64,000 bases of DNA, from the NCBI RefSeq assembly GCF_001598255.1, contig NZ_BCYP01000033.1, positions 1-64,000 of the forward strand, in the 5' to 3' direction. The translations under genes were made by a program, and so were the position numbers. Below are positions 1 through 64,000 of this stretch, one piece after another. The stretch is from Mitsuaria chitosanitabida ATCC BAA-476 = NBRC 102408 (GTDB taxonomy: Bacteria; Pseudomonadota; Gammaproteobacteria; Burkholderiales; Burkholderiaceae_C). The notes under the pieces are model-generated. The model saw nothing but the letters and a program-made list of their open reading frames with translations. It made no database searches and was not told the origin of the DNA. Every line of letters starts with the position of its first letter. The stretch's first letter is position 1.

Positions 1-821
1 ACCTCGACCACCACCGGCTCGCTGCGATGGCCGCTCTTGTCGGTCTGAACGACCGTGATCGAGTTGTTCCCCTCGGCGAGCTCGCTCGCTGGAACGCCTG
101 CGCCATGACCCTGGTGCCAGGTCTTGCCCCCGTCGAGGCTGTACTCCCATTCCGCATCCGGCGACACGCCGGAGATCGGCACTTGGCCCTGGCCGTTGAT
201 CGGAGCGCCACCCGAGTCAGGCACCTTGACCGGCGGCACTGGGGAATCGCCACCTGAGGAGGCGCCCGGCGCCTGGGGTGTCTGCGGTGTCTGCGGTGTT
301 TGAGGCATCTCGGCGTTCGGACTCGCCTTCGCGTCGCTTCCACCGCCTCCGCCGCCGGCCGCAGCGGCCACACCCACCACGCCCAGCGCGCCCAAGCCGA
401 CCGTCGTGAGACTGAGGCCGGACGCTGCCACGCTCGAAGCGCTCACCGATGTCGCGGTCGAGCTCGCGGCGCTGTCCACGACTGCAGCGGCATCGCCGCT
501 GGATGACGTCGACAGGGCGACCGCGCCTTCGCTGTCGTCGTTCTCGTTTGGTCGGGTCACCTTCGCTGTCGGCCCGTCCTGCATGGACGATTTCTCGACG
601 TCGTTCTCATGCGGTCGCTTCACGCCACGCCGAGTGGGATCGACGACGACACCGTTGATCTTGCGCGCCGACTCGGCGCCGGCTCCGGAGGACTTGCTCT
701 GGGACGGGGTGGATGCGTTCATGACGGCTCTCGCTTGGGATGGAAGGCCCGCAGTGTCGAAGTCCGCGTCGTCGCACTCCATGGCTTCGACAGGTCTGCC
801 GCTTGGGATCAACCTACTCAT
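1..821 (-). CDS. N-terminal part of a large adhesin-like surface protein (cut by window edge)
   Basis: The reading frame is open from an ATG at 821 to the left edge, so about 273 residues of a longer protein are visible. After a hydrophilic N-terminus comes a hydrophobic stretch (GLSLTTVGLGALGVVG) ending in a run of Gly, then a linker with TPQ repeats, then a segment containing VSPDAEWEYSLDGGKTW. That last pattern is typical of repeated Ig-like domains in giant type I-secreted adhesins of the BapA kind, where a glycine-rich hydrophobic element also follows the N-terminus. A GAGGGG stretch lies about 14 bases upstream of 821. In-frame ATGs at 782 and 722 are alternatives, and 722 has GAGAG about 5 bases upstream. 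The class call is by pattern only; the repeats, C-terminal secretion signal and any export genes lie outside the window. Confidence 0.6.
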   Translation of the reverse strand, partial: MSRLIPSGRPVEAMECDDADFDTAGLPSQARAVMNASTPSQSKSSGAGAESARKINGVVVDPTRRGVKRPHENDVEKSSMQDGPTAKVTRPNENDDSEGAVALSTSSSGDAAAVVDSAASSTATSVSASSVAASGLSLTTVGLGALGVVGVAAAAGGGGGGSDAKASPNAEMPQTPQTPQTPQAPGASSGGDSPVPPVKVPDSGGAPINGQGQVPISGVSPDAEWEYSLDGGKTWHQGHGAGVPASELAEGNNSITVVQTDKSGHRSEPVVVE

Positions 822-930
822 CTGAGCTACCGCAACCCCTCATTGCCGTAGTCCCGAACCTGCCGAGCACCGACGGGCATCCACCCGCACCGACCATTGC
901 CCTCCAATCTCCCAACCGCAGCCACCAAGC

Positions 931-957
931 AAAACGCCCCGCGCGAGGCGGGGCGTT
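931..957 (-). terminator. Rho-independent terminator of the S46 peptidase gene
   Basis: A perfect 10-bp stem (933-942 with 948-957, loop GCGAG) is followed on the minus strand by TTTT. It lies 34 bases past the stop codon of the peptidase gene. Confidence 0.85.
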
Positions 958-990
958 CAGGCGTCGAAACGCGTCAGGCGATCATCGCCC

Positions 991-3147
991 TCACAGCGCG
1001 TTCATCTCCTTGAGCAGACGGTCCGCCTTGTCGACGACCTTCATCTGCCACAGCATGTAGCGCGCATCCAGGCAGATGCTGCGGTTCATGTTGTCGTTGA
1101 AGTCCCAATCGGAGATCACCGCGTCCAGCGTGCCGTCGAACAGCAGGCCGACCAGCTCGCCATTGCCGTTCAGCACCGGCGAACCCGAGTTGCCGCCCGT
1201 CGTGTCCAGCGTGGCCAGGAAGTTCACCGGCACCGAGTCCAGCGCCTTCACGCCGTACTTGTCGAAGGTACGCGCCTTGATCGCGGCCAATTGCTCGGCA
1301 GGCGCGTTGAACTCGCCCTCGCCGGTGTGCTTGGCCACGATGCCGCGCAGCGTCGTGAACGCCGTCCAGGTCGTGCCGTCCACGCCCGGGTTGCGGCCCT
1401 TGACCTGACCGAAGGCCACGCGCAGCGTGCCGTTCGCGTCCGGATAGACGGCCTGGCCGCGGCTGGCCTTGAAGTCGATCTCGGCTTGCATCACGGTCGC
1501 GTAGGCCTGCTGCAGGCGGCCCGCCAGGGCCTTGTCGCGGTCCTCGCGCGCCACCTCGTCGGCGTGCAGCGCGACGGCGGCCTTCACCAGCGTGTCGGCG
1601 CTGCCTTCGAAGTCGGCGGCGTCACGCGCCAGCCAGGCGGTGCGCGTGGCCTTGTCGGTCAGCTTGGTGCCGGCGTACAGCGCCTCCACGCGGGCCGTGA
1701 CGGCCGCCGCATCCATGCCTGCGCTCACGCCCAGCGCCTTCAGGAAGGCGGGGTTGAGCTGGTCGGCCGGCTGCGCCAGGTACTGCGTCAGGAAGTGGGC
1801 CACGACCTTCTTCTCGGTCACCGCGTCGAAGCGGCGGTCCACCGTCTCCAGCGACTGCTTGCGGCGCAGCTGGTCACGGTCCTGGAAGCCGGACTTGCGC
1901 TCGGCGTCAGGCTTGCGGCGTTCCAGCGACTGCTCGTACAGCTCGGATGCGCTCTTGAGCAGCGTCGGCGTCGCGTACGACAGCAGGAACTCGCGGCGCG
2001 AGATGGCCTGGCGCTCGGCGATGACGCGCTCAGCCTCGGCCAGTGCCGGACCGTAGGCGGCGCGGCGCTTGGCATCAGCCTCGACCCAGGCCTTCATCTG
2101 CGCGTAGGCGGCCTGCTTGCGCGCCAGGATGTCGCTGCCGGTGTAGCTGGCGATCTGCCCCTGGTAGTTCTTGTAGTAGTTGTTCACGCCGGCCACGGTG
2201 TTGGCCAGCTGGATCTCGGCGTCGCGGCGGCCGGCGGTGGCCTCCTTGATCAGGGCGAGCTGCTCGCCCATGGTCTTCACGCGGGTGGGCAGGTCCGTCG
2301 AGAACGCGTAGTCCACTTCCTGGGGAAGGCGATGGCGGTTGGTGCGGCCCGGATAGCCGGCCACGGCCACGAAATCGCCTTCGTTCAGCGGCGAGCTCGC
2401 CAGCTTCAGGAAGTGCTGCGGCACGAAGGGCTTGTTGTCCTTGCTGAAGTCGGCCGGCTTGCCGTCCGGCCCCACGTAGGCGCGGTAGAAGCTGTAGTCG
2501 CCGGTGTGGCGCGGCCACATCCAGTTGTCGGTGTCGCCACCGAAGACGCCCACGCCCTCGGCCGGCGCATGCACCAGGCGGACGTCGCGGATCTCCAGCT
2601 GCTTGACCAGCTGGAACATCAGGCCCCCGTAGTACGAGCCGACGGAGCAGCGGTGGCCCGCGTCCTTCTCGCACGCGGCGACCTGCGCCTTCTGGTTGGC
2701 CTCGATCGCCTCGTAGCGGGCCTTGCCCTGCAGCGCGGCGGTCTTCTTGTCGATGATCTTGTCGGTGACGTCGGACAACGCGACGGTCACCAGGATGCGG
2801 CTGCCCGGCGCGGCCGGCAGCTCGTCCGCCAGCGAGGCGGCCAGGAAGCCGTTCTTCAGCAGGTCCTTCTGCGGCGTCGAGTTGTACTGGATGCTGCCGA
2901 AGGCGCAGTGGTGGTTGGTCACCACCAGGCCCTGCGGCGACACGAACGACGCCGTGCAGCCGCCCAGGCTGACCACCGCGCCCATCGGGTAGCCCAGCGG
3001 CTGCGACAGGCGCGCCGGGTCGAACTTCAGGCCCGCGGACTTCATGTCCTTGGCCACCAGCGGCAGCTGCTGCGGCATCCACATGCCTTCGTGCGCCTGC
3101 GCGCCGGACGCGGCCAGGGCCATCGCGGCCCACATCAGTCGTTTCAT
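991..3147 (-). CDS. Secreted S46 family dipeptidyl-peptidase (DPP7-like)
   Basis: The 718-residue product has a signal peptide (MKRLMWAAMALAASGAQA) and the S46 serine-peptidase signatures: the catalytic His region TNHHCAFGS (His pair at 79-80), the Asp region DTDNWMWPRHTGDYSF, and the Ser region GGNSGSP with Ser654 as nucleophile. S46 enzymes remove dipeptides from peptide N-termini in the periplasm or outside the cell. The residue 18 after the catalytic Ser is Gly672. In characterised members Gly here goes with DPP7 specificity (hydrophobic P1) and Arg with DPP11 (acidic P1), so DPP7 type is inferred. Length matches the family. The start at 3147 has AGGAG about 9 bases upstream and gives a clean signal peptide; the open frame continues upstream to 3564 but that part is out of character. 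Monocistronic, with its own terminator. Confidence 0.93.
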   Translation of the reverse strand: MKRLMWAAMALAASGAQAHEGMWMPQQLPLVAKDMKSAGLKFDPARLSQPLGYPMGAVVSLGGCTASFVSPQGLVVTNHHCAFGSIQYNSTPQKDLLKNGFLAASLADELPAAPGSRILVTVALSDVTDKIIDKKTAALQGKARYEAIEANQKAQVAACEKDAGHRCSVGSYYGGLMFQLVKQLEIRDVRLVHAPAEGVGVFGGDTDNWMWPRHTGDYSFYRAYVGPDGKPADFSKDNKPFVPQHFLKLASSPLNEGDFVAVAGYPGRTNRHRLPQEVDYAFSTDLPTRVKTMGEQLALIKEATAGRRDAEIQLANTVAGVNNYYKNYQGQIASYTGSDILARKQAAYAQMKAWVEADAKRRAAYGPALAEAERVIAERQAISRREFLLSYATPTLLKSASELYEQSLERRKPDAERKSGFQDRDQLRRKQSLETVDRRFDAVTEKKVVAHFLTQYLAQPADQLNPAFLKALGVSAGMDAAAVTARVEALYAGTKLTDKATRTAWLARDAADFEGSADTLVKAAVALHADEVAREDRDKALAGRLQQAYATVMQAEIDFKASRGQAVYPDANGTLRVAFGQVKGRNPGVDGTTWTAFTTLRGIVAKHTGEGEFNAPAEQLAAIKARTFDKYGVKALDSVPVNFLATLDTTGGNSGSPVLNGNGELVGLLFDGTLDAVISDWDFNDNMNRSICLDARYMLWQMKVVDKADRLLKEMNAL

Positions 3148-3342
3148 GAGAAGGACTCCTGTCCCATCCAAAAGTTGAAGGGCGGAACCATACACGAGCG
3201 ACAAGCCCCTCTCCCATGTCGATCGGCACCCGCACATTCCCGGGGTTGCCGCTCGGATTTCCAAGAACGTGGGAGAGGTTTTTTCTGACCCGAAACTTAC
3301 AATCGGGTTTTCCCTCGGTTCCCGCCGTCCCGGAGCCCCGCC

Positions 3343-3606
3343 ATGACCTTGAACGAACTCAGCCAGGTGAAGCGCTGGATGGTGATGCACAGCGCACGCC
3401 ACCCGATCGAACTGGCGGTCTGGAACCTCGTGCTGACGATCTGGATGCTGGGCTTCATGGGCGTGCCGGGCGCCCTGCTGACCCAGGCCTGGCTGGCGCT
3501 GCCGCTGTGCCTGCTGGCCTGGCTGCTGCCCATGGCCTACACCGGGAGCCGTCGCCGCCTGCACCGCGCGGGACGCCTGCGTTGCGACTGGCTCACCGCC
3601 CTGTGA
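3343..3606 (+). CDS. Small conserved-type membrane protein, function unknown
   Basis: This 87-residue protein has a short amphipathic N-terminus (MTLNELSQVKRWMVMHSARH) and two hydrophobic segments at about residues 25-42 and 48-65, then a basic tail rich in Arg, so both ends are probably cytoplasmic. It is not recognised beyond that. It is divergent from the S46 peptidase gene. A good -10 hexamer (TACAAT, 3298-3303) lies 40 bases upstream of the start, without a clear -35. Coding character is normal for the genome and no overlapping gene competes for the space, so it is probably real. Confidence 0.65.
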   Translation: MTLNELSQVKRWMVMHSARHPIELAVWNLVLTIWMLGFMGVPGALLTQAWLALPLCLLAWLLPMAYTGSRRRLHRAGRLRCDWLTAL

Positions 3607-3681
3607 TCGCTCCGTGATCGCCGGCTGAGCGATCTCCGGTCCGAACGGCGCCCGTCCGGCGCCCGCGGTCGCTTCATCGGC

Positions 3682-3710
3682 TTGACACCATCGTCACTTC
3701 TGACGATGAT
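3682..3710 (+). promoter_or_regulatory. Sigma70-type promoter of the methyltransferase-glycosylase operon
   Basis: A perfect -35 hexamer TTGACA (3682-3687) is followed after 17 bases by GATGAT (3705-3710, 4 of 6 matches to TATAAT). The predicted transcription start falls at about 3717-3718, on the A of the ATG used by the methyltransferase, so the message may lack a leader. No Shine-Dalgarno sequence is seen before that ATG. Confidence 0.6.
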
Positions 3711-3717
3711 TCGGCGC

Positions 3718-4410
3718 ATGAAGTATCCAGGTGGCAAAGGCAAGACGTTCCAGCACGTCATCAACCTGATGCCTCCGCACCGGGTGTACATCGAAACCCA
3801 CGTCGGCGGCGGCGCGGTCCTGCGCCACAAGCTGCCGGCCGAGCGTTCCATCGCCATCGATGCCGACGAACGGGTGATCCAGCGCTGGCGCTCAGGCGAG
3901 ATCGAGGTCCCGCCCGGCGTCGAGCTGGTGTGCGCCCGCGCGGAGGATTTCCTCGCGCGCTACGCGTTCCAGGGGGACGAGCTGGTCTACGCGGACCCGC
4001 CGTATCACCCGGAGACGCGCCGGCAGCGGCGCATCTACCGGCATGAATACGACGCCGCGGACCACGCGGCGTTGTTGTCTGTGCTGGTGACCTTGCCCTG
4101 CAAGGTGATCCTGTCCGGCTACGCGCATCCGCTCTACGACGAGATGCTGCCCGGCTGGCGGACCCGCGAGTTCCAGGCCAAGACGCAGGTCGACGTCCGG
4201 ACCGAGACGCTGTGGTTCAACTTCGAGCCGCCCGCGGTGCTTCATGACCCTCGCCATCGCGGCGACAACTTCCGCGATCGTCAAACCCTGAAACGGCGCC
4301 TCGAGCGCCTGCAAGAACGTGTCCACGCCATGGACCCCGTCGAACGCGCCGCGTTCGCGCAATGGCTGCACACCGCTTATCCAGCCGCTCTCCGGAGCGT
4401 CGCCCCATGA
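3718..4410 (+). CDS. D12-class N6-adenine DNA methyltransferase
   Basis: The 230-residue product transfers a methyl group from S-adenosylmethionine to adenine N6 in DNA. The N-terminal MKYPGGKGK is the D12/Dam-type SAM-binding start, ETHVGGGAVL (about 28-37) is motif I, and YADPPY with Asp93 is catalytic motif IV. No large target-recognition domain is obvious between them, so the specificity is unclear. The frame opens further upstream (ATG at 3706), but family alignment starts at YPGGK and the promoter points to the ATG at 3718. Its stop overlaps the start of the downstream DNA glycosylase by ATGA, so the two are translated together. No cognate restriction endonuclease gene is adjacent. Orphan methylase, phage-derived gene, or half of a modification/excision pair are the alternatives. 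Confidence 0.9.
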   Translation: MKYPGGKGKTFQHVINLMPPHRVYIETHVGGGAVLRHKLPAERSIAIDADERVIQRWRSGEIEVPPGVELVCARAEDFLARYAFQGDELVYADPPYHPETRRQRRIYRHEYDAADHAALLSVLVTLPCKVILSGYAHPLYDEMLPGWRTREFQAKTQVDVRTETLWFNFEPPAVLHDPRHRGDNFRDRQTLKRRLERLQERVHAMDPVERAAFAQWLHTAYPAALRSVAP

Positions 4411-5237
4411 CCCAGACCGTTGCCATCGTCGCGCGCGCAGGTTCCCTGCAGCGCGAACTCCCGAATCCTGACCAGACCCTGCTGACCGGTGTGCGCTGGG
4501 GCGCGCTCGACGAATTCCCCACCCCCGCCTACTGGACCCGGCTGGCGCTGGCGCACCGCCTGGACGCGGCGCCGCCCGCGGCCTCGGGCCGCTCGCTGGC
4601 CGAGGAGGTCGGCGCCTCGCTGCTGGGCGGTCCCGGCATCCCCGTCGCGCTGGGCGAGGCCGCCTTCACCCGCGTGCGCGAGCGCGGCGCCTTCGTGCAG
4701 CCGGGCATGTGCGAGATCACGCTGGCCGGCTGGCTGAGCGAGCCGCTGGAGGTCAACGGCAAGACGCTGAACTTCCGCTTCGCCGAGCAGAAGGCCCGCC
4801 ACCTGGCCGCGGTGATGCCCGCGCTGCTGTCGGCTCCGGACTTCGCGGCCGGCTACGAGGTGCGCAACTGGCTGATGGCGCTCCCCGGGGTGGGCCCGAA
4901 GACGGCCTCGACCATCGTGCGCAGCTGGTCCGCGGCCGAGGATGTCGCCCTGCTGGACGCGCATGTGCTGCGCGTGGGCCAGGTGATCGGGCTGTTCTCG
5001 CGCAAGCTGACCGTGGAGCGGCATTACCTCGAGGTCGAGTCGCGCTTCCTGAAGCTGTGCGCCGCGATGGACCTGCGGCCGTCGGAGCTGGAGGCGGTGA
5101 TCGCGCGCGAGATGAGCGCCTCGCCGGAGACGGTGCGCTTCCTGGCCGACCACCTGAAGGCGACCGAGACCGCCGCCCAGCCGGCCGCGCGCCGCATGCG
5201 CGAGCCGGAACAGATCGCGCTGGTCTTCACGGCCTGA
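4407..5237 (+). CDS. HhH-GPD DNA glycosylase/lyase, OGG1-like
   Basis: This 276-residue protein carries a helix-hairpin-helix (LPGVGPKTAS) followed by LLDAHV. The catalytic Lys165 and Asp184 are 19 residues apart, the same spacing as Lys249 and Asp268 of human OGG1, so a bifunctional base-excising glycosylase with AP-lyase activity is likely. The natural substrate need not be 8-oxoguanine; the first 150 residues show no familiar subdomain. The ATG at 4407 overlaps the methyltransferase stop (ATGA), which argues for translational coupling and a shared function; an upstream in-frame start at 4362 lies inside the methyltransferase gene and is less likely. The next gene is convergent with only 30 bases between. 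The fold and catalytic pair are well supported; the substrate is unknown. Confidence 0.85.
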   Translation: MTQTVAIVARAGSLQRELPNPDQTLLTGVRWGALDEFPTPAYWTRLALAHRLDAAPPAASGRSLAEEVGASLLGGPGIPVALGEAAFTRVRERGAFVQPGMCEITLAGWLSEPLEVNGKTLNFRFAEQKARHLAAVMPALLSAPDFAAGYEVRNWLMALPGVGPKTASTIVRSWSAAEDVALLDAHVLRVGQVIGLFSRKLTVERHYLEVESRFLKLCAAMDLRPSELEAVIAREMSASPETVRFLADHLKATETAAQPAARRMREPEQIALVFTA

Positions 5238-5267
5238 TCACCCGCCGGCGCGGTCGCCCCTCGCCGA

Positions 5268-6818
5268 TCAACCCGCGAGCCGGAAGCGCGCCACCACCTG
5301 CGCCAGCTGAGCCGCCTGCGATTGCAGCGCCTCGGCCGCGGCGGCGGATTCCTCGACCAGCGCGGCGTTCTGCTGCGTCATGCCGTCGAGCTGCGACACG
5401 GCGGCGTTGACCTCGGACAGGCTCTGGGTCTGCCCGCCGGCGGTGGCGGCGATGTCGCGGATCAGGCGGCTGACCTGGTTCACCGCCTCGACCACCTGCT
5501 CCATGGTCGCGCCCGCGTCGCCGACGACGCGGCTGCCGTTCTCCACCTGCTCGACCGAGGCCGCGATCAGGGTCTTGATCTCCTTGGCCGCCTCGGCGCT
5601 GCGCTGCGCCAGCGAGCGCACCTCCGACGCCACCACCGCGAAGCCACGGCCCTGCTCGCCCGCGCGCGCCGCCTCCACGGCCGCGTTGAGGGCGAGGATG
5701 TTGGTCTGGAAGGCGATGCCGTCGATCACGCCGATGATGTCGCCGATCCGGCGCGAGGACTGCTGGATGCCAGCCATCGTCGTGACGACGCGGCCCACCA
5801 TGTCGCCGCCGCGGCTGGCCACGCCGGCCGCGTCCTGCGCGAGACGGCTGGCGGCGTCGGCGCTGCTGGAGCTCTGCCGCGCGGCGTCGGTCAGCTGGTG
5901 CATGGCCGCGGAGGTCTCCTCCAGGTTGGAGGCCGCCTGCTCGGTGCGCGACGACAGGTCGCTGCTGCCGGTGGCCACCTCTCGGCTGGCCTCGGCGATG
6001 TGGTCGGCGCTCGCGCGGACCGTGGACATCGAGGCATGCAGCGCGTCGCGCATCTTGCCCAGCGCCCGCAGCAGATCCCCGAGTTCATCGGCCCGCGCGG
6101 CCGCGGTGACGTCGCGCAGATCGCCGTCGGCGATGCGGCCGGCGGTCTCGGCCGCGACCCGCAGCGGATGCGTGAGCGAGCGCGTCAGCAGCCAGCCCAC
6201 CACCGCGCCGAGCAGCGTCGCCACGCCCACCAGCGACCAGATCGCCGTGAGCACGACGCGGTAGTCGCTGTTCGCCTGCGCGTGCGCCGCCACCGCGCCC
6301 TCGCCGTTGATGCCCACCAGCGCCGCCAGGCTGTCCGTCGCCCCCCGGAAGGCCGTGCGCGAGTCCCCGCGCAGGATGCCCACCGCCTCGTCGCGTCGCC
6401 CCTGGGTGAAAGCGGCGACATAGCGGTCCTGCGCCCGGTGATAGGTGTCGAGCTGACGCCGCAGCGTGTCGAAGGCCTGGCGCTCGCGCTCGCTCGCGAC
6501 CAGACCGTCGTAGTCCTGGAGCAATCGCGGGAGCACCGTCCACTGCTGCACGAGGCGGGCGGCCTCGTCGGCGACCGCCTTGGCGTCGCCACCGACCAGC
6601 ATCTGGAGCTCGGCGCGCCGCATCTGGTTCATGGATTCGCCGATCTGGCCGAGTTTCTGCGTGCTCGGCAACCAGTTGTCGGCCAGGTCGTCGACCTTGG
6701 CCTGCACCTGCGAGACGCGGCTGGCGCAGAAGGCGCCCATGGCCAGCATCAGCAGGACCAGCAGCGCGAAGCCCAGACCGAGCCTCACGCCGACCTTCAA
6801 GTCGGACAGCAGTCGCAT
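5268..6818 (-). CDS. Methyl-accepting chemotaxis protein
   Basis: A 516-residue inner-membrane chemoreceptor that signals to CheA/CheW. TM1 is at about residues 8-30, a periplasmic helical sensor of about 155 residues follows (four-helix-bundle type, no Cache fold evident), TM2 is at about 190-212, then a HAMP linker and the signalling domain. The highly conserved hairpin tip ([20 protein letters not shown]) is intact. There is no C-terminal NWETF-like CheR tether; the protein ends ARFRLAG. The start has GGGGAGG 6 bases upstream. No sigma28 promoter was recognised. The ligand cannot be deduced. Convergent with the glycosylase gene. Confidence 0.95.
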
Positions 6819-6960
6819 GGCAGCCTCCCCGCGGCGCCATCCCGGCGCCCGCCACGCAAGCTATCACGGCGCCATCGACCCGTCATGGCCCCGGCGTGAG
6901 GGACAGCAAGGACCTCGCGAGTGCCGCCAAGGCCGAGGCCGACACCAACATGAGCGTGAG

Positions 6961-7073
6961 CGCCAATGCCAATGCCAATGCCAATGCCAATGCCGGTGCC
7001 GGTGCCGATGCCGATGCCGATGCCGATGCCAGAGGCGGTGACAGTACCAGTACCAGTACCAGTGCCGGTGCCG
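6961..7073. repeat. Hexanucleotide tandem repeat tract
   Basis: About five GCCAAT units, two GCCGGT, four GCCGAT, a break, then ACCAGT and GCCGGT units fill this stretch. It lies in the 293-base interval between the chemoreceptor start (6818) and the end of the small exported-protein gene (7112), about 140-255 bases upstream of the chemoreceptor. Both strands are open for a while in several frames (Ala-Asn/Ala-Asp or Met-Pro repeats), but no start, ribosome site or domain supports a gene. Nothing else was seen in the interval besides the chemoreceptor ribosome-binding site. Confidence 0.8.
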
Positions 7074-7111
7074 GCGTCAGAGCCGGGACGCCGCTCTTGC
7101 AGTGGCGACGC

Positions 7112-7750
7112 TCACGGCATGCGCGAGGTCGGGCTCTTGGCGGCCGTCCCCGCGGCGCCCTCGCGCGTGGCGGAGGCGACCGGGCGGCGCTGCCGGGCGG
7201 CGGCGATCGCGCGATCCAGGGCGGACTGCTCCGCGTCGATGTCCTTCAGCCAGCCCGCATAGGCCGGCCCGGCGTAGATGCGCTTCACGTCGGTGATCAG
7301 CTGCTGCGCCCGGGTCGTGCAGCCGGTGACGCGGTAGGCGCGGATGATCTCGACCAGGCCGTCCAGGATCGCGCCGTTGAGCTCGTCCAGCACGTCCATC
7401 GCCGCCTCGCGGTCCGACGGATCGCCTTGCGGCGACCAGGCCTGGTCGAGGTAGGCGCGCGCGTCGTCGTCGACCGGACGCAGGCTGTCGATGGCGCGCT
7501 CCAGCGAGGGGGCGGCGCAGTCGGCGCGGCCCCCCGCCGCGCCCTTGACGTAGCTGGCGGCGCTGGCCTTGACCTTGTCGAAGACGGCGCCGGCCCGGTC
7601 GATCGCCGCCTGGGCGCGCTGGTTGGCCTCGTTGGAGGAGAAGCCGCTGAGATCGTCGTCGGCGAACTGCGGCAAGGGCGTGGCGCCTGCCGGCAGGCCG
7701 CAGGCCATCAGACCGGCGACGCTGAGGAGCGCGAGGACGCGACGCATCAT
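7112..7750 (-). CDS. Exported protein of unknown function
   Basis: A 212-residue product beginning MMRRVLALLSVAGLMACG: either a lipoprotein signal (LMAC, Cys at about 17) or a cleavable signal peptide ending ATA-like after PAGAT. The mature part is alpha-helical and Ala/Asp-rich with two further Cys residues (RADCAAPS and RVTGCTTR) that could form a disulfide in the periplasm. No domain is recognised. Its ATG overlaps the stop of the upstream gene by ATGA, so the two small exported proteins form a coupled operon. Downstream lies the hexanucleotide repeat tract. Confidence 0.75.
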   Translation of the reverse strand: MMRRVLALLSVAGLMACGLPAGATPLPQFADDDLSGFSSNEANQRAQAAIDRAGAVFDKVKASAASYVKGAAGGRADCAAPSLERAIDSLRPVDDDARAYLDQAWSPQGDPSDREAAMDVLDELNGAILDGLVEIIRAYRVTGCTTRAQQLITDVKRIYAGPAYAGWLKDIDAEQSALDRAIAAARQRRPVASATREGAAGTAAKSPTSRMP

Positions 7751-8196
7751 TGGGCGTCCCGCGGCTGGGTGCCGGCGGCTCCGGTATGGGGATTCACGTT
7801 GCCCAAGGTGCTGTAGTTGTTGTTGCGGGTGGCGTCGGGATTCGTCGCGTAGTGCGACGCGACGAAGCCGCCATCGCGGCGGTAGTGGGAGGCGACGAGA
7901 TGCTCCGAGGTCGCGCTGGGCCGTTGGGCCCGGGCGAAGGCGCCGGTCGAGCGGTGGACGCTGCGGAAGCCGCTGTGCGGATGGGTGCCGGAACGCGTCC
8001 GGTCCCGGGTCGGGGCCCCGCCCAGGTCGGCCCGCTCGGCGCGGTGCCCGCTGGCGTGCGGCGCGCCCAGGTGGGAGGCATGGCCGGCATGTCCGCCGCC
8101 ATGGCCCCCGCCGCCGCCCCGCGCCATCGCCTGCGCGCCGCACAGGCTCAGCAGCAGCGCGATTCCCGCGCATCGGATTTTCCCGGCCGTCTTCAT
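7747..8196 (-). CDS. Small exported Gly/His-rich protein
   Basis: A 149-residue product with a signal peptide (MKTAGKIRCAGIALLLSLCGAQAMA), then a stretch rich in Gly and His (GGGGGHGGGHAGHASH) that could bind metal ions, then an Arg/Ser/His-rich middle. The C-terminal 45 residues look like a small conserved unit, YRRDGGFVASHYATNPDATR followed by NNNYSTLGNVNPHTG, of a kind often seen in short exported proteins of unknown role. First gene of a two-gene operon; its stop overlaps the next start. Function unknown; metal binding is only suggested by composition. Confidence 0.72.
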   Translation of the reverse strand: MKTAGKIRCAGIALLLSLCGAQAMARGGGGGHGGGHAGHASHLGAPHASGHRAERADLGGAPTRDRTRSGTHPHSGFRSVHRSTGAFARAQRPSATSEHLVASHYRRDGGFVASHYATNPDATRNNNYSTLGNVNPHTGAAGTQPRDAQ

Positions 8197-8250
8197 CGGT
8201 CCACCCCTCTACCTCATCGGTCTGTCAGGACCGGCGGCAACTGTAGCCGG

Positions 8251-10803
8251 TCAGCGCCCGTCAACGGTCGAAAGCCCCGTCGGGCCGACAGACGGCGCCA
8301 GGGAATTCTCGAGGGCGGCCTCTCCCTCCAACGGCTCGGTCGACGACGCGCCCGACGATTCGGTCGGGGATTCAGTCGGGGATGCGGTCGAAGCCCCAAG
8401 CGACGACTCGGTCGGCGGTACGGGCGGCGAGTCGAGCGCCGCGGGCAGCCAGTAGCGCCGTCGCTGGGCCCGCTCGCATCCGGCGACGGGCGGCTCGCGG
8501 CGGTCACTGCGCCAGCGCCAGGCCCCGCAATCCACGCTGTTCAGGACCCGGGCGCCGGCCGCCCGATAGCGCGCCACGACCTCCGCCCTCGGATGTCCGA
8601 AGCGGTTCAGATAGCCCGACTGGATCGCCGCGACCCGCGGCGCGACCGCCCGCACGAAGGGCGCCGACGAGGAGGTCCGGCTGCCGTGATGCGGCACGAC
8701 GAGCACCTCGGCCGCCAGCCCGCGCGCGCCCTCGCGGCGCAGCAGGCGCGCTTCCTGAGGCGCCTCGATGTCGCCGGTCAGCAGGACGCGGCGGTCGCCG
8801 GCGTCGATGCGCAGCACGCAGGACGAGGCATTGCGCTTGAGCGCCGTGCCCTCGCCCACCTCCGGCGCCAGCACCTCGAAGCGCACGCCGTCCCAGGTCC
8901 ATCGCTGGCCGCGCTCGCACGGCGCGCCGCCCGGGACGGCGCCGAAGCGCCGCGTCACCGGCAGCCCCTGGAGCAGGCTCGCGTTGCCGCCCGCATGGTC
9001 CTGGTCGGCATGGCTGACCATCAGCAGGTCGATGCGGCGCTCGCCGAGCCCCCGCAGCAGCGGCAGCAGCACGCGCTGCCCGGCGTCGGAGCCGGGCCCC
9101 CAGCGCGGCCCGGAATCGAAGACCAGCGTGTGCCCCTGCGTGCGCACGAGCGCCGCGCCGCCCTGGCCGACATCGGGGAGCCAGAGCTCCACCTGCCCGG
9201 ACGGCGGGCGCCCGACCGCGGGCCACAGCATCGGCACGCACAGCGCGAGGCCGGCCAGACGCAAGCGGCCGGGCCACGGCAGGGCCGCCGCGACACCACC
9301 CGCCAGCCCCAGCCCCTTCGCCCAGTCGGGCGACCACGGCGCGTGCCAGACGGCGAGCGGGAGATCGCGCAGCGTCTCCAGCACCAGGTTGAGGAGGCCG
9401 ACGAGCCAGCTGCCGACGGTCCACAGCGGCGAGGCGATCGCGCCCAGCATCGCCAGCGGCGTGATCGCGTAGGTCACCAGGGGGATCGCCACCGCGTTGG
9501 CGAGCAGGCCCGCGGGCGAGAGCTGCTGGAACAGCAGCAGCGTGAGCGGCGCCAGGCCCAGCGTCACCAGCCACTGCGTGCGCCAGGCGCCGCGCAGCGC
9601 CCCCCGCAGACCCGCCTCGGGACGCAGGTCGGCCGCCATCAGCAGCGCGACCGCGCAGAAGGACAACCAGAAGCCCGGCTGCGCCAGCGCCCAGGGGTCG
9701 GCCAGGCACACGCCGGCGGCGGCGCTCAGGAGGCTCATCGGCCAGGGCCAGCGCGCCCCGCCCAGCCGCAGCAGCGCCAGGATCAGCAGCAGGCCGAAGG
9801 TCCGCTGCGCCGGCACGCCCCAGCCGGAGAACAGCGCGTACACCCCCGCCGCGGCGACCCCGATCCCCATCGCCGCGCGCGGCGCGGGCCAGCGCAGACA
9901 CAGGCGGGCGCTGCGTCGCCAGGCCGCGCCCGCGATCGCCCCGGCGAGCCACGCGAACATCGTGACGTGCAGGCCGCTGACGCTGAGCAGATGGGCGACG
10001 CCCGTGTCCCGGTAGAGGGCCCAATCCCGAGCGCCGACCGCGCCTTGATCCCCCAGGCTCAAGGCGGCGAGCACGCCGATGCCGCGCCGCATCTCCCCTG
10101 GCGCCGCCTGGCCCGCGGTCCCGCCCTGCGCGGCGAGATGCCGCTCGATCGCGTCGCGCAGCGATTGGCGCAGCGCGGTCACACCGAAGCCGCCCGCCTC
10201 CAGCCGCAACTGGCCCTGGCGGCGACAGCTGCCCGCGGCGGGCAGGTCCTGCGCCAGCATCCACAAGGCCTGGTCGAAGCCCTGCGGATTCGCGAGGCCT
10301 CGGGGCCGGCGCAGCTTGACGGCCAGCCGCCAGCGCTCGCCGGCACGGGGGGTGGCGGGCATCTCGTAGCAGGAGAGCAGCACGCGGGGCGGTGGCTGAA
10401 GCGATGCGCCGGCCTCGGCGCCCCGCTCCGCGCCGTCGACGTCGAACACGAAGCGCCAGCCCTCCACCCCGCCCATCCCTTCGGTGCGCTGCGGCAGCGA
10501 ATCGACCCGGCCGGTGAGGGTCAAGACCTGGCCCTCCAGCGCGACGGGCAGCACCTCGGCCATGCGCAGGCCGGCGCGCCACGCGGTGCTCCCGAATCCG
10601 CCCAATGCCGCGAGCAGCGCCCAGGCCAGCCAGCGTTCGCGGGCCCAGAGGCGCCAGGGCCGCGTGGGGATCCGCCCCGGTCCTCGCATGAGGACGGACG
10701 CGAGGTCGACCGCCAGCGCGATCGCGACCAGCGCCGTCGCCAGACCGACCGCCAGCCACACGCGGGCACCGGGCAGGACGGGCAGCAGGTGGACCGTCCC
10801 CAT
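8251..10803 (-). CDS. comEC: ComEC/Rec2 family DNA uptake channel protein
   Basis: A product of about 850 residues with the three ComEC parts: an N-terminal membrane region with the DUF4131-type OB-like domain (VEGWRFVFDVDG region), a central Competence domain of many membrane segments (containing HLLSVSGLHVTMFAW), and a C-terminal metallo-beta-lactamase-like domain with HADQDHAGG and VVPHHGSRTSS. ComEC carries single-stranded transforming DNA across the inner membrane. The extreme C-terminus is a Ser/Thr/Pro/Glu-rich tail of about 55 residues, probably disordered. The start is uncertain: ATG 10803 is used here, a GTG at 10827 is in frame, and the open frame reaches back to 11379 across an unrelated gene on the other strand. 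Divergent from the RidA-family gene with a short shared promoter region. Confidence 0.92.
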   Translation of the reverse strand: MGTVHLLPVLPGARVWLAVGLATALVAIALAVDLASVLMRGPGRIPTRPWRLWARERWLAWALLAALGGFGSTAWRAGLRMAEVLPVALEGQVLTLTGRVDSLPQRTEGMGGVEGWRFVFDVDGAERGAEAGASLQPPPRVLLSCYEMPATPRAGERWRLAVKLRRPRGLANPQGFDQALWMLAQDLPAAGSCRRQGQLRLEAGGFGVTALRQSLRDAIERHLAAQGGTAGQAAPGEMRRGIGVLAALSLGDQGAVGARDWALYRDTGVAHLLSVSGLHVTMFAWLAGAIAGAAWRRSARLCLRWPAPRAAMGIGVAAAGVYALFSGWGVPAQRTFGLLLILALLRLGGARWPWPMSLLSAAAGVCLADPWALAQPGFWLSFCAVALLMAADLRPEAGLRGALRGAWRTQWLVTLGLAPLTLLLFQQLSPAGLLANAVAIPLVTYAITPLAMLGAIASPLWTVGSWLVGLLNLVLETLRDLPLAVWHAPWSPDWAKGLGLAGGVAAALPWPGRLRLAGLALCVPMLWPAVGRPPSGQVELWLPDVGQGGAALVRTQGHTLVFDSGPRWGPGSDAGQRVLLPLLRGLGERRIDLLMVSHADQDHAGGNASLLQGLPVTRRFGAVPGGAPCERGQRWTWDGVRFEVLAPEVGEGTALKRNASSCVLRIDAGDRRVLLTGDIEAPQEARLLRREGARGLAAEVLVVPHHGSRTSSSAPFVRAVAPRVAAIQSGYLNRFGHPRAEVVARYRAAGARVLNSVDCGAWRWRSDRREPPVAGCERAQRRRYWLPAALDSPPVPPTESSLGASTASPTESPTESSGASSTEPLEGEAALENSLAPSVGPTGLSTVDGR

Positions 10804-10893
10804 GCCGAGCAAGGCTGCTGCCGGCACCGCGCTCCAGCACCAGGACGGGGTGTAGGATCCGCGACGCAATTTTTCACTTCCGTGCAGATTCCC

Positions 10894-11361
10894 ATGACCA
10901 GCTCCGTCTACGACCGCCTCACGCAACTCGGCATCACCCTGCCGCCCGTGTCCGTTCCGGCCGCGGCCTACGTGCCCTTCGTCCGCACCGGCAACCTGGT
11001 GTTCCTGTCCGGTCATATCGCGAAGAAGGACGGCAAGGCCTGGGTCGGCCAACTGGGCAAGGACACCGACACGGCCACCGGCAAGGCCGCCGCGCGCGCC
11101 ATCGCCGTCGACCTGATGGGCACGCTGCACGCGGCGGTGGGCGACCTGAACAAGGTCAAGCGCATCGTCAAGCTGATGAGCCTGGTCAACAGCACCGGCG
11201 ACTTCACCGAACAGCACCTGGTGACCAACGGGGCGTCGGAGCTCTTCGGCGAGGTCTTCGGTTCCGACGTCGGCGCGCATGCCCGCAGCGCCTTCGGCGT
11301 GGCGCAGATCCCGATGGGCGCCTGCGTCGAGATCGAGCTGATCGCCGAGATCGCCGACTGA
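10894..11361 (+). CDS. RidA (YjgF/YER057c/UK114) family protein
   Basis: A 155-residue protein of the RidA superfamily (YVPFVRTGNLVFLSGHIAKK near the N-terminus; ARSAFGVAQIPMGACVEIEL with the family Arg near the C-terminus). RidA hydrolyses reactive enamine/imine intermediates from PLP enzymes; longer members like this one belong to subgroups whose substrates are less clear. A GTG at 10882 is an alternative start four codons upstream. Its stop codon shares one base with the dsbB start (TGATG), so the two are probably cotranscribed. Confidence 0.88.
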   Translation: MTSSVYDRLTQLGITLPPVSVPAAAYVPFVRTGNLVFLSGHIAKKDGKAWVGQLGKDTDTATGKAAARAIAVDLMGTLHAAVGDLNKVKRIVKLMSLVNSTGDFTEQHLVTNGASELFGEVFGSDVGAHARSAFGVAQIPMGACVEIELIAEIAD

Positions 11362-11858
11362 TGCGCGGCCTGAGCGCATCCCGCGTGCTGGCCTTCAGCG
11401 CGCTGGTGTCGATCGCGGGCGTGGCGGCGGCGCTGGTCGCGCAGTACCAGTTCAACGTCAAGCCCTGCCCCTGGTGCGTGATGCAGCGCGGGATCTTCAT
11501 CCTGATCGCGGTCGTGAGCGGCCTGGGCTGGATCCTGCAGCGCGTGGGCTTCGCCCGCGTGCTGGCGCTGCTGCTGACGGCGGCGCTGGGCGTGGCCGGT
11601 CTGGTCGCGGCGGGTTATCAGCACGAGGTGGCCTCCAAGCTGGCCAGCTGCGACATGACCTTCGCCGATCGCGTGCTGACCGCGCTGGACCTGGAGGCCC
11701 GCCTCCCGAGCGTGTTCATGGTGACGGCCTCGTGCAACGAGGCCGCGGCGTACTCGCTGCTGGGCCTGCCGTACGAGATCTGGAGCGGCGCGCTGTTCAC
11801 GCTGATCGCGCTGCTGAGCCTGCTGGTGCTCAAGCGCCGCGCGACGGGTCGTCGTTGA
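11361..11858 (+). CDS. dsbB: Disulfide bond formation protein B
   Basis: A 165-residue inner-membrane protein with four membrane helices that re-oxidises DsbA and passes electrons to quinones. Both required cysteine pairs are visible: Cys36-Pro-Trp-Cys39 in the first periplasmic loop and Cys97/Cys125 (ASCDMTF and TASCNEA) in the second. Length and spacing match DsbB. Starts at the last base of the RidA-family stop codon and is followed by a strong terminator. Confidence 0.95.
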   Translation: MRGLSASRVLAFSALVSIAGVAAALVAQYQFNVKPCPWCVMQRGIFILIAVVSGLGWILQRVGFARVLALLLTAALGVAGLVAAGYQHEVASKLASCDMTFADRVLTALDLEARLPSVFMVTASCNEAAAYSLLGLPYEIWSGALFTLIALLSLLVLKRRATGRR

Positions 11859-11884
11859 GCTGACATCGTCGATCGATCCCTGCG

Positions 11885-11908
11885 ACGGGGCCTTCGGGCC
11901 CCGTTGTC
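11885..11908 (+). terminator. Terminator after dsbB
   Basis: An 8-bp perfect stem (11885-11892 with 11897-11904) closed by a stable TTCG tetraloop, followed by a short T-rich stretch, 26 bases after the dsbB stop. Confidence 0.75.
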
Positions 11909-12110
11909 GTTTCCGCGCGGGTGGCGCGGGCCCGATCGGGGAGGAAGCCCGATTCAACGCGCGGCGGTCCCGGGCTTCAATGACTCGAATCCGGGTCCTG
12001 CGTGAGATCCGTGTCGACGTGGTCACGAGATGTGTCGGCCGCGATCCGTCACCGCCCCGTCATGCCCTCCCGGCAGCATCCGCTGCTTCGCCACGACCCC
12101 GGAGACCCGC

Positions 12111-13703
12111 ATGGACCGCCGCCGCTTCCTCCACGCCAGCGCCCTGATCGGTGGCGCCACGCTGCTGTCGCCGCATGGCGCGCATGCCCAGGCGCCGGCG
12201 CTCATCACGCGGGACGCCATGCGGCCGCAGATGCCGCACGGCATCCAGAGCGGCGATCCGATCGCCGACGCGGCCGTGATCTGGACCCGCGGCGATCGCC
12301 CGTCGCGGCTGTGGGTCGAGTGGTCCACCACCGCCAGCTTCGCCCACCTGCAGCGCGTGCGGGGCCCGCATCTGCTGGAGGACTCCGACTTCACCGGTCG
12401 CATCGACCTGCGCGGCCTCCCGGCCGGCCAGGAGATCTTCTATCGCGTCGTCCTGCAGGACCTGCGCAACGAGCGCGTTTTGTCCGAGCCCCTGCCCGGC
12501 CACCTGCGCCTGCCGCAGGCCGCCGGCGGCAAGGCCACGCGCGACGTCCGCTTCGTCTGGAGCGGCGACACCTGCGGCCAGGGCTGGGGCATCAACGAGC
12601 AGTGGGGCGGCATGCGGATCTACGAGCAGATCCGGCGCGTCAACCCCGACTTCTTCCTGCACTCGGGCGACACCATCTATGCCGACAGCCCCATCGAGGC
12701 CGAGGTCAAGCTGGCCGACGGCACGCTGTGGCGCAACCTGGTCACCGAGCAGACCAGCAAGGTCGCCGAGACCCTGGACGAGTACCGCGGCCGCTACCGC
12801 TACAACCTGATGGACGCCAACATCCGGCGCATGTCGGCCGACATCCCGCAGATCTGGCAGTGGGACGACCACGAGGTCACCAACAACTACTCGGACTCCA
12901 AGGACGTCGGCGGCGACGCCCGCTACAGCGAGAAGAACATCCCGCTGCTGGTCGCGCGCGCGACCAAGGCCTTCCAGGAGTACGCGCCGATGCGCCGCTT
13001 CGGCGACGCCGAGAGCGAGCGCATCTATCGCCACCTGCCGCAGGGCCCGCTGCTGGACGTGTTCGTCGTGGACATGCGCAGCTACCGCGGTCCCAACAGC
13101 GCCAACCTGCAGACCGAGGAAACGCCGGAAAGCGCCTTCATGGGCCGCCCGCAGATCGCGTGGCTGCTCGACGGGCTGAAGCGGTCCAAGGCGACCTGGA
13201 AGGTCATCGCGGCGGACATGCCCATCGGCCTGCACGTCAACGACGGCAAGGACGCCGAGGGTCGCGACAAGTGGGAGGCCATCGCCAACGGCGACGACGG
13301 TCCGCCGCGTGGCCGCGAGATCGAGATCGCGCGCCTGCTCAGCGAGATCAAGAAGGCCAGGCTGCACAACATCGTGTGGCTGACCGCCGACGTGCACTAC
13401 ACCGCCGCGCACTACTTCGATCCGGCGAAGGCGGCCAAGCACACCGACTTCCTGCCCTTCTGGGAGTTCGTGTCCGGCCCGCTGCACGCGGGCGGCTTCG
13501 GGCCGAACCAGGCCGACGGGACCTTCGGGATGCAGGTCGTGTACCAGAAGGGCCCGGGCTATGCGAACGCGCCGCCGAGCAGCGGATTGCAGTTCTTCGG
13601 GCAGGTGGACATCGATGCGAAGACGCGCGCGATGACGGTCACGCTGAAGGACCTGGAGGGGGCGTCGCTGTATACGAAGGTGCTGGAGCCGAAGCGGGGG
13701 TAA
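12111..13703 (+). CDS. phoD: Tat-exported PhoD-type alkaline phosphatase/phosphodiesterase
   Basis: A 530-residue product beginning with a twin-arginine signal (MDRRRFLHASALIGG). It has the PhoD N-terminal domain (HGIQSGDPIADAAVIWTR) followed by the metallophosphatase domain with WSGDTCGQGWG, HSGDTIYAD, QWDDHEVTNNY and WLTADVHYTA, the metal-binding motifs of the family. PhoD enzymes release phosphate from phosphodiesters and monoesters outside the inner membrane and use iron and calcium. Start chosen at 12111 because the Tat motif sits right after it; the frame opens at 12030. No Pho box was recognised upstream. Palindromic repeats follow the gene. Confidence 0.93.
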   Translation: MDRRRFLHASALIGGATLLSPHGAHAQAPALITRDAMRPQMPHGIQSGDPIADAAVIWTRGDRPSRLWVEWSTTASFAHLQRVRGPHLLEDSDFTGRIDLRGLPAGQEIFYRVVLQDLRNERVLSEPLPGHLRLPQAAGGKATRDVRFVWSGDTCGQGWGINEQWGGMRIYEQIRRVNPDFFLHSGDTIYADSPIEAEVKLADGTLWRNLVTEQTSKVAETLDEYRGRYRYNLMDANIRRMSADIPQIWQWDDHEVTNNYSDSKDVGGDARYSEKNIPLLVARATKAFQEYAPMRRFGDAESERIYRHLPQGPLLDVFVVDMRSYRGPNSANLQTEETPESAFMGRPQIAWLLDGLKRSKATWKVIAADMPIGLHVNDGKDAEGRDKWEAIANGDDGPPRGREIEIARLLSEIKKARLHNIVWLTADVHYTAAHYFDPAKAAKHTDFLPFWEFVSGPLHAGGFGPNQADGTFGMQVVYQKGPGYANAPPSSGLQFFGQVDIDAKTRAMTVTLKDLEGASLYTKVLEPKRG

Positions 13704-13705
13704 AG

Positions 13706-13742
13706 ACCCTCACCCCGACCCTCTCCCGCAGGCGGGAGAGGG
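13706..13742. repeat. REP-like palindrome
   Basis: CCCTCACCCCGACC flank followed by a 9-bp stem CTCTCCCGC/GCGGGAGAG (13721-13729 with 13732-13740). One of at least ten copies in the window, all between genes. It sits directly after the phoD stop and may act as a terminator. Confidence 0.8.
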
Positions 13743-13816
13743 GGCCACCGAGCCAGGCGCCAGAAGCCATAAGCCTGGCGGCAGATGGCAGGTGGATCGG
13801 GGGCAGCTGGGATCGA

Positions 13817-13887
13817 GTCGGCGGAAGCCGGGGTGGGGGTGACGATTTTGGGACTTATGAGGAACCCCCACCCCGGCTTTCGCCGAC
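13817..13887. repeat. Long inverted repeat between convergent genes
   Basis: A 24-base arm (13817-13840) is repeated inverted at 13864-13887 with a single mismatch; the 23-base loop is AT-richer than its surroundings. It lies between phoD and the convergent LuxR-type regulator gene and could serve as a two-way terminator or be a REPIN-type element. Confidence 0.8.
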
Positions 13888-13913
13888 GGGCGAGGTCCTC
13901 CGACGATGGCGGC

Positions 13914-14579
13914 TCAGCGCAACTCGATGCCTCGCAGCACGCCCTGCATGGGCGGCAGCTGCGCCACCAGCGACACGAGCTCGCGGATGCTCTCCGTCGC
14001 CGTCTTCGCCCGCACGCTCGCAATCTGGGTGCGCACGGTCGAGATGGCGACGCCGTTGCGTTGCGCGATCTCCTGGGGCTGCAGGCCATCGCACAAGGAT
14101 TGCAGGACCTGCCGTTCCGCCGCGGTCAGCTGATGCTCGCGCGCGAAGGCGAGCATGGGCAGCTCCCCGCACAGGCTGCGTTTCCCGAGCACCAGCAGCG
14201 CCTGCCCGTGCCGCATCGCGCTGTCCTGCAAGGGCAGCACCGACAGCGACAGCCGCGCCCCGCCTCGTCCGAGGCAGATGAGGTGCCGCAGCCCGCGCTG
14301 CACGTCGGCCAGCGCCTGTTCCAGCCGCTGCTGGTCCAGCCGCTGCGGCGCCACCAGCGCGCCGTCGACGAGCTGCAGCGGCGAGCGCTCGTCGAGCTGC
14401 CCGCGCGCGCTGCTGTTGGCATAGAGCAACTGCCCCGTGCCGGTCACGAGACAGACCCCCAGGTCGATCTCCTCCAGCGCGTGGCGCCACCATCGATCCG
14501 GCGTGCCTCGCCGGCGTTCCGGCCCGCGATAGGACACGAGCCATCCCAACTCGGGGATCCTCCCCTGCGTACCGTCCAT
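13914..14579 (-). CDS. PAS-like/LuxR-type transcriptional regulator
   Basis: A 221-residue protein: a PAS-like N-terminal sensor (about residues 30-120, containing LGVCLVTGTGQLLYANSSAR) and a C-terminal LuxR/GerE helix-turn-helix (LTAAERQVLQSLCDGLQPQE through AISTVRTQIASVRAK, about 150-205). There is no receiver domain. The ATG at 14579 has GTGGAGG 5 bases upstream; a GTG four codons earlier overlaps that ribosome site and is less likely. Stands alone, convergent with phoD. Target genes and signal unknown. Confidence 0.82.
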   Translation of the reverse strand: MDGTQGRIPELGWLVSYRGPERRRGTPDRWWRHALEEIDLGVCLVTGTGQLLYANSSARGQLDERSPLQLVDGALVAPQRLDQQRLEQALADVQRGLRHLICLGRGGARLSLSVLPLQDSAMRHGQALLVLGKRSLCGELPMLAFAREHQLTAAERQVLQSLCDGLQPQEIAQRNGVAISTVRTQIASVRAKTATESIRELVSLVAQLPPMQGVLRGIELR

Positions 14580-14957
14580 TGCGGCCTCCACTGATCGGCT
14601 TCTTGAACACCGAGCCCGCGGCGCCCGTCCGTCCGGTCTGAGGCCGGCTCCGGCAATTCGGGTGCCAGTGCGAATGTTAGGAGAACGCCCCGCGAATGCG
14701 TAGCGATGTTTGCGGACGCCGTCCCCCTAGGCCTGGGGGGCGGGGGATGTCGGTTTCCTTCGATGGAATCCGGCATCGGACCGGATCCGGCCCGGCGTCC
14801 CCGGATCGCGTTTCGGATCGACCCGGATTTCGGGAGTCGCCGTCCCCCGCGTGTCATGAAGCACCGTCTCGGTGCGCGAGAACGCGCCGTGGCCTCGCGT
14901 CGTCGTCGTCGTCGTCGTCGCGCCAGCCTGCGGGAACGCGCGAACGCGCCGCTGGTC
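14580..14957. other. Intergenic stretch without a supported gene (378 bases)
   Basis: Lies between the LuxR-type regulator start and the end of DUF1501 copy A, both on the minus strand. It holds a GC-rich imperfect palindrome (CCCCCTAGGCCTGGGGG, near 14725-14741), which may end the DUF1501 transcript, and a run of about eight GTC/CGT triplets near 14899-14924. A -10-like TAACAT on the minus strand (about 14674-14679) could belong to the regulator promoter. Short ORFs here (for example one encoding a run of Asp from the triplets) have no supporting features. Confidence 0.6.
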
Positions 14958-16346
14958 TCAGCGCATGAAGCCCAGATCGCTGGCCGCGAAGTTGCCGATG
15001 TTGGGCAGCACCGTGCGCAGGTCCGTGGCCGGGACGCCCATCCACAGCGCCAGCGTCGCGGCGAGTTGGTCGACCGAGGTCGTCGGCAACAGACGGCCTT
15101 GGCCGACGTCGTCCGGGCCGTTGACGCTCACCGACGGGGCCGTCCCGTAGAAGCGGCCCCCCCGCACCGCACCGCCCATGACGAAGTGATGGGATCCCCA
15201 GCCGTGATCGGTGCCGTCGCCATTGGAGGACAGCGTGCGGCCGAAGTCGGACGCGGTGAAGGCCGTGACCTGGTCGGCCACGCCGAGTTCCTGCAAGGCC
15301 CCGTCGAAACTCGCCAGCGCCCCGCCGACCTGCTGCATCAGCGCCGGATGGCGCGTGCCCAGCGCGTCGTGCAGGTCGAAGCCGCCCATCGCGACGAAGT
15401 AGACCTGCCTCGTCATGCCCAGCGCCGAGCGCGCGGCGATCAGGCTCGCCACCATCTTGAGCTGGCGCGCCAGCGCATCGCCCGCGAAGGCCGTCGACAG
15501 CGTCGTGCCGCCCGTCAACGCGGTGCTCAGCGCCGCCTGCAGGTCGATCGAGCGCGCGGTCACCCGGTTGAGCTCCGATTCCATCGCATGCGTGCGGTCC
15601 TCGGTGATCAGCGCCTTGAGCAGCTTCGCGCAGGAGCTCGACCCGAACATCTGGCTGCCGATGCCGGTGATCGGCTTCTTGCCGCCTGGCCCGGTGAGGT
15701 ACTGGAAGGCCGCGTCGCCCGCCTGGAAGATCGCGTTGCCCGAGACATTGATGCAGGTCAGCCCGGCACGTCCGTTGGCCGACAGCATCATGTCGGCCAT
15801 GCGGCCGCCCCAGCCGGTGCGCGCGCCCTCGACGTTGGACGACTGCCAGAGGCTGGACTGGTCGTTGTGCGAGAACAGCTTGGGCGGCGCCGGAACCGCG
15901 CCGGACTTGTACTGGGCCAGGGTCATCGGCGCGGTCAGCGTCCCGATGTTCAGCATCACGCCGAGGCGGCCCGCGTCGAACACCGGCTTGATCGCCGACA
16001 GGCCCGGCGCCAGCGCCATCTGGCGGCCGTCGGGCAGCGCGAGGGTCGGCGACAGCGCCGTCGCCGCCAGCGCGTCGCGGCCGATCGCCAGCGTGGGCCG
16101 GATCGCCGCGTAGGCCTGGTAGTCGGCGGTGTCGTACGGGATCACCGTGTTGGCGTAGTCGTTGCCGCCATAGAGGAAGACGCAGACCAGCGCCTTGTAG
16201 TCGCCGCCGCTCGTGGCGGCCGCGGCGTCGCCGATCGCGGCGAGCTGCAGCGCCCAGGGCGCGGCCGCGCCGGCCACGGACACCGCCGAGGCGCGCTTGA
16301 GGAACTCGCGGCGGTGCAGCGAGGGCAGTCGGGACACATGGGCCAT
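14958..16346 (-). CDS. DUF1501 family Tat-exported protein, copy A
   Basis: A 462-residue protein with a twin-arginine signal (LHRREFLKRASAVSVAGAAA) followed by the DUF1501 domain: VCVFLYGGNDYANTVIPYD, FSHNDQSSLWQ, FTASDFGRTLSSNGDGTDHG, WGSHHFVMGGAV. DUF1501 is distantly related to the alkaline phosphatase/sulfatase superfamily and is almost always encoded next to a DUF1800 protein; its function is unknown. The gene lies 38 bases after the DUF1800 gene of the same pair. It is closely similar over its full length to the protein at 18505-19893, with the same length. Start supported by a GGAG element upstream and by position of the Tat motif. Confidence 0.92.
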   Translation of the reverse strand: MAHVSRLPSLHRREFLKRASAVSVAGAAAPWALQLAAIGDAAAATSGGDYKALVCVFLYGGNDYANTVIPYDTADYQAYAAIRPTLAIGRDALAATALSPTLALPDGRQMALAPGLSAIKPVFDAGRLGVMLNIGTLTAPMTLAQYKSGAVPAPPKLFSHNDQSSLWQSSNVEGARTGWGGRMADMMLSANGRAGLTCINVSGNAIFQAGDAAFQYLTGPGGKKPITGIGSQMFGSSSCAKLLKALITEDRTHAMESELNRVTARSIDLQAALSTALTGGTTLSTAFAGDALARQLKMVASLIAARSALGMTRQVYFVAMGGFDLHDALGTRHPALMQQVGGALASFDGALQELGVADQVTAFTASDFGRTLSSNGDGTDHGWGSHHFVMGGAVRGGRFYGTAPSVSVNGPDDVGQGRLLPTTSVDQLAATLALWMGVPATDLRTVLPNIGNFAASDLGFMR

Positions 16347-16384
16347 GGGAGAGTCTCCGGAGGGCGTCGCGCGGGGCGACACGC

Positions 16385-18166
16385 TCATTTCTGGATCTGG
16401 TATTCGGGGCAGGCCAGCAGCAGCATCCAGCCGGCGCGGGCCCGGTTGACGCGGCCGTCGTCGGTGGTCGCGCCGATGGTCGCGGCCGCCGCCGCGATGC
16501 GCTGCTGGGTCGCGTCCGAGATCGCGCCGCCGCCCAGCAGCAAGGCCTGGCGCGCCACCATCGCGCGCGGGTCGGACGCCAGCGCCATGTCCGCCGACAG
16601 GTCCGGCTTGGCGTCGCCCTGCCCGGTCGTCAGCAGCGTCTGCATGAAGTTCAGGTAGCCGGTCACGGTCACCTCGTTCAGCAGCTGGAACTCCGGCGCG
16701 GTGACGCCCGCCGTCGTCATGGACGAGTTCGGCGGCACATAGCCGGGCCGGTAGAAGTTGAAGACCGAGGGGCTGTAGAACGGGCTCTGGCCGAGCCGGG
16801 TCTCCGGGTCGCTGGTCTCGGGGAGGGTCCATTGGCCGGCGGAGCTCAACCGGATCGCGCGCGCCACCTGCACGAAGCGCAGCACCGGCTCGCGCAGCTT
16901 GCCGGAGTTGCTCAGGCCGGCGTCGATCAGGCGCGCCTCGGGATCCAGCAGCACGGCGCGCAGCACCGCCTTGAGATCGCCGCGCGCGCCCTGCCCGTTG
17001 TTGTTGAAGGCCTGCGCGACCCGCTGCACATAGGCCCGGCTGGGGTTCGAGCACACGAAGCGCTGGATCAGCTGACGACCGAAGAACGGGCCGACGTTGG
17101 GGTGGTTCGCGAGGATGTCCAGCGCCTGGCGCAGGGCGGCAGGGCCGTCGGCGCCGGCGGGGATGGTGGTGCCGAGCACCGTCTTCGCGCCACCGGCGAA
17201 GTCGGCCGCGTTGTGCGCCATCGGTCGGCGCATGAAGGAGGGATCGGCACCGTTCGGCGCGGCGGTGTCGAAGTCCCAGCCCGTGAAGGCGCGCGCGAGT
17301 TGCGTCACCGTCGTCAGGTCGTAGGTCTCGACCGGGCGGCCGCCCGCGCTCTGCACGCTGCCGTCCAGGTTGAGCTGCGCCAGGCCGATGGTGAACAGCT
17401 GCATCACCTCGCGGGCGAAGTTCTCGTCGGGCTGACGACCCTTGCCGTCCTCCTTCCTGCTGCCGCGCATCGCCAGGAAGCTGCCCATCGCCGGCGACAG
17501 CGTCACCGCCTCGAGCAGACCGCGGAAGGTCCCGAAGGCGTTGTCCTCGAGCAGGTCGGCATAGGCGGCCAGCATCATCGTGCGCCACGGCAGCGTGCAG
17601 CCGACCGCCGACACCACGAAGATCTCCGACAGCGCCAGCACCATGCGCTGGCGCAACTGGTCCGGCGAGGTGATGAACTTGCACCAGACGCTGTTGGGGA
17701 AACCGTCGAAGTTGGCGGCCTTCTTCGCCTCGGCGGCGTAGCCGTTGCGGGTGAGCCAGTCCCAGTTTGTCTCGCTGCGCGGCGCGAGGAACTGCAGGTC
17801 CAGCCAGGACGCGTAGCCGACGGACTTGAGCGTGGCGATGTCGGCCTCCGTCGCGCCGAACCCGGCCTGCGCGAGGAAGCGCGCGGCCTGGGCATCGTTG
17901 GGCAGCGGCCAGACGGGCAGCGGCGCGGGCGCCGGGGCCGGCGCGGCCGCTGCCGGTGCGGGCGCAGGCGCGGGCGCGGGAGCGGGAGCGGGAGCGGGAC
18001 TCGGCGCGGGCATCGGCGCCGGCGCGGGGCTGCCGGTCCCCTCTGGCGTGGGCGCGGTGCCCGAGGGTTCGGCGGAGGGATCTCCACCGCCTCCGCCGCC
18101 GCCACAGGCGCTCAAGGCGGCGGCGGTGGCCGTCAGGGCGGCGGAAGACCAGGGGAATCGGAACAT
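16385..18166 (-). CDS. DUF1800 family lipoprotein, copy A
   Basis: A 593-residue protein with a lipoprotein signal (lipobox LSAC, Cys21), a poly-Gly stretch, a Pro-Ala repeat linker of about 50 residues that could span peptidoglycan, and the DUF1800 domain (NDAQAARFLAQAGFGATEAD at its start; RQPDENFAREVMQLFTIGL; FTGWDFDTAAPNGADPSF; HPNVGPFFGRQLIQRFV; VFNFYRPGYVPP). Role unknown; the family is paired with DUF1501 Tat proteins in many bacteria, suggesting a joint cell-surface function. First gene of pair A. The linker differs strongly from copy B, which has a much shorter one. No good ribosome site was seen at 18166. Confidence 0.9.
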   Translation of the reverse strand: MFRFPWSSAALTATAAALSACGGGGGGGDPSAEPSGTAPTPEGTGSPAPAPMPAPSPAPAPAPAPAPAPAPAAAAPAPAPAPLPVWPLPNDAQAARFLAQAGFGATEADIATLKSVGYASWLDLQFLAPRSETNWDWLTRNGYAAEAKKAANFDGFPNSVWCKFITSPDQLRQRMVLALSEIFVVSAVGCTLPWRTMMLAAYADLLEDNAFGTFRGLLEAVTLSPAMGSFLAMRGSRKEDGKGRQPDENFAREVMQLFTIGLAQLNLDGSVQSAGGRPVETYDLTTVTQLARAFTGWDFDTAAPNGADPSFMRRPMAHNAADFAGGAKTVLGTTIPAGADGPAALRQALDILANHPNVGPFFGRQLIQRFVCSNPSRAYVQRVAQAFNNNGQGARGDLKAVLRAVLLDPEARLIDAGLSNSGKLREPVLRFVQVARAIRLSSAGQWTLPETSDPETRLGQSPFYSPSVFNFYRPGYVPPNSSMTTAGVTAPEFQLLNEVTVTGYLNFMQTLLTTGQGDAKPDLSADMALASDPRAMVARQALLLGGGAISDATQQRIAAAAATIGATTDDGRVNRARAGWMLLLACPEYQIQK

Positions 18167-18504
18167 GGCGGCGGGGTGTCGGTACTGCTGACGCCCGGCA
18201 CTCTAGGGAGTTCCGCCCTCCGGATCAGCCGCCCAATCGCAACAGCGGAAAGCCTCGGAAACGCATTCGGTTACCGTGGCTTTCGACCTCGACGCGGGCG
18301 CGTTTCCCCCGTGATCATCGGCCCTGTCGTCGATCGGGCGGTACTTCTTCCCATCCCGTCGAGCCAGGCGTGCGACTTCGCACGCGGCGGGCGCCACCCG
18401 GCGCGTGCGAGGCGGCCGCGGCCCGCCGTGTTCCCACCCCGCCGCGTCGCCTCCGTCGTAATTGACGACGACAAACCCGCCAGTTCCCGCGATCGCCGCC
18501 GATC
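18167..18504. other. Intergenic stretch between the two DUF1800/DUF1501 pairs (338 bases)
   Basis: Lies downstream of DUF1501 copy B and upstream of DUF1800 copy A, so it must hold the promoter of pair A if the pairs are transcribed separately. A perfect inverted repeat CGTCGT-AATTG-ACGACG (18454-18470) is the most regular element and could be an operator or a weak terminator. No ORF here has a domain or a ribosome site. Confidence 0.55.
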
Positions 18505-19893
18505 TCAGGCCGCGAAGAGCCCGAGGTCTTTCTGGTTGAAGTTCACGATCCCCGGCAGCACCCCCGGCAGATCGGTCGGCGACACGCCCATCCACAGCGC
18601 CAGCGTCGCGGCCAGTTGGTCGACGGCGGTGGTCGGCAGCAGCCGGCCCTGGCCGACGTCGTCCGGTCCGTTGACGCTCACCGACGGCAGTTGACCGTAG
18701 AAGCGCCCGCCCTTGACCGCGCCGCCCATCACCAGGTGATGGCTGCCCCAGCCGTGATCGGAGCCGTCCCCGTTGGAGCTCAGCGTGCGGCCGAAGTCCG
18801 AGGCGGTGAAGGTGGTGACGTTCTGCGCGACGCCCAGCTCGCGCAGCGCCGCGTCGAAGCTCGCCATCGCGTTGCCGACCTGGCCCAGCAGGCCCGGATG
18901 CTGCGCGACCAGGTTGTCGTGCAGGTCGAAACCGCCGACGGACACGAAGAACACCTGGCGCGTCGCGCCGAGCGCCGAGCGCGCGCCGATCAGCCGCGCG
19001 ACCATCTGCAGCTGCGCCGCCAGGTTGTTGGTCTCGAAGGCGGTCTGCAACGTCTGCGAGGCCAGCGCCGTCGTCACCGTGCCCTGCGCGCTGATCGAGC
19101 GCGCGGTGACGCGGTTGAGTTCCTGCTCCATCCAGTGCGTGCGGTCGGCGGTGACCAGCGCCTTGAGCGCGTCGGCGCAGGCCTGCGAACCGAACACCGG
19201 CTTGGTCGCGCCGTTGACGGCGACCGCGCCGCTGGGGCTCATCTGGTACTGCACCGCCTGGCCGCCAGCCATGAACACGGCGTTGCCGGAGACGTTGACG
19301 CAGGTGAAGGTCGCGTTGCCGTTCCCACCGAGGAACTGGTCGCCCAGCCGGCCGCCCCAGCCCGAGGTTGCGCCCTCGGGCCTGGAGGACTGCCACAGGC
19401 TCTGCTGATCGTTGTGGGAAAACAGCTTGGGCGGCAGCGGCACGTTGCCGGCCTTGTACTGCGCCAGCGTGGTGGGCTGCATCAGCGTGCCGATGTTGAG
19501 CATCACCGCCAGGCGGCCCGCGTCGAAGACCGGCTTGAGCGCGGACATGGTCGGCGCCAGCGCCATCTGGCGGCCGTCGGGCAGCGCGACCGACGGTGTC
19601 AGCGCGGTCGCCGCGAGCGCGTCGCGCGAGGTGGCCAGGCTCTGGCGGATGGTGGCGTAGGCCTGGTAGCTGGCGGCGTCGTAGGGCACCAGCGTGTTGC
19701 CGTAGTCGTTCCCCCCGTACAGGAACAGGCAGACGATGGCCTTGTAGTCGCCGGGCGCGGCGGCGGCCGCGGCCTCGTTGATCGCGGCGAGCTGCAGAGC
19801 CCAGGGCGCGGCCGTGCCGGCCACCGACAGCGCCGAGGCGCGCTTGAGGAACTCGCGCCGGCGCAGCGCCGGCAGCTGGGAGATGTGGGACAT
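18505..19893 (-). CDS. DUF1501 family Tat-exported protein, copy B
   Basis: A 462-residue paralogue of copy A with the same architecture: Tat signal (LRRREFLKRASALSVAGTAA), VCLFLYGGNDYGNTLVPYD, FSHNDQQSLWQ, TLSSNGDGSDHGWGSHH. The two copies are alike along their whole length, including Ala/Gly-rich parts, which indicates a fairly recent duplication or gene conversion; near-identical DNA stretches of about 40 bases are visible (15037-15078 against 18597-18638). GAGGAAA lies about 6 bases upstream of the start. Encoded 63 bases after DUF1800 copy B. Function unknown. Confidence 0.92.
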   Translation of the reverse strand: MSHISQLPALRRREFLKRASALSVAGTAAPWALQLAAINEAAAAAAPGDYKAIVCLFLYGGNDYGNTLVPYDAASYQAYATIRQSLATSRDALAATALTPSVALPDGRQMALAPTMSALKPVFDAGRLAVMLNIGTLMQPTTLAQYKAGNVPLPPKLFSHNDQQSLWQSSRPEGATSGWGGRLGDQFLGGNGNATFTCVNVSGNAVFMAGGQAVQYQMSPSGAVAVNGATKPVFGSQACADALKALVTADRTHWMEQELNRVTARSISAQGTVTTALASQTLQTAFETNNLAAQLQMVARLIGARSALGATRQVFFVSVGGFDLHDNLVAQHPGLLGQVGNAMASFDAALRELGVAQNVTTFTASDFGRTLSSNGDGSDHGWGSHHLVMGGAVKGGRFYGQLPSVSVNGPDDVGQGRLLPTTAVDQLAATLALWMGVSPTDLPGVLPGIVNFNQKDLGLFAA

Positions 19894-19956
19894 GGCGGGT
19901 TTCCTCGCGAGTCGGTCAGGCGGTGGGGCGGGCGGTGGAGCGCGTGGGGGCGCCGC

Positions 19957-21687
19957 TCACTTCTGCACCTGGTAGTCGGGCGCGGCCAGCAGCAGCAGCC
20001 AGGCCGCCTTGACGCGGTTGAGCTTGCCGGCGTCGGTGTCCGCCTTGATCGAGCCGACGGCCGTGGCGATGGCGGTGATCGTCGCGTCGGCCAGGCCACC
20101 GCCGGTCATCAGCAGCGCCTGCCGCTGCACCAGCGCGTTGGCGTCGGCGGCCACGGCCAGGTCGGCGGTGTAGTCGGCCTTCATGTCGCCGATGCCGTTG
20201 CCGATCAGGCCCTGCATGAAGTTCAGGTAGCCGGCGACGGTGGACTCGTTGCAGAGCTGGAACTCCGGCGCGGTCACCGCGTTGGCGCCCAGCTGCGAGT
20301 TCGGCGGCACATAGCCGGGCCGGAAGAAGTTGAAGACCGAGCCGCTGCGCAGCGGGCTCTGGCCCAGGCGGGTGGCGGCGTTGCTGGTGTCGCCGATGGC
20401 CCAGAGGTCGCCGGGCGAGCTCATGCCCACGGTGCGGGCCCACTGGACCAGGCGCACGATGGGCTCGCGCAGCTTGCCGCCGCCGGGCGCGGTCGAGGGC
20501 TGACGGGCCTCGGGGTCGAGCAGGATCGCGCGGATCACCGCGCGCAGATCGCCACGCTGACCCTTGCCGTTGTCGGCGAAGACGGCGGCGATGCGCTGCA
20601 CGTAGGCCGGACTGGGGCTGGAGCACACCAGGCGCTGGATCAGCTGACGACCGATGAAGGGGCCGACGTTGGGATGCGCGGCCAGCGTGTCCAGCGCGAT
20701 CTTCATCGCGGCCGGGCCGTCGGCGCTGTCGGGCACGGTGACGTCGAGCACATGCTTGACGCCGGTCGAGAAGCGGCTGGCGGTGTTGACCATCGGCCGC
20801 TGCATGTAGCTGGGATCAGCGCCGTTGGGCGCGGCGGTGTCGAAGTCCCAACCGGTGAAGACGCGGGCCAGCTCGGTGATCTGCGACAGCGCGTAGGTGT
20901 CGGTCGTCTTCCCGTTGCTGAGCTGCGGCGTGCCGTCGGCGTTCAGCATCGACAGGCCGATGGTGAACAGCTGCATCACCTCGCGGGCGTAGTTCTCGTC
21001 GGGCTGGCGGCCGGTCTTGGGGTCTTCCTTGCGGTTGCCGCGCATGGCCAGGTAGACGCCCATGGCCGGCGACAAGGTCACGCCCTCGAGCAGCGCGCGG
21101 AAGCTGCCGAAGCAGTTGGCCTCCAGCATGTCCACGTAGGCGCCGGTGGCCAGACCCGGCCAGCTGACAGGCAAGCCGTTCATCGAGACGACGAAGATCT
21201 CCGACAGCGCCAGCACCACGCGCTGGCGCAACTGGTCCGGCGAGCCGATCAGCTTGCGCCAGAGCGTCGCGTCGACGCCGGCCAGGCTGTTGCGATAGGC
21301 GTCGACGGCATAGCCCTTGGCGCTCAGCCAGTCGTAGTGGCTCTGCGTGCGCGGCGCGGCGAACTGCTGGTCCAGCCACCCGGCGTAGCCCAGCGACTTG
21401 ACGGAGGCGATGTCCGCGGTGCTCGCGGCAAAGCCCGCCTGCGCCAGGAAGCGCGCGGCTTGCGCGTCGGTGGGCGGGGTCGCGGTCTGGGGATTGGCGT
21501 CGGGGCTCCCCGCGCTGCCGCTGTCGGGGCCGGCGGCATCGCCGCCCCCGCCGCCGCAGGCCGCCAGGGCCGCCGTCGCCAGCGCGGCCGCGGCGACGCC
21601 AGCGGCTGCCCTCGGCAGGCCCGGCGTGTCGGCCTGGGGCTCAGGATTCGGGAGATCGATCTCGGCAAGGGTCGGTGCGGCAGTCAT
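19957..21687 (-). CDS. DUF1800 family lipoprotein, copy B
   Basis: A 576-residue protein with the full DUF1800 domain (TDAQAARFLAQAGFAASTAD; RQPDENYAREVMQLFTIGL; FTGWDFDTAAPNGADPSY; HPNVGPFIGRQLIQRLV; VFNFFRPGYVPP). The N-terminal region is hydrophobic and ends in a lipobox (LAAC, Cys44) followed by poly-Gly, but the charged part before it is unusually long (about 25 residues), so the true start may lie further in or the ATG at 21687 gives an extended n-region. The linker after the Cys is short and lacks the Pro-Ala repeat of copy A. First gene of pair B. Confidence 0.9.
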   Translation of the reverse strand: MTAAPTLAEIDLPNPEPQADTPGLPRAAAGVAAAALATAALAACGGGGGDAAGPDSGSAGSPDANPQTATPPTDAQAARFLAQAGFAASTADIASVKSLGYAGWLDQQFAAPRTQSHYDWLSAKGYAVDAYRNSLAGVDATLWRKLIGSPDQLRQRVVLALSEIFVVSMNGLPVSWPGLATGAYVDMLEANCFGSFRALLEGVTLSPAMGVYLAMRGNRKEDPKTGRQPDENYAREVMQLFTIGLSMLNADGTPQLSNGKTTDTYALSQITELARVFTGWDFDTAAPNGADPSYMQRPMVNTASRFSTGVKHVLDVTVPDSADGPAAMKIALDTLAAHPNVGPFIGRQLIQRLVCSSPSPAYVQRIAAVFADNGKGQRGDLRAVIRAILLDPEARQPSTAPGGGKLREPIVRLVQWARTVGMSSPGDLWAIGDTSNAATRLGQSPLRSGSVFNFFRPGYVPPNSQLGANAVTAPEFQLCNESTVAGYLNFMQGLIGNGIGDMKADYTADLAVAADANALVQRQALLMTGGGLADATITAIATAVGSIKADTDAGKLNRVKAAWLLLLAAPDYQVQK

Positions 21688-21888
21688 GTCGGCATCGGCT
21701 CGGAACGGCGGATGCGGGATCGTGACCAGGAGTTCGCCCAAATACACCGTCATTCGTACAACAGGTGAAAGACGTGGCAACAGGTCGTCACCGCGTGACT
21801 TCCGCACGGGCGGAGTTGTCCGGCGTCGGGTAAACGGGCAACAAAGCCGACACGCCGCGATGGGGACGGGTCTTGCCGCACCCCCATG

Positions 21889-21914
21889 AAAAAGGGCCAG
21901 GTCTTGCCTGGCCC
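21889..21914 (-). terminator. Terminator of the CoA-transferase operon
   Basis: An 8-bp stem (21894-21901 with 21907-21914, 5-base loop) followed on the minus strand by TTTTT, 33 bases past the scoB stop. Confidence 0.85.
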
Positions 21915-21946
21915 CCTTCGCTTTCCGGGTCGGTGCGCGTCGCGCG

Positions 21947-22585
21947 TCAGATCAGCGGCACGCCGGTCTTGCTCTGCACGAACTCGCGGCTGACCTCGGG
22001 GGCCAGCTCCACCAGCTTCAGGCCTTGCGGCGTGACGTCCATGACCGCGAGGTCCGTGATGATGCGGTTCACGACGCCCACACCGGTCAGCGGGAGCGTG
22101 CACTTGGGGATGATCTTGAGATCTTCCGTGCCGTCCTTCTTGCGGGCGACGTGCTCCATCAGCACGATCACGCGCGGGACGCCGGCGACGAGGTCCATCG
22201 CGCCGCCCATCCCCTTGACCATCTTGCCGGGGATCATCCAGTTGGCCAGGTCGCCGTGCTCGCTGACCTGCATCGCGCCGAGGATGCTCAGGTTGATCTT
22301 GCCGCCGCGGATCATCGCGAAGCTGTCGTGGCTGCCGAAGATCGAGCTGCCGGGGATGGTGGTCACCGTCTGCTTGCCGGCGTTGATCAGGTCGGCGTCG
22401 ACCTCGTCATCCGTCGGGAAGGGGCCGATGCCCAGCATGCCGTTCTCGCTCTGCAGCCAGACTTCCTTGTCCGAGGGAACGAAGTTGGCCACCAGCGTCG
22501 GAATGCCGATGCCGAGGTTCACATAGAAGCCGTCCTCCAGCTCCTGCGCGGCGCGTGCCGCCATCTGGTCTTGGGTCCAGGGCAT
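21947..22585 (-). CDS. scoB: 3-oxoacid CoA-transferase subunit B
   Basis: The 212-residue catalytic subunit of a family I CoA-transferase. The active-site motif [10 protein letters not shown] carries the catalytic Glu47, which forms the glutamyl-CoA thioester. It moves CoA between succinyl-CoA and a 3-oxoacid such as acetoacetate or 3-oxoadipate. Length fits ScoB/PcaJ. GAGGAGA lies 6 bases before the ATG, and the gene begins 10 bases after the subunit A stop. The absence of other aromatic-degradation (pca) genes nearby favours a ketone-body or fatty-acid role, but PcaJ cannot be excluded. Followed by a strong terminator. Confidence 0.9.
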
Positions 22586-22595
22586 GTCGATCTCC

Positions 22596-23297
22596 TCAGG
22601 CGGCGGGACGGATGGTGCGCTTCTCGATGCGCTTCTCGGGATTGGGGTTGTGCACGATGCGATGCACATAGATCCCCGGCAGGTGGATCGCATCGGGATC
22701 CAGTTCGCCGACCTCGACGACCTGCTCCACCTCGACGATCGTCACCTTGCCCGCCATCGCGGCCGCCGGATTGAAGTTGCGCGCCGTGCGGCGGAACACC
22801 AGGTTGCCGCTCTTGTCCGCGACATGCGCCTTCACCAGCGCCACGTCCGGATTCAGCGACCGCTCCATCACGTACTGGTGGCCGTCGAACTCGCGGATCT
22901 CCTTGCCCTCGGCCACCATCGTGCCGACGCCGGTCCGCGTGAAGAAGGCCGGGATGCCCGCGCCACCGGCGCGCAGCTTCTCGGCCAGCGTGCCCTGCGG
23001 CGTGAACTCCAGCTCCAGCTCGCCCGCCAGGTACTGGCGCTCGAATTCCTTGTTCTCGCCGACGTAGCTGGAGATCATCTTCTTGATCTGCCGCGTCTCC
23101 AGCAGCTGGCCCAGGCCGAAGCCGTCCACGCCCGCGTTGTTGGAGATGACCGTCAGGCCCTTGACGCCGCTGTCCCGCAGCGCCGCGATCAGCGCCTCCG
23201 GAATGCCGCACAGGCCGAAGCCGCCGACCGCCAGCAACTGTCCGTCGCCGACGACCCCTTCCAGCGCCGCATGGGCACTGGGATAAAGCTTGTTCAT
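22596..23297 (-). CDS. scoA: 3-oxoacid CoA-transferase subunit A
   Basis: The 233-residue subunit A of the family I CoA-transferase, with the CoA-binding glycine-rich region [14 protein letters not shown] and the conserved [15 protein letters not shown]. Forms the heteromeric enzyme with the subunit encoded just downstream. AGGAGA lies 7 bases before the ATG at 23297. The promoter region faces the thioesterase gene and contains an array of three TACGTA palindromes, so control by a dedicated repressor is likely. PcaI is the alternative identity. Confidence 0.9.
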
Positions 23298-23387
23298 CCG
23301 TTGTCTCCTGTTGCTGTTCCCGACCGCCATCGCCTCACGCCCCCGGGCGCGATGTCGAGTGCGGCTCGAACTCCGTCGGCGAATCTA

Positions 23388-23418
23388 CTACGTAAGGCAT
23401 TACGTAAGCGCTACGTAG
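23388..23418. promoter_or_regulatory. Operator-like array of three TACGTA palindromes
   Basis: TACGTA occurs at 23389-23394, 23401-23406 and 23412-23417, spaced 12 and 11 bases, within an AT-richer island. The first two form a perfect inverted repeat (TACGTAA-GGCA-TTACGTA) and the outer two give CTACGTA/TACGTAG. A -10-like TAGAAT (23416-23421) toward the thioesterase gene and TAGATT toward scoA overlap its ends. The position between divergent operons of acyl-CoA metabolism suggests a shared regulator; ACGT-centred sites are known for some fatty-acid and branched-chain regulators of proteobacteria, but the factor is not identifiable here. Confidence 0.65.
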
Positions 23419-23466
23419 AATTGATTAAGCATCATCCCCCGCCAGCGAGCCAGACAAGGAACCCCG

Positions 23467-23874
23467 ATGCCCCTCCCCCTCGACGAGCTGCGCGCGCAGA
23501 TCCCGCGCATCTTCGCCCCCTGGATCGTCGCACTCGACCTCCAGCCCGTCCATGCGGAGGACGGGCTGCTCCGCCTGGAGATGCCGGTCGTACCCGAGCT
23601 CGTGCACGTGGGCGGCGTGATGTGCGGCCAGGCCAGCATGGCCGCGGCCGACACGGCCATGGTGCTGCTGATGATGAGCGAGCTCGGCGAGTTCCGCCCC
23701 ATGACCACCGTCCAGCTGCAATCGAGCTTCCTGCGGCCCGTCTCGGGCGCGCGCTGCACGATCGAGGCTCGCCTGCTGCGCCGCGGCAGGAACCTGGCCT
23801 TCGGCCAGATCGATCTCCTCGACGAGCAGGGCCGGCTGGCCGTGCAGTCCACCACCACCTACGCCCTGCTGTGA
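23467..23874 (+). CDS. PaaI-type hotdog-fold acyl-CoA thioesterase
   Basis: A 135-residue single hotdog domain. VHVGGVMCGQASMAAADTAM corresponds to the conserved helix region with the catalytic Asp, and FLRPVSGARCTIEARLLRRG to the following strands. Enzymes of this type hydrolyse acyl-CoA or aryl-CoA esters. The stop codon overlaps the GTG start of the next gene, a PAS-LuxR regulator, so the enzyme and regulator are coupled. Divergent from the CoA-transferase operon across the TACGTA array. Substrate unknown. Confidence 0.85.
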   Translation: MPLPLDELRAQIPRIFAPWIVALDLQPVHAEDGLLRLEMPVVPELVHVGGVMCGQASMAAADTAMVLLMMSELGEFRPMTTVQLQSSFLRPVSGARCTIEARLLRRGRNLAFGQIDLLDEQGRLAVQSTTTYALL

Positions 23875-24437
23875 ACGCCGCCGTGAGCCTCGACTACCGC
23901 ACCGCCTTCGACCAGGCGCCCATCGGACTGGTGATCTCCGAGAACCGCCTGATCAAGGACTGCAACCGGCTGCTGCTGGAGATGTTCGGCGCGCAGCGCG
24001 AGCAGCTCATCGATCAGAGCTTCGAGCTGCTCTATCCCAGTCCCGCCGAGTTCGAGCGCACCGGCGAGCGCATCATCGCCAGCCTCGATGCCGACGGCTA
24101 TTACGCCGACGAGCGCGTGATGAAGCGGGTCGGCGGCGCGCGCGGCGGCGAGATGTTCTGGTGCCATGTGTCGGGCCGGGCGCTCGATCCGGCGCGGCCG
24201 CACGCCAGCGGCATCTGGAGCTTCGAGGACCTGTCCGCGACCCGACAGCTCAAGGCCGACCTCACCGCCCGCGAGCGCGAGATCGCCGCGCTGCTGATCG
24301 AGGGCATGACCAGCAAGCTCATCGGCCGCAAGCTGGGCGTGAGCCCGCGCACGGTCGATGTGTATCGCGCACGGCTGATGAAGAAGTACGGCGCGGCCAG
24401 CACGCCGGACCTGGTCCACCGCCTGCTGGTGTCATGA
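23871..24437 (+). CDS. PAS/LuxR-type transcriptional regulator
   Basis: A 188-residue protein: an N-terminal PAS domain (about 8-125: FDQAPIGLVISENRLIKDCN, EMFGAQREQL, then the strand-rich end WSFEDLSATRQLK) and a C-terminal LuxR helix-turn-helix (LTAREREIAALLIEGMTSKL followed by GVSPRTVDVYRARLMKK). No receiver domain. The GTG at 23871 overlaps the thioesterase stop as GTGA; a second GTG at 23883 is possible. Being coupled to the thioesterase it may sense an acyl-CoA or related molecule and control these operons, but this is inference. Confidence 0.85.
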   Translation: MNAAVSLDYRTAFDQAPIGLVISENRLIKDCNRLLLEMFGAQREQLIDQSFELLYPSPAEFERTGERIIASLDADGYYADERVMKRVGGARGGEMFWCHVSGRALDPARPHASGIWSFEDLSATRQLKADLTAREREIAALLIEGMTSKLIGRKLGVSPRTVDVYRARLMKKYGAASTPDLVHRLLVS

Positions 24438-24744
24438 GCGCGTGAAGCGCCTGCGACATCGCGTCGGCGCCTGTCGCCAGCATGCGGGACGCCGTGACAA
24501 ATTCCCGGGCGAGCCGCCATCACGGCCCCGGGCCGCGCCCGGATGGCGTGCCCGCAACATCGTTGCATGCGCTCACAACCGGGCGAAAACCCCGATCAAC
24601 ACGCGCATCGCGCAAGACCTGTCCCCGGATGTGCGATTTCATCGGTGATTTGCGGGGCAACCCGGGGATGCGCGCGTGATTTCTCGCGCACAATACGCGC
24701 CGTCCGGCCTTGGCGCCGGGCTTAACTTGCAAGAGTCCAATCGA
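24438..24744. other. Intergenic stretch upstream of the HU gene (307 bases)
   Basis: No supported ORF. It should contain the HU promoter: a -10-like CACAAT is at 24689-24694, about 50 bases before the start, without a convincing -35. A TTGC/GGGG-rich hairpin-forming stretch lies at about 24651-24669. Nothing else was seen. Confidence 0.5.
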
Positions 24745-25119
24745 ATGAACAAGACCGAACTGATCGAACACCTGGCTTCCAAGCACGAGCTGACCAAGGC
24801 CGAAGCCGGCCGCATCCTGGAAACGCTGCTGGACGCCGTGGTCACCACGGTGAAGAAGGGCGGCGCCGTGTCCATCCCGGGCTTCGGCTCCTTCAAGCAG
24901 CACGCTCGCGCCGCCCGCACCGGCGTGAACCCCAGCACCGGCGACAAGATCAAGATCGCCGCCGCCAAGCTGCCGAAGTTCACCCCGGGCGCCGGCTTCA
25001 AGGCCGCCGTGGACCCGAAGGCCGCCGCTCGCAAGGCTGCCGCCAAGCCCGCCAAGGCTGCCAAGGCCGCTGCCCCCAAGGCCGCCGCCAAGCCCGCCAA
25101 GAAGGCCGCCAAGAAGTAA
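24745..25119 (+). CDS. hupB: HU-family DNA-binding protein with histone-H1-like tail
   Basis: A 124-residue nucleoid protein. Residues 1-90 are a standard HU domain (MNKTELIEHLASKHELTKAE; VSIPGFGSFKQHARAARTG; the DNA-binding arm region NPSTGDKIKIAA). The last 30 or so residues are a Lys/Ala/Pro tail made of AAKPAK-type repeats, resembling eukaryotic histone H1 tails, as known from other Burkholderiales and Bordetella. It is expected to compact and bend DNA with little sequence specificity. Strongly expressed in relatives; it is followed by an excellent terminator. Confidence 0.95.
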   Translation: MNKTELIEHLASKHELTKAEAGRILETLLDAVVTTVKKGGAVSIPGFGSFKQHARAARTGVNPSTGDKIKIAAAKLPKFTPGAGFKAAVDPKAAARKAAAKPAKAAKAAAPKAAAKPAKKAAKK

Positions 25120-25166
25120 TCACTTTTGGATCGCGCCGATCGCGGGGCCTGGCTCCGCGGTCCCGA

Positions 25167-25198
25167 ACAAACCCGGCCTTTGCCGGGTTTGTTTTTTT
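25167..25198 (+). terminator. Terminator after the HU gene
   Basis: An 11-bp perfect stem (25167-25177 with 25182-25192, loop CTTT) followed by seven T. Classic intrinsic terminator. Confidence 0.95.
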
Positions 25199-25216
25199 GC
25201 TTCTACAGTTCCGCTC

Positions 25217-27142
25217 ATGTCCGCCGCGCCCGATCTCCGCGTGCTGTCGCTCATCCCGCCGATGACGCAGCTCAACACGCCCTACCCCTCGACCGCCTAT
25301 CTGACGGGGTTCCTGCGCTCGCGCGGCCTGCCCGCGGCGCAGCGCGACCTGGCGCTGGCGCTGGTGCTGAAGCTGTTCTCGCGCGAGGGCCTGCAGCGCA
25401 TCCGCGCCGCCGTGCACGCGATCGCGCTGCCCGATCGCGGCATCGCCTCGCGGCTCTTCGACGAGCAGTTCGACCGCTACCTGGCGACCATCGCCCCCAC
25501 CATCGCCTTCCTGCAGGGTCGAGATCCGACGATCGCGCACCGCATCAACACGCGGGCCTTCCTGCCCGAGGGCAAGCGCTTCGAGTCGCTGGAGGTCTAC
25601 GTCTCCGAGGAGGGCGAGGATCCGCTCGCCTGGGCCTTCGGCGCGCTGGGCCTGCAGGACCGGGCCCGCCACCTGGCGACGCTCTACCTGAACGACCTGG
25701 CCGACGTGCTGCGCGAATCGGTCGATCCGCGCTTCGAGTTCGTCCGCTACGCCGAGCAGCTGGCGACCAGCCAGCCCACCTTCGATCCGCTGCGCGACGC
25801 GCTGGACGCTGGGACCAACCTGGTCGACGAGCTGCTGCGCGAGCTCACGCTGGAGGCCATCGACGCCGAGCGGCCCGACGTGGTGCTGCTGTCGGTGCCC
25901 TTCCCCGGCGCGGTCTACGCGGCGCTGCGCATCGGCCAGACGATCAAGCGCGAGCGCCCGCACATCCGGGTACTGCTGGGCGGCGGCTTCGTCAACACCG
26001 AGCTGCGCGAGCTCACCGAGCCGCGGCTCTTCGACTACGTCGACTACGTGACCCTGGACGCGGGCGAGCGGCCGCTGCTGGCGCTGCTCGAGCACATCGC
26101 CGGCAAGCGCGGCCGCCAGCGCCTGGTGCGCTGCTTCGTGCGCGAGTCCGAGGGCGAGCTGGCCGGCCAGGTCCGCTACATCAATTTCGCCGAGCCCGAC
26201 GTGCCCTTCGAGGACGTGGGCACGCCGACCTGGGACGGCCTGCCGCTGCGCGACTACCTGTCGCTGCTGGACATGCTCAACCCGATGAACCGGTTGTGGA
26301 GCGACGGCCGCTGGAACAAGCTGACCATCGCGCACGGCTGCTACTGGAAGAAGTGCAGCTTCTGCGACATCACGCTGGACTACATCTCGCGCTACGAGGC
26401 GGCCTCGGCGAAGACGCTGGTGGACCGCATCGAGGCCATCGTCGCGGAGACCGGCCAGACCGGCTTCCACTTCGTCGACGAGGCGGCCCCGCCGAAAGTG
26501 CTGAAGGCGCTGGCGCAGGAGCTCATCGATCGCGGCGTGTCCATCAGCTGGTGGGGCAACGTGCGCTTCGAGAAGACCTTCACCCCCGAGCTCTGCCAGC
26601 TGCTGGCCGACAGCGGCTGCATCGCGATCAGCGGCGGGCTGGAAGTCGCATCGGATCGGCTGCTCAAGCTGATGCAGAAGGGCGTGTCGGTCGAGCAGGT
26701 CGCGCGGGTGACGCGGGCCTTCACCGAGTCCGGCATCCTGGTCCACGCCTACCTGATGTACGGCTTCCCGACGCAGACGGTGCAGGACACGGTGGACGCG
26801 CTGGAGTACGTGCGCCAGCTCTTCGAGCACGGCTGCATCCAGAGCGGCTTCTTCCACCGCTTCGCCTGCACGGTGCATTCACCGGTGGGACAGGACCCGG
26901 CGGCCTTCGGCGTGGAGCTGCTGCCGCTGCCGCCCTCCCCGTTCGCGAAAAACGACGTGGGCTTCGTGGACCCGACCGGCACCGACCACGATGCCATGGG
27001 CGAGGCGCTGAAGAAGGCGCTCTACAACTTCATGCACGGCATCGGCCTGGAGCAGGACGTGCGGCGCTGGTTCAGCGTGCGCGTGCCCAAGCCCAAGGTG
27101 CCACGCCACTTCATCGGCGAGGCGCTCGAGCGCGTGCATTGA
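25217..27142 (+). CDS. B12-binding-domain radical SAM protein with CX4CX2C cluster motif
   Basis: A 641-residue cytoplasmic enzyme. An N-terminal region with a Rossmann-like cobalamin-binding fold (ERPDVVLLSVPFPGAVYAAL, VLLGGGFVNTELREL, about 215-275) precedes a radical SAM barrel. The Fe-S cluster motif is GCYWKKCSFCD, with Cys375, Cys380 and Cys383, i.e. CX4CX2C rather than the usual CX3CX2C. Later barrel elements FHFVDEAAPPKVLKALAQEL and ISWWGNVRFEKTF, then GLEVASDRLLKLMQKGVS, look intact. The cobalamin ligand motif DxHxxG is not evident. It is monocistronic, so context gives no substrate. Start at 25217 is the first ATG after the HU terminator. Confidence 0.85.
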   Translation: MSAAPDLRVLSLIPPMTQLNTPYPSTAYLTGFLRSRGLPAAQRDLALALVLKLFSREGLQRIRAAVHAIALPDRGIASRLFDEQFDRYLATIAPTIAFLQGRDPTIAHRINTRAFLPEGKRFESLEVYVSEEGEDPLAWAFGALGLQDRARHLATLYLNDLADVLRESVDPRFEFVRYAEQLATSQPTFDPLRDALDAGTNLVDELLRELTLEAIDAERPDVVLLSVPFPGAVYAALRIGQTIKRERPHIRVLLGGGFVNTELRELTEPRLFDYVDYVTLDAGERPLLALLEHIAGKRGRQRLVRCFVRESEGELAGQVRYINFAEPDVPFEDVGTPTWDGLPLRDYLSLLDMLNPMNRLWSDGRWNKLTIAHGCYWKKCSFCDITLDYISRYEAASAKTLVDRIEAIVAETGQTGFHFVDEAAPPKVLKALAQELIDRGVSISWWGNVRFEKTFTPELCQLLADSGCIAISGGLEVASDRLLKLMQKGVSVEQVARVTRAFTESGILVHAYLMYGFPTQTVQDTVDALEYVRQLFEHGCIQSGFFHRFACTVHSPVGQDPAAFGVELLPLPPSPFAKNDVGFVDPTGTDHDAMGEALKKALYNFMHGIGLEQDVRRWFSVRVPKPKVPRHFIGEALERVH

Positions 27143-27233
27143 GACGACGCGGCGCGCAGGCGCCCGCGTCGATCATCGTCTTCATCGGCTTTCCGCGGTC
27201 GTCGGCGGTCGTCGGCGACGAGCAGCCGGATCG

Positions 27234-28556
27234 TCAGCGCATGATCGCCGGCACGCCCAGCGTGGCCGGCGGCAGCGGTGCGGCGGCGGTCGGATCGGGC
27301 AGGCGCACCGGGCGCACATCCAGTCGCACGTCGAGCAACGTGACGTCGCGCGGATCGTCGTCGTCGACCCAGCCCTGCGTGTCGGATCCCCGATAGAGCC
27401 GGAACACGAAGCCGGTGCGGTCGCGCTCGCCGGTCGCGCCGGGCCGCACGCGGGCCGCCATGGCGCGGACCTCGCTGGCGGGCGATCGCAGCAGCTCGGT
27501 CATCGCCTGCACGATGCGGTTGTCGCCGAGGATGTCCGGCTGGAAGGAGTCCACCGGGCCGCGCGACGGCATCGGCTGTCCTTGCGCCGCGGCGCGGACC
27601 GGCACCACGGGATTGGCGGCGGTCTTGCGCGGTGCCGGCTCGGTGACGCCGGTGCGCAGGTCGTGGCGGTCGCCGCTGTCCAGATAGCTGAGCCGCGCGC
27701 CGCGCACGTTGAGCACGCCCATCGCGGGATCGCTGCGGGCATCGCGCAGATCGACCAGCAGCGCGCCGCGCGCGCCGATGATGTCCACGCGCTGGTCGTG
27801 GATCACCGCGGCGCTGTTCTCCTCCACGCCCAGTCCCAGCCGATAGCCCTTGGCGAGCATCAGGGGCAGCATGCGACCGATGCGGCCGCGCTTGAGGAAG
27901 TGCTGGTCGACGAAGAGCTGGTCGCCGATGAAGCCCAGGCCGCGGTCGACCTCCTGGCCGTCGCGCATCTGGCCGCGCATGACGCCCATGACGTCGAGCG
28001 CGTCGCGGAACATGACGCGACTCATGATGGCCGCGCCGGCACTGGTGCCGGCCACCACGCCGCCGCGGCGGTAGACCTCCCAGATGGCCTCGAGCATCGC
28101 GGTGGGTCGGCCCTGCGGCTGCAGCGTGTCGACGATGAAGCCCTGCGCGCCGCCGGAGAAGAAGACCGCGTTGGACGCGCGCACCTTGGCCAGCAGCTCG
28201 GGGTCGGCGAGGTTCTTCTGCAGGTCCGCGCCCTCGAGCCGCGGCGCGACGGGGATGTGCTCGGCCTGCGCGCCGTGGCGCACCAGCTCGTCGATGATGG
28301 TCTGGGCAGAGCGCTCCGGCGCGACCGAGGCGGTCGCCAGCACCGCGAAGCGCGCCTTGCCCGGGCCACCGGCCTCGTCGACGATGCGCTGCCACACGGC
28401 GTCGTTGTCCATCCGCAGCGCGCCGCCGATGACGATGGCCGTCTGCGCGTGGGCCGCGCCCCCGCCGATCAGCGCCGCCATCGCGCCCAGCGCGATCACG
28501 CCGCGCCGCAGGGCGAGCCCGCGGACCCGCGTCGAGATGAAACGAAGTGCGTCCAT
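27234..28556 (-). CDS. Secreted cyanophycinase (peptidase S51 family)
   Basis: A 440-residue protein with an N-terminal hydrophobic signal segment (about 18-38, ending AHA) and an S51 peptidase domain (TAIVIGGALRMDN at the start; VFFSGGAQGFIVDTL; the nucleophile elbow VVAGTSAGAAIMSR with Ser172; LGLGVEENSAAVI). Cyanophycinases cut the storage polymer multi-L-arginyl-poly-L-aspartate into beta-Asp-Arg dipeptides; forms with a signal peptide act on extracellular polymer. About 150 residues follow the catalytic core, longer than in simple intracellular CphB. No cyanophycin synthetase is in the window. Other S51 activities (dipeptidase E-like) are possible but less likely. Confidence 0.85.
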   Translation of the reverse strand: MDALRFISTRVRGLALRRGVIALGAMAALIGGGAAHAQTAIVIGGALRMDNDAVWQRIVDEAGGPGKARFAVLATASVAPERSAQTIIDELVRHGAQAEHIPVAPRLEGADLQKNLADPELLAKVRASNAVFFSGGAQGFIVDTLQPQGRPTAMLEAIWEVYRRGGVVAGTSAGAAIMSRVMFRDALDVMGVMRGQMRDGQEVDRGLGFIGDQLFVDQHFLKRGRIGRMLPLMLAKGYRLGLGVEENSAAVIHDQRVDIIGARGALLVDLRDARSDPAMGVLNVRGARLSYLDSGDRHDLRTGVTEPAPRKTAANPVVPVRAAAQGQPMPSRGPVDSFQPDILGDNRIVQAMTELLRSPASEVRAMAARVRPGATGERDRTGFVFRLYRGSDTQGWVDDDDPRDVTLLDVRLDVRPVRLPDPTAAAPLPPATLGVPAIMR

Positions 28557-28767
28557 GCCCCCTATCTTGCATATCCCGTGCCGGATGGGAAGCGGGCCCG
28601 ACCTTCAACAAGGGGATGGGAGGGAAGACGCCACGCAGCGCCGGTCGCCGTGCTAGCGCGATGGCGCCCGACGCCCCTTCCACACCCTAGGGGATGACGC
28701 CCGTGCAGCGCGTTTCGATACTCGATCCACGCCACGCTCGGGCGAGCCGGGCCCCAGGGAGACCTCG

Positions 28768-29826
28768 ATGACGACGCAGATCTACTCGCATCAGGATCTG
28801 ATGCAGGGACGCACCAACTTCAATCAATCCGTCCCCGTGATCGCGCATGGCGACTCCTGGGGCTCGTTCGGCTCATTGCCGCCGTGGATCACCGGCAGCC
28901 TGTTCAACCAGATGGACTTCGGCAAGGACGTGGGCATCGTCAACTACGCGATGCCGGGGCAGCTGCTGCGCGACCTGCCCGATCCGCGCAAGTTCCCGAC
29001 CTTCCACCTGGCGATGACGCTGCGCGGCATGCCGGACTGGCGCGCGATGCTGATCTCGGGCGGCGGCAACGACCTGATCGACTGGGCGCGCCGCGGGCCG
29101 GGCTACGACCTCACCCAGCGCGTGCTGCGGCACGCGGACGAATTCCTCCCGCCGGACCACGGCCCGTCGCGCTACCTGTCCCAGACGGGATGGACCCACC
29201 TGTGCGAGGAACTGCTCGACGCCTACCTGGACCTCGACGCGCTGCGCGACCAGAACTATCCGCGGATGGAGATCATCACCCACGTCTACGACTACATGAC
29301 GCCGCGCTTCGCGCCAGCGGTGGGCGGGGTCTCCGGCCCCTGGCTGGCACCGGCGTTCACGAGCGCCGGCATCCCCGCGGGCGACTGGCAGGCCGCCGCG
29401 CGGGTGCTGGTGGACTGGTTCCACGATTTCCTGGAGCAGCGCGTCAAGACCACGATCGGCGGCTTCGTCGTGCTGGACACGCGGGGCGGCAGCGTGCCGG
29501 CGGCACCGGGCACGACCGGCATCAGCAACGACTGGGCGAACGAGATCCACCTGACGGCGGCGGGCTACCGCCGGCTCGCCACGGCGACGTGCAATCCGGA
29601 TCTGCAGGCCCACGCCGCGCAGTGGACGACAGGCGAGATCGCTGACACCCTCGCCGCGCCGAAGTCATTGGACTTCGGGCCGAAGTCGACACCGGCGCCG
29701 AAGCAGGCGAAGACCAAGGCGAAAGCGAAAGCGTCGGCGAAGGCCGGATCCAAGGCGGCCGCCAAGTCCGGCGCGCAACGCGCGACGAAGGCCAAGCCCA
29801 AGGCAGGCGCGAAGCGGTCGACATGA
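28768..29826 (+). CDS. SGNH-hydrolase-like protein with Lys/Ala-rich C-terminal tail
   Basis: A 352-residue protein without signal peptide. Block I is AHGDSWGS (Ser30), the GxND block is SGGGNDL (Asn101), and the last block is NEIHLTAAGY (His261), where the usual Asp of DxxH is Asn258, so the triad may use another acid such as Glu259. This suggests an esterase/lipase-like fold with an altered active site. From about residue 300 the chain is a histone-H1-like tail of Lys, Ala, Ser and Pro, much like the tail of the HU protein in this window. Such a tail would bind nucleic acid or other polyanions. Monocistronic; substrate unknown. Confidence 0.75.
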   Translation: MTTQIYSHQDLMQGRTNFNQSVPVIAHGDSWGSFGSLPPWITGSLFNQMDFGKDVGIVNYAMPGQLLRDLPDPRKFPTFHLAMTLRGMPDWRAMLISGGGNDLIDWARRGPGYDLTQRVLRHADEFLPPDHGPSRYLSQTGWTHLCEELLDAYLDLDALRDQNYPRMEIITHVYDYMTPRFAPAVGGVSGPWLAPAFTSAGIPAGDWQAAARVLVDWFHDFLEQRVKTTIGGFVVLDTRGGSVPAAPGTTGISNDWANEIHLTAAGYRRLATATCNPDLQAHAAQWTTGEIADTLAAPKSLDFGPKSTPAPKQAKTKAKAKASAKAGSKAAAKSGAQRATKAKPKAGAKRST

Positions 29827-29842
29827 GAGCGAGGCCGCGCGC

Positions 29843-30076
29843 TCAGCGGGCGTCGTCGCCCTGATGACGGCGCTTGCGGTTCTTGCGCAGGCGATAGATC
29901 AGCAGCGGCACGAAGACCGCGATGCCAAGGGCGAAGGGCGCGATGCCGCCGCCCTTGCCGGGCTGGTTCAGGCCGCGCAGCATGTCCATCAGCTGGCCGA
30001 AGCCGCTGACGATGAGCCAGAGGAAGAAGAGCGTGACCAGCGCCGAGAGCGCGAGGCCGATGAGGGTGCGTTTCAT
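29843..30076 (-). CDS. Small membrane protein, function unknown
   Basis: A 77-residue protein with two membrane segments (LIGLALSALVTLFFLWLIV at about 4-23 and APFALGIAVFVPLLIYRL at about 46-63) and a very basic C-terminus (RKNRKRRHQ). Starts 9 bases after the upstream thioesterase stop, so it is the last gene of the SDR-yceH-thioesterase operon. Not recognised. Confidence 0.65.
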   Translation of the reverse strand: MKRTLIGLALSALVTLFFLWLIVSGFGQLMDMLRGLNQPGKGGGIAPFALGIAVFVPLLIYRLRKNRKRRHQGDDAR

Positions 30077-30085
30077 GAGAGGTCC

Positions 30086-30505
30086 TCAGCCGAGCTGCTC
30101 GCGCAGCCAGTCCGGCAGCGGAATCGACTTCTGCAGCGAGGCGTCCTGCCACACCGTGGTCGCCCCACCGGAGGCGTAGATCACGCCGGGCTCGTCCAGG
30201 CGTTCCAGCGTGATCCAGGTGTCGAAGCTCGACCGGCCCGGATTCGAGACGTAGTGCTTCGCGAGGATGTCGCCCGGGTAGGTCAGCTGACGATGGAAGT
30301 TGCAGAAGGCGTTGACGATCACCGGCCCCTGCCCCGCCGGCGCGGGCGCGCCGCCCAGGCTGTCCAGCCATTCGATGCGGGCCATCTCCAGGTAGCGGAA
30401 ATAGACCGTGTTGTTCACATGGCCCATCGCGTCCATGTCGCCCCAGCGGATCTGGATGCGGGTTTCATGGACGAGCTTCTTGTCGTCGGGCAAATCGATG
30501 CGCAT
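30086..30505 (-). CDS. 4HBT-family acyl-CoA thioesterase (YbgC/FadM-like)
   Basis: A 139-residue hotdog-fold thioesterase. IRWGDMDAMGHVNNTVYFRY contains the family catalytic Asp of 4-hydroxybenzoyl-CoA thioesterase-like enzymes. It probably hydrolyses acyl-CoA in the cytoplasm; the precise substrate is unknown. It follows yceH by 51 bases in the same direction. Confidence 0.87.
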   Translation of the reverse strand: MRIDLPDDKKLVHETRIQIRWGDMDAMGHVNNTVYFRYLEMARIEWLDSLGGAPAPAGQGPVIVNAFCNFHRQLTYPGDILAKHYVSNPGRSSFDTWITLERLDEPGVIYASGGATTVWQDASLQKSIPLPDWLREQLG

Positions 30506-30556
30506 GGAATTTCAGCGGTGGCGGTGGGCAGCGTGGGGTGCGGGATCGGGCCCGCC

Positions 30557-31195
30557 TCAGGCGAGGCCCAGCTCCGCCTGGATGCGGGCGACGGCCGCCT
30601 TCAGTTCGTCGACTTCGGCGCGCAGCGCGGCGATCTCCTCGTCACGCGCGCTGCTCGACGCGGCGCCGCTCGACGACGCGGCCGAGGCCGTCGGGATCGC
30701 CGGCTCGCCGCTGAGCAGATGTGCCCAGCGCGCCTCGCGCGCGCCCGGCGCCTTCGGCAGCTTCACGGCCAGCGCGGGCTCGCGCGTGGCCAGTTCCTCG
30801 AGGAAGCCCTCCACCGAGGACACGTCGGCGAAACGGTGCAGGCGCTCGCAGTTGAGGCGCAGCTCCGCCGAGGTCTGCGGGCCGCGCAGCATCAGCACCG
30901 CGAGCAGCGCCTCCGCCTGGCCGGGCACGCCCAGCACGCGCCTCATGTTGTGCTCGAAGCGCGCCACCCGGCTGCCGCTCACGCTGTTCACCAGGCTCAT
31001 GGCCTTGAGCTCGTCCAGCACCGCGGCCACGTCGGACTCGCTCGCGTTCATCACGGGCTCGCGCGCGGTCTTCTGGTTGGCGCCCAGCGTCAGGCTGTTC
31101 AGCGACATCGGGTAGCTGTCCGGCACGGTGGAGGCCTTCTCCACCAGCACGGCCAGCACGCGCGCTTCCAGCGCGCTCAGTTCTCTCACAGCCAT
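30557..31195 (-). CDS. YceH family (DUF480) protein
   Basis: A 212-residue protein with two winged-helix units (LSALEARVLAVLVEKASTVP DSYPMSLNSL region and MLRGPQTSAELRLNCERLHR region), a Ser/Ala linker, and a C-terminal coiled coil (RDEEIAALRAEVDELKAAVA). The family is widespread in proteobacteria and its role is not settled. Part of an operon with the SDR gene 75 bases upstream. Confidence 0.9.
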   Translation of the reverse strand: MAVRELSALEARVLAVLVEKASTVPDSYPMSLNSLTLGANQKTAREPVMNASESDVAAVLDELKAMSLVNSVSGSRVARFEHNMRRVLGVPGQAEALLAVLMLRGPQTSAELRLNCERLHRFADVSSVEGFLEELATREPALAVKLPKAPGAREARWAHLLSGEPAIPTASAASSSGAASSSARDEEIAALRAEVDELKAAVARIQAELGLA

Positions 31196-31270
31196 CGGGC
31201 CCTTGTCCTCTTCTGTCTTTCTTCGTTCGATGGGCCGCGGCCGTCCTCCGACGTCGCGGCCGGAGACGGC

Positions 31271-32053
31271 TCAGACGCCGAAACCGTCGTCCGCCTGGAT
31301 GATCGCGCCATTGATGAAGCGGCTCTCCTTGGCGCACAGCATCAGCAGCGTCGTGTCCAGGTCCTGCGGCGTGCCCACGCGCTTGCGCGGCAGCAGCTCC
31401 ACCAGCTTGCGACCCTGGTCGGTCTGCCAGTGGTGGTGATTGATCTCGGTGTCGATGTAGCCGGGGCAGATGGCGTTGACGTTGATGTCGAACTTGCCCC
31501 ACTCCAGGGCCATCGCGCGGGTCATGTGGACCACCGCCGCCTTGCTCATCGCATAGACGCCGATCTGCGAGAGCACCCGCAATCCCGCCATCGACGCGAT
31601 GTTGACGATGCGCCCGCCGGTGTAGGTGCCCGGCGCCGCGCCGCGCGCCCGCGCCAGCATGCGCTTGCCGACCTCCTGCGCGACGAAGAACGCGCCGCGC
31701 ACATTGGTGTCCATCACGTAGTCGAAGTCCTCCGGCGTCACGTCGACCAGCTTCTGGGTCGTGCTCACGCCGGAGTTGTTGATCAGGATGTCCAGCGTCC
31801 CGACCTCGGTCTCGGCGCGCGCCACGGCGGCCTTGATGCTGTCGATGTCGGTGACGTCCATCTGCACGACGTGCGCGTCGCCGCCGCCGGCCTCGATCTC
31901 GGCGCGCAGCGCCTTCAGGCGCTCCACCCGGCGGGCCGCCAGCACCACGCAGGCGCCGGACTTCGCCAGGGTCCTGGCGAATTGCGCGCCCAGTCCACTG
32001 GACGCGCCGGTGACGAGGGCCACGCGGCCCTCCAGATCGATGCTGTAGCTCAT
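31271..32053 (-). CDS. Short-chain dehydrogenase/reductase
   Basis: A 260-residue classical SDR: cofactor motif TGASSGLGAQF, NNSG (INNSGVS), catalytic Ser in NIASMAG, and YAMSK (Tyr-x-x-x-Lys). Arg residues after the second strand (LAARRVERL) suggest NADP(H). The ATG at 32053 has GAGAG about 8 bases upstream; the open frame continues far upstream into the OsmC gene in another frame and is not used. First gene of the operon SDR, yceH, thioesterase, small membrane protein. Substrate unknown; fatty-acid or hydroxy-acyl chemistry would suit the thioesterase. Confidence 0.9.
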   Translation of the reverse strand: MSYSIDLEGRVALVTGASSGLGAQFARTLAKSGACVVLAARRVERLKALRAEIEAGGGDAHVVQMDVTDIDSIKAAVARAETEVGTLDILINNSGVSTTQKLVDVTPEDFDYVMDTNVRGAFFVAQEVGKRMLARARGAAPGTYTGGRIVNIASMAGLRVLSQIGVYAMSKAAVVHMTRAMALEWGKFDINVNAICPGYIDTEINHHHWQTDQGRKLVELLPRKRVGTPQDLDTTLLMLCAKESRFINGAIIQADDGFGV

Positions 32054-32193
32054 GGGGAGGTCTCTCGCAGAACTTCTCGTATGACCGGACAGGTGCCGGG
32101 CACGATAGCACGCGAGCGTCCGCCGACGATGATCCCCCTGCGACAGCCGCCGGCAAGCGCGCGATCGCCGGCGATCATGCGCGCCGTCGGCGA

Positions 32194-32598
32194 TCAGCCG
32201 GCCATCACCGTCTCGATCTCGGTCGTCACCTGCGTCATCAGCTTGTGCACCGGGCACTTCTCGGCGACGGCGAGCAACTGCTGGCGATGCTCGTCGGTGA
32301 GCTGGTCCCCGACGAAGGTCAGCGAGGTCTTGAGCTTGTAGACGCCCTGCCGCTCCTGCGAGCCGTCGCGCTCCACCTCCACCAGCACATCCTCCACCGG
32401 GATGCCCTTGCGGCGCGCGAACCACAGCACCGTCAGCGCCTTGCACGCGCCCAGCGCGGAATCGTAGAACTCGTGCGGGTCCGGACCGGCGTCCTCGCCG
32501 CCGCCCTCGACCGACTGGTCCGCGATCAGGCGATGGTCGCGGATGCTCAATGTCTGCCGCATCGGGCCGCTCTTGTCGCGTTGGAGATGGATGGTCAT
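32194..32598 (-). CDS. OsmC/Ohr family protein
   Basis: A 134-residue protein of the OsmC family with both reactive cysteines, Cys52 (ALGACKALTV) and Cys115 (AEKCPVHKLM), the arrangement used for thiol-dependent reduction of organic hydroperoxides. The OsmC-like branch (YhfA type) is more likely than Ohr by the KCPVHK motif. Divergent from the ETF-ubiquinone oxidoreductase gene; separated from the downstream SDR gene by 140 bases. Confidence 0.9.
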   Translation of the reverse strand: MTIHLQRDKSGPMRQTLSIRDHRLIADQSVEGGGEDAGPDPHEFYDSALGACKALTVLWFARRKGIPVEDVLVEVERDGSQERQGVYKLKTSLTFVGDQLTDEHRQQLLAVAEKCPVHKLMTQVTTEIETVMAG

Positions 32599-32719
32599 GA
32601 GGTCCTCTGGTTGACTGCGGAAAGCGCGGGCCATCGTACGGTGCGCGCGCCCGCGCCGGGAGCCCCGTTCGGGTCGGTGCCCGCTCACCCGCGGCTGTCG
32701 ACGCGCTTCTCTATTTCAT

Positions 32720-32741
32720 AAAAAGCACGACCGTTCTTTTT
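32720..32741. promoter_or_regulatory. Palindromic operator upstream of ETF-ubiquinone oxidoreductase
   Basis: AAAAAGCACG (32720-32729), a 2-base spacer, then CGTTCTTTTT (32732-32741): a 10-base inverted repeat with one mismatch in a sharply AT-rich pocket. It resembles TetR-family operators of the AGCACG-CGTGCT kind seen before fatty-acid degradation genes in Burkholderiales, and lies 115 bases before the start codon. The regulator is not in the window. Confidence 0.6.
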
Positions 32742-32855
32742 TCCATTCACGCGGCTAGAATGCGCCGCAACCCGCCCCAGCCAGACAGCGAGCCGGCCTG
32801 TGCCGATCCCGCCGACCGGACGTGGCTCCCACGACTAGAACGAGCAAGGAAGACC

Positions 32856-34541
32856 ATGACCTCCGAAGAACTCATCGCCCAGTACGGACCTCGCGACAGC
32901 ATGGAATACGACGTGGTGGTCGTCGGCGGCGGTCCCGCCGGCCTGGCCACCGCGATCCGCGTCAAGCAGCTCGCGGCCGAGAAGGGCCAGGAGATCTCGG
33001 TGGTCGTGCTCGAGAAGGGCTCGGAGGCCGGCGCGCACATCCTGTCCGGCGCGGTCATGGATCCCAAGGCCATCACCGAGCTCTTCCCCAACTGGAAGGA
33101 GCTGGGCGCCCCGCTGAACCAGGAAGTCACCGGCGACCAGGTGCTGTTCCTCAACGAGACCGGCGCGAGCGAGACCCCGCAGTTCCTGATCCCGGGCTGC
33201 TTCCACAACCATGGCAACTACGTCATCTCGCTGGGCAACGTCACCAAGTGGCTGGCGCAGCAGGCCGAGGCGCTGGGCGTGGAGATCTTCGCCGGCTTCG
33301 CCGCCTCGGAAGTGGTCTATGACGATCAGGGCCGCGTCAAGGGCGTGGCCACCGGCAACGTCGGCGTCGGCAAGGACGGCGAACCGCACGAGGGCTTCCA
33401 GCTCGGCATGGAGCTGCACGGCAAGTACACGATCTTCGCGGAAGGCGCGCGCGGCCACCTGGGCAAGCAGCTGATCTCGAAGTTCCAGCTGGACGCCGGC
33501 AAGGACCCGCAGACCTACGCCATCGGGATCAAGGAGCTGTGGGAGATCCCCGCCGAGCAGGCCAAGCCGGGCCTGGTGGTCCACACCGCCGGCTGGCCCA
33601 TGGACAAGGAGACCTACGGCGGCGGCTTCCTGTACCACCTGGAAGGCAACAAGGTCACGCTGGGCTTCGTGGTCGGCCTGGACTACAAGAACCCGTGGCT
33701 GTCGCCCTTCGAGGAGATGCAGCGCTGGAAGACGCACCCCTCGATCCGCAAGCACATCGAGGGCGGCAAGCGCCTGGGCTACGGCGCGCGCGCGATCACC
33801 GCGGGCGGCCTGCTGAGCCTGCCCAAGCAGGTCTTCCCCGGCGGCGCGCTGGTGGGTGACGACGCCGGCTACCTGAACGCCGCGCGCATCAAGGGCAGCC
33901 ACGCGGCGATCAAGTCCGGGATGATGTGCGCCGACGCGATCGTCGAGGCGCTGACCGCCGGCCGCTCGCTGGACGAGCTGTCGGCCTACCCCGCCGCCTT
34001 CGAGCAGAGCTGGCTGCGCGACGAGCTGAATCAATCGCGCAACTTCAAGACCTGGTTCAAGAAGGGCAACACCATCGGCACGCTGATGACCGGCATCGAG
34101 CAATGGCTGCTGCCCAAGCTGGGCATGAAGAGCCCGCCGTGGACCCTCCACCGCGACAAGCCCGACCACGTCTACCTGCGCCCCGCGTCGGAGATGCCGA
34201 AGATCGCCTATCCGAAGCCGGATGGGAAGCTGACCTTCGACCGGCTGTCGTCGGTGTTCGTGTCCAACACGAACCACGAGGAGAACCAGCCGGCCCACCT
34301 GACGCTGAAGGATGCGTCGGTGCCGGTGAACGTCAACCTGACCAAGTACGCGGGCCCGGAGAGCCGCTACTGCCCGGCCGGCGTCTACGAGTTCGTGAAG
34401 ACCGACGACAACGTCGAGCGCCTGCAGATCAACGCGCAGAACTGCGTGCACTGCAAGACCTGCGACATCAAGGACCCGACCCAGAACATCGTCTGGATCA
34501 CGCCGGAAGGCGGCGGCGGCCCGAACTACGTGAGCATGTAA
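32856..34541 (+). CDS. Electron transfer flavoprotein-ubiquinone oxidoreductase
   Basis: A 561-residue membrane-associated enzyme that passes electrons from reduced ETF (fatty-acid and amino-acid dehydrogenation) to ubiquinone. The FAD-binding motif VVGGGPAGLATA is at 23-34, the ubiquinone/membrane region includes GGFLYHLEGNKVTLGFV, and the C-terminal [4Fe-4S] ligands are in YCPAGVYEF and NCVHCKTCDIKDP. Length fits the family (about 550-560). Start at 32856 has AAGGAAG upstream. Preceded by a palindromic operator and followed by a terminator, so it is a single-gene unit under its own control. Confidence 0.96.
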   Translation: MTSEELIAQYGPRDSMEYDVVVVGGGPAGLATAIRVKQLAAEKGQEISVVVLEKGSEAGAHILSGAVMDPKAITELFPNWKELGAPLNQEVTGDQVLFLNETGASETPQFLIPGCFHNHGNYVISLGNVTKWLAQQAEALGVEIFAGFAASEVVYDDQGRVKGVATGNVGVGKDGEPHEGFQLGMELHGKYTIFAEGARGHLGKQLISKFQLDAGKDPQTYAIGIKELWEIPAEQAKPGLVVHTAGWPMDKETYGGGFLYHLEGNKVTLGFVVGLDYKNPWLSPFEEMQRWKTHPSIRKHIEGGKRLGYGARAITAGGLLSLPKQVFPGGALVGDDAGYLNAARIKGSHAAIKSGMMCADAIVEALTAGRSLDELSAYPAAFEQSWLRDELNQSRNFKTWFKKGNTIGTLMTGIEQWLLPKLGMKSPPWTLHRDKPDHVYLRPASEMPKIAYPKPDGKLTFDRLSSVFVSNTNHEENQPAHLTLKDASVPVNVNLTKYAGPESRYCPAGVYEFVKTDDNVERLQINAQNCVHCKTCDIKDPTQNIVWITPEGGGGPNYVSM

Positions 34542-34571
34542 GCCACGCGTCGCGCGCTCGGCGCGAACGAC

Positions 34572-34600
34572 AAGGCCCGCCATCGGCGGGCCTTTGCATT
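34572..34600 (+). terminator. Terminator after ETF-ubiquinone oxidoreductase
   Basis: A 10-bp perfect stem (34572-34581 with 34585-34594, loop ATC) followed by TTTGCATTT, 31 bases after the stop. Confidence 0.85.
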
Positions 34601-34636
34601 TGGGCGATCGGCAAGACCTGGCCCCGTGCGGCGCGC

Positions 34637-35275
34637 TCAGCGCGGCGAAAGCTCCCTCACCCAGCTCGCGAGCATCTGCTCCTCGAGCGAGCCGTGCTCC
34701 TGGTGCGCGAGGATGCGCGCGCGCTCCGCGGCGCTGCGGTTCTGGCTGATCTTGGCCTTCATCGTCCAGCGCTCCACCGGAATGCGGAAGCCGACGATCG
34801 CGCCCAGCATCTTGCGCTGGAAGTCCTCGGGAAGACCGCGCCATTGCGCGGCGTAATCAGGCTCCTGCGTCGCGATCAGACGCTTGAGCAGCGCATCCTT
34901 GCCCTGCTCGTCGTCGATGACGCGCACCGGCCCCTGGACCTGCAGGGTCAGGTAGTTCCAGGTGGGGACCGACAGCGGGGTGTCGTAGAGGCTGGGCGAG
35001 ACGTAGGCGCCGGGCCCGTTGAACTGCACCAGCACCTGGTCCACCTCGCCGGACACCAGCGCCGCCACATGCGGATTCGCGCGCGCGAGGTGGCCTTCCA
35101 GCCACCAGCCCTCGCCCGCCGAGGGATCGCCGGGCGCGCCCCAGATCATGGGCACCGGCGTCGCCGACAGCCCGTGCACCGGGTCGATCAGCATCAGCGT
35201 GGCGAGCGGATGTTCCTGGATCATCAGCCGCGCATGCGAGAGATCCGGGAGGTCGAAGTGCTTGGGCGTGTACAT
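34637..35275 (-). CDS. paiB: FMN-binding PaiB-type negative regulator
   Basis: A 212-residue protein of the PaiB/FMN-binding split-barrel family (MYTPKHFDLPD at the N-terminus; ATPVPMIWG; HLARANPH; YVSPSLYDTPLSVPTWNYLT; VGFRIPVERWTMKAKISQNR near the end). Bacillus PaiB represses sporulation and protease genes; in proteobacteria the role is uncertain and the protein may simply bind flavin. Start at MYTPK is set by family alignment. Convergent with the ETF-ubiquinone oxidoreductase gene. Confidence 0.88.
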   Translation of the reverse strand: MYTPKHFDLPDLSHARLMIQEHPLATLMLIDPVHGLSATPVPMIWGAPGDPSAGEGWWLEGHLARANPHVAALVSGEVDQVLVQFNGPGAYVSPSLYDTPLSVPTWNYLTLQVQGPVRVIDDEQGKDALLKRLIATQEPDYAAQWRGLPEDFQRKMLGAIVGFRIPVERWTMKAKISQNRSAAERARILAHQEHGSLEEQMLASWVRELSPR

Positions 35276-35372
35276 GGACGAGGACTGTAGGCCACATCGC
35301 CCGCCGCGGGTCGCCTCGCCGCCCGATTCGTGACCACGATCACCACCGGATCCGAATGGCCGCCCGGAATGC

Positions 35373-35404
35373 AAAAACCCCCGCAGCTTGCGCTACGGGG
35401 GTTT
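35373..35404 (-). terminator. Terminator after tRNA-Ser
   Basis: A long hairpin (35375-35387 with 35392-35404, one internal mismatch, loop TTGC) followed on the minus strand by TTTTT, just past the tRNA 3' end. Confidence 0.85.
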
Positions 35405-35414
35405 CACATCTGGT

Positions 35415-35507
35415 TGGCGGAGACGGAGGGATTCGAACCCTCGATGCAGGTTTTGCCCACATACTCCCTTAGCAGGGGAGCACCTTCGGCCACTCGGTCA
35501 CGTCTCC
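35415..35507 (-). tRNA. tRNA-Ser (anticodon GCU)
   Basis: A 93-base tRNA with acceptor stem GGAGACG/CGTCTCC, a long variable arm as in class II tRNAs, T-loop GGTTCGAATCC, encoded CCA end, and anticodon GCT at 35471-35473 reading AGC/AGU serine codons. It follows lysC in the same direction. Confidence 0.97.
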
Positions 35508-35576
35508 AACCGAAGAAGCTGCGACTATAGCATGGGAATTTGACCCCTCAACCGAAACTCCGGTTGAAAGCGATCA

Positions 35577-36848
35577 TCAGGCTTCGATTTCCTGGTCCAG
35601 GTCGAAGGCGCGGTGCAGTGCTCGCACAGCCAGCTCCATGTACTTCTCGTCGATGACGACGGAGGTCTTGATCTCGCTGGTCGTGATCATCTGGATGTTG
35701 ATGCCCTCTTCCGACAGCGAGCGGAACATCTTCGACGCCACGCCCACGTGCGAGCGCATGCCGATGCCCACGATCGAGACCTTGCAGATCCGCTGGTCGC
35801 CGACGACCTTGGCCGCCTGCACCGCCGGACCGACGGTCTTCTCCAGCAGCTCCATCGCGCGCTGGTAGTCGTTGCGGTGCACGGTGAACGAGAAGTCGGT
35901 CTTTCCGTCCTGCGACACGTTCTGGATGATGACGTCGACGTCGATGTTGGCGTCGGCCACGGGGCCCAGGATCTGGAACGCGATGCCGGGCTTGTCCGGC
36001 ACGCCCAGCAGCGTCACCTTGGCCTCGTCGCGGTTGAATGCAATGCCGGAGACGACGGCTTGTTCCATGTTCTCGTCCTCTTCAAAAGTGATCAGGGTGC
36101 CGGACTTGGCTTCCTCGTTGATGTCGATGTCCCAGGGCGTGAAGCTGCTGAGCACGCGCATCGGCACGCGGTACTTGCCGGCGAATTCCACCGAGCGGAT
36201 CTGCAGCACCTTGGAGCCGAGCGACGCCATCTCCAGCATCTCCTCGAAGCTGATGGTGCTCATGCGGCGGGCCTCGGGCACGACGCGCGGATCGGTCGTG
36301 TAGACACCGTCCACGTCGGTGTAGATCAGGCACTCGTCGGCCTGGATGGCCGCGGCGATCGCGACCGCCGAGGTGTCCGAGCCGCCGCGACCCAGCGTCG
36401 TGATGTTGCGGTCCTCGTCCACGCCCTGGAAGCCGGTGATGACGACCACGCGGCCGGCGTCCAGGTCGGCCTTGACCTTGGCGTCGTCGATGCTCTCGAT
36501 GCGCGCCTTGGTGTAGGAGTTGTCGGTGGCCACGCCGACCTGCCAGCCGGTGTAGCTGACGGCGTCCATGCCCTCGGCCTGCAGCGCGATGGCCAGCAGA
36601 CCGACCGAGACCTGCTCGCCGGTGGAGGCGATCATGTCCAGCTCGCGCATCAGCGCGGGCGAGGCGCTGGTCGGGGAGAGATCCTTGGCCAGACCGAGCA
36701 GGCGGTTCGTCTCGCCGCTCATCGCGGACGGGACGACCACCATCTGGTGGCCGGCCCGTGCCCACTTGGCGACGCGCTTGGCCACGTTGCGGATACGGTC
36801 GGTCGACCCCATCGAGGTGCCGCCGTACTTGTGAACGATCAATGCCAT
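35577..36848 (-). CDS. lysC: Aspartate kinase
   Basis: A 423-residue enzyme phosphorylating aspartate, the first step toward lysine, threonine, methionine and diaminopimelate. The N-terminal kinase domain has KYGGTSMGS (7-15), TGEQVSVGL and TTLGRGGSDTSAVA; two ACT domains at about 265-420 (VTLLGVPDKPGIAFQILGPV and VSIVGIGMRSHVGVASKMF) bind lysine and/or threonine for feedback control. Length and domain layout match monofunctional aspartokinases, in which an internal start can give a separate ACT-only subunit. No lysine riboswitch was seen in the short leader, which holds a small hairpin. Confidence 0.97.
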   Translation of the reverse strand: MALIVHKYGGTSMGSTDRIRNVAKRVAKWARAGHQMVVVPSAMSGETNRLLGLAKDLSPTSASPALMRELDMIASTGEQVSVGLLAIALQAEGMDAVSYTGWQVGVATDNSYTKARIESIDDAKVKADLDAGRVVVITGFQGVDEDRNITTLGRGGSDTSAVAIAAAIQADECLIYTDVDGVYTTDPRVVPEARRMSTISFEEMLEMASLGSKVLQIRSVEFAGKYRVPMRVLSSFTPWDIDINEEAKSGTLITFEEDENMEQAVVSGIAFNRDEAKVTLLGVPDKPGIAFQILGPVADANIDVDVIIQNVSQDGKTDFSFTVHRNDYQRAMELLEKTVGPAVQAAKVVGDQRICKVSIVGIGMRSHVGVASKMFRSLSEEGINIQMITTSEIKTSVVIDEKYMELAVRALHRAFDLDQEIEA

Positions 36849-36871
36849 GGGAGTGTCAGATGACTGCTGAG

Positions 36872-36890
36872 GGACGTCGTGCCGACGTCC
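36872..36890 (-). other. Hairpin in the lysC leader
   Basis: A perfect 7-bp inverted repeat GGACGTC/GACGTCC with a 5-base loop, in the 87 bases between tilS and lysC. It may stabilise or end the upstream message; there is no T-tract. Confidence 0.4.
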
Positions 36891-36935
36891 GCATTACCGC
36901 GGGAAGGAGGTGCGCCGCGACCACAGCGGACGATT

Positions 36936-38384
36936 CTAAGACGCGTCCCTGCCCGCAACGTCGCGACCCATGCGCGATCCGCATGCATCCGGCACCCAAC
37001 GGAGGCTCATCTGTGCTTCGCCGCCGGCCGCGAACGCGCGCGCGTCGATGCCCAGGCCGGGCACGAACCGCAGCTGTCCGTCGACATAGATCAAGGGCCC
37101 TTCCCTCTGAACAGCGGGGATTCCCGCCGTCTGCCAGCATTTCTTGAGCGCGCGCGGCAGGCCCTTCGGGTGCGCCTGGAACTGCTCGCCGCCTTCGCGC
37201 GGGCGCAACTCGGCATTGCTGAGCGCAGAAAGCGCGATACCCCCCGTGGTCACGGGTTCGACATCGAAGGCACCGCCCCAGGCCGCCACGGGATGGCGGC
37301 CGGGGCGCGCGAGATCGAGGTGCATCGACGGCGCGTCGCCGCCGACGGCGATGCCCAGGCCCGCGAGCGACGCCGGCGGCGCCTCCACGCGCGCGGGCGC
37401 CACGGGCCGCGCCTGCACGAACAGGCGGCCCCGATAGAGATGCAGCTCGGTCGGACCCAAGGGCCAGCGCGCGACGGTCGCGGCGGGGACCTCGTCCAGC
37501 AAGCGGCGGATCAAGGTCGCCGGCGCGGTGCGACCCGAGGCGCGACGCAGCCAGGCCCGCAGCAGGTTCGACGCGCGAGCCGGGCTCAGCGCGCTCACGC
37601 TCGCCTGATCGAGACCGCCCTCGTCGGTCCAGCGCGCGAGGTCCTCCTCTGCGAGCTCCTGCTGAAGCGCCGCCGCCTCCTGCGCCCATTGGGCGGCATT
37701 GGAGAGCGCCGTCTCCGCGCCCGGGGTCATCGCGAGCAGCCCCGGCCACACCGCCTGCCGCAGGCGATTGCGGGCGAAGCGCACATCGGTGTTGCTGTCG
37801 TCGTCGATGAAGGCGAGCTGATGGGCGGCGACATAGGCTTCGACGGCCTCGCGCGGATGGTCCAGCCAGGGGCGCGCCCAGCACACGCCGTCGCGCCACT
37901 GCGCCCGCGGCATCGCCGAGAGCCCGGCCGTGCCCGCGCCGCGCAGCGCCTGGAGAAGGAAGGTCTCCGCCTGATCGCGGCGGTGATGCGCGAGCAGCAG
38001 CAGATCCGCGCCCGCGGCGAGGGCCAGGCCTTGCAGCGCGCGGAAGCGCCCGCCTCGGGCCCAGGCCTCGATGCTCTCGCCGGCGGCGGGCGCGCCGCTC
38101 AAGCGCTCATGGACCAGCGTCACCGGCAGGCCTTGCGCGGCCCAGGCGTCGACCTGCATCCGCAGGTGCGCCAGCCACGCGTCGGCGTGGGGACTCAGTC
38201 CATGATGAATGTGCAACGCCACCACGCGCTGACCCAGCGCGTGGGCCGCGACGATGGTGGCGTGGAGCAGCGCCGTGGAGTCCCGGCCGCCGCTGCAGGC
38301 GACCGCGATCACACGGCGGGTGGTCGCGGCGCCGGACGCCGCGGCGTCAGGATCAGCGGCTCTTGGTGTCGCCGAATCGGCCAT
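36936..38384 (-). CDS. tilS: tRNA(Ile)-lysidine synthetase
   Basis: A 482-residue enzyme that converts the wobble C of tRNA-Ile(CAU) to lysidine using ATP and lysine. The PP-loop SGGRDS is at 31-36, with [10 protein letters not shown] and [17 protein letters not shown] further on; the C-terminal half contains the TilS substrate-binding and TilS C domains ([20 protein letters not shown] and [15 protein letters not shown]). Length is on the longer side, as usual in betaproteobacteria. The start overlaps the end of accA by 32 bases, indicating cotranscription. Confidence 0.95.
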
Positions 38385-39324
38385 AGGCCTGCAGGCGCTC
38401 GTAGCGGCGCTCCAGCAGATCCTTGGTCTTCAGGTCGGAGACCTGGCGCAGGGCGTCGCCCAGCGCGCGCTTCAGATTCGAAGCCATCTGCTTCTGGTCG
38501 CGATGCGCGCCACCGACGGGCTCGTTCACGATCTTGTCGATCAGGCCCAGGGCCTTCAGACGGTGGGCGGTGATGCCCAGCGCTTCCGCGGCTTCGGACG
38601 CGCGCGCGGCGGTCTTCCACAGGATCGACGCGCAGCCTTCCGGAGAGATCACCGAGTAGGCCGAGAACTGCAGCATCAGCACCTGATCGGCCACGCCGAT
38701 GGCCAGCGCGCCGCCGGAGCCGCCCTCGCCGATCACCGTCGCGATGATGGGCACTTCCAGCTGGGCCATCTCGAAGATGTTGCGGCCGATCGCTTCCGAC
38801 TGGCCGCGCTCCTCGGCGCCGATGCCCGGGTACGCACCCATCGTGTCGATGAAGGTGAAGACGGGGAGGCCGAACTTCTCGGCCAGCTTCATCAGGCGCA
38901 GGGCCTTGCGATAACCCTCGGGACGCGGCATGCCGAAGTTGCGCAGCGTGCGCTCCTTGGCGTCCGAGCCGCGCTGATGGCCGATCACCATGCAGGCCTG
39001 GCCGTTGAAGCGCGCCAGACCGCCGACGATCGCGGCGTCATCCGCGAAGTGGCGGTCGCCGTGCAGCTCCTGGAACTCGGTGAAGACTTCCGAGCAGTAG
39101 TCCAGCGTCTGCGGGCGTTGGGGGTGTCGGGCGATCTGATAGACCTGCCACGGGAGGACGTTCGCGTAGATGTCCTTCGTGAGCTGGTGGCTCTTCTTGC
39201 CCAGGCGGTCGATCTCTTCCGAGATGTCCACCGCGGACTCGCTCTGCACGTAGCGGAGCTCGTCGATCTTGGTCTCGAGCTCAGCGATCGGCTGCTCGAA
39301 TTCGAGGAAGTGTTTCTTGCTCAT
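38353..39324 (-). CDS. accA: Acetyl-CoA carboxylase carboxyltransferase subunit alpha
   Basis: A 323-residue subunit that with AccD transfers CO2 from biotin to acetyl-CoA, giving malonyl-CoA for fatty acid synthesis. [20 protein letters not shown] opens the protein; the crotonase-like core has [20 protein letters not shown] and [20 protein letters not shown]. Length and sequence are standard. It directly follows the 3-methyladenine glycosylase gene (stop codon adjacent to the start) and overlaps tilS. Confidence 0.97.
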
Positions 39325-39978
39325 TCAATAATCCACCGGTAGCGGATCAAGGCTCCGCCAAATGTACCATGTGGCCACCGAGCGATACGGGGCCCAGCCC
39401 TCGCCGAGTTCCCGGGCTTCCGCCCGTGACACCGGCTCGTCGCTGAAGTAATGCTGACTGATGCCCTTCAGCAGTCCCAGATCGTCCAGCGGCAGCACGT
39501 TGGGCCGCATCAGGTGGAAGATCAGGAACATCTCGGCGGTCCAGCGACCGATCCCGCGGATGGCCACCAGCTCCTCGATGATGGGTTCGTCGTCCATCTG
39601 CGCCCATTGGCGCACATGGACCTGGCCCGACTCGAAATGCTGCGCCAGGTCGCTCAGGTACTCGACCTTGCGGGCCGACAACCCGGCCCCACGCAGCACA
39701 TCCTTGTCCAGCGTCAGCACCTCGGCCGGCTTGATCCGGTTCGAGGGGCCCGACATCAGTCCGGCCAGCTTGTCCCAGGTGCCCTGGGCCGCCTTGACCG
39801 AGATCTGCTGACCCACGATCGAGCGCGCCAGCGTCGTGAACGCGTCACCGCGGCTTTGCAGCCGGGCCTCGCCGAATTGCGGGATGAGCTTCTTCATGAC
39901 CCGGTCGCGCTTGACCAGATGACGGCAGGCCTCGTCCCAATAGTCCGGGGTGACCCCGGCAGTCGCCACACGCGCCAT
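39325..39978 (-). CDS. AlkA-like DNA-3-methyladenine glycosylase
   Basis: A 217-residue HhH-GPD glycosylase that removes alkylated purines. The helix-hairpin-helix is LVAIRGIGRWTAEMFLIF and the catalytic Asp lies in VLPLDDLGLLKG, with no Lys at the OGG1 position, so a monofunctional glycosylase. Shorter than E. coli AlkA because it lacks the N-terminal domain. Its ATG shares one base with the cysS stop (TGATG) and accA follows at once, so cysS, this gene, accA and tilS form one operon, an order usual in Burkholderiales. Confidence 0.92.
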   Translation of the reverse strand: MARVATAGVTPDYWDEACRHLVKRDRVMKKLIPQFGEARLQSRGDAFTTLARSIVGQQISVKAAQGTWDKLAGLMSGPSNRIKPAEVLTLDKDVLRGAGLSARKVEYLSDLAQHFESGQVHVRQWAQMDDEPIIEELVAIRGIGRWTAEMFLIFHLMRPNVLPLDDLGLLKGISQHYFSDEPVSRAEARELGEGWAPYRSVATWYIWRSLDPLPVDY

Positions 39979-41375
39979 CAGGCCTGGTCCCCGACTTTGG
40001 AGATGCGCACCCAGCTCGTGCCCGACGTGGAATCCTTCAGCTCGATGCCCTGCTCGACCAGCGCCTTGCGGATGCGGTCGGCCTCGGCGAAATCGCGGGC
40101 CGCCTTGGCCGCCGCGCGCGCGGCGATCTGCGCCTCGATCGCGGCCTCGTCCAGGCCGGCACCGGCTTGCAGGAAGCTCTTCGGTTGCTGCTGCAGCACG
40201 CCCAGCACGCCGCCCAGCGCCTTCAGCAGACCGGCATCGGCCGACGAGCGATCGCGGTTGACCTGGTTGGCCAGCTCGAACAGCACCGCCAGCGCGCCCG
40301 GGGTGTTGAAGTCGTCGTCCATCGCGGCCTTGAACGCGGCGGCATGGCCTTGCGTCCAGTCGATGGCCACGTCGTCGGCCTGGACCGCGTCCAGCGCCGT
40401 GTACAGCCGGCGCAGCGCGGTACGCGCATCGTCCAGGCTGACGTCGCTGAAGTTGAACGGGCTGCGGTACTGCGTGCGCAGCATGAAGAAGCGGATCGAC
40501 TCGCCGTCGAACTTCTCCAGCACTTCCGCGATGGTGAAGAAATTGCCCAGGCTCTTGGACATCTTCTCGCCATCGATGTTCAGGAAGCCGTTGTGCATCC
40601 AGACATTGACGAACGGATGGCCGAAGGCGCCCTCGCTCTGCGCGATCTCGTTCTCGTGGTGCGGGAACTGCAGGTCCATGCCGCCGCCGTGGATGTCGAA
40701 GCGCTCGCCCAGCAGGGCGCAGCTCATCGCGGAGCACTCGATGTGCCAGCCCGGACGGCCCTCGCCCCAGGGGCTGGCCCACTTGGCTTCGGCGGGTTCC
40801 TCGGCCTTGGCCGACTTCCACAGCACGAAGTCCAGCGGATCGCGCTTGCCGTCGTCGATGGCCACGCGCTCGCCGGCGCGCAACTGGTCCGGGGACTTGC
40901 CGCTGAGCTTGCCGTAGCCCTCGAACTTGCGCACCGCGTAGTTCACGTCGCCGCCGTCGGCCTGATAGGCCAGGCCCTTCTGTTCGAGCTTGCCGATGAT
41001 GTCCAGCATCTGCGGGACAAAGTCCATCGCGCGCGGCTCGTGGGTGGGCGTGGCGATGCCCAGCGCCGCGAAGTCGCGGTGCATGGCGGCGATCATCTCG
41101 TCGGTGAGCTGGCGGATCGTGATGCCCCGCTCCAGCGCCCGGCGGATGATCTTGTCCTCGATGTCGGTGATGTTGCGCACGAAGTTGACGTCGTAGCCGC
41201 TGGCCGAGAGCCAGCGATAGACGACGTCGAACGCGATGTTCATGCGCGCATGCCCCATGTGACACAGGTCGTAGACGGTGATGCCGCACACGTACATGCG
41301 GACTTTGCCCGGCTCGATCGGTTCGAAGGGTTGCAGCTGACGGGTCAGCGTGTTGTAGATGCGCAAGGAAGACAT
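39978..41375 (-). CDS. cysS: Cysteinyl-tRNA synthetase
   Basis: A 465-residue class I synthetase that charges tRNA-Cys. The HIGH-type motif is CHMGHAR near residue 38, preceded by the Zn-binding Cys in YVCGITVYD; the KMSKS motif is [10 protein letters not shown], and WHIECSAMS carries the other zinc ligands. The start at MSSLRIYN (41375) follows family alignment; a longer frame upstream is not supported. First gene of the cysS-accA-tilS operon. A GC-rich inverted repeat (about 41441-41458) lies in the divergent leader region; no T-box elements were found. Confidence 0.97.
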
Positions 41376-41565
41376 GGATGTGCCGCGCCGGACGCCCACT
41401 CCACCGGTCCGCCGCGGGCACGGGACGCCGCTACCACCGGGCCCGCAGCGTGCTGCGGGGCGTCGGAGTGCGGCGTGTCGTGCGGTGGGGGCGGGAGGGC
41501 CGGCCGGGTGACGAGCGGGAGACGAAAGCTCGCTCTAGAATGCCCGGCAGTATAGCGGCCCGACC

Positions 41566-42102
41566 ATGCCAAGAATCACCCCCCTGCTCCGCTCGTGCTG
41601 CCTCGTCCTGGCGGCACTGGGCTTCGCTCCTCTGTCTCACGCCGCCGTGCTCGACGACGCCCAGGGCCTGTGGGCCGCCGGCAAGCGCGACCAGGCGATC
41701 AAGATGGCGGAGGACGCCCTCAAGACCACCCCCGAGGATCCTCGCCTGCGCTTCGCGCTGGGCACGATGCTGCTGGAACAGCAGCAGCTCGAGCGCGCCC
41801 GGGTCCTGTTCACCGGTCTGACCGAGGACTTCCCCGACCTGGCCGACCCCTACAACAACCTGGCCGTCATCCATGCAGCCCGGGGCGAGTACGAAGCCGC
41901 CCGCCAGGACCTGATGCGCGCGCTGGACCTGCAGCCCGACCACGCACAGGCCCAGGAGAACCTGGGCGACGTGCTGATGCGTCTGGCGCAGCAGGCCTAC
42001 GAGCGCGCGCTCAAGCAGGCGCTGGGCGACGACACGGCGCTCAAGCTCAAGCTGCAGCGCGTGGTCGCGTTCAACAACGCCAAGGGCGCGCAGGCGCGCT
42101 GA
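41566..42102 (+). CDS. Exported TPR-repeat protein
   Basis: A 178-residue protein with a signal peptide ([20 protein letters not shown]...SHA) and three tetratricopeptide repeats (about 30-140, e.g. [20 protein letters not shown] and [20 protein letters not shown]). TPR proteins act as periplasmic or outer-membrane scaffolds. It is the first gene of a run with ppiA, ppiB, lpxH and mtfA. A -10-like TAGAAT at 41536-41541 may be its promoter. Exact role unknown. Confidence 0.87.
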
Positions 42103-42158
42103 GCCTCCTGCGCCGCCCGCGCGCCTCTTTCTTCATCTCTTTCACTGCCATCCGCACC

Positions 42159-42734
42159 ATGAGGACATCCAAACTGCTGCTCGGGCTGGGCGCCGCCGCG
42201 CTGTCGCTGGCCTGCTCGCTCGCGCACGCGCAGGTCGTCAAGCTGTCGACCACGATGGGCGACATCAAGGTCCAGCTGGATCCGGAGAAGGCGCCCAAGA
42301 CGGTCGCCAACTTCGTGGCCTACGTGAAGGCCGGTCACTACAACGGCGTCATCTTCCACCGCGTCATCGACGGCTTCATGATCCAGACCGGCGGCTACAC
42401 GCCCGATCTGAAGCAGAAGCCGACCAAGGCCCCGATCCCGCTGGAGGCGGGCAACGGCCTGATGAACATCCGCGGCAGCATCGCCATGGCGCGCACCGGC
42501 GACCCCAACTCCGCGACGTCCCAGTTCTTCATCAACGTCGTGGACAACCCCGGCCTGGACCCGGGTTACGCGTCGGACGGCCGCGGCTACGCGGTGTTCG
42601 GCTACGTCACGGAAGGCATGGACGTCGTGGACAAGATCCGCGAGGTGCAGACTTCGAAGTCGCCGAAGAACCCGGCGTTCCAGAACCTGCCCAACACCCC
42701 CATCCTCATCAACAAGGCCACGGTCGAGAAATAA
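42159..42734 (+). CDS. ppiA: Periplasmic cyclophilin-type peptidyl-prolyl isomerase
   Basis: A 191-residue cyclophilin with a signal peptide ([19 protein letters not shown]). Active-site motifs [14 protein letters not shown] and ATSQFFINV are present. It speeds cis-trans isomerisation of proline peptide bonds in periplasmic proteins. A ppiB-type cytoplasmic paralogue starts 11 bases downstream, so the pair probably arose by duplication. Confidence 0.94.
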
Positions 42735-42745
42735 GGAGTCTCAGC

Positions 42746-43249
42746 ATGAGCAAGAAAGTCGAACTGCACACGAACCACGGTCTGATCACGATCGAACTGG
42801 ATGACGTCAAGGCCCCGGGCACCGTGGCCAACTTCCTGGCCTACGTCGCCAAGGGTCACTACGACGGCACCATCTTCCACCGCGTCATCAAGGGCTTCAT
42901 GGCCCAGGGCGGCGGCTTCGAGGTCGGCATGCGCCAGAAGGACACGGACGCCCCGATCCAGAACGAAGCCAACAACGGCCTGAAGAACGACAAGTACACG
43001 CTGGCCATGGCCCGCACGAACGCGCCGCATTCCGCCAGCGCGCAGTTCTTCATCAACACGGTCGACAACGACTTCCTGAACTTCAAGAGCGAGTCCCCGT
43101 CCGGCTGGGGCTACGCCGTGTTCGGCAAGGTCATCGGCGGCCAGGACATCGTGGACAAGATCGAGAAGGTCAAGACCGGCCGCTCGGGCTTCCATGACGA
43201 CGTGCCGGTCGATCCGGTCATCATCGAGCGCGCCGTCGCGGTCGAGTGA
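42746..43249 (+). CDS. ppiB: Cytoplasmic cyclophilin-type peptidyl-prolyl isomerase
   Basis: A 167-residue cyclophilin without signal peptide. [19 protein letters not shown] and [13 protein letters not shown] hold the catalytic Arg and the substrate-binding residues. AAGGAG lies before the start. Its stop overlaps the GTG start of lpxH (GTGA), suggesting translational coupling. Confidence 0.95.
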
Positions 43250-44163
43250 TCCCGAGGTCCGCTGCTGACTTCCCGCTGCCGGGCCCGCTGACGTCGCTGG
43301 ACGCGGCGCCGGGCTGGCGGCGGATCGACCTGCTGTCGGACCTGCACCTGTCGCCGGACATGCCGGCGACGCTGGCGCGCCTGCGAGGCCATCTCGCGGC
43401 GACGCCCGCCGACGCGGTCATCCTGCTCGGCGACATCTTCGAGGCCTGGATCGGCGACGACGCGCGCTGGCAGGCCGACACCTTCGAGCAGCACGCGCTG
43501 CAACTGCTGCACGACACCGCCAGCGGCCACGGCCGCGCGGACGGCCGGCCGCTCGCCCTCTTCTTCATGCACGGCAACCGCGATTTCGCCCTGGGCGAGC
43601 CGATGGCGGCGGATGCCGGCATGCGGCTGCTCGCGGATCCCACGCGGCTGAACGCCTTCGGCCGCGGCTGGCTGCTGAGCCATGGCGACCAGCTCTGCCT
43701 GGGCGACGTCGGCTACCTGCGCGCCCGCGCGGTGGTGCGTCGGCCCGAGGTCCTCGCGGCCCTGCGCGCGCTACCGCTCTTCGCGCGTCGCGCGCTGGCC
43801 CGGCATCTCCGGGCGAAGAGCCGCCTGCATCAGTCGGATCCATCGACCTGGGCCGACGTGGACGACGACGCCGCGCGCGCTTGGCTGCGCGCCTCCGGCT
43901 GCGACACGCTGATCCACGGCCACACGCACCGCCCGTTCACCCATGACCTGGGCGGGGGACTGACGCGCGCCGTGCTGTCCGATTGGGACTACGACGGCGC
44001 CCACGGTCCCGCCCGCGGCGACGTGCTGGTGATCGACGCCGACGGCCTGCGTCGCATCGAGCCGCTCACGCAGGCGCCGGCCGCGACCGGCTCGCACACG
44101 CATGCGCCCACCCGCCTGCCTGTCCCGGACTCCACCACGTCCGGCGGCGCGACACCGCGATGA
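43246..44163 (+). CDS. lpxH: UDP-2,3-diacylglucosamine diphosphatase
   Basis: A 305-residue calcineurin-like metallohydrolase that makes lipid X in lipid A synthesis at the inner membrane. The five metal-site blocks are in order: [37 protein letters not shown] and LIHGHTHRP. It is longer than E. coli LpxH (240) by an N-terminal extension and about 40 residues of low-complexity C-terminal tail. The GTG start at 43246 overlaps the ppiB stop; its own stop overlaps the mtfA start by ATGA. Confidence 0.93.
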
Positions 44164-44954
44164 TCGGCGGCCTGCTCCAGCGCTGGCGCGAGCACCGCGA
44201 GCGCAAGCTGCTCGAGCGCTTCGCCATCGCCGAACCGCTGTGGCAGCTGACGCTCGCCCACTACCCCTTTCTTGCGCGCCGCGACGACGCCGATCGCGCC
44301 GAGCTCCGGCGGCTGTGCTCGCTGTTCCTGGCCTCGAAGGAATTCCACGGCGCGCGCGGCTTGGCGGTGACCGACGAGATGGCCGTGGCCATCGCCGCAC
44401 AGGCCTGCCTGCCGGTGCTGCGATTGGGGCTGGACTGGTATGACCGCTTCCTCGTGATCGTGGTCCATGAGGGCGAGGTCGTGGCGACGCGCGAGGTCAT
44501 GGATGAGGACGGCGTGGTCCAGGTCTACGAGGAACCGGTGGTCGGCGAGGCCCCCGGCGCCGGGCCGATGATGCTGGCCTGGAACGAGATCACCCCCGAG
44601 GCCGCCCACCGTCTGGAGGGCATGGATCCGGTCTACAACGTCGTGATCCACGAGTTCGCCCACATCTTCACGATGGACGCCCCGGAGGGCGCGGAGGGCC
44701 TGCCGCCGATCGCGGACAAGGCCTTGCGTGCGCGTTGGCAGGCCACGATGGAGGCCGAATGGGACTGGTTCTGCGGCCAGGTCGACGCGGGCGCGCCCAC
44801 GCTCATCGACCCCTATGGCGAGAGCTCGCTGGAGGAGTTCTACGCCGTCGCCGTCGAAGCCTTCTTCGTCGCGCCACGCGAGCTGCTCGCCGAGCAGCCG
44901 CGGCTGTACCGGCTCTTCGTCGAGTTCTTCAGGCAAGACCCGGCACGCGGCTGA
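44160..44954 (+). CDS. mtfA: M90 family zinc metallopeptidase (MtfA-like)
   Basis: A 264-residue protein of the MtfA family with the zinc-binding HEFAH (His164, Glu165, His168) and the downstream Glu-containing YGESSLEEFYAVAVEAFF. In E. coli MtfA binds the repressor Mlc and so affects glucose PTS expression, and has aminopeptidase activity; whether an Mlc target exists here is unknown. Start overlaps the lpxH stop (ATGA). Last gene of the run, convergent with the LysR gene 11 bases away. Confidence 0.9.
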   Translation: MIGGLLQRWREHRERKLLERFAIAEPLWQLTLAHYPFLARRDDADRAELRRLCSLFLASKEFHGARGLAVTDEMAVAIAAQACLPVLRLGLDWYDRFLVIVVHEGEVVATREVMDEDGVVQVYEEPVVGEAPGAGPMMLAWNEITPEAAHRLEGMDPVYNVVIHEFAHIFTMDAPEGAEGLPPIADKALRARWQATMEAEWDWFCGQVDAGAPTLIDPYGESSLEEFYAVAVEAFFVAPRELLAEQPRLYRLFVEFFRQDPARG

Positions 44955-44965
44955 GCGCTCCGCGC

Positions 44966-45928
44966 TCATTCGTCCCGCAGCCGCTCCTTCAGGAAGTCCA
45001 CGAAGGCCCGCACCTTGGGCGACAGATGCCGGCTGGTCGGCCACACCGCGTGGAAGCGGCCGGCGGGCTGGTCGTGGAGCGCGACCACGCGGCGCAGCCG
45101 GCCCTCCCGCAACGTCTCCCGCGCGAGGAAGTCGGGCAGGCAGGCGATGCCCAGGCCGGCGAGCGCCGCGCCGCGCACCGCCTCCATGTTGTTGAAGACC
45201 AGCGAGCGCCGCAGCCGCGGCTCGGGCGGGGTCTCGGAGAGCACCATGTCCGCGATGCCCTTGTCGCTCGCCGGCACGAGCGGCCAGGTCTGCAGACGCC
45301 TCGAGTTGGGGAAGCGAAAGCGGATCCCGTCATGGGCGGCGAGGTCCTCGACATGGCGCGGCTCCCCGCGGCGCGCGAGGTAGTCGGGCGAGGCGCACAG
45401 CAGCAGGCGGTAGGGCCGCAGCGGCAGGCTGACGAAGCGTGAATCGCCCAGGTCGCCGCTGCGGATCGCCAGGTCCACGCCCTCCTCGATCAGATCGACG
45501 AGGCGGTCGTTGAAGTCGATGTCGAGCTCGATCTCGGGATAGCGGCCGAGGAACTCCGGCAGCAGCGGCAGCAGCAGGTGGTAGGCGACGATGGGGACGC
45601 TGATGCGCAGCCGGCCGCGCGGCGCGGCGGTCGCATGCGCGACCGAGGCCTTGGCGTCCTCCAGGTCGTCGAGGATGCGCCGGCAGCGCTCGTGGAACTG
45701 GCGCCCCTCCTCGGTCAGCGCGAGCTTGCGCGTGCTGCGCTGGAGCAGGCGCACGCCGAGCTCCTGCTCCAGCCGCGTCACCGCCTTGCCCACCGCCGAG
45801 GCCGAGATGCCCAGCACCCGCCCCGCCGCGACGAAGCTGCCCAGATCGGCGGTGCGGACGAAGGCCAGCAGGCCGGAAAAGCCGGAGGAAGGATCCATCG
45901 CGTGGGGATTCTGCGGCCTCGATTCCAT
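44966..45928 (-). CDS. LysR-family transcriptional regulator
   Basis: A 320-residue LysR regulator: N-terminal winged helix (FVAAGRVLGISASAVGKAVT RLEQELGVRL region, about 30-75) and a periplasmic-binding-like effector domain (RLRISVPIVAYHLLLPLLPE onward). The ATG at 45928 has GGAAGGAAAGG just upstream; ATG 45898 (MDPSSG) is the alternative and is where most family members begin. Divergent from the MFS efflux gene, which it probably controls from a palindrome between them. Effector unknown. Confidence 0.92.
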   Translation of the reverse strand: MESRPQNPHAMDPSSGFSGLLAFVRTADLGSFVAAGRVLGISASAVGKAVTRLEQELGVRLLQRSTRKLALTEEGRQFHERCRRILDDLEDAKASVAHATAAPRGRLRISVPIVAYHLLLPLLPEFLGRYPEIELDIDFNDRLVDLIEEGVDLAIRSGDLGDSRFVSLPLRPYRLLLCASPDYLARRGEPRHVEDLAAHDGIRFRFPNSRRLQTWPLVPASDKGIADMVLSETPPEPRLRRSLVFNNMEAVRGAALAGLGIACLPDFLARETLREGRLRRVVALHDQPAGRFHAVWPTSRHLSPKVRAFVDFLKERLRDE

Positions 45929-45990
45929 CCTTTCCTTCCAGAGTGATTGGAATCAAGGCCTGTTTTTCAATCAATCGATCGATCGTATCT

Positions 45991-46006
45991 TCAATCGCGA
46001 GATTGA
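45991..46006. promoter_or_regulatory. Candidate LysR operator
   Basis: TCAATC-GCGA-GATTGA is a perfect 6+6 inverted repeat in the AT-rich 96-base divergent region between the LysR and MFS genes. LysR sites are typically interrupted palindromes of this size near such promoters. A run of ATCG repeats (45971-45984) lies beside it. Confidence 0.5.
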
Positions 46007-46024
46007 CTCGACCTGATCGGCGCC

Positions 46025-47668
46025 ATGAGCTCCACGACTTCCCACCCCGCCTCCGCCTCATCCTCCCTCCCGACCGCCACCTTCGTTCCGCACGCTGCTT
46101 CGCCTGCCGTTGCGCCACACGCCCCACCGACTGTCTCGCACACCGTCTCGCCGACCGTTTCGGCCGCCGTCCCGCCCGCCGTATCGGCGCTCGCCACCGG
46201 CCGCGCCGAGACCGCGCGCCAAGGTCGCGTGCTCGCGTCCGTCTGCATGGCCTCGGCGACGATGCCGATGGTCTTCACCGGCGCGGCGGTCGCGCTCGGC
46301 GGCATCGCCGACGACCTGGGCGCCTCGGCGGCCGCGCTGGCCTGGGTGACCAACGCCTTCATGCTGACCTTCGGCGGCTTCATGCTGGCGGCGGGCGCGC
46401 TGGCCGATCGCATCGGCCGTCGCCGCGTCTTCCGCGCGGGCGCCCTGCTCTTCCTGATCGCCTCGGCGCTGCTGCCGGTGGCGCAGGCGATGTGGGCCTT
46501 CAACCTGCTGCGCGGCCTGCAAGGACTGGCAGGGGCGGCGATCCTCAGCAGCGGCGCCGCGCTGCTCGCGCAGGAGTTCGACGGCCCCGCCCGCACGCGG
46601 GCCTTCAGCTGGCTGGGGACGAGCTTCGGCATCGGCCTGGTCCTGGGGCCGATCTCCGCGGGCTTTCTGTCGACGGCCTTCGGCTGGCGCGCGATCTTCG
46701 TGCTGGTGATGGCGACCCAGGCGATCGCCCTGTTCATCGGCGCCGGCGCGCTGCGCGAGTCGCGCGACGACCAGGTGGCCGCCTTCGACTGGCCCGGCGC
46801 CGCGCTGTTCACGACGGCGCTGTCGGCGCTGACCTGGGCCGTGCTGCACGCGTCGGAGCGCGGCTGGTCGGATGCGGGCGTCGTCGCCGGGCTGGTCGCC
46901 TCGCTGATGCTCTTCATCGTCTTCGCCCGCATCGAGCACCGCAGTCCCGCGCCGATGCTGGACCTCTCGCTGTTCCGTTACCGGCGCTTCATCGGCATCC
47001 AGCTGCTGGCCGCCGCGCCGGCCTATGCCTTCGTCGTGCTGCTGGTGATGCTGCCGATCCGCTTCGCCGGCATCGAGGGCTTGTCCGCGTCGCTCACCGG
47101 TTGGCTGATCGCGGCGCTGTCGGCGCCGCTGCTGGTGCTGCCGCTGGTGGCCGGACGCGCGACGCGGTGGTGCTCGCCCTCGACCCTGTGCGGCGCGGGG
47201 CTGCTGGTCGCGGCGGCGGGGCTCTGGTGGCTGTCGCGGGCGACCGGCGGGATCGAGGCCCTCCCCGCGATGGCGCTGATCGGCATCGGCATCAGCGGGC
47301 CGTGGGGGCTGATGGACGGCCTCGCGGTGAGCGTCGTGCCACCGCAGCGCGCGGGAATGGCGGCGGGGATCTTCAGCACGGTCCGCGTGGCTGGCGAAGG
47401 CGTGGCGCTGGCGATCGTGGGATCGACGCTGAGCGCGTTGATCGCGGCGCGGTTGCCGGCGGAGATGCAGGCGGCGGCGCCGCTGCTCGCGACCGGGCGG
47501 CTGGGCGAAGCAACGGCAGTTCATGCGGCAATGTCGTCCGCGGACGTCGTGGTGGCTTATGAGCAGGCGTTCTCGCAGCTGGCGCAAGGACTGGCCCTGG
47601 TGACGGTGTTGACGGCGGTGGTGGTGCTGTTCTTCCTGCGTGGCGCCGCTCCCACGGTCGCGCGCTAG
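46025..47668 (+). CDS. MFS drug-efflux transporter (DHA2-like)
   Basis: A 547-residue inner-membrane transporter with about 13-14 predicted membrane helices. Motif A is GALADRIGRRRVFRAG, and motif C-like glycine/proline pattern is GTSFGIGLVLGPISAGF, as in drug:H+ antiporters. It has an unusual 60-residue hydrophilic N-terminus rich in Ser, Thr, Val, Ala and Pro before the first helix. That tail could be an over-long start, but the ATG at 46025 is the first in frame and no better ribosome site was seen inside. Divergent from a LysR regulator. Substrate unknown. Confidence 0.88.
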   Translation: MSSTTSHPASASSSLPTATFVPHAASPAVAPHAPPTVSHTVSPTVSAAVPPAVSALATGRAETARQGRVLASVCMASATMPMVFTGAAVALGGIADDLGASAAALAWVTNAFMLTFGGFMLAAGALADRIGRRRVFRAGALLFLIASALLPVAQAMWAFNLLRGLQGLAGAAILSSGAALLAQEFDGPARTRAFSWLGTSFGIGLVLGPISAGFLSTAFGWRAIFVLVMATQAIALFIGAGALRESRDDQVAAFDWPGAALFTTALSALTWAVLHASERGWSDAGVVAGLVASLMLFIVFARIEHRSPAPMLDLSLFRYRRFIGIQLLAAAPAYAFVVLLVMLPIRFAGIEGLSASLTGWLIAALSAPLLVLPLVAGRATRWCSPSTLCGAGLLVAAAGLWWLSRATGGIEALPAMALIGIGISGPWGLMDGLAVSVVPPQRAGMAAGIFSTVRVAGEGVALAIVGSTLSALIAARLPAEMQAAAPLLATGRLGEATAVHAAMSSADVVVAYEQAFSQLAQGLALVTVLTAVVVLFFLRGAAPTVAR

Positions 47669-47679
47669 ACCCCGAAGAC

Positions 47680-47958
47680 CCCCACCCCTACCCTCTCCCG
47701 CAAGCGGGCGAGGGGGCAAGACGGTTCTGGCATGCCACGACTCTCTCCCCTGCCCCACTCCCGCGCAGCGGGCGAGGGAGTAAGACAGGCTCTGGTGGGC
47801 GACGGCCCTCACCCCAACCCCTCTCCCACTTCATGGGAGAGGAGCTCTCTTGGCCCCCTCGCCCGCTTGCGAGAGCGCGCTGGCGGCCCCCTCTCCCGCT
47901 TGCGAGAGCGCGATGGCTGCCCCCTCTCCCGCTTGCGGGAGAGGGTTGGGGTGAGGGT
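47680..47958. repeat. Cluster of about six REP-like palindromes
   Basis: This fills most of the 401-base gap between the MFS gene and the GH15 gene. Units begin near 47680, 47741, 47806, 47864, 47887 and 47920; each has a CTCTCCCGC/GCGGGAGAG-type stem, some with CCCTCACCCC or its complement beside it, in both orientations. The units at 47864 and 47887 are in near-perfect direct repeat. No gene is supported here; the GH15 ribosome site (AGAGGAG, about 48055-48061) follows. Confidence 0.8.
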
Positions 47959-48069
47959 CTTCGGGCTCTTGCGCCCCCGCGGGAGCGCTTCTTGCCGCGC
48001 TGCGCGACCGGTCCGTTCCTGCCGCCGGGCGGGGCCGGGCCTCCCCATCGCGAGAAGAGGAGCACACGC

Positions 48070-49863
48070 ATGGAAGCGGCATCGCTGAAGCTGGGACTGA
48101 TCGGCAACTGCGCGGTGAGCGCGCTGATCGACGATCGCGCCCGCGTCGTCTGGGCCTGCGCGCCACGCTTCGACGGCGACCCAGTGTTCAACGCGCTGAT
48201 CGATTCGCCCGAAGGCATCGGCCCCGACGGCACCTTCCAGGTCATGCTGGAGGACTTCTCTCACAGCGAGCAGGAGTACCGCCACGGCACCGCGGTGCTG
48301 CGCACGCGGCTCTACGACCTGCACGGCAACGCGATCGAGATCGTCGATTTCATGCCGCGCTTCTTCCTCTACGACCGCCCCTTCCGGCCCGAGATGCTGG
48401 TGCGACGCATCCGGCCGCTGCAGGGACATCCGCGCATCCGCGTGGTGCTCCGGCCGGTGATCCAGTGGGGCTCGGCGCAACCGTCTCGCACGCGGGGCAG
48501 CAACCACCTGCGCTTCGTCGGACCGGACTTCACCATCCGCCTGACCACCAACGCCCCGCTCACCTACGTCCACGACGAGACGCCCTTCGCGCTGGACATG
48601 CCGATGAGCTTCATCTTCGGCCCCGACGAGACCCTGGACCGCGCGGTCGAGGACGCGGCCCGGACGCTGGAGGAGAAGACCGTCAACTACTGGCGCGACT
48701 GGACCCGTCGTCTGGCGATCCCGCTGGAGTGGCAGGAGGCGGTGATCCGCGCGGCGATCACGCTCAAGCTCTGCCTGTTCGAGGAGACCGGCGCCATCGT
48801 CGCCGCGATGACGACGAGCATCCCCGAGGCCCCCGGCACGCAGCGCAACTGGGACTACCGCTACTGCTGGCTGCGCGACGCGTTCTTCGTGGTGCGGGCG
48901 CTCAACAGCCTGTCCGAGACGGGCACGATGGAGGACTACCTGCGCTGGCTGCGCAACGTGGTGGCGCAGTCGCACGACGGCCATGTGCAGCCGCTGTACG
49001 GGATCGGGCTCGAGAGCAAGCTCACCGAGTACATGATCCCGCACCTGCGCGGCTATCGCGGGATGGGGCCGGTGCGCGTCGGCAACCAGGCCTACGAGCA
49101 CTTCCAGCACGACGTCTACGGCAACATCGTGCTCGGCTCGGCGCAGGCCTTCTTCGATCACCGCTTGCACCAGCGCGCGGGCGCCGACGAGTTCGCGCTG
49201 CTCGAGCGCGCGGGCGAGCGCGCCTTCGCCATCCACGACCAGCCCGACGCGAGCATGTGGGAGCTGCGCACGCGCTCGCGGGTGCACACCTCGTCGGTGC
49301 TGATGAACTGGGCCGCCTGCGACCGGCTCGCCAAGATCGCGCTGCAGCTCAAGCTGCCGGAGCGGGCGACGACCTGGCGCGAACGGGCCGACCTGATCAA
49401 GCGCAAGATTCTGGACAACGCGTGGAGCGAGCAGCGCCAGGCCTTCGTCGAGAGCTTCGGCGGCAAGGACCTGGACGCGAGCGTGCTGCTGATGGCCGAG
49501 GTCGGCTTCATCGATCCGCGCGATCCGCGCTTCGTCAGCACGGTGGACGCGCTGGAGGCGACGCTCTGCGACGGGCCTTACATGCGGCGCTACGAGGCGC
49601 CGGACGACTTCGGCAAGCCGGAGACCTCGTTCAACATCTGCGCGTTCTGGCGCATCGACGCGCTGGCGCGCATCGGGCGGGTCGATCAGGCCCGGGAGAT
49701 CTTCGAGGCGCTGCTGGCGTCGCGGAATCACCTGGGGCTGCTGTCGGAGGACACCCATCCCGTCACGGGGGAGCTGTGGGGGAACTTCCCCCAGACGTAT
49801 TCGATGGTCGGCATCATCAACGGGGCGATGCGGCTGTCGAAGGCGTGGGATACGAAGATCTGA
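48070..49863 (+). CDS. Glycoside hydrolase family 15 (glucoamylase/trehalase-like)
   Basis: A 597-residue protein. The N-terminal beta-sandwich domain (IGNCAVSALIDDRARVVWAC; FDGDPVFNALID) is that of bacterial GH15 enzymes, followed by an alpha/alpha barrel with the signature RNWDYRYCWLRDA (259-271) and the late catalytic region PETSFNICAFWRIDAL and LLSEDTHPVTGELWGNFPQT. Enzymes of this layout release glucose from alpha-glucans or trehalose. No signal peptide, so it acts in the cytoplasm. AGAGGAG lies 8 bases upstream of the start. Flanked by REP-like elements on both sides; no trehalose or glycogen genes adjoin. Confidence 0.9.
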   Translation: MEAASLKLGLIGNCAVSALIDDRARVVWACAPRFDGDPVFNALIDSPEGIGPDGTFQVMLEDFSHSEQEYRHGTAVLRTRLYDLHGNAIEIVDFMPRFFLYDRPFRPEMLVRRIRPLQGHPRIRVVLRPVIQWGSAQPSRTRGSNHLRFVGPDFTIRLTTNAPLTYVHDETPFALDMPMSFIFGPDETLDRAVEDAARTLEEKTVNYWRDWTRRLAIPLEWQEAVIRAAITLKLCLFEETGAIVAAMTTSIPEAPGTQRNWDYRYCWLRDAFFVVRALNSLSETGTMEDYLRWLRNVVAQSHDGHVQPLYGIGLESKLTEYMIPHLRGYRGMGPVRVGNQAYEHFQHDVYGNIVLGSAQAFFDHRLHQRAGADEFALLERAGERAFAIHDQPDASMWELRTRSRVHTSSVLMNWAACDRLAKIALQLKLPERATTWRERADLIKRKILDNAWSEQRQAFVESFGGKDLDASVLLMAEVGFIDPRDPRFVSTVDALEATLCDGPYMRRYEAPDDFGKPETSFNICAFWRIDALARIGRVDQAREIFEALLASRNHLGLLSEDTHPVTGELWGNFPQTYSMVGIINGAMRLSKAWDTKI

Positions 49864-49881
49864 CGGGCCGGGACCCCGGAG

Positions 49882-49921
49882 ACCCTCACCCCGACCCTCT
49901 CCCGCAAGCGGGCGAGGGGGC
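49882..49921. repeat. REP-like palindrome
   Basis: CCCTCACCCCGACC flank plus CTCTCCCGC and GCGGGCGAG arms, directly after the GH15 stop. Same family as at 13706 and 47680. Confidence 0.78.
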
Positions 49922-50049
49922 ATCGTGATGGGCGTTTGGTGGATATCGACGGGCGCGGCAACGCGGGAGCGTGAGGGCGCGGGTATCGCCCCTTCCGGCG
50001 GTGCGTGGGAGAACGTTCAGGCTACGATTCCGGCCTCACGGAGTTGGAC

Positions 50050-50484
50050 ATGGTCACGACGATCAAGCGCGAAGAGTTCTGTTTTCTGGTGGTGGACGAT
50101 TTCTCGACCATGCGCCGCATCATCGCGGGCCTGCTGCGGGAGCTCGGCTTCAAGAAGATCCTGGAAGCGGAGGACGGCAAGGTCGCGCTGCGCGTGATCG
50201 AGGGCGCCGCCGACTCGGGCGAGCCGGTGCACTTCGTGCTGAGCGACGTGAACATGCCGGTGATGAACGGCTTCGAGTTCCTGGCCGCGCTGCGCGGCAA
50301 GCCCGAGAGCGACCCGATACGGGCGCTGCCCGTGCTGCTGGTCACCGCCGAGGGCCGCAAGGAGGACATCATCCGCGCGGCCCAGCTCGGCGCGTCGGGC
50401 TACGTGGTCAAGCCGTTCAACAAGGACACCATCGGCGACAAGATCCACCTGACGCTCAAGAACAAGAACATCCTGGTGGATTGA
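50050..50484 (+). CDS. cheY: CheY-like single-domain response regulator
   Basis: A 144-residue receiver domain with no output domain. Acidic pair Asp16-Asp17 (VVDDFSTMRR), phosphoacceptor Asp66 (LSDVNMPVMNGFEFL), Thr99 (LLVTAEG) and Lys121 (VVKPFNKD) are all in place, and the FSTMRR and VTAEG sequences are those of true chemotaxis CheY. It is slightly longer than E. coli CheY (129). It probably carries the signal from CheA to the flagellar motor, whose genes lie 4 kb away, but no cheA/cheZ is adjacent and it could be a second CheY. Start at 50050 has GGAG about 8 bases before it. Confidence 0.88.
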   Translation: MVTTIKREEFCFLVVDDFSTMRRIIAGLLRELGFKKILEAEDGKVALRVIEGAADSGEPVHFVLSDVNMPVMNGFEFLAALRGKPESDPIRALPVLLVTAEGRKEDIIRAAQLGASGYVVKPFNKDTIGDKIHLTLKNKNILVD

Positions 50485-50530
50485 GCACGATTGCACGACC
50501 GGGCGCCGCGATGGCGCGATCGGCTTAAGC

Positions 50531-50554
50531 GGCGACCCGAGGCGGTCGCCTTTT
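50531..50554 (+). terminator. Terminator after the cheY-like gene
   Basis: A 7-bp stem GGCGACC/GGTCGCC (50531-50537 with 50544-50550) followed by TTTT. Confidence 0.75.
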
Positions 50555-50603
50555 CATTTCCGACGGTCGCATCGACGGCCCCCGCCTCTCTCTGGAAATC
50601 GAC

Positions 50604-51191
50604 ATGTCTGGCCAAGCACTCACGCCCCTGGATCCCTCCCTCGCCGCGCGCCCCCACGACACCGTCGGCGTGGAGGTGCCCGAGGCGGTCATCGCCGCCT
50701 TGGGCGACTGGGCCCGGCAGGTCATGGAGAACGCCTCGGCGCCCCTGCGCGACAGCCTGTCCCGCACCGAGAGCGATCTGGCCTCGGCGCTGCACGCGAG
50801 CCAGCAGTCCGAGGCCGAGCGCGAGTCGCTGGGCACGCAGCTCGCGCAGGTGACCGAGGACCGCGATCAGGCGCTGGCCAAGCTGGCCGAGCGCGACGCG
50901 GCCATCGAGCGCCTCACCGTCGAGCTGCGCCATGCGCGCGACATCGCGTCGGACGCGCTGGTGGGCAAGGCCAAGGATCAGTTGGCCATCGCGGGCAAGG
51001 ACTCGCAGCTGGCCGACCTGCGCAAGCAGCTGGAACGCCAGGTGGCGACCTCCGCCACCGAATCCGACGCACGCCTCGCGGCGGAGATGGAGCTGGTCGG
51101 CGCCACCACCGCCCGCGACAACTTCGCCGCCGAGATCGCCACGCTGCGCGCGCAGCTGGACGCGGCCCGCGCGGTGACGAACGCCGCCTGA
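50604..51191 (+). CDS. Coiled-coil protein, function unknown
   Basis: A 195-residue hydrophilic protein with no signal peptide. After about 25 variable residues and a short helix (VPEAVIAALGDWARQVMENA) nearly the whole chain from residue 55 to 190 has heptad character rich in Glu, Ala, Leu, Arg and Asp (e.g. AQVTEDRDQALAKLAERDAA). No catalytic or DNA-binding motif is recognised. It follows the cheY-like gene after a terminator, so is probably transcribed separately. Convergent with the next gene, with a near-palindromic GC-rich element (about 51202-51231) between. Confidence 0.65.
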   Translation: MSGQALTPLDPSLAARPHDTVGVEVPEAVIAALGDWARQVMENASAPLRDSLSRTESDLASALHASQQSEAERESLGTQLAQVTEDRDQALAKLAERDAAIERLTVELRHARDIASDALVGKAKDQLAIAGKDSQLADLRKQLERQVATSATESDARLAAEMELVGATTARDNFAAEIATLRAQLDAARAVTNAA

Positions 51192-51298
51192 GCGCGCTTC
51201 GGCGATCCGCGGCCTCGCGCCGCGATCGCCGCCATGAACCTGCGGTGCCAACGCTGCGGGAGGGGTGCCTGGTCAGCCCCGATCGGCACGCGTCCCGG

Positions 51299-52027
51299 TC
51301 AGCGCGGCTTGCTGGCCGCCTTGCCGCCCAGCTTGCCCACGCAGCTCGGGAACGGCGCCTGCTCGCCCTCGACGAGGCGGCAGATGCGGACCGGGGTCAT
51401 CTCGGCGAGCCGCTTCTGCAGCAGCGCCTGGTCCAGCACCGGCTCGCGATTCATCGGCGCGGCGCGCGAGCCCCATTGCAGGCTGTACATGTTCTTGTCG
51501 CCCTTGAAGGTGGCGACGACGGTGATCTCGCTGGTCGGCTTCTTGTCCGAGGTCAGCGAGTGGCTGCCGCAGGCCAACGCCATGACATAGGTCTCGTGAC
51601 CGGTCTCGGTCCGCCCCTGGCTCATCTCGCCGCCGGTGAAGGTCGTCGGGCAGGCGTCCTTGAAGCCCTTGGCGATGAACAGCGCATAGGTCTTCGCCGA
51701 GGCGTTGGGCAGCGAGGCGCCATCCTTGATCGCGGTCAGCAGCACGCGCTGCGTCCACGGCCCCTGGTCGGGGTCGGTGGCCAGGACCATCGCCCGCATG
51801 TACATCTGCCCTTGCGTGGTCTCCGCCTGCGGCTTGAAGGCCTGCGGCAGTCGCTGGGCGAAGACCTCGCCGAAGATGGGCGTGACCGCCAGCAGGCCCT
51901 TGGGCTGCACCTCGACGGGCGCCACCTCGGACTTGCCGGTGGCCGGCACGGCCAGCACGGCGGACGAGAACAGCAGGCCGAGGGCCAGCACCGGCGCCAG
52001 GGCCATGGGGTGGGGAGCGATGCGCAT
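51299..52027 (-). CDS. Exported protein of unknown function
   Basis: A 242-residue protein with a signal peptide (MALAPVLALGLLFSSAVLAV). The mature part has four Cys residues (KDACPTTF, ALACGSH, VRICRLVE, FPSCVGK) that could form two disulfides in the periplasm. The sequence is of the kind conserved in Burkholderiales without a named domain. Monocistronic. Confidence 0.72.
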   Translation of the reverse strand: MRIAPHPMALAPVLALGLLFSSAVLAVPATGKSEVAPVEVQPKGLLAVTPIFGEVFAQRLPQAFKPQAETTQGQMYMRAMVLATDPDQGPWTQRVLLTAIKDGASLPNASAKTYALFIAKGFKDACPTTFTGGEMSQGRTETGHETYVMALACGSHSLTSDKKPTSEITVVATFKGDKNMYSLQWGSRAAPMNREPVLDQALLQKRLAEMTPVRICRLVEGEQAPFPSCVGKLGGKAASKPR

Positions 52028-52175
52028 GGCGGCGATTGGAGCATGCGGCGCTCGCGCAGGTGTCTCGCCCGGGTGCGGCGCCCCTCAATCAGGTGGGGCG
52101 CGCGGACGCCGGGCGTGCGCGGAGAATCAGCCACCGCGCCCCCGAGGGGGCCGAGCCACCGAGGTCCACCCGCCA

Positions 52176-52868
52176 ATGCCGACGCCACTGCCAGCCTCCC
52201 TCCTTCTCGACATGCCCGCCGGACGGCAGGACCCTGTGCCCACCCTCGTGCTCGCGCCTGGCGCCAGCTACCACCTGCGCAAGCCCCTGATGGATCGCCT
52301 CGCCCGGGTGCTGTGCGAGCGCGGCATCGCGGTCCTCCGCTTCAACTGGGCCTATCTCGACGTGACGCCGAAAGGGGCGCCCTCCGACGACCTGTCGGTC
52401 GAGCTCGCGGAGCTGCAGGCGGTCATCGCGTTCGCGCGTGACGACGCGCGTCTACGGACGGATCGCCTGGTCGTCGCGGGCAAGTCGATGGGCTCCGTCG
52501 TCGCCGCGCGTGCCTTCGCGGCCGATGCCTTGCTCGCTGGCGCGGTCCTGCTGACGCCGCTGCTGTCGCAGCCCGGTGCCGCCCCCCTCGCGACGACCGA
52601 CGGCGCCGAACGGTACTACGGCGAGCTCCGGGCCGACCACCGTCCCTCGCTGCTCGTCAGCGGCGACCAGGACCCGTATTGCGATCCGCGCGACCTTCAT
52701 CGATTCGCGACCGCCTCGACGGCGGCCATGCGCGTCGCCGTGGTGGACGGCGATCACGGCTTCGGGACCCCGGGGCTGACGGGCGATGCGGCCGATGCGG
52801 CTCTCGCGCGGTCGCATGACGTCGTCGCCCGACGGGTTGCCGACTTCATGGACACGGCGTTCGGCTGA
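52176..52868 (+). CDS. Alpha/beta hydrolase (KANL3/Tex30-like)
   Basis: A 230-residue cytoplasmic alpha/beta hydrolase: TLVLAPGASYH at the first strand, nucleophile elbow VVAGKSMGSVVA with Ser104, acid in LLVSGDQDPYCDP, and His in VVDGDHGFGTP. This pattern matches the KANL3/Tex30 (predicted dienelactone-hydrolase-like) group; substrate unknown. Start chosen at 52176 by alignment of the N-terminal strand; the frame is open upstream. Confidence 0.82.
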   Translation: MPTPLPASLLLDMPAGRQDPVPTLVLAPGASYHLRKPLMDRLARVLCERGIAVLRFNWAYLDVTPKGAPSDDLSVELAELQAVIAFARDDARLRTDRLVVAGKSMGSVVAARAFAADALLAGAVLLTPLLSQPGAAPLATTDGAERYYGELRADHRPSLLVSGDQDPYCDPRDLHRFATASTAAMRVAVVDGDHGFGTPGLTGDAADAALARSHDVVARRVADFMDTAFG

Positions 52869-52896
52869 GCGTCGATGTCGACGTCGGACCGCCTTT

Positions 52897-54084
52897 CTAT
52901 TTCCTCTCCGCCGTCAGCGCCGCCGTGATCGCGTCCCGCAGCGGGAACAGGTGATCGTTCCCGTTGAACTCCGCGTCCGGGCTGTTGCCCGTGTGCACGA
53001 TCACGACCTTCGCGATCGGGTCGACGAAGATGTTCTGCCCGTTCGTGCCCCATGCGAAGGACCGGCCGCCCGCCACCTGCGGGATCCAGATGTGCAGTCC
53101 GTAGTACGGCACCTTGGCCGGCTGCGGCTTGTCGCGACGCAGCGTCGTCATCTGCTCGATCCAGGCCTGGGGCACGACCTGGCGCTCGCCCACGCGGCCG
53201 CCGTTCATGAGGAGCAGTCCCAGCCGCGCATAGTCCCGCAGCGACGCGACGAACTGCCCTTGCACGCCCTCCTGCCCCGCGCGGTTCTTGACCCAGTAGG
53301 CCGGCGCCTGCGCGCCCATCGGCGCCCACAGCCGCTTGGCGAGGTAGTCGGTGTTGCTCATGCCGGTGCGCTCGCTGAGCATCAGCCCCAGCACCGCCGT
53401 CACCGCGCCGTTGTAGTTGAAGACCTTGCCCGCCGGATCCTTGTCCTTCTTCGCCGCGAGGTAGGCCCGCACGTCGGTGAGCGGTTCGATCATGGGATTC
53501 GTCGCCTGGTTGTCCGAGGTCTCGCCCGGCCGGAACGAATTCTTCAGCGCGACGCCCGAGCTCATGCGCAGCAGGTCTTCCACCGTGTCGTCGGCGAAGG
53601 CGCTGTCGCGGAAGTCCGGCAAGACGGCCGCCACGCGCTCGTCGAGCGACAGCCTGCCCTCGCCGATCGCGATGCCGATCAGCAGCGACAGGACGGTCTT
53701 GGACATCGACGCCGACAGCAGCGAGGTCGTGGGCTGCGCATGCTGCAGATAGCGCTCGTAGACGATCTGGCCCTCATGCATCACCAGGAAGCCGGTCGTG
53801 CAGAACTTGCCGAAGTAGTCCTCGAGCGGGATCGCCGTCGTGCTGCCGCGCGGCTTGTAGCTCACCGGTCCGAGCGCCTGCCCGGTCGGCAGCGGCTCGA
53901 CAGTCGCGGCCGCCGGCGCCTCGTTGCGCGGGAACCGCTTCTGCGGGTCGAGGTAGACGCTCTGGCAGCCCGAGGCGGTCTGCGCCTGCGCGACACCGAC
54001 GCTGCTCAGGACGCCGATCGCGGCACCGATCACGGTGCCCAGGCCGACGGCGACACGCGCCAGCCGACGAGTGTTCTGTTTCAT
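52897..54084 (-). CDS. Secreted class-C beta-lactamase-like serine hydrolase
   Basis: A 395-residue protein with a signal peptide (VGLGTVIGAAIGVLSSVGVAQA). The beta-lactamase family Ser-x-x-Lys is SMSK with Ser126 and Lys129; Tyr224 lies in FNYNGAVTAV; the third motif is WGTNGQN rather than KTG. This profile is that of EstB/6-aminohexanoate-dimer hydrolase (NylB)-like esterases and amidases more than of true AmpC, so resistance to beta-lactams should not be assumed. Monocistronic, convergent with the alpha/beta hydrolase gene. Confidence 0.87.
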   Translation of the reverse strand: MKQNTRRLARVAVGLGTVIGAAIGVLSSVGVAQAQTASGCQSVYLDPQKRFPRNEAPAAATVEPLPTGQALGPVSYKPRGSTTAIPLEDYFGKFCTTGFLVMHEGQIVYERYLQHAQPTTSLLSASMSKTVLSLLIGIAIGEGRLSLDERVAAVLPDFRDSAFADDTVEDLLRMSSGVALKNSFRPGETSDNQATNPMIEPLTDVRAYLAAKKDKDPAGKVFNYNGAVTAVLGLMLSERTGMSNTDYLAKRLWAPMGAQAPAYWVKNRAGQEGVQGQFVASLRDYARLGLLLMNGGRVGERQVVPQAWIEQMTTLRRDKPQPAKVPYYGLHIWIPQVAGGRSFAWGTNGQNIFVDPIAKVVIVHTGNSPDAEFNGNDHLFPLRDAITAALTAERK

Positions 54085-54222
54085 GCTTCGCTCCCTTGGC
54101 GGCGCACGATACCGCGCCGGAGCGTCACGTCGAGGTGCCTTTCCTCAGGCCACCGTCGCCTGCGTCGGCGACAGCCTCGCAGGACGCCGTCAAGGCGGCG
54201 TCACGATGAGGTCGAGGGCCGC

Positions 54223-55368
54223 TCAGCCCGCCAGCAGCTGCCGCACGCGATCGCGGTGCATGCCGCGCAGCGCCGGCAGCAGCGCGCCGACGTCGGTGTA
54301 CTCCGCGCCGGAAAGCGAGCGCGACAGGGTGTCCGCCAAGGCCCCGGCCTGCGCCGGCGCCAAGCCCGAGGCCGAGCGCGAGGCGACGGCGTCGAGCTGC
54401 TCGCTCAGGCGCTCGCGCGCCTGCGCGAGCTTGGGCTGGGCCTGCAGCAACTGACCCAGCGCCAGGCGCTGGCCCGCCGCATCCTTGAGGTCCCAGCGCT
54501 GCGGCTGCATCGCCTCGGGCGCCGGATCCAGCAGCGCGCGCACCGGCTGGCCGCTCGGGAAGCGCTTGCCCTCGCCGCGCAGCGTCATGCCGTCGCGCAG
54601 CGCCGGCCATTGCGACTCCGACACGCTGAACACGATCTCCTGGCCCTGCGTCTGCACGGTGAGGCCCGCGGGGGACAGGGCCTTGGCCAGCGCCTGCAGC
54701 TGCTGCTGCGTGCCCTCGCCGTCCAGCGTCACCGCGATGGCCACCGGCTTGCCGCTGCCGCCGTCCTGCGACTGCCCGGGCAGTTGCAGGCGCAGCGTCT
54801 CGCGTCCGCCCTGCTCCAGCACCGACAGGTCCAGCCCGCGCAGCTTGAAGCGCTGGCGCGAGGCGCCGTCCTGCGGCGCGGTCTGCAGGTCGCCGTCGAC
54901 CCGGCCGGCCGCGTCGCGGCTGCGCTGCGACCACAGCTGGCGCAACTGGTCGACCTGGCTGTTCAGCGCGGCGGTGGGCTCGGCCTGGCGCGCCAGCGTG
55001 GCGCTCAGCCCGCCCTTGAGCTGCTGCATCGACGCCGCGAGGCGATCGAGGTAGTCCAGGCCTTGTTGAAGACGGCCCACCTGGCCTTGCGCGCCGGGCT
55101 CGCGCGCCGCGGGCGCGGCGTCGTCACCGCGCAGCGGCGTCGGCGCGAAGGTCGTCGGCGCGAGCGTCGAGGGCGACGGCGTCGCGACCGCGACGGACGA
55201 CGCCTGCGTCGCGAGGCCGGCCGCCTCGGCGCCACCGGACCAGGCCGCGCGCTGCGCCCCGGGCGACAGCGCGTCCCCCGACGCGTTCAGCAGCCCGCGC
55301 TGCGCCGGCGCGGCCAGCGCATGGGACGGGGACGTCGTGGAGGTCGAGCCGGTGGTGGCGGGCAGCAT
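54223..55368 (-). CDS. Unrecognised protein encoded at the end of the flagellar operon
   Basis: A 381-residue protein starting 100 bases after flgL in the same direction. The first 120 residues are low in complexity (Ala, Ser, Thr, Pro), with no signal peptide. The middle (about 135-280) looks folded, with a strand-rich part FKLRGLDLSVLEQGGRETLR and PVAIAVTLDGEGTQQQLQAL. The C-terminal part (about 300-380) is helical. The layout (disordered Ala/Pro/Ser N-terminus, compact C-terminus) recalls FliK hook-length proteins, but the FliK C-terminal signature was not recognised. Probably a flagellum-associated gene by position. The start at 55368 has no strong ribosome site. Confidence 0.65.
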   Translation of the reverse strand: MLPATTGSTSTTSPSHALAAPAQRGLLNASGDALSPGAQRAAWSGGAEAAGLATQASSVAVATPSPSTLAPTTFAPTPLRGDDAAPAAREPGAQGQVGRLQQGLDYLDRLAASMQQLKGGLSATLARQAEPTAALNSQVDQLRQLWSQRSRDAAGRVDGDLQTAPQDGASRQRFKLRGLDLSVLEQGGRETLRLQLPGQSQDGGSGKPVAIAVTLDGEGTQQQLQALAKALSPAGLTVQTQGQEIVFSVSESQWPALRDGMTLRGEGKRFPSGQPVRALLDPAPEAMQPQRWDLKDAAGQRLALGQLLQAQPKLAQARERLSEQLDAVASRSASGLAPAQAGALADTLSRSLSGAEYTDVGALLPALRGMHRDRVRQLLAG

Positions 55369-55468
55369 CGTGGAAAAGCGTCGCGGAGAAGGTCGTTCGG
55401 AAGGGGCGGTCGGCGGTGGCGTTCAGTCGGTCGTGGGAGAGGCGCCGAGGCCGGGGAAGGCGCCGCGA

Positions 55469-56350
55469 TCAGAGCGCGTCGAACAGGCTCAGCTGGCTGA
55501 CCTTGGCGTAGGCCTTCTGCGTCGCCTGCAGCGCCAGCGTGTAGCTGTTCAGGCGGGTCGAGGCCTCGCCGTAGTCGATCTGGCCGATGTCCAGGGCGCT
55601 CTGCTGGTTCGCCAGGCTCACCGAGGCGTGGTTCGAGTCCAGCGTGGTCAGGATGTTCTGACGCCCGCCGAGCTGGCCGATCTTGCCGGACACCGCGTTC
55701 AACTGCTGGTCCAGCGCGTCGATCATGGCCTGCACGTTGGCATGCGCGCCGTCGGCCGTCACGCCGGGCGTCGCGAGCTGGCCCTGCAGCGCGTTGAGCT
55801 GCTGCAGGAAGCTGCCCATGGTCTCCAGCGAGACGTTGCCCGCGACGGTCATGTTGTCCGCCACCGCCACGTCCTGCGTCTGCGAGTTGCCCTGGAAGGC
55901 GTAGGCGGCATCCACCGTCGGCTGGTCGCTGGCGGTGCCGGAGAACAGGTAGCGTCCCTCGGCGTTCTTGCTGTTGGCCAGGAACAGCAGGCTGTCGTGC
56001 AGGGTCTTGAGCGATCCCGACATCGCGTTCAGGTCCGGCCCGGTGTTGCCCGCGTCGGCCGCCCACACCAGCAGGTCGCGCGTGGCCTGCAGGTCTTCCT
56101 TGATGCTGTCCAGCGTGACCTCGCTGGTCTTGAGCCGGCTCTGCAGCGCGCCGATGTTGTCGCGGTACTGTCCCAGCGAGGCCTCGTCGCGCGACAGGCG
56201 CGCCAGGCGCAGCGCCGCGATGCTGTCGTCCGAGGGCACCAGCACGCGCTGACCCGACGCCATCTGCTTCATCGCCTTGGCGATGCCCTCGTTGGCGGCC
56301 TGCAGCGCGCTGTTCATCGTCGTGTGGTACTGGTTGCTGGCGATGCGCAT
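55469..56350 (-). CDS. flgL: Flagellar hook-filament junction protein FlgL (HAP3)
   Basis: A 293-residue flagellin-like protein: MRIASNQYHTTMNSALQAAN and SGQRVLVPSDDSIAALRLAR are the conserved N-terminal D0/D1 parts, NAEGRYLFSGT the mid region, and the C-terminal helix ends with SLFDAL. FlgL joins the hook to the filament. It lies 49 bases after flgK. Confidence 0.95.
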   Translation of the reverse strand: MRIASNQYHTTMNSALQAANEGIAKAMKQMASGQRVLVPSDDSIAALRLARLSRDEASLGQYRDNIGALQSRLKTSEVTLDSIKEDLQATRDLLVWAADAGNTGPDLNAMSGSLKTLHDSLLFLANSKNAEGRYLFSGTASDQPTVDAAYAFQGNSQTQDVAVADNMTVAGNVSLETMGSFLQQLNALQGQLATPGVTADGAHANVQAMIDALDQQLNAVSGKIGQLGGRQNILTTLDSNHASVSLANQQSALDIGQIDYGEASTRLNSYTLALQATQKAYAKVSQLSLFDAL

Positions 56351-56399
56351 GGCGGTCCTTCGCGTCTCGGGGTCGGTCGGTTCAGTCGTCGCGCGGGGC

Positions 56400-57767
56400 T
56401 CAGCCCAGCATCTGCAGCGTGGCGTCGAACAGCTGGTTCGCCACCGCCACCACCTTCATGTTGGACTGGTACATCTGCTGGTACTGCATGAGGTTGATCG
56501 CCTCCTCGTCGCTGTTGACGCCGGCGCTGGACTTCCAGTCCTCCTCCGCCTGGTCGCGCACCGTGGTTGCGGTCTTCTGCGCGCCCTGGTTCAGCGAGCT
56601 CGCCACGCCCAGCTTGCCCACCAGCTGCGTGAACACGTCGCCGGTCACGACCTGCGCGGTCCCCACGGCGTTGCCGGCCGAGTCATAGGTGGTCATCGTC
56701 AGCGGCTTGTTCTTCAGCGCGACCAGCAGCTTCAGGTTGCCGCTGTCGCCGCTGACCGTGGGGCTGCTGGAGAAGGCCAGCTGGCTGGCGGTGATGCCGG
56801 TCATCTTGAGCCGGCCGCCGGAGGTGTCGAACAGCGGCGCGCCCGGCGTGGCCGCCGGCGGCGCGTAGCCGGCCGCCAGCTGCGTGTTGAAGGCGTTGCC
56901 CAGGCCCACGGCCAGTTCCTGGAGCGAGGTCTGCATCGGGCCCAGCACCTGCTTCTGCAGGTCGGCCAGGCCGCCCAGCTGGCCGCCCTGCCCCACGTCG
57001 CTCATCTTGAACGAGGTGCTGGCGAAGTTGACGGTGAGCTGCGACGGACCGTTGGCCGCCAGCGTGGCCGCGTCGGCGCCCACCACCAGCGGCTGGCCGC
57101 CCTTGAGCGAGACGCTCTTGGCGCCGTCCGGCGTGTCCACCACCTGCACGCCCACCAGGGCCGACAGGGCCTTGATCTTCTCGTCGCGCGCGTCCTGCAG
57201 GCCGGCGTCGTTGGTGCCGCCACTGCGGCCCGCGGCGATCTGCTTGTTCAGCAGCGCGATGTCCTGGGTCAGCGCGTTGACCTGGTTGATGACGCCGTCG
57301 CGCTGCGTGGCGATGGCGGTCTGCTGGTTGGCGAAGAGCTGCTGCAGCGAGTCGAAGCGCTTGACCAGGCCGTCGGCGGCGGTGATCACCGCCTCGCGCA
57401 GCGGACCCGATTCGGGCTGGACGCTGGCGGCGTTGAGCGCGGCGAAGAACTGGTCGATGCCGTTGTTGATGTTGGCCGTGTCGTCGGACATGACCTGCTC
57501 GAGCTGCGTCAGGTAGTTCTGCCCGGCCTGGTACTGGCCCAGCTGGCTGGTGGCCTGCCAGAGCTGCACGTTCTTGAAGTTGTCGGCGAAGCGCAGCAGC
57601 GCCGAGACCTGCACGCCCGCGCCGCCGGTGGGCGTCTGCAGCGAGCCCAGCAGCACGCCCGTGCGGGTGTAGCCCGGGGTCATCGCGTTGGCGACGTTCT
57701 GGCTGGTGGCGGTCAGCGCGGCCTGGGCGGCCTGGGCGCCGGTGAGGCCGTTGAGAAGCATGCTCAT
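56400..57767 (-). CDS. flgK: Flagellar hook-associated protein FlgK (HAP1)
   Basis: A 455-residue junction protein, with the conserved N-terminus (LLNGLTGAQAAQAALTATSQ NVANAMTPGYTR region) and C-terminal EEAINLMQYQQMYQSNMKVV. It forms the first ring between hook and filament. Shorter than the E. coli protein (547), so the exposed middle domain is reduced. A second ATG two codons in (57761) is possible. Confidence 0.95.
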   Translation of the reverse strand: MSMLLNGLTGAQAAQAALTATSQNVANAMTPGYTRTGVLLGSLQTPTGGAGVQVSALLRFADNFKNVQLWQATSQLGQYQAGQNYLTQLEQVMSDDTANINNGIDQFFAALNAASVQPESGPLREAVITAADGLVKRFDSLQQLFANQQTAIATQRDGVINQVNALTQDIALLNKQIAAGRSGGTNDAGLQDARDEKIKALSALVGVQVVDTPDGAKSVSLKGGQPLVVGADAATLAANGPSQLTVNFASTSFKMSDVGQGGQLGGLADLQKQVLGPMQTSLQELAVGLGNAFNTQLAAGYAPPAATPGAPLFDTSGGRLKMTGITASQLAFSSSPTVSGDSGNLKLLVALKNKPLTMTTYDSAGNAVGTAQVVTGDVFTQLVGKLGVASSLNQGAQKTATTVRDQAEEDWKSSAGVNSDEEAINLMQYQQMYQSNMKVVAVANQLFDATLQMLG

Positions 57768-57849
57768 GGTGTCTGGTGCTCGTGCGTGAGGCCCTCGGGC
57801 CGGGCCGTCGGGCGTTTGCGTGAGGCCATCGGCGGGAGGCCGGTGGCGA

Positions 57850-58263
57850 TCAGGCCGCTGTCTTCCCGTGGGAAGGCGACCCGGCGGCGCCGGAACTTAA
57901 GTCGGCGCCCGGCGCGCCGGCCGCGGCCCGGGCGGCCTGCGCCTGCGCGGCCTGTGGCAGGACCTGCCTGAGCATCAGGTCCGCGATGCCGAAGGCGCGC
58001 TGCTGGGCCAGCGTGTCGGCCACCAGGCCGTCGGCCAGGTCCAGCATGTCCTGGTTGACGCGCTTCTTGTCGGGACTGTCCTCGTCGGCCAGCGCGCGCG
58101 TGCCGGCGCGCATCTGGCTGATCATCTGCTTGATGAAGAAGGCCTCGAACTTGACGGCGGCATCGGTGGCCTTGGCCTGGGTGCGCGCGTCGACGGCGGG
58201 GAGGACGTCGGCGGCGGCGTCGCCCGCCTGCGGCGCCTGCTGAAGTTCGATCGATCTCGTCAT
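57850..58263 (-). CDS. flgJ: Single-domain FlgJ, rod-binding protein without muramidase domain
   Basis: A 137-residue protein comprising only the N-terminal rod-binding domain of FlgJ (DAAVKFEAFFIKQMISQMRA; GIADLMLRQVLPQ). It caps the growing flagellar rod. The C-terminal peptidoglycan hydrolase (GH73) domain found in the roughly 310-residue FlgJ of many beta- and gammaproteobacteria is absent; an Ala/Gly/Ser tail and a stop follow. Two REP-like palindromes lie between flgI and this gene. Confidence 0.92.
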   Translation of the reverse strand: MTRSIELQQAPQAGDAAADVLPAVDARTQAKATDAAVKFEAFFIKQMISQMRAGTRALADEDSPDKKRVNQDMLDLADGLVADTLAQQRAFGIADLMLRQVLPQAAQAQAARAAAGAPGADLSSGAAGSPSHGKTAA

Positions 58264-58276
58264 GTTTTCTCCGTAT

Positions 58277-58316
58277 TCCCCTCTCCCGCTGCGCGGGAGA
58301 GTGGTGGGGGTGAGGG
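58277..58316. repeat. REP-like palindrome in the flgI-flgJ gap
   Basis: CTCTCCCGC/GCGGGAGAG stem followed by GGGGGTGAGGG, i.e. the repeat family in the orientation opposite to the copy at 58377. Confidence 0.78.
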
Positions 58317-58376
58317 CCGTCGCACGGCCTGAGCGCTCTTCGGGGTCTCGCGACTGACGCTCCCGGCCTGCACCGT

Positions 58377-58420
58377 CCCTCACCCCCCGCCCTCTCCCAC
58401 TCCGTGGGCGAGGGGGCCGC
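58377..58420. repeat. REP-like palindrome in the flgI-flgJ gap
   Basis: CCCTCACCCCCCGCC flank plus CTCTCCCAC and GTGGGCGAG arms, facing the copy at 58277 across about 60 bases. Together they could fold into a large cruciform inside the flagellar operon. Confidence 0.75.
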
Positions 58421-58447
58421 AAGCGCCCGGCGCTTTCGAGGGGGTCT

Positions 58448-59545
58448 TCAGATGACCTGCAGCTCCCCCTCGATCGCCCCCGCCTGATCCAGCGCCTGGA
58501 GGATGGCCATCAGGTCGTCCGGATTCGCGCCGATGCTGTTGACCATGTCCACGATGGCCTGCAACGACGTGCCCGCCGGCCAGCGGAACATCCGCCCGTC
58601 GCCCTGGTCCACCTTGACCTGCGACTGCGGCACCGTGCGCGTCTGGCCCTGGCTCAGCGCGTTGGGCTGGCTCACGCGCGGCGTCTCGCTGATCACCACC
58701 TTGAGCGATCCATGCGACACCGCCGCCGGCCGCACCTTGACTCCGTCGGAGATCACGACCGTCCCGGTGCGCGAGTTGAAGATCACCCGCGGCAGCGCCT
58801 GCGCCGCATCGATGGACAACGCCTCCAGCTGCGCGACGAAGGCCACGCGCTGGGTCGGCTCCGCCGGCGCGCGCACCGCGACGCTGCTGCCGTCGCGGGT
58901 CGAGGCCACGCCTTCGCCGAAGCGGCGGTTCACCGCGTCGACGATCTGCGTCGCGGTCTGGAAACCGGGACGCTTGAGGTTGAGCACCACGTCGGGACGG
59001 GTGTCGAAATCGGTGGCGATCTCGCGCTCGATGGTCGCGCCGTTGGGCACGCGGCCGGTGGTCGGCGTGTTGACCGTGACGCTGGAGCCGCTCTGTCCCT
59101 GCGCGCTCAGCCCCGTGACCACCATGTTGCCCTGCGCCAGCGCATAGACCTCGCCGTCGGCGGCATGCAGCTCGGTCAGCATCAGCGTGCCGCCGCGCAG
59201 GCTCTTGGCGTCGCCCAGCGAGGACACGGTGATGTCGATGGCCTGGCCGCGCCGATAGCCGGCCGGGAAGCTGGCGCTGACCATGACGGTCGCGACGTTG
59301 CGCGACTTGGCCTCGGTCTTCTCCGGCAGCTTCACGCCGAACTGCTTGAGCAGGTTGGCCACCGACTGGCCGGCGAACTTCACCTGCGTGCTGTCGCCGC
59401 TGCCGTTCAGGCCCACCACCAGGCCGTAGCCCAGCAGCTGGTTCTCGCGCACGCCCTCGACGTCCACGAGCTGGCGCAGCGACTGCGCGGCGAAGGCGCC
59501 TCCGGCGGCCAGGCCCAGGCTCAGCGCGATCAGCAGTTTCTTCAT
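58448..59545 (-). CDS. flgI: Flagellar P-ring protein FlgI
   Basis: A 365-residue periplasmic ring protein with a signal peptide ([19 protein letters not shown]) and FlgI signatures [20 protein letters not shown] and [20 protein letters not shown]. FlgI assembles around the rod in the peptidoglycan. The ATG at 59545 is preferred because GAGG is 9 bases upstream and the signal peptide then starts with two Lys; the ATG three codons earlier is possible. Confidence 0.96.
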
Positions 59546-59629
59546 GTCGGTCATCCTCGATGGGGCCGGTTCACCCGGGTCGGGTCGTTTCGGTCGGATC
59601 AGGCGAATCGATCGGATCGATCGGGTCGC

Positions 59630-60286
59630 TCAGATGGGATTCCAGGGACTGTTGAACCAGCGGCTCAGCCAGCCCGGGGTGTTGGCGTCGGCCAGCTGGC
59701 CGCGACCGCTGTAGGCGATGCGCGCGTTGGCCACGCGCTGCGAGGACACGCGGTTCTCGCTGTCGACGTCGGCGGGCCGCACGTAGCCGGCCACGCGCAT
59801 CAGCTCCTCGCCCTGGTTCAGGGTCAGGCTCTTCTCGCCTGCCACGCGCAGCAGGCCGTTGCCCATCACTTCCTGCACGACGACGGTGATCGCGCCCTGC
59901 AGCGTGTTCTGCTGCGTGCTGCTGCCGCTGCCGTTGAAGTCGCGGTTGCCGTTGATGCCGTACGCGCGCGACTTGCCGTTCAGGTCCAGGCTGAAGTCGG
60001 AGCCGCTCTTCTTGCCGCTCTGCGTGGCGGCGCTCTTGCTCGCCTGCGTCGCCTCCTCCAGCACCACCGTCAGCACGTCACCCGCGCGGAAGGCGCGGGT
60101 GTCGGCGATCAGGCTGGCGCTGCGGCCCGCGACGAAGACGCCGCCGCCCTGCGGCCGCGGCGTGGCCGCGATCGGCAGCGGCAGCTGGCCGGGATCGGCG
60201 CTGGGCAGCTGCGGCGGCGCCATGGCGGCGCAGCCGGAAAGCACCGCCAGCGCGGCCAGGACGGAGAGCGGAGCGACGCGCTTCAT
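59630..60286 (-). CDS. flgH: Flagellar L-ring lipoprotein FlgH
   Basis: A 218-residue outer-membrane lipoprotein with lipobox LSGC (Cys19) and the FlgH signature features DVLTVVLEEATQASKSAATQ, GITVVVQEV-like strand (AITVVVQEVMGNGLLRVAGE) and YVRPADVDSENRVSS. Forms the L ring with FlgI beneath it. Starts 11 bases after flgG. Confidence 0.96.
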   Translation of the reverse strand: MKRVAPLSVLAALAVLSGCAAMAPPQLPSADPGQLPLPIAATPRPQGGGVFVAGRSASLIADTRAFRAGDVLTVVLEEATQASKSAATQSGKKSGSDFSLDLNGKSRAYGINGNRDFNGSGSSTQQNTLQGAITVVVQEVMGNGLLRVAGEKSLTLNQGEELMRVAGYVRPADVDSENRVSSQRVANARIAYSGRGQLADANTPGWLSRWFNSPWNPI

Positions 60287-60297
60287 GACGGCTCCGA

Positions 60298-61086
60298 TCA
60301 GCGCGCGGCTTGCGCCAGCGTCTGCAGCATGTTGTCGGCGGCGGACAGCACCTTGGTGTTCATCTCGTAGGTGCGCTGGGCCGCGATCATGTCGACCATC
60401 TCCTCGACGACCTGCACGTTCGAGCCTTCCAGCGCGCCCTGCTTGAGCTTGCCCAGGCCGTTCTCGCCCGGGACGCCTTCGGTGGGCGCGCCGCTGGCCG
60501 CGGTCTCCTGGAACAGGTTGTCGCCCAGCGCCAGCAGGCCGGCCGGGTTCACGAACTGCGTCAGGCGCAGCTGGCCGATCTCCTGCGGCACCGCGCTGGT
60601 CGACAGCGTCGCGGTGACGACGCCGTTCTCGCCGATGGTGATGCCGGTGGCGCCCGCCGGGATGGTGATCTCCGGCTGGATGCGCTGGCCCTGGGCGGTC
60701 ACCAGGCGGCCTTCCGGACTGGGCTGCAGCTGGCCGGCGCGGGTGTAGGCCGGACGACCGTTGGGGCCCTCGACCTGCAGGAAGCCGTTGCCCACGATGG
60801 CCACGTCCAGGTTCTGGCCGGTGGTCTGCAGGCTGCCGTTGGTGAAGACCTTCTGCGTGCCGACCATGCGCGTGCCGTTGCCCAGCTGCACGCCGGTCGG
60901 CGCCGCGGTGCCGTCCTCGGTCTGCGCGCCGGGCTGGCGCTCGACCTGATAGAACAGGTCCTCGAACATCACGCGGTCGCGCTTGAAGCCGACGGTGTTG
61001 ACGTTGGCCAGGTTGTTGGCGATGGCCTGCAGCTTCGCGTCCTGCGCCTGCACACCGGTCTTGCTGATCCACATGGCGGGGTTCAT
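60298..61086 (-). CDS. flgG: Flagellar distal rod protein FlgG
   Basis: A 262-residue rod protein: MNPAMWISKTGVQAQDAKLQ followed by ANNLANVNTVGFKRDRVMF, the type II rod/hook N-terminal motif, and a C-terminus SNVQVVEEMVDMIAAQRTYE. Length is exactly typical (260-262). Confidence 0.97.
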   Translation of the reverse strand: MNPAMWISKTGVQAQDAKLQAIANNLANVNTVGFKRDRVMFEDLFYQVERQPGAQTEDGTAAPTGVQLGNGTRMVGTQKVFTNGSLQTTGQNLDVAIVGNGFLQVEGPNGRPAYTRAGQLQPSPEGRLVTAQGQRIQPEITIPAGATGITIGENGVVTATLSTSAVPQEIGQLRLTQFVNPAGLLALGDNLFQETAASGAPTEGVPGENGLGKLKQGALEGSNVQVVEEMVDMIAAQRTYEMNTKVLSAADNMLQTLAQAAR

Positions 61087-61150
61087 CGGGGGCTCCTTCG
61101 GGGAATTCGGTTTCGGTTGTCGTGTCGGTCGGCGGTCGGTCCCGGGCGCG

Positions 61151-61885
61151 TCACTCGCGCACCAGGCGGTTGCCGGTCTCGGCCATGCTGTCGGCCGCCT
61201 TGTAGAGCCGCATCTGCAGCTCGAAGTCGCGCGCCAGGTTCATCGTCGCGACCATCTCCTCGACGGCCGAGACGTTGCTCGCCTCCAGCTTGCCGGCCGC
61301 GACCTTCACGGTCGCGTCGGCCTGCGGCGTGCTGCCGTCGCGCGTGACCAGCAGGCCGGCCTCGTTCTTGGTCATCTGCGAGAACGGGGGCTTGACCAGC
61401 TTGAGCCGGTCCACCGCCTGCAACTCGGTGCTGCCCGCGGTGAGGATGCTGACGGTGCCGTCCTCCAGCACCTGCAGCTTGTCGTTCGGCGGGACGACGA
61501 TGGGACCGCCCTCGCCCAGCACCACGTGGCGGCCCAGCTTCAGCGTGCCGTCGGCGTCGACGGTGAAGTTGCCGCCGCGGGTGTAGGCCTCCTGGCCGTC
61601 CGGCCCGTCCTGCGCGACGGCGAACAGCCCGTCGCCCTGGATCGCCAGGTCCAGCTCGCGGCCGGTGTCGCGCTGGCTGCCGGCCTTGGCGCTCACCACG
61701 TCCGAGCGCTCCTGCGCCAGGTGGCGCGCGTCGTAGCCGTAGCCCTGCACCTGGGCGGCCGAGGCCTGCTCCAGGTTGGCGCGGAAGCCGGCCGTCTCCA
61801 GGTTGGCCAGGTTGTTGGCATGCACGGCCTGCGCGCGCTGGATGCGCTCGGCGCCGCTCATGACGGTGTAGATCAGGGCGTCCAT
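61151..61885 (-). CDS. flgF: Flagellar proximal rod protein FlgF
   Basis: A 244-residue rod protein: MDALIYTVMSGAERIQRAQA then NNLANLETAGFRANLEQ, and SNVSAVEEMVATMNLARDFE at the C-terminus. It sits between flgE and flgG, the standard order. Confidence 0.96.
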   Translation of the reverse strand: MDALIYTVMSGAERIQRAQAVHANNLANLETAGFRANLEQASAAQVQGYGYDARHLAQERSDVVSAKAGSQRDTGRELDLAIQGDGLFAVAQDGPDGQEAYTRGGNFTVDADGTLKLGRHVVLGEGGPIVVPPNDKLQVLEDGTVSILTAGSTELQAVDRLKLVKPPFSQMTKNEAGLLVTRDGSTPQADATVKVAAGKLEASNVSAVEEMVATMNLARDFELQMRLYKAADSMAETGNRLVRE

Positions 61886-61933
61886 CGTCGTGATCCGTTC
61901 AGGTCATCAAGGGGAGGTCGACGTGGCGCGGGC

Positions 61934-63142
61934 TCAGACGGCCTGCATCAGCGCCTGCATCATGTCGTTCTCGGTCGAGATCAGCTTGGTGTTGGCCTGG
62001 TAGTTGCGCTGCGCGCCCATCAGGTTGACCAGCTCGCCGGTGATGTCGACGTTGGACTGTTCCAGCGCGCCCGCCGACAGCTTGGCCGCCGTGCCCGCGC
62101 CGGGGCGCGAGTACAGCGCCACGCCGCTCTCGGCGCTCGTGGTCCAGCTGGTGTCGCTGATGGGCTTGAGGCCCGACTCGTTGGCGAAGGTGGCCAGCGC
62201 CAGCGTGCCCACGGTCTGCTTCTGGTTGTTGCTGTAGCTGGCGATCAGCGAGCCGTCCTCCGACAGCGTCGTGCCCGTCAGCGTGCCGGCGGCGTAGCCG
62301 TTGGTCTCGTTGGTGCGGGTGGTCGTGTCGCCGGCGAACTGCGTCAGGCCGGTGTAGTCGATGCTCATCGAGATCGGGGCCGCGCCGTTGGTGGGCGTGG
62401 CGGTGAGCGTCACGGCCGGCAGCGCCGTCAGCTGGCCCTGCGCGTCGAAGGTCATCGTCGCGCCCACGCCGGTCGGCGCCGCGCCGTCGAAGCTGTAGTA
62501 CGCGCTGACCGCGCCCATGCCGGTCTTGACGAAGTACTGGGTGACGCTGTGCTTGGTGCCCAGCGAGTCGTAGACCGTCGAGGTGATCGAGCTGTTGAAG
62601 CTGCGCGGATCGTCCTTGTCGAAGGTGGCCACGGCCGGCACGGTCCAGTCGGCGCTGAGGTTGCCGTTGTAGGTCAGCTTGTCGCTGGGCTGGGCCGGGA
62701 TCTGGCCGGTGGCCACCTTCAGGTCGCCGAAGGCGCCCAGGCCGCCGCCCTGCACCGGACGGCCGTTGGCGTCCAGCTGCGCGGCGTAGCCCTGCGCCTT
62801 GCGGCCCAGGCTGTCGACGACGAAGCCGTCCTTGTCGACGTTGAACAGGCCCACGCGCGTGAAGACGGTCTGGCCCGAGGTGTCGCGCACGGCGAAGAAG
62901 CCGCGGCCCTGGATCATCGCGTCCATGCCGCGGCCGGTGTTGAACAGGCCGCCGCCGTTCTCGATGCTCTGCGTGGTCGAGCCCACCTCGACGCCGGTCG
63001 GGTTGTTGCCCGCGTACATGGCGGAGAAGTTGCTGCGGCTGGACTTGTAGCCGTAGGTGCCGGAGTTGGCGATGTTGTTGCTGATGGTCTCCAGGCTGGC
63101 GTTGACCGCGTTGATGCCCGAACGTGCGATTTCGAAACTCAT
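61934..63142 (-). CDS. flgE: Flagellar hook protein FlgE
   Basis: A 402-residue hook subunit: MSFEIARSGINAVNASLETI, SNNIANSGTYGYKSSRSNF, the mid-domain FYGDLKVATG-like region (GAFGDLKVATGQIPAQPSDK), and a C-terminal SNVDITGELVNLMGAQRNYQ. Standard length. Transcribed after flgD with 68 bases between. Confidence 0.97.
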   Translation of the reverse strand: MSFEIARSGINAVNASLETISNNIANSGTYGYKSSRSNFSAMYAGNNPTGVEVGSTTQSIENGGGLFNTGRGMDAMIQGRGFFAVRDTSGQTVFTRVGLFNVDKDGFVVDSLGRKAQGYAAQLDANGRPVQGGGLGAFGDLKVATGQIPAQPSDKLTYNGNLSADWTVPAVATFDKDDPRSFNSSITSTVYDSLGTKHSVTQYFVKTGMGAVSAYYSFDGAAPTGVGATMTFDAQGQLTALPAVTLTATPTNGAAPISMSIDYTGLTQFAGDTTTRTNETNGYAAGTLTGTTLSEDGSLIASYSNNQKQTVGTLALATFANESGLKPISDTSWTTSAESGVALYSRPGAGTAAKLSAGALEQSNVDITGELVNLMGAQRNYQANTKLISTENDMMQALMQAV

Positions 63143-63210
63143 GGGGGCCTCCGAAGGCGTTGGAATCTGGGAACTGGAAGAACTCGGGGAATCGGGGAAG
63201 CGTCGGTCCG

Positions 63211-63864
63211 TCAGGACGTCGCGCGGCCCTTGAACTGAGTGATGGCCTGGCTGGACACCTCGCCCAGGCCGGCCATCTGCAGCATCACGTTGCCGTCGGC
63301 GGACAGGCGCACGCCGTTCAGGCGGGCGACCGCCTCCACCGCGACCGATCGCTTGTCGCCGGCCTCGAACTTCAGCGTGTACTGGCCGTCGCCCAGGCCC
63401 AGCTTGGCCGGGTCCAGGGTGAAGCGCTGCTCGCCCTTGCCCTGCGCGCCCAGGTCGATGCGCTGCTCCTTGCCGTCGCTGCCGGTGACGACCAGCGTGT
63501 TGGCCGGGCTGCTCGAATCCAGCGTGTAGCGCAGCTCCACGGGCGTGCCCGACAGCTGGACCTGCGACACCGCGGCCTGCAGCGTCGAGCCGACCTGCGC
63601 GCCCAGCGTCATCAGCTGCAGGCTGGCCAGCATGCTGGCGTTGGTCTGGCCCTGCGAGGTCAGCTTCTGCATGGACTCGACCTGGCTGAGCTGCGTGAGC
63701 TGGCTGACGAACTGCGAGGGATCCTGCGGGGACAGCGGATCCTGGTTCTTGATCTGCGCCACCAGCAGCGTGGTGAACAGGTTGCTCAGGCTGCCGTTGG
63801 AGGCGATGTTGTCGGTGCTCGTGCTGCTGCCCGAGCTCGTGTTGTTGTTGACGGTCGTGGTCAT
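63211..63864 (-). CDS. flgD: Flagellar hook-cap protein FlgD
   Basis: A 217-residue scaffold that caps the growing hook and is later lost. The N-terminal export/assembly region is SLSNLFTTLLVAQIKNQDPL SPQDPSQFVSQLTQLSQVES region (about 27-68), followed by the FlgD Ig-like/tudor domains. Begins 31 bases after flgC. Confidence 0.95.
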   Translation of the reverse strand: MTTTVNNNTSSGSSTSTDNIASNGSLSNLFTTLLVAQIKNQDPLSPQDPSQFVSQLTQLSQVESMQKLTSQGQTNASMLASLQLMTLGAQVGSTLQAAVSQVQLSGTPVELRYTLDSSSPANTLVVTGSDGKEQRIDLGAQGKGEQRFTLDPAKLGLGDGQYTLKFEAGDKRSVAVEAVARLNGVRLSADGNVMLQMAGLGEVSSQAITQFKGRATS

Positions 63865-63895
63865 GGCGGGGTCCTCGGCGTTCGCTTCAGGCGTT

Positions 63896-64000
63896 TCAGG
63901 CGTCGCCCAGACGCAGCAGGGACTGCTGCATGGACTTCACACGGGAGAGCACCTCGACGTTGGTCTCGAAGGCGCGCGAGGCCGACAACATGTCGGTCAT
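63896..64000 (-). CDS. flgC: Flagellar proximal rod protein FlgC, C-terminal fragment (cut by window edge)
   Basis: The last 35 codons are visible (MLSASRAFETNVEVLSRVKS, then SMQQSLLRLGDA-like end). The pattern A-A-x-Y/F-x-x-N with a helical C-terminus is that of FlgC, and the position before flgD agrees. The rest, and flgA/flgB, lie outside the window. Confidence 0.88.
   Translation of the reverse strand: MTDMLSASRAFETNVEVLSRVKSMQQSLLRLGDA

Follow-up and report, generated by a model that had tools for sequence, protein, structure and literature searches.

Protein tagging by enzymes of the QueC family has been shown for type IV CBASS and has been proposed for Qat. An OGG gene is also among those of type IV CBASS. 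In the available part of one account of type IV CBASS a QueC-like protein is placed beside a tagged partner (Cap9/Cap10; PMC11996544), and the available part of another gives the tip on which QueC-like enzymes act as MGGS in the type IV CBASS CD-NTase and MGTS in QatB (PMC13279940). A further QueC group, Cluster 4, has been filed under other metabolic pathways (purine salvage) in a paper whose main text, to the extent available and with supplements outside our scope, does not contain the terms 'glycosylase', 'OGG', '8-oxo' or 'methyltransferase' (PMC13329287).

A glycosylase/AP lyase which works together with base methylation is described in PabI, for which methyl-sensitive, sequence-specific excision has been shown (PMC10273834 and PMC4615327, in the parts available), and excision of DNA bases in a defence setting is described for Brig1 and Brig3, with 5hmC or glucosylated 5hmC as targets (PMC13160076, in the part available). 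These enzymes resemble the glycosylase studied here in its predicted activity and setting but not in fold: from the same partial texts, PabI has the HALFPIPE fold (PMC10273834) and the Brig enzymes belong to the uracil-glycosylase superfamily (PMC13160076), whereas the present protein has an HhH fold and its predicted model matches OGG2 and endonuclease III. Its best sequence and fold matches were the OGG2 enzymes (3knt, 3fhf, 3n0u; 9o00), with which it shares the HhH core and the catalytic Lys and Asp, and from which it differs in an extra N-terminal domain and a C-terminal tail.

The DNA analysed here (the window) is a stretch of 64,000 nucleotides from Mitsuaria chitosanitabida, in which a D12 adenine methyltransferase gene is followed in tandem by an Ogg2-like HhH glycosylase gene. 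We consider it probable that these two genes are what is left, in domesticated form, of a mobile cassette of six genes linked to QueC, and that the lyase has been retooled.

The gene pair and its promoter

The first gene (3718..4410, + strand) is predicted from Pfam and alignments to encode a compact, Dam-like D12 N6-adenine methyltransferase of 230 amino acids and matches PF02086 at 38.7 bits (cut-off 22). The second (4407..5237, + strand) is predicted from Pfam, alignments and a structural model to encode an Ogg2-like HhH DNA glycosylase/AP lyase of 276 amino acids with a rebuilt base pocket, and matches PF22175 (Ogg-HhH) at 42.4 bits (cut-off 27). The two genes overlap by ATGA at 4407-4410, as an earlier note on this DNA, made from the sequence, had described. 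Both proteins are divergent members of their families, since in NCBIfam the first scored under the Dam cut-off and the second under that of N-glycosylase/DNA lyase.

A single sigma-70-like site was found between positions 3300 and 5600 (shuffled sequences gave 0.0), which agrees with the claim that one promoter serves both genes. It consists of a -35 box TTGACA (3682-3687), a 17-base spacer and a -10-like GATGAT (3705-3710) on the + strand, and the boxes and spacing were identical in 13/13 pair-only loci (8 + 5). Position 3682, previously read as a TTG start codon, therefore belongs to the -35 box; the start of the family, taken from those of the relatives, is the ATG at 3718 (M-K/R-Y-P-G-G-K). 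This ATG lies 7 bases past the -10-like box, so the transcript may be leaderless.

The proposed catalytic pair of the glycosylase, Lys165 and Asp184, was invariant across 21 aligned sequences. Its N-terminal part, which had been called unfamiliar, contains columns conserved inside its own family (W31, G32, W43, E66, E67 and L73-G77) and was modelled with high confidence (pLDDT 92.9 for the predicted structure), although the nearest solved structures, OGG2 and endonuclease III, were matched at a modest TM of 0.41-0.46 by query length. The earlier observation thus stood as regards the pair, its promoter and its catalytic residues, and failed as regards the start codon and the novelty of the N-terminus.

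The window's 53 ORFs gave no PADLOC match (E up to 1e-10) other than to models of the methyltransferase, and hence no restriction enzyme was found nearby, as had been claimed; nor was a CD-NTase among these matches. The neighbouring genes presumably encode an S46 peptidase, a chemoreceptor, ComEC, RidA and a DsbB-like protein. The window's genome (G000) contains 27 matches to the pair-adjacent chemoreceptor at E up to 1e-60, itself included, and a low-complexity stretch near the pair (6896-7262) reads as repeated Met-Pro or Asn-Ala.

A six-gene cassette linked to QueC

Relatives of the glycosylase were searched for across 84,980 species, each represented by one genome; 198 stretches were obtained and the best 80 of the 198 were kept. 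Profile searches of the surroundings of these best 80 identified a QueC-like gene in 72, a fusion of PfkB and nucleoside deoxyribosyltransferase (PfkB-NDT) in 73, a small, putatively HIRAN-fold protein in 72, a nitroreductase-like gene (NTR) in 70 and the methyltransferase in 56, counts which include the methyltransferase of locus L041, the small protein of L078 and the NTR of L092. The cassette accordingly comprises six genes, those for the HIRAN-fold tail protein, the PfkB-NDT, the QueC-like protein, the nitroreductase-like protein, the Ogg2-like glycosylase and the compact D12 methyltransferase. Eight of the best 80 loci were without QueC; five of these are from the window's genus (L033-L037), and in the other three the contig runs on downstream for only 384, 617 and 1380 bases.

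The adjacency of methyltransferase and glycosylase is beyond chance: in 55 of the best 80 loci the methyltransferase lay upstream on the same strand, -10 to +15 bases from the glycosylase, and the 56th (L041) is a partial copy. The glycosylase occurred without it in the remaining 24/80, one of which, L101, has only about 300 bases upstream. Two layouts were seen among the 72 QueC-bearing loci of the best 80, with the glycosylase convergent to the QueC genes in 62 and on the same strand in 10, all of the latter without the methyltransferase.

In the cassette of Pseudomonas BYT-1, PF06508 was matched by the QueC protein, PF00294 and PF05014 by the fusion, and the nitroreductase family PF00881 by the product of the fourth gene. 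The cassette QueC profile matched QueC (2pg3, 3bl5) and Cap9 (9nto) in the PDB, and in the alignment the protein contains SGGxDS and exactly CH(x)5CxxCxGCxK. Its C-terminal pattern and its PfkB (PF00294)-NDT (PF05014) partner are the same as those of QueC Cluster 4 in the available part of PMC13329287, where the YGQ...E spacing is one residue longer than that counted in the cassette QueC. The window locus itself retains none of the Cluster 4 genes.

With start codons chosen by script, 86/87 distinct copies of the small protein begin M-x-G, 55 of them MSGS, and a Gly-rich stretch follows. Its tip, MSGS, MSGG or MGGS, compares with MGGS in the CD-NTase and MGTS in QatB (PMC13279940, in the part available), a likeness which is suggestive only. 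The copy from L038 gave a predicted structure of pLDDT 87 with a moderate match to the HIRAN domains of HLTF and Rad5, which stood at ranks 5-18 in Foldseek (E 0.014-0.081, TM 0.50-0.63); ranks 1-4 were taken by lp_0118, a structural-genomics protein, and no match reached E 0.001. By sequence, HIRAN was not recovered, as a profile search of the PDB gave nothing and Pfam gave stray single-member matches, none of them HIRAN. A HIRAN-like fold is therefore assigned with moderate confidence, on Foldseek with the predicted model. The cassette differs from type IV CBASS and qatABCD in that its conserved set has no CD-NTase, QatA, QatB or QatD, and in that a HIRAN-like tail protein and a glycosylase take part.

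The relatives are found on chromosomes and plasmids of unrelated bacteria. A plasmid search returned 21 records; of the 16 loci examined, 15 carried QueC and PfkB-NDT and four the methyltransferase. A phage origin for the glycosylase was considered and rejected, no match having been found in 50,697 phage records. Relatives were present on 17 IMG/VR contigs; nine of these were strong matches (E of 2e-34 or less), and QueC was present in four. The gene is rare, being matched in 3/369 genomes of a class-level survey, the window's own among them.

Several variations on the cassette were recorded. An Mrr-like nuclease gene is present in some copies without the methyltransferase (L015:6725-7816, L017:8903-9661, L021:8893-9627 and L106:11236-12288), and a second PfkB-NDT and small-protein gene copy lies next to the cassette in L019:1556-3195 and L121:11430-12982. 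In L063:11032-13245 and L083:11065-12310 PfkB-NDT is split into two matches, apparently by an interruption or a frameshift. A distant cassette on an Agrobacterium Ti plasmid (L025:3302-9125) has a TIR-domain gene between PfkB-NDT and the glycosylase and two more past QueC.

No published account of a glycosylase-bearing QueC cassette was found in the open literature, covered at least in part, or in the available parts of PMC13329287, PMC13279940 and PMC13092281 (supplements and subscription papers being outside the scope).

Defence surroundings

Of 130 ORFs picked beside cassettes, 125 were compared with PADLOC and matched 210 families, as against 13 families for 112 control ORFs, which were drawn from the window's family and not from matched species; the counts are of families and not of proteins. 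The families among the matches listed for cassette neighbours include dGTPase, AriA, capP, Old and PtuA. The earlier note had proposed asking whether the pair recurs, moves between loci and sits in defence islands. It does recur, on chromosomes and plasmids of unrelated hosts, and neighbouring ORFs match defence models. This part of the earlier interpretation was upheld; the idea of a free-standing two-gene restriction unit was not, the pair being in origin a fragment of the six-gene cassette.

Retention, descent and selection in the genus

The glycosylase was found in 13 of 16 genomes of the window's genus and the methyltransferase in the same 13, while QueC and full-length PfkB-NDT were each found in 0/16, the window's genome included; the same searches recovered both genes in 5/5 cassette carriers of the family. 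Weak partial PfkB-NDT matches in five of the genus genomes were of the kind given by ordinary kinases. In eight genomes the pair neighbours the same S46 gene; in the other five it is found elsewhere. In congeners lacking the pair, the surroundings of the nearest MCP orthologues were without the rest of the window's neighbourhood.

In the glycosylase tree (n=111, midpoint root) the 13 pair-only sequences formed one clade (SH-aLRT 100), itself part of a clade (98) that also includes seven cassette carriers, and in the methyltransferase tree (n=71, rooted on orphan phage methylases) they formed a clade (98) inside another (95), nested among cassette carriers. Both trees come from quick searches and have SH-aLRT as their only measure of support, and L113, labelled pair-only in the glycosylase tree, is on a contig which ends inside the next cassette gene. 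With the pair-only clades nested in both trees, one loss of the QueC half explains the distribution.

Median dN/dS in the group of eight genomes was 0.19 for the methyltransferase and 0.23 for the glycosylase (S46, 0.18; MCP, 0.24 in 4 genomes; ComEC, 0.34 in 6 genomes), and in the group of five it was 0.07 and 0.09. Judged by these ratios, both genes are under purifying selection, which indicates that the pair has an independent function for which it is maintained.

The base pocket of the glycosylase

K165 (codon 4899..4901, + strand) and D184 (4956..4958, + strand) were retained in 13/13 pair-only glycosylases and in the aligned rows of further relatives. There are 43 columns conserved at 95% or more in 87 cassette glycosylases, and 27 of these, including the two catalytic residues and G161/G163, are retained by all 13 pair-only members. 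The base pocket is another matter: C71, W169, D229 and W233 are lost in 13/13 and N173 and I182 in 12/13, although each of the six is present in at least 86/87 cassette members; Y123 is altered in 8/13. In the window, codon 169 (4911..4913, + strand) encodes Thr in place of the Trp (Lys+4) of 86/87 cassette members, and codon 173 (4923..4925, + strand) Ser in place of the Asn of 87/87. W169, four residues past the catalytic Lys, occupies what we take to be a pocket position in OGG1. Codons 229 and 233 (within 5091..5105, + strand) encode Glu and Ala in all 13 pair-only members, against Asp and Trp in 87/87 cassette members.

In the alignment D229 and W233 correspond to Asp194 and Trp198 of the Methanocaldococcus jannaschii OGG2 (MjaOGG2), so the pair-only clade lacks both the stacking Trp and the matching Asp of OGG2. 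In the available part of the structural account, Trp198 stacks on both rings of 8-oxoG and Asp194 is the counterpart of OGG1 Gln315, and an OGG2 truncated short of the 8-oxoG sensor retained AP-lyase activity (PMC3397491). The C-terminal lysine with which OGG2 senses 8-oxoG is absent from the window's glycosylase, which ends ...QIALVFTA, 43 residues past position 233.

The glycosylase tree and the pocket comparison exclude 16 copies that were duplicated or short, together with the weak viral matches L122-L129, and the pocket comparison also excludes seven divergent or viral rows of the 111 (L025, L113, L114, L116, L118, L119 and L120, the last of which carries QueC); L010, L087, L092 and L097 stand in neither group. 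All six pocket residues are retained in nine relatives elsewhere with no QueC in view (L010, L087, L092, L097, L113, L114, L116, L118 and L119), several of which are truncated at contig ends, so absent cassette neighbours do not always accompany a changed pocket. The distant L025 glycosylase, which has QueC, carries Met at 169. Taken together, these rows point to a pocket change peculiar to the window's lineage, in one event, and as the loss of QueC is likewise a single evolutionary event, the link between the two has an n of 1.

The C-terminal QIALVF (5211..5228, + strand) looks like a sliding-clamp-binding motif, the consensus of which is QL(S/D)LF. Among 100 distinct glycosylase relatives scoring at least 250, the pattern Q[LIMVT]x[LFM][LFIVMA] fell within the last 25 residues in 55, against 1.5 in shuffles, and was missing in 45; a tail of this kind is present in 13/13 pair-only members.

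The methyltransferase and the promoter palindrome

The methyltransferase motifs K-Y-x-G-G-K, GGGA and DPPY were invariant or nearly so across 27 sequences, and pair-only members retain 56/57 conserved columns (in an alignment made without L113 and L087). Both GGG[AS] and DPPY were found in 58 of 68 aligned rows, and in these 58 they are 59-68 residues apart, whereas in the DpnII methylase the interval from motif I to DPPY is longer by about 90 residues; in the window's enzyme and these relatives, a target-recognition insert is absent from this interval. Full-length homologues at 48-50% identity are the orphan D12 methylases of IncP plasmids (Upf31.0), which have similar upstream inverted repeats, but further from the ATG than in the window, and in the two examined no glycosylase is annotated within 1.5 kb. 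In Methylorubrum extorquens pME152 (L221:1489-3630) the gene of a similar methyltransferase and one for a cysteine desulfurase overlap, and DUF4007 comes next; the window-type methyltransferase may be a mobile gene that can head a variety of defence operons.

An operator-like inverted repeat, ACCATCGTCA-CTTC-TGACGATGAT (3687..3710, no strand), overlaps the promoter in the window. In nearly all loci its family form, ATCATCGTCA-N4-TGACGATGAT, likewise overlaps the promoter and stops 5-8 bases short of the methyltransferase. With up to 4 mismatches allowed, it was present in 54/56 methyltransferase-bearing loci and 0/24 others (best 80 of 198), the two exceptions being the partial gene copy L041 and L047, which is cut by the contig start. 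The window's genome has one copy at up to 2 mismatches; at 2 mismatches, a second copy occurs in genome G218 and one site in G299, which lacks the pair. Among five orphan methylases, two from IncP plasmids have the more distant repeats, two from phages have none, and in the one at the head of the cysteine-desulfurase operon a weaker palindrome lies 8 bases upstream of the ATG. The palindrome by itself was rejected as a marker: 60 viral stretches contain the exact 16-base core and only one has a methyltransferase start within 60 bases, so the element is informative by its position. As it goes with the methyltransferase, that protein is its likely reader, on the evidence of this co-occurrence, although a host factor may read it instead.

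Discussion

Four other explanations of the pair were weighed. It is unlikely to be a restriction unit in which a site is marked by the methyltransferase and an adenine left unmethylated at that site is removed by the glycosylase, an action that PabI performs with a different fold. The overlapping genes, with the methyltransferase first and one promoter under a palindrome, would suit such a unit, and the pair has been conserved under selection without the QueC half. Such palindromes are known from self-regulated restriction-modification systems. Against this, the glycosylase does without the methyltransferase in 24/80 loci (best 80 of 198), which argues that it does not depend on the methyltransferase's mark for self-protection; furthermore, the methyltransferase has no target-recognition insert, the window's 53 ORFs gave no other defence match, and the pocket of the cassette relatives is of the guanine-type OGG2 kind. 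Methylation-gated restriction by the pair is consequently not favoured.

It is distinctly unlikely that the glycosylase acts against a modified base in phage DNA, as Brig1 and Brig3 do. The many defence models matched beside cassette relatives speak for this, and an enlarged pocket could take a bulky base; however, a pair held by 13/16 genus genomes, eight of them at one locus, is unlike a mobile defence gene, and Brig3 is of the uracil-glycosylase superfamily and not HhH (PMC13160076, in the part available). A decaying leftover without function is very unlikely: four of the six cassette genes are gone and six conserved pocket positions are lost, but median dN/dS is 0.07-0.23, the frames are full-length in 13 genomes, and the promoter boxes and C-terminal tail are retained in 13/13. 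Least likely is an ordinary 8-oxoguanine repair enzyme sharing the operon by chance, since, although OGG2 enzymes are the best solved relatives, the base-stacking Trp and its Asp are lost in 13/13, the OGG2 C-terminal lysine is absent and both trees have the operon inherited as a unit.

A domesticated remnant of the QueC-linked cassette remains the probable reading. Sequence comparison supports a common origin with the cassette, a single loss of the QueC half in the genus, selection on both genes, the change of pocket and the promoter palindrome; it likewise supports a methyltransferase with intact conserved residues and a glycosylase whose Lys and Asp are intact and whose base pocket has been rebuilt. 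In the mechanism that we propose, the methyltransferase would add N6-methyladenine and, through the palindrome, would hold its own promoter in check, so that expression of the overlapping glycosylase gene would be kept low. The glycosylase would be tethered to the sliding clamp by its QIALVF tail and would act on DNA undergoing replication or repair. The pocket of the full cassette's enzyme may read a purine-like base linked to the QueC product; in the window's pair, with that base gone, the enzyme would serve mainly as an AP lyase or act on another, probably bulkier, base.

More tentatively, and by analogy, the parent cassette could be a third QueC-family immune system. The QueC-like enzyme would join a 7-deazaguanine, perhaps made a deoxynucleotide by PfkB-NDT, to the M-S-G tail of a HIRAN-fold sensor of DNA ends, and the clamp-tethered Ogg2-like glycosylase would read or remove the base, as in type IV CBASS, where the tagged CD-NTase is bound by Cap10, a member of the transglycosylase family. 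The window's pair would then be a natural uncoupling, in which the base-maker is gone, the pocket is rebuilt and the lyase is newly used under a self-repressing methyltransferase.

A QueC group filed in 2026 under purine salvage thus travels with a DNA glycosylase and a putatively HIRAN-fold protein beside defence genes, which makes its metabolic label directly testable as immunity. The family also offers an evolutionary contrast on a common scaffold with common catalytic residues, the pocket being kept in 87/87 cassette members and rebuilt in 13/13 after loss of the QueC half, and this contrast between cassette and pair-only members points to what the pocket may read.
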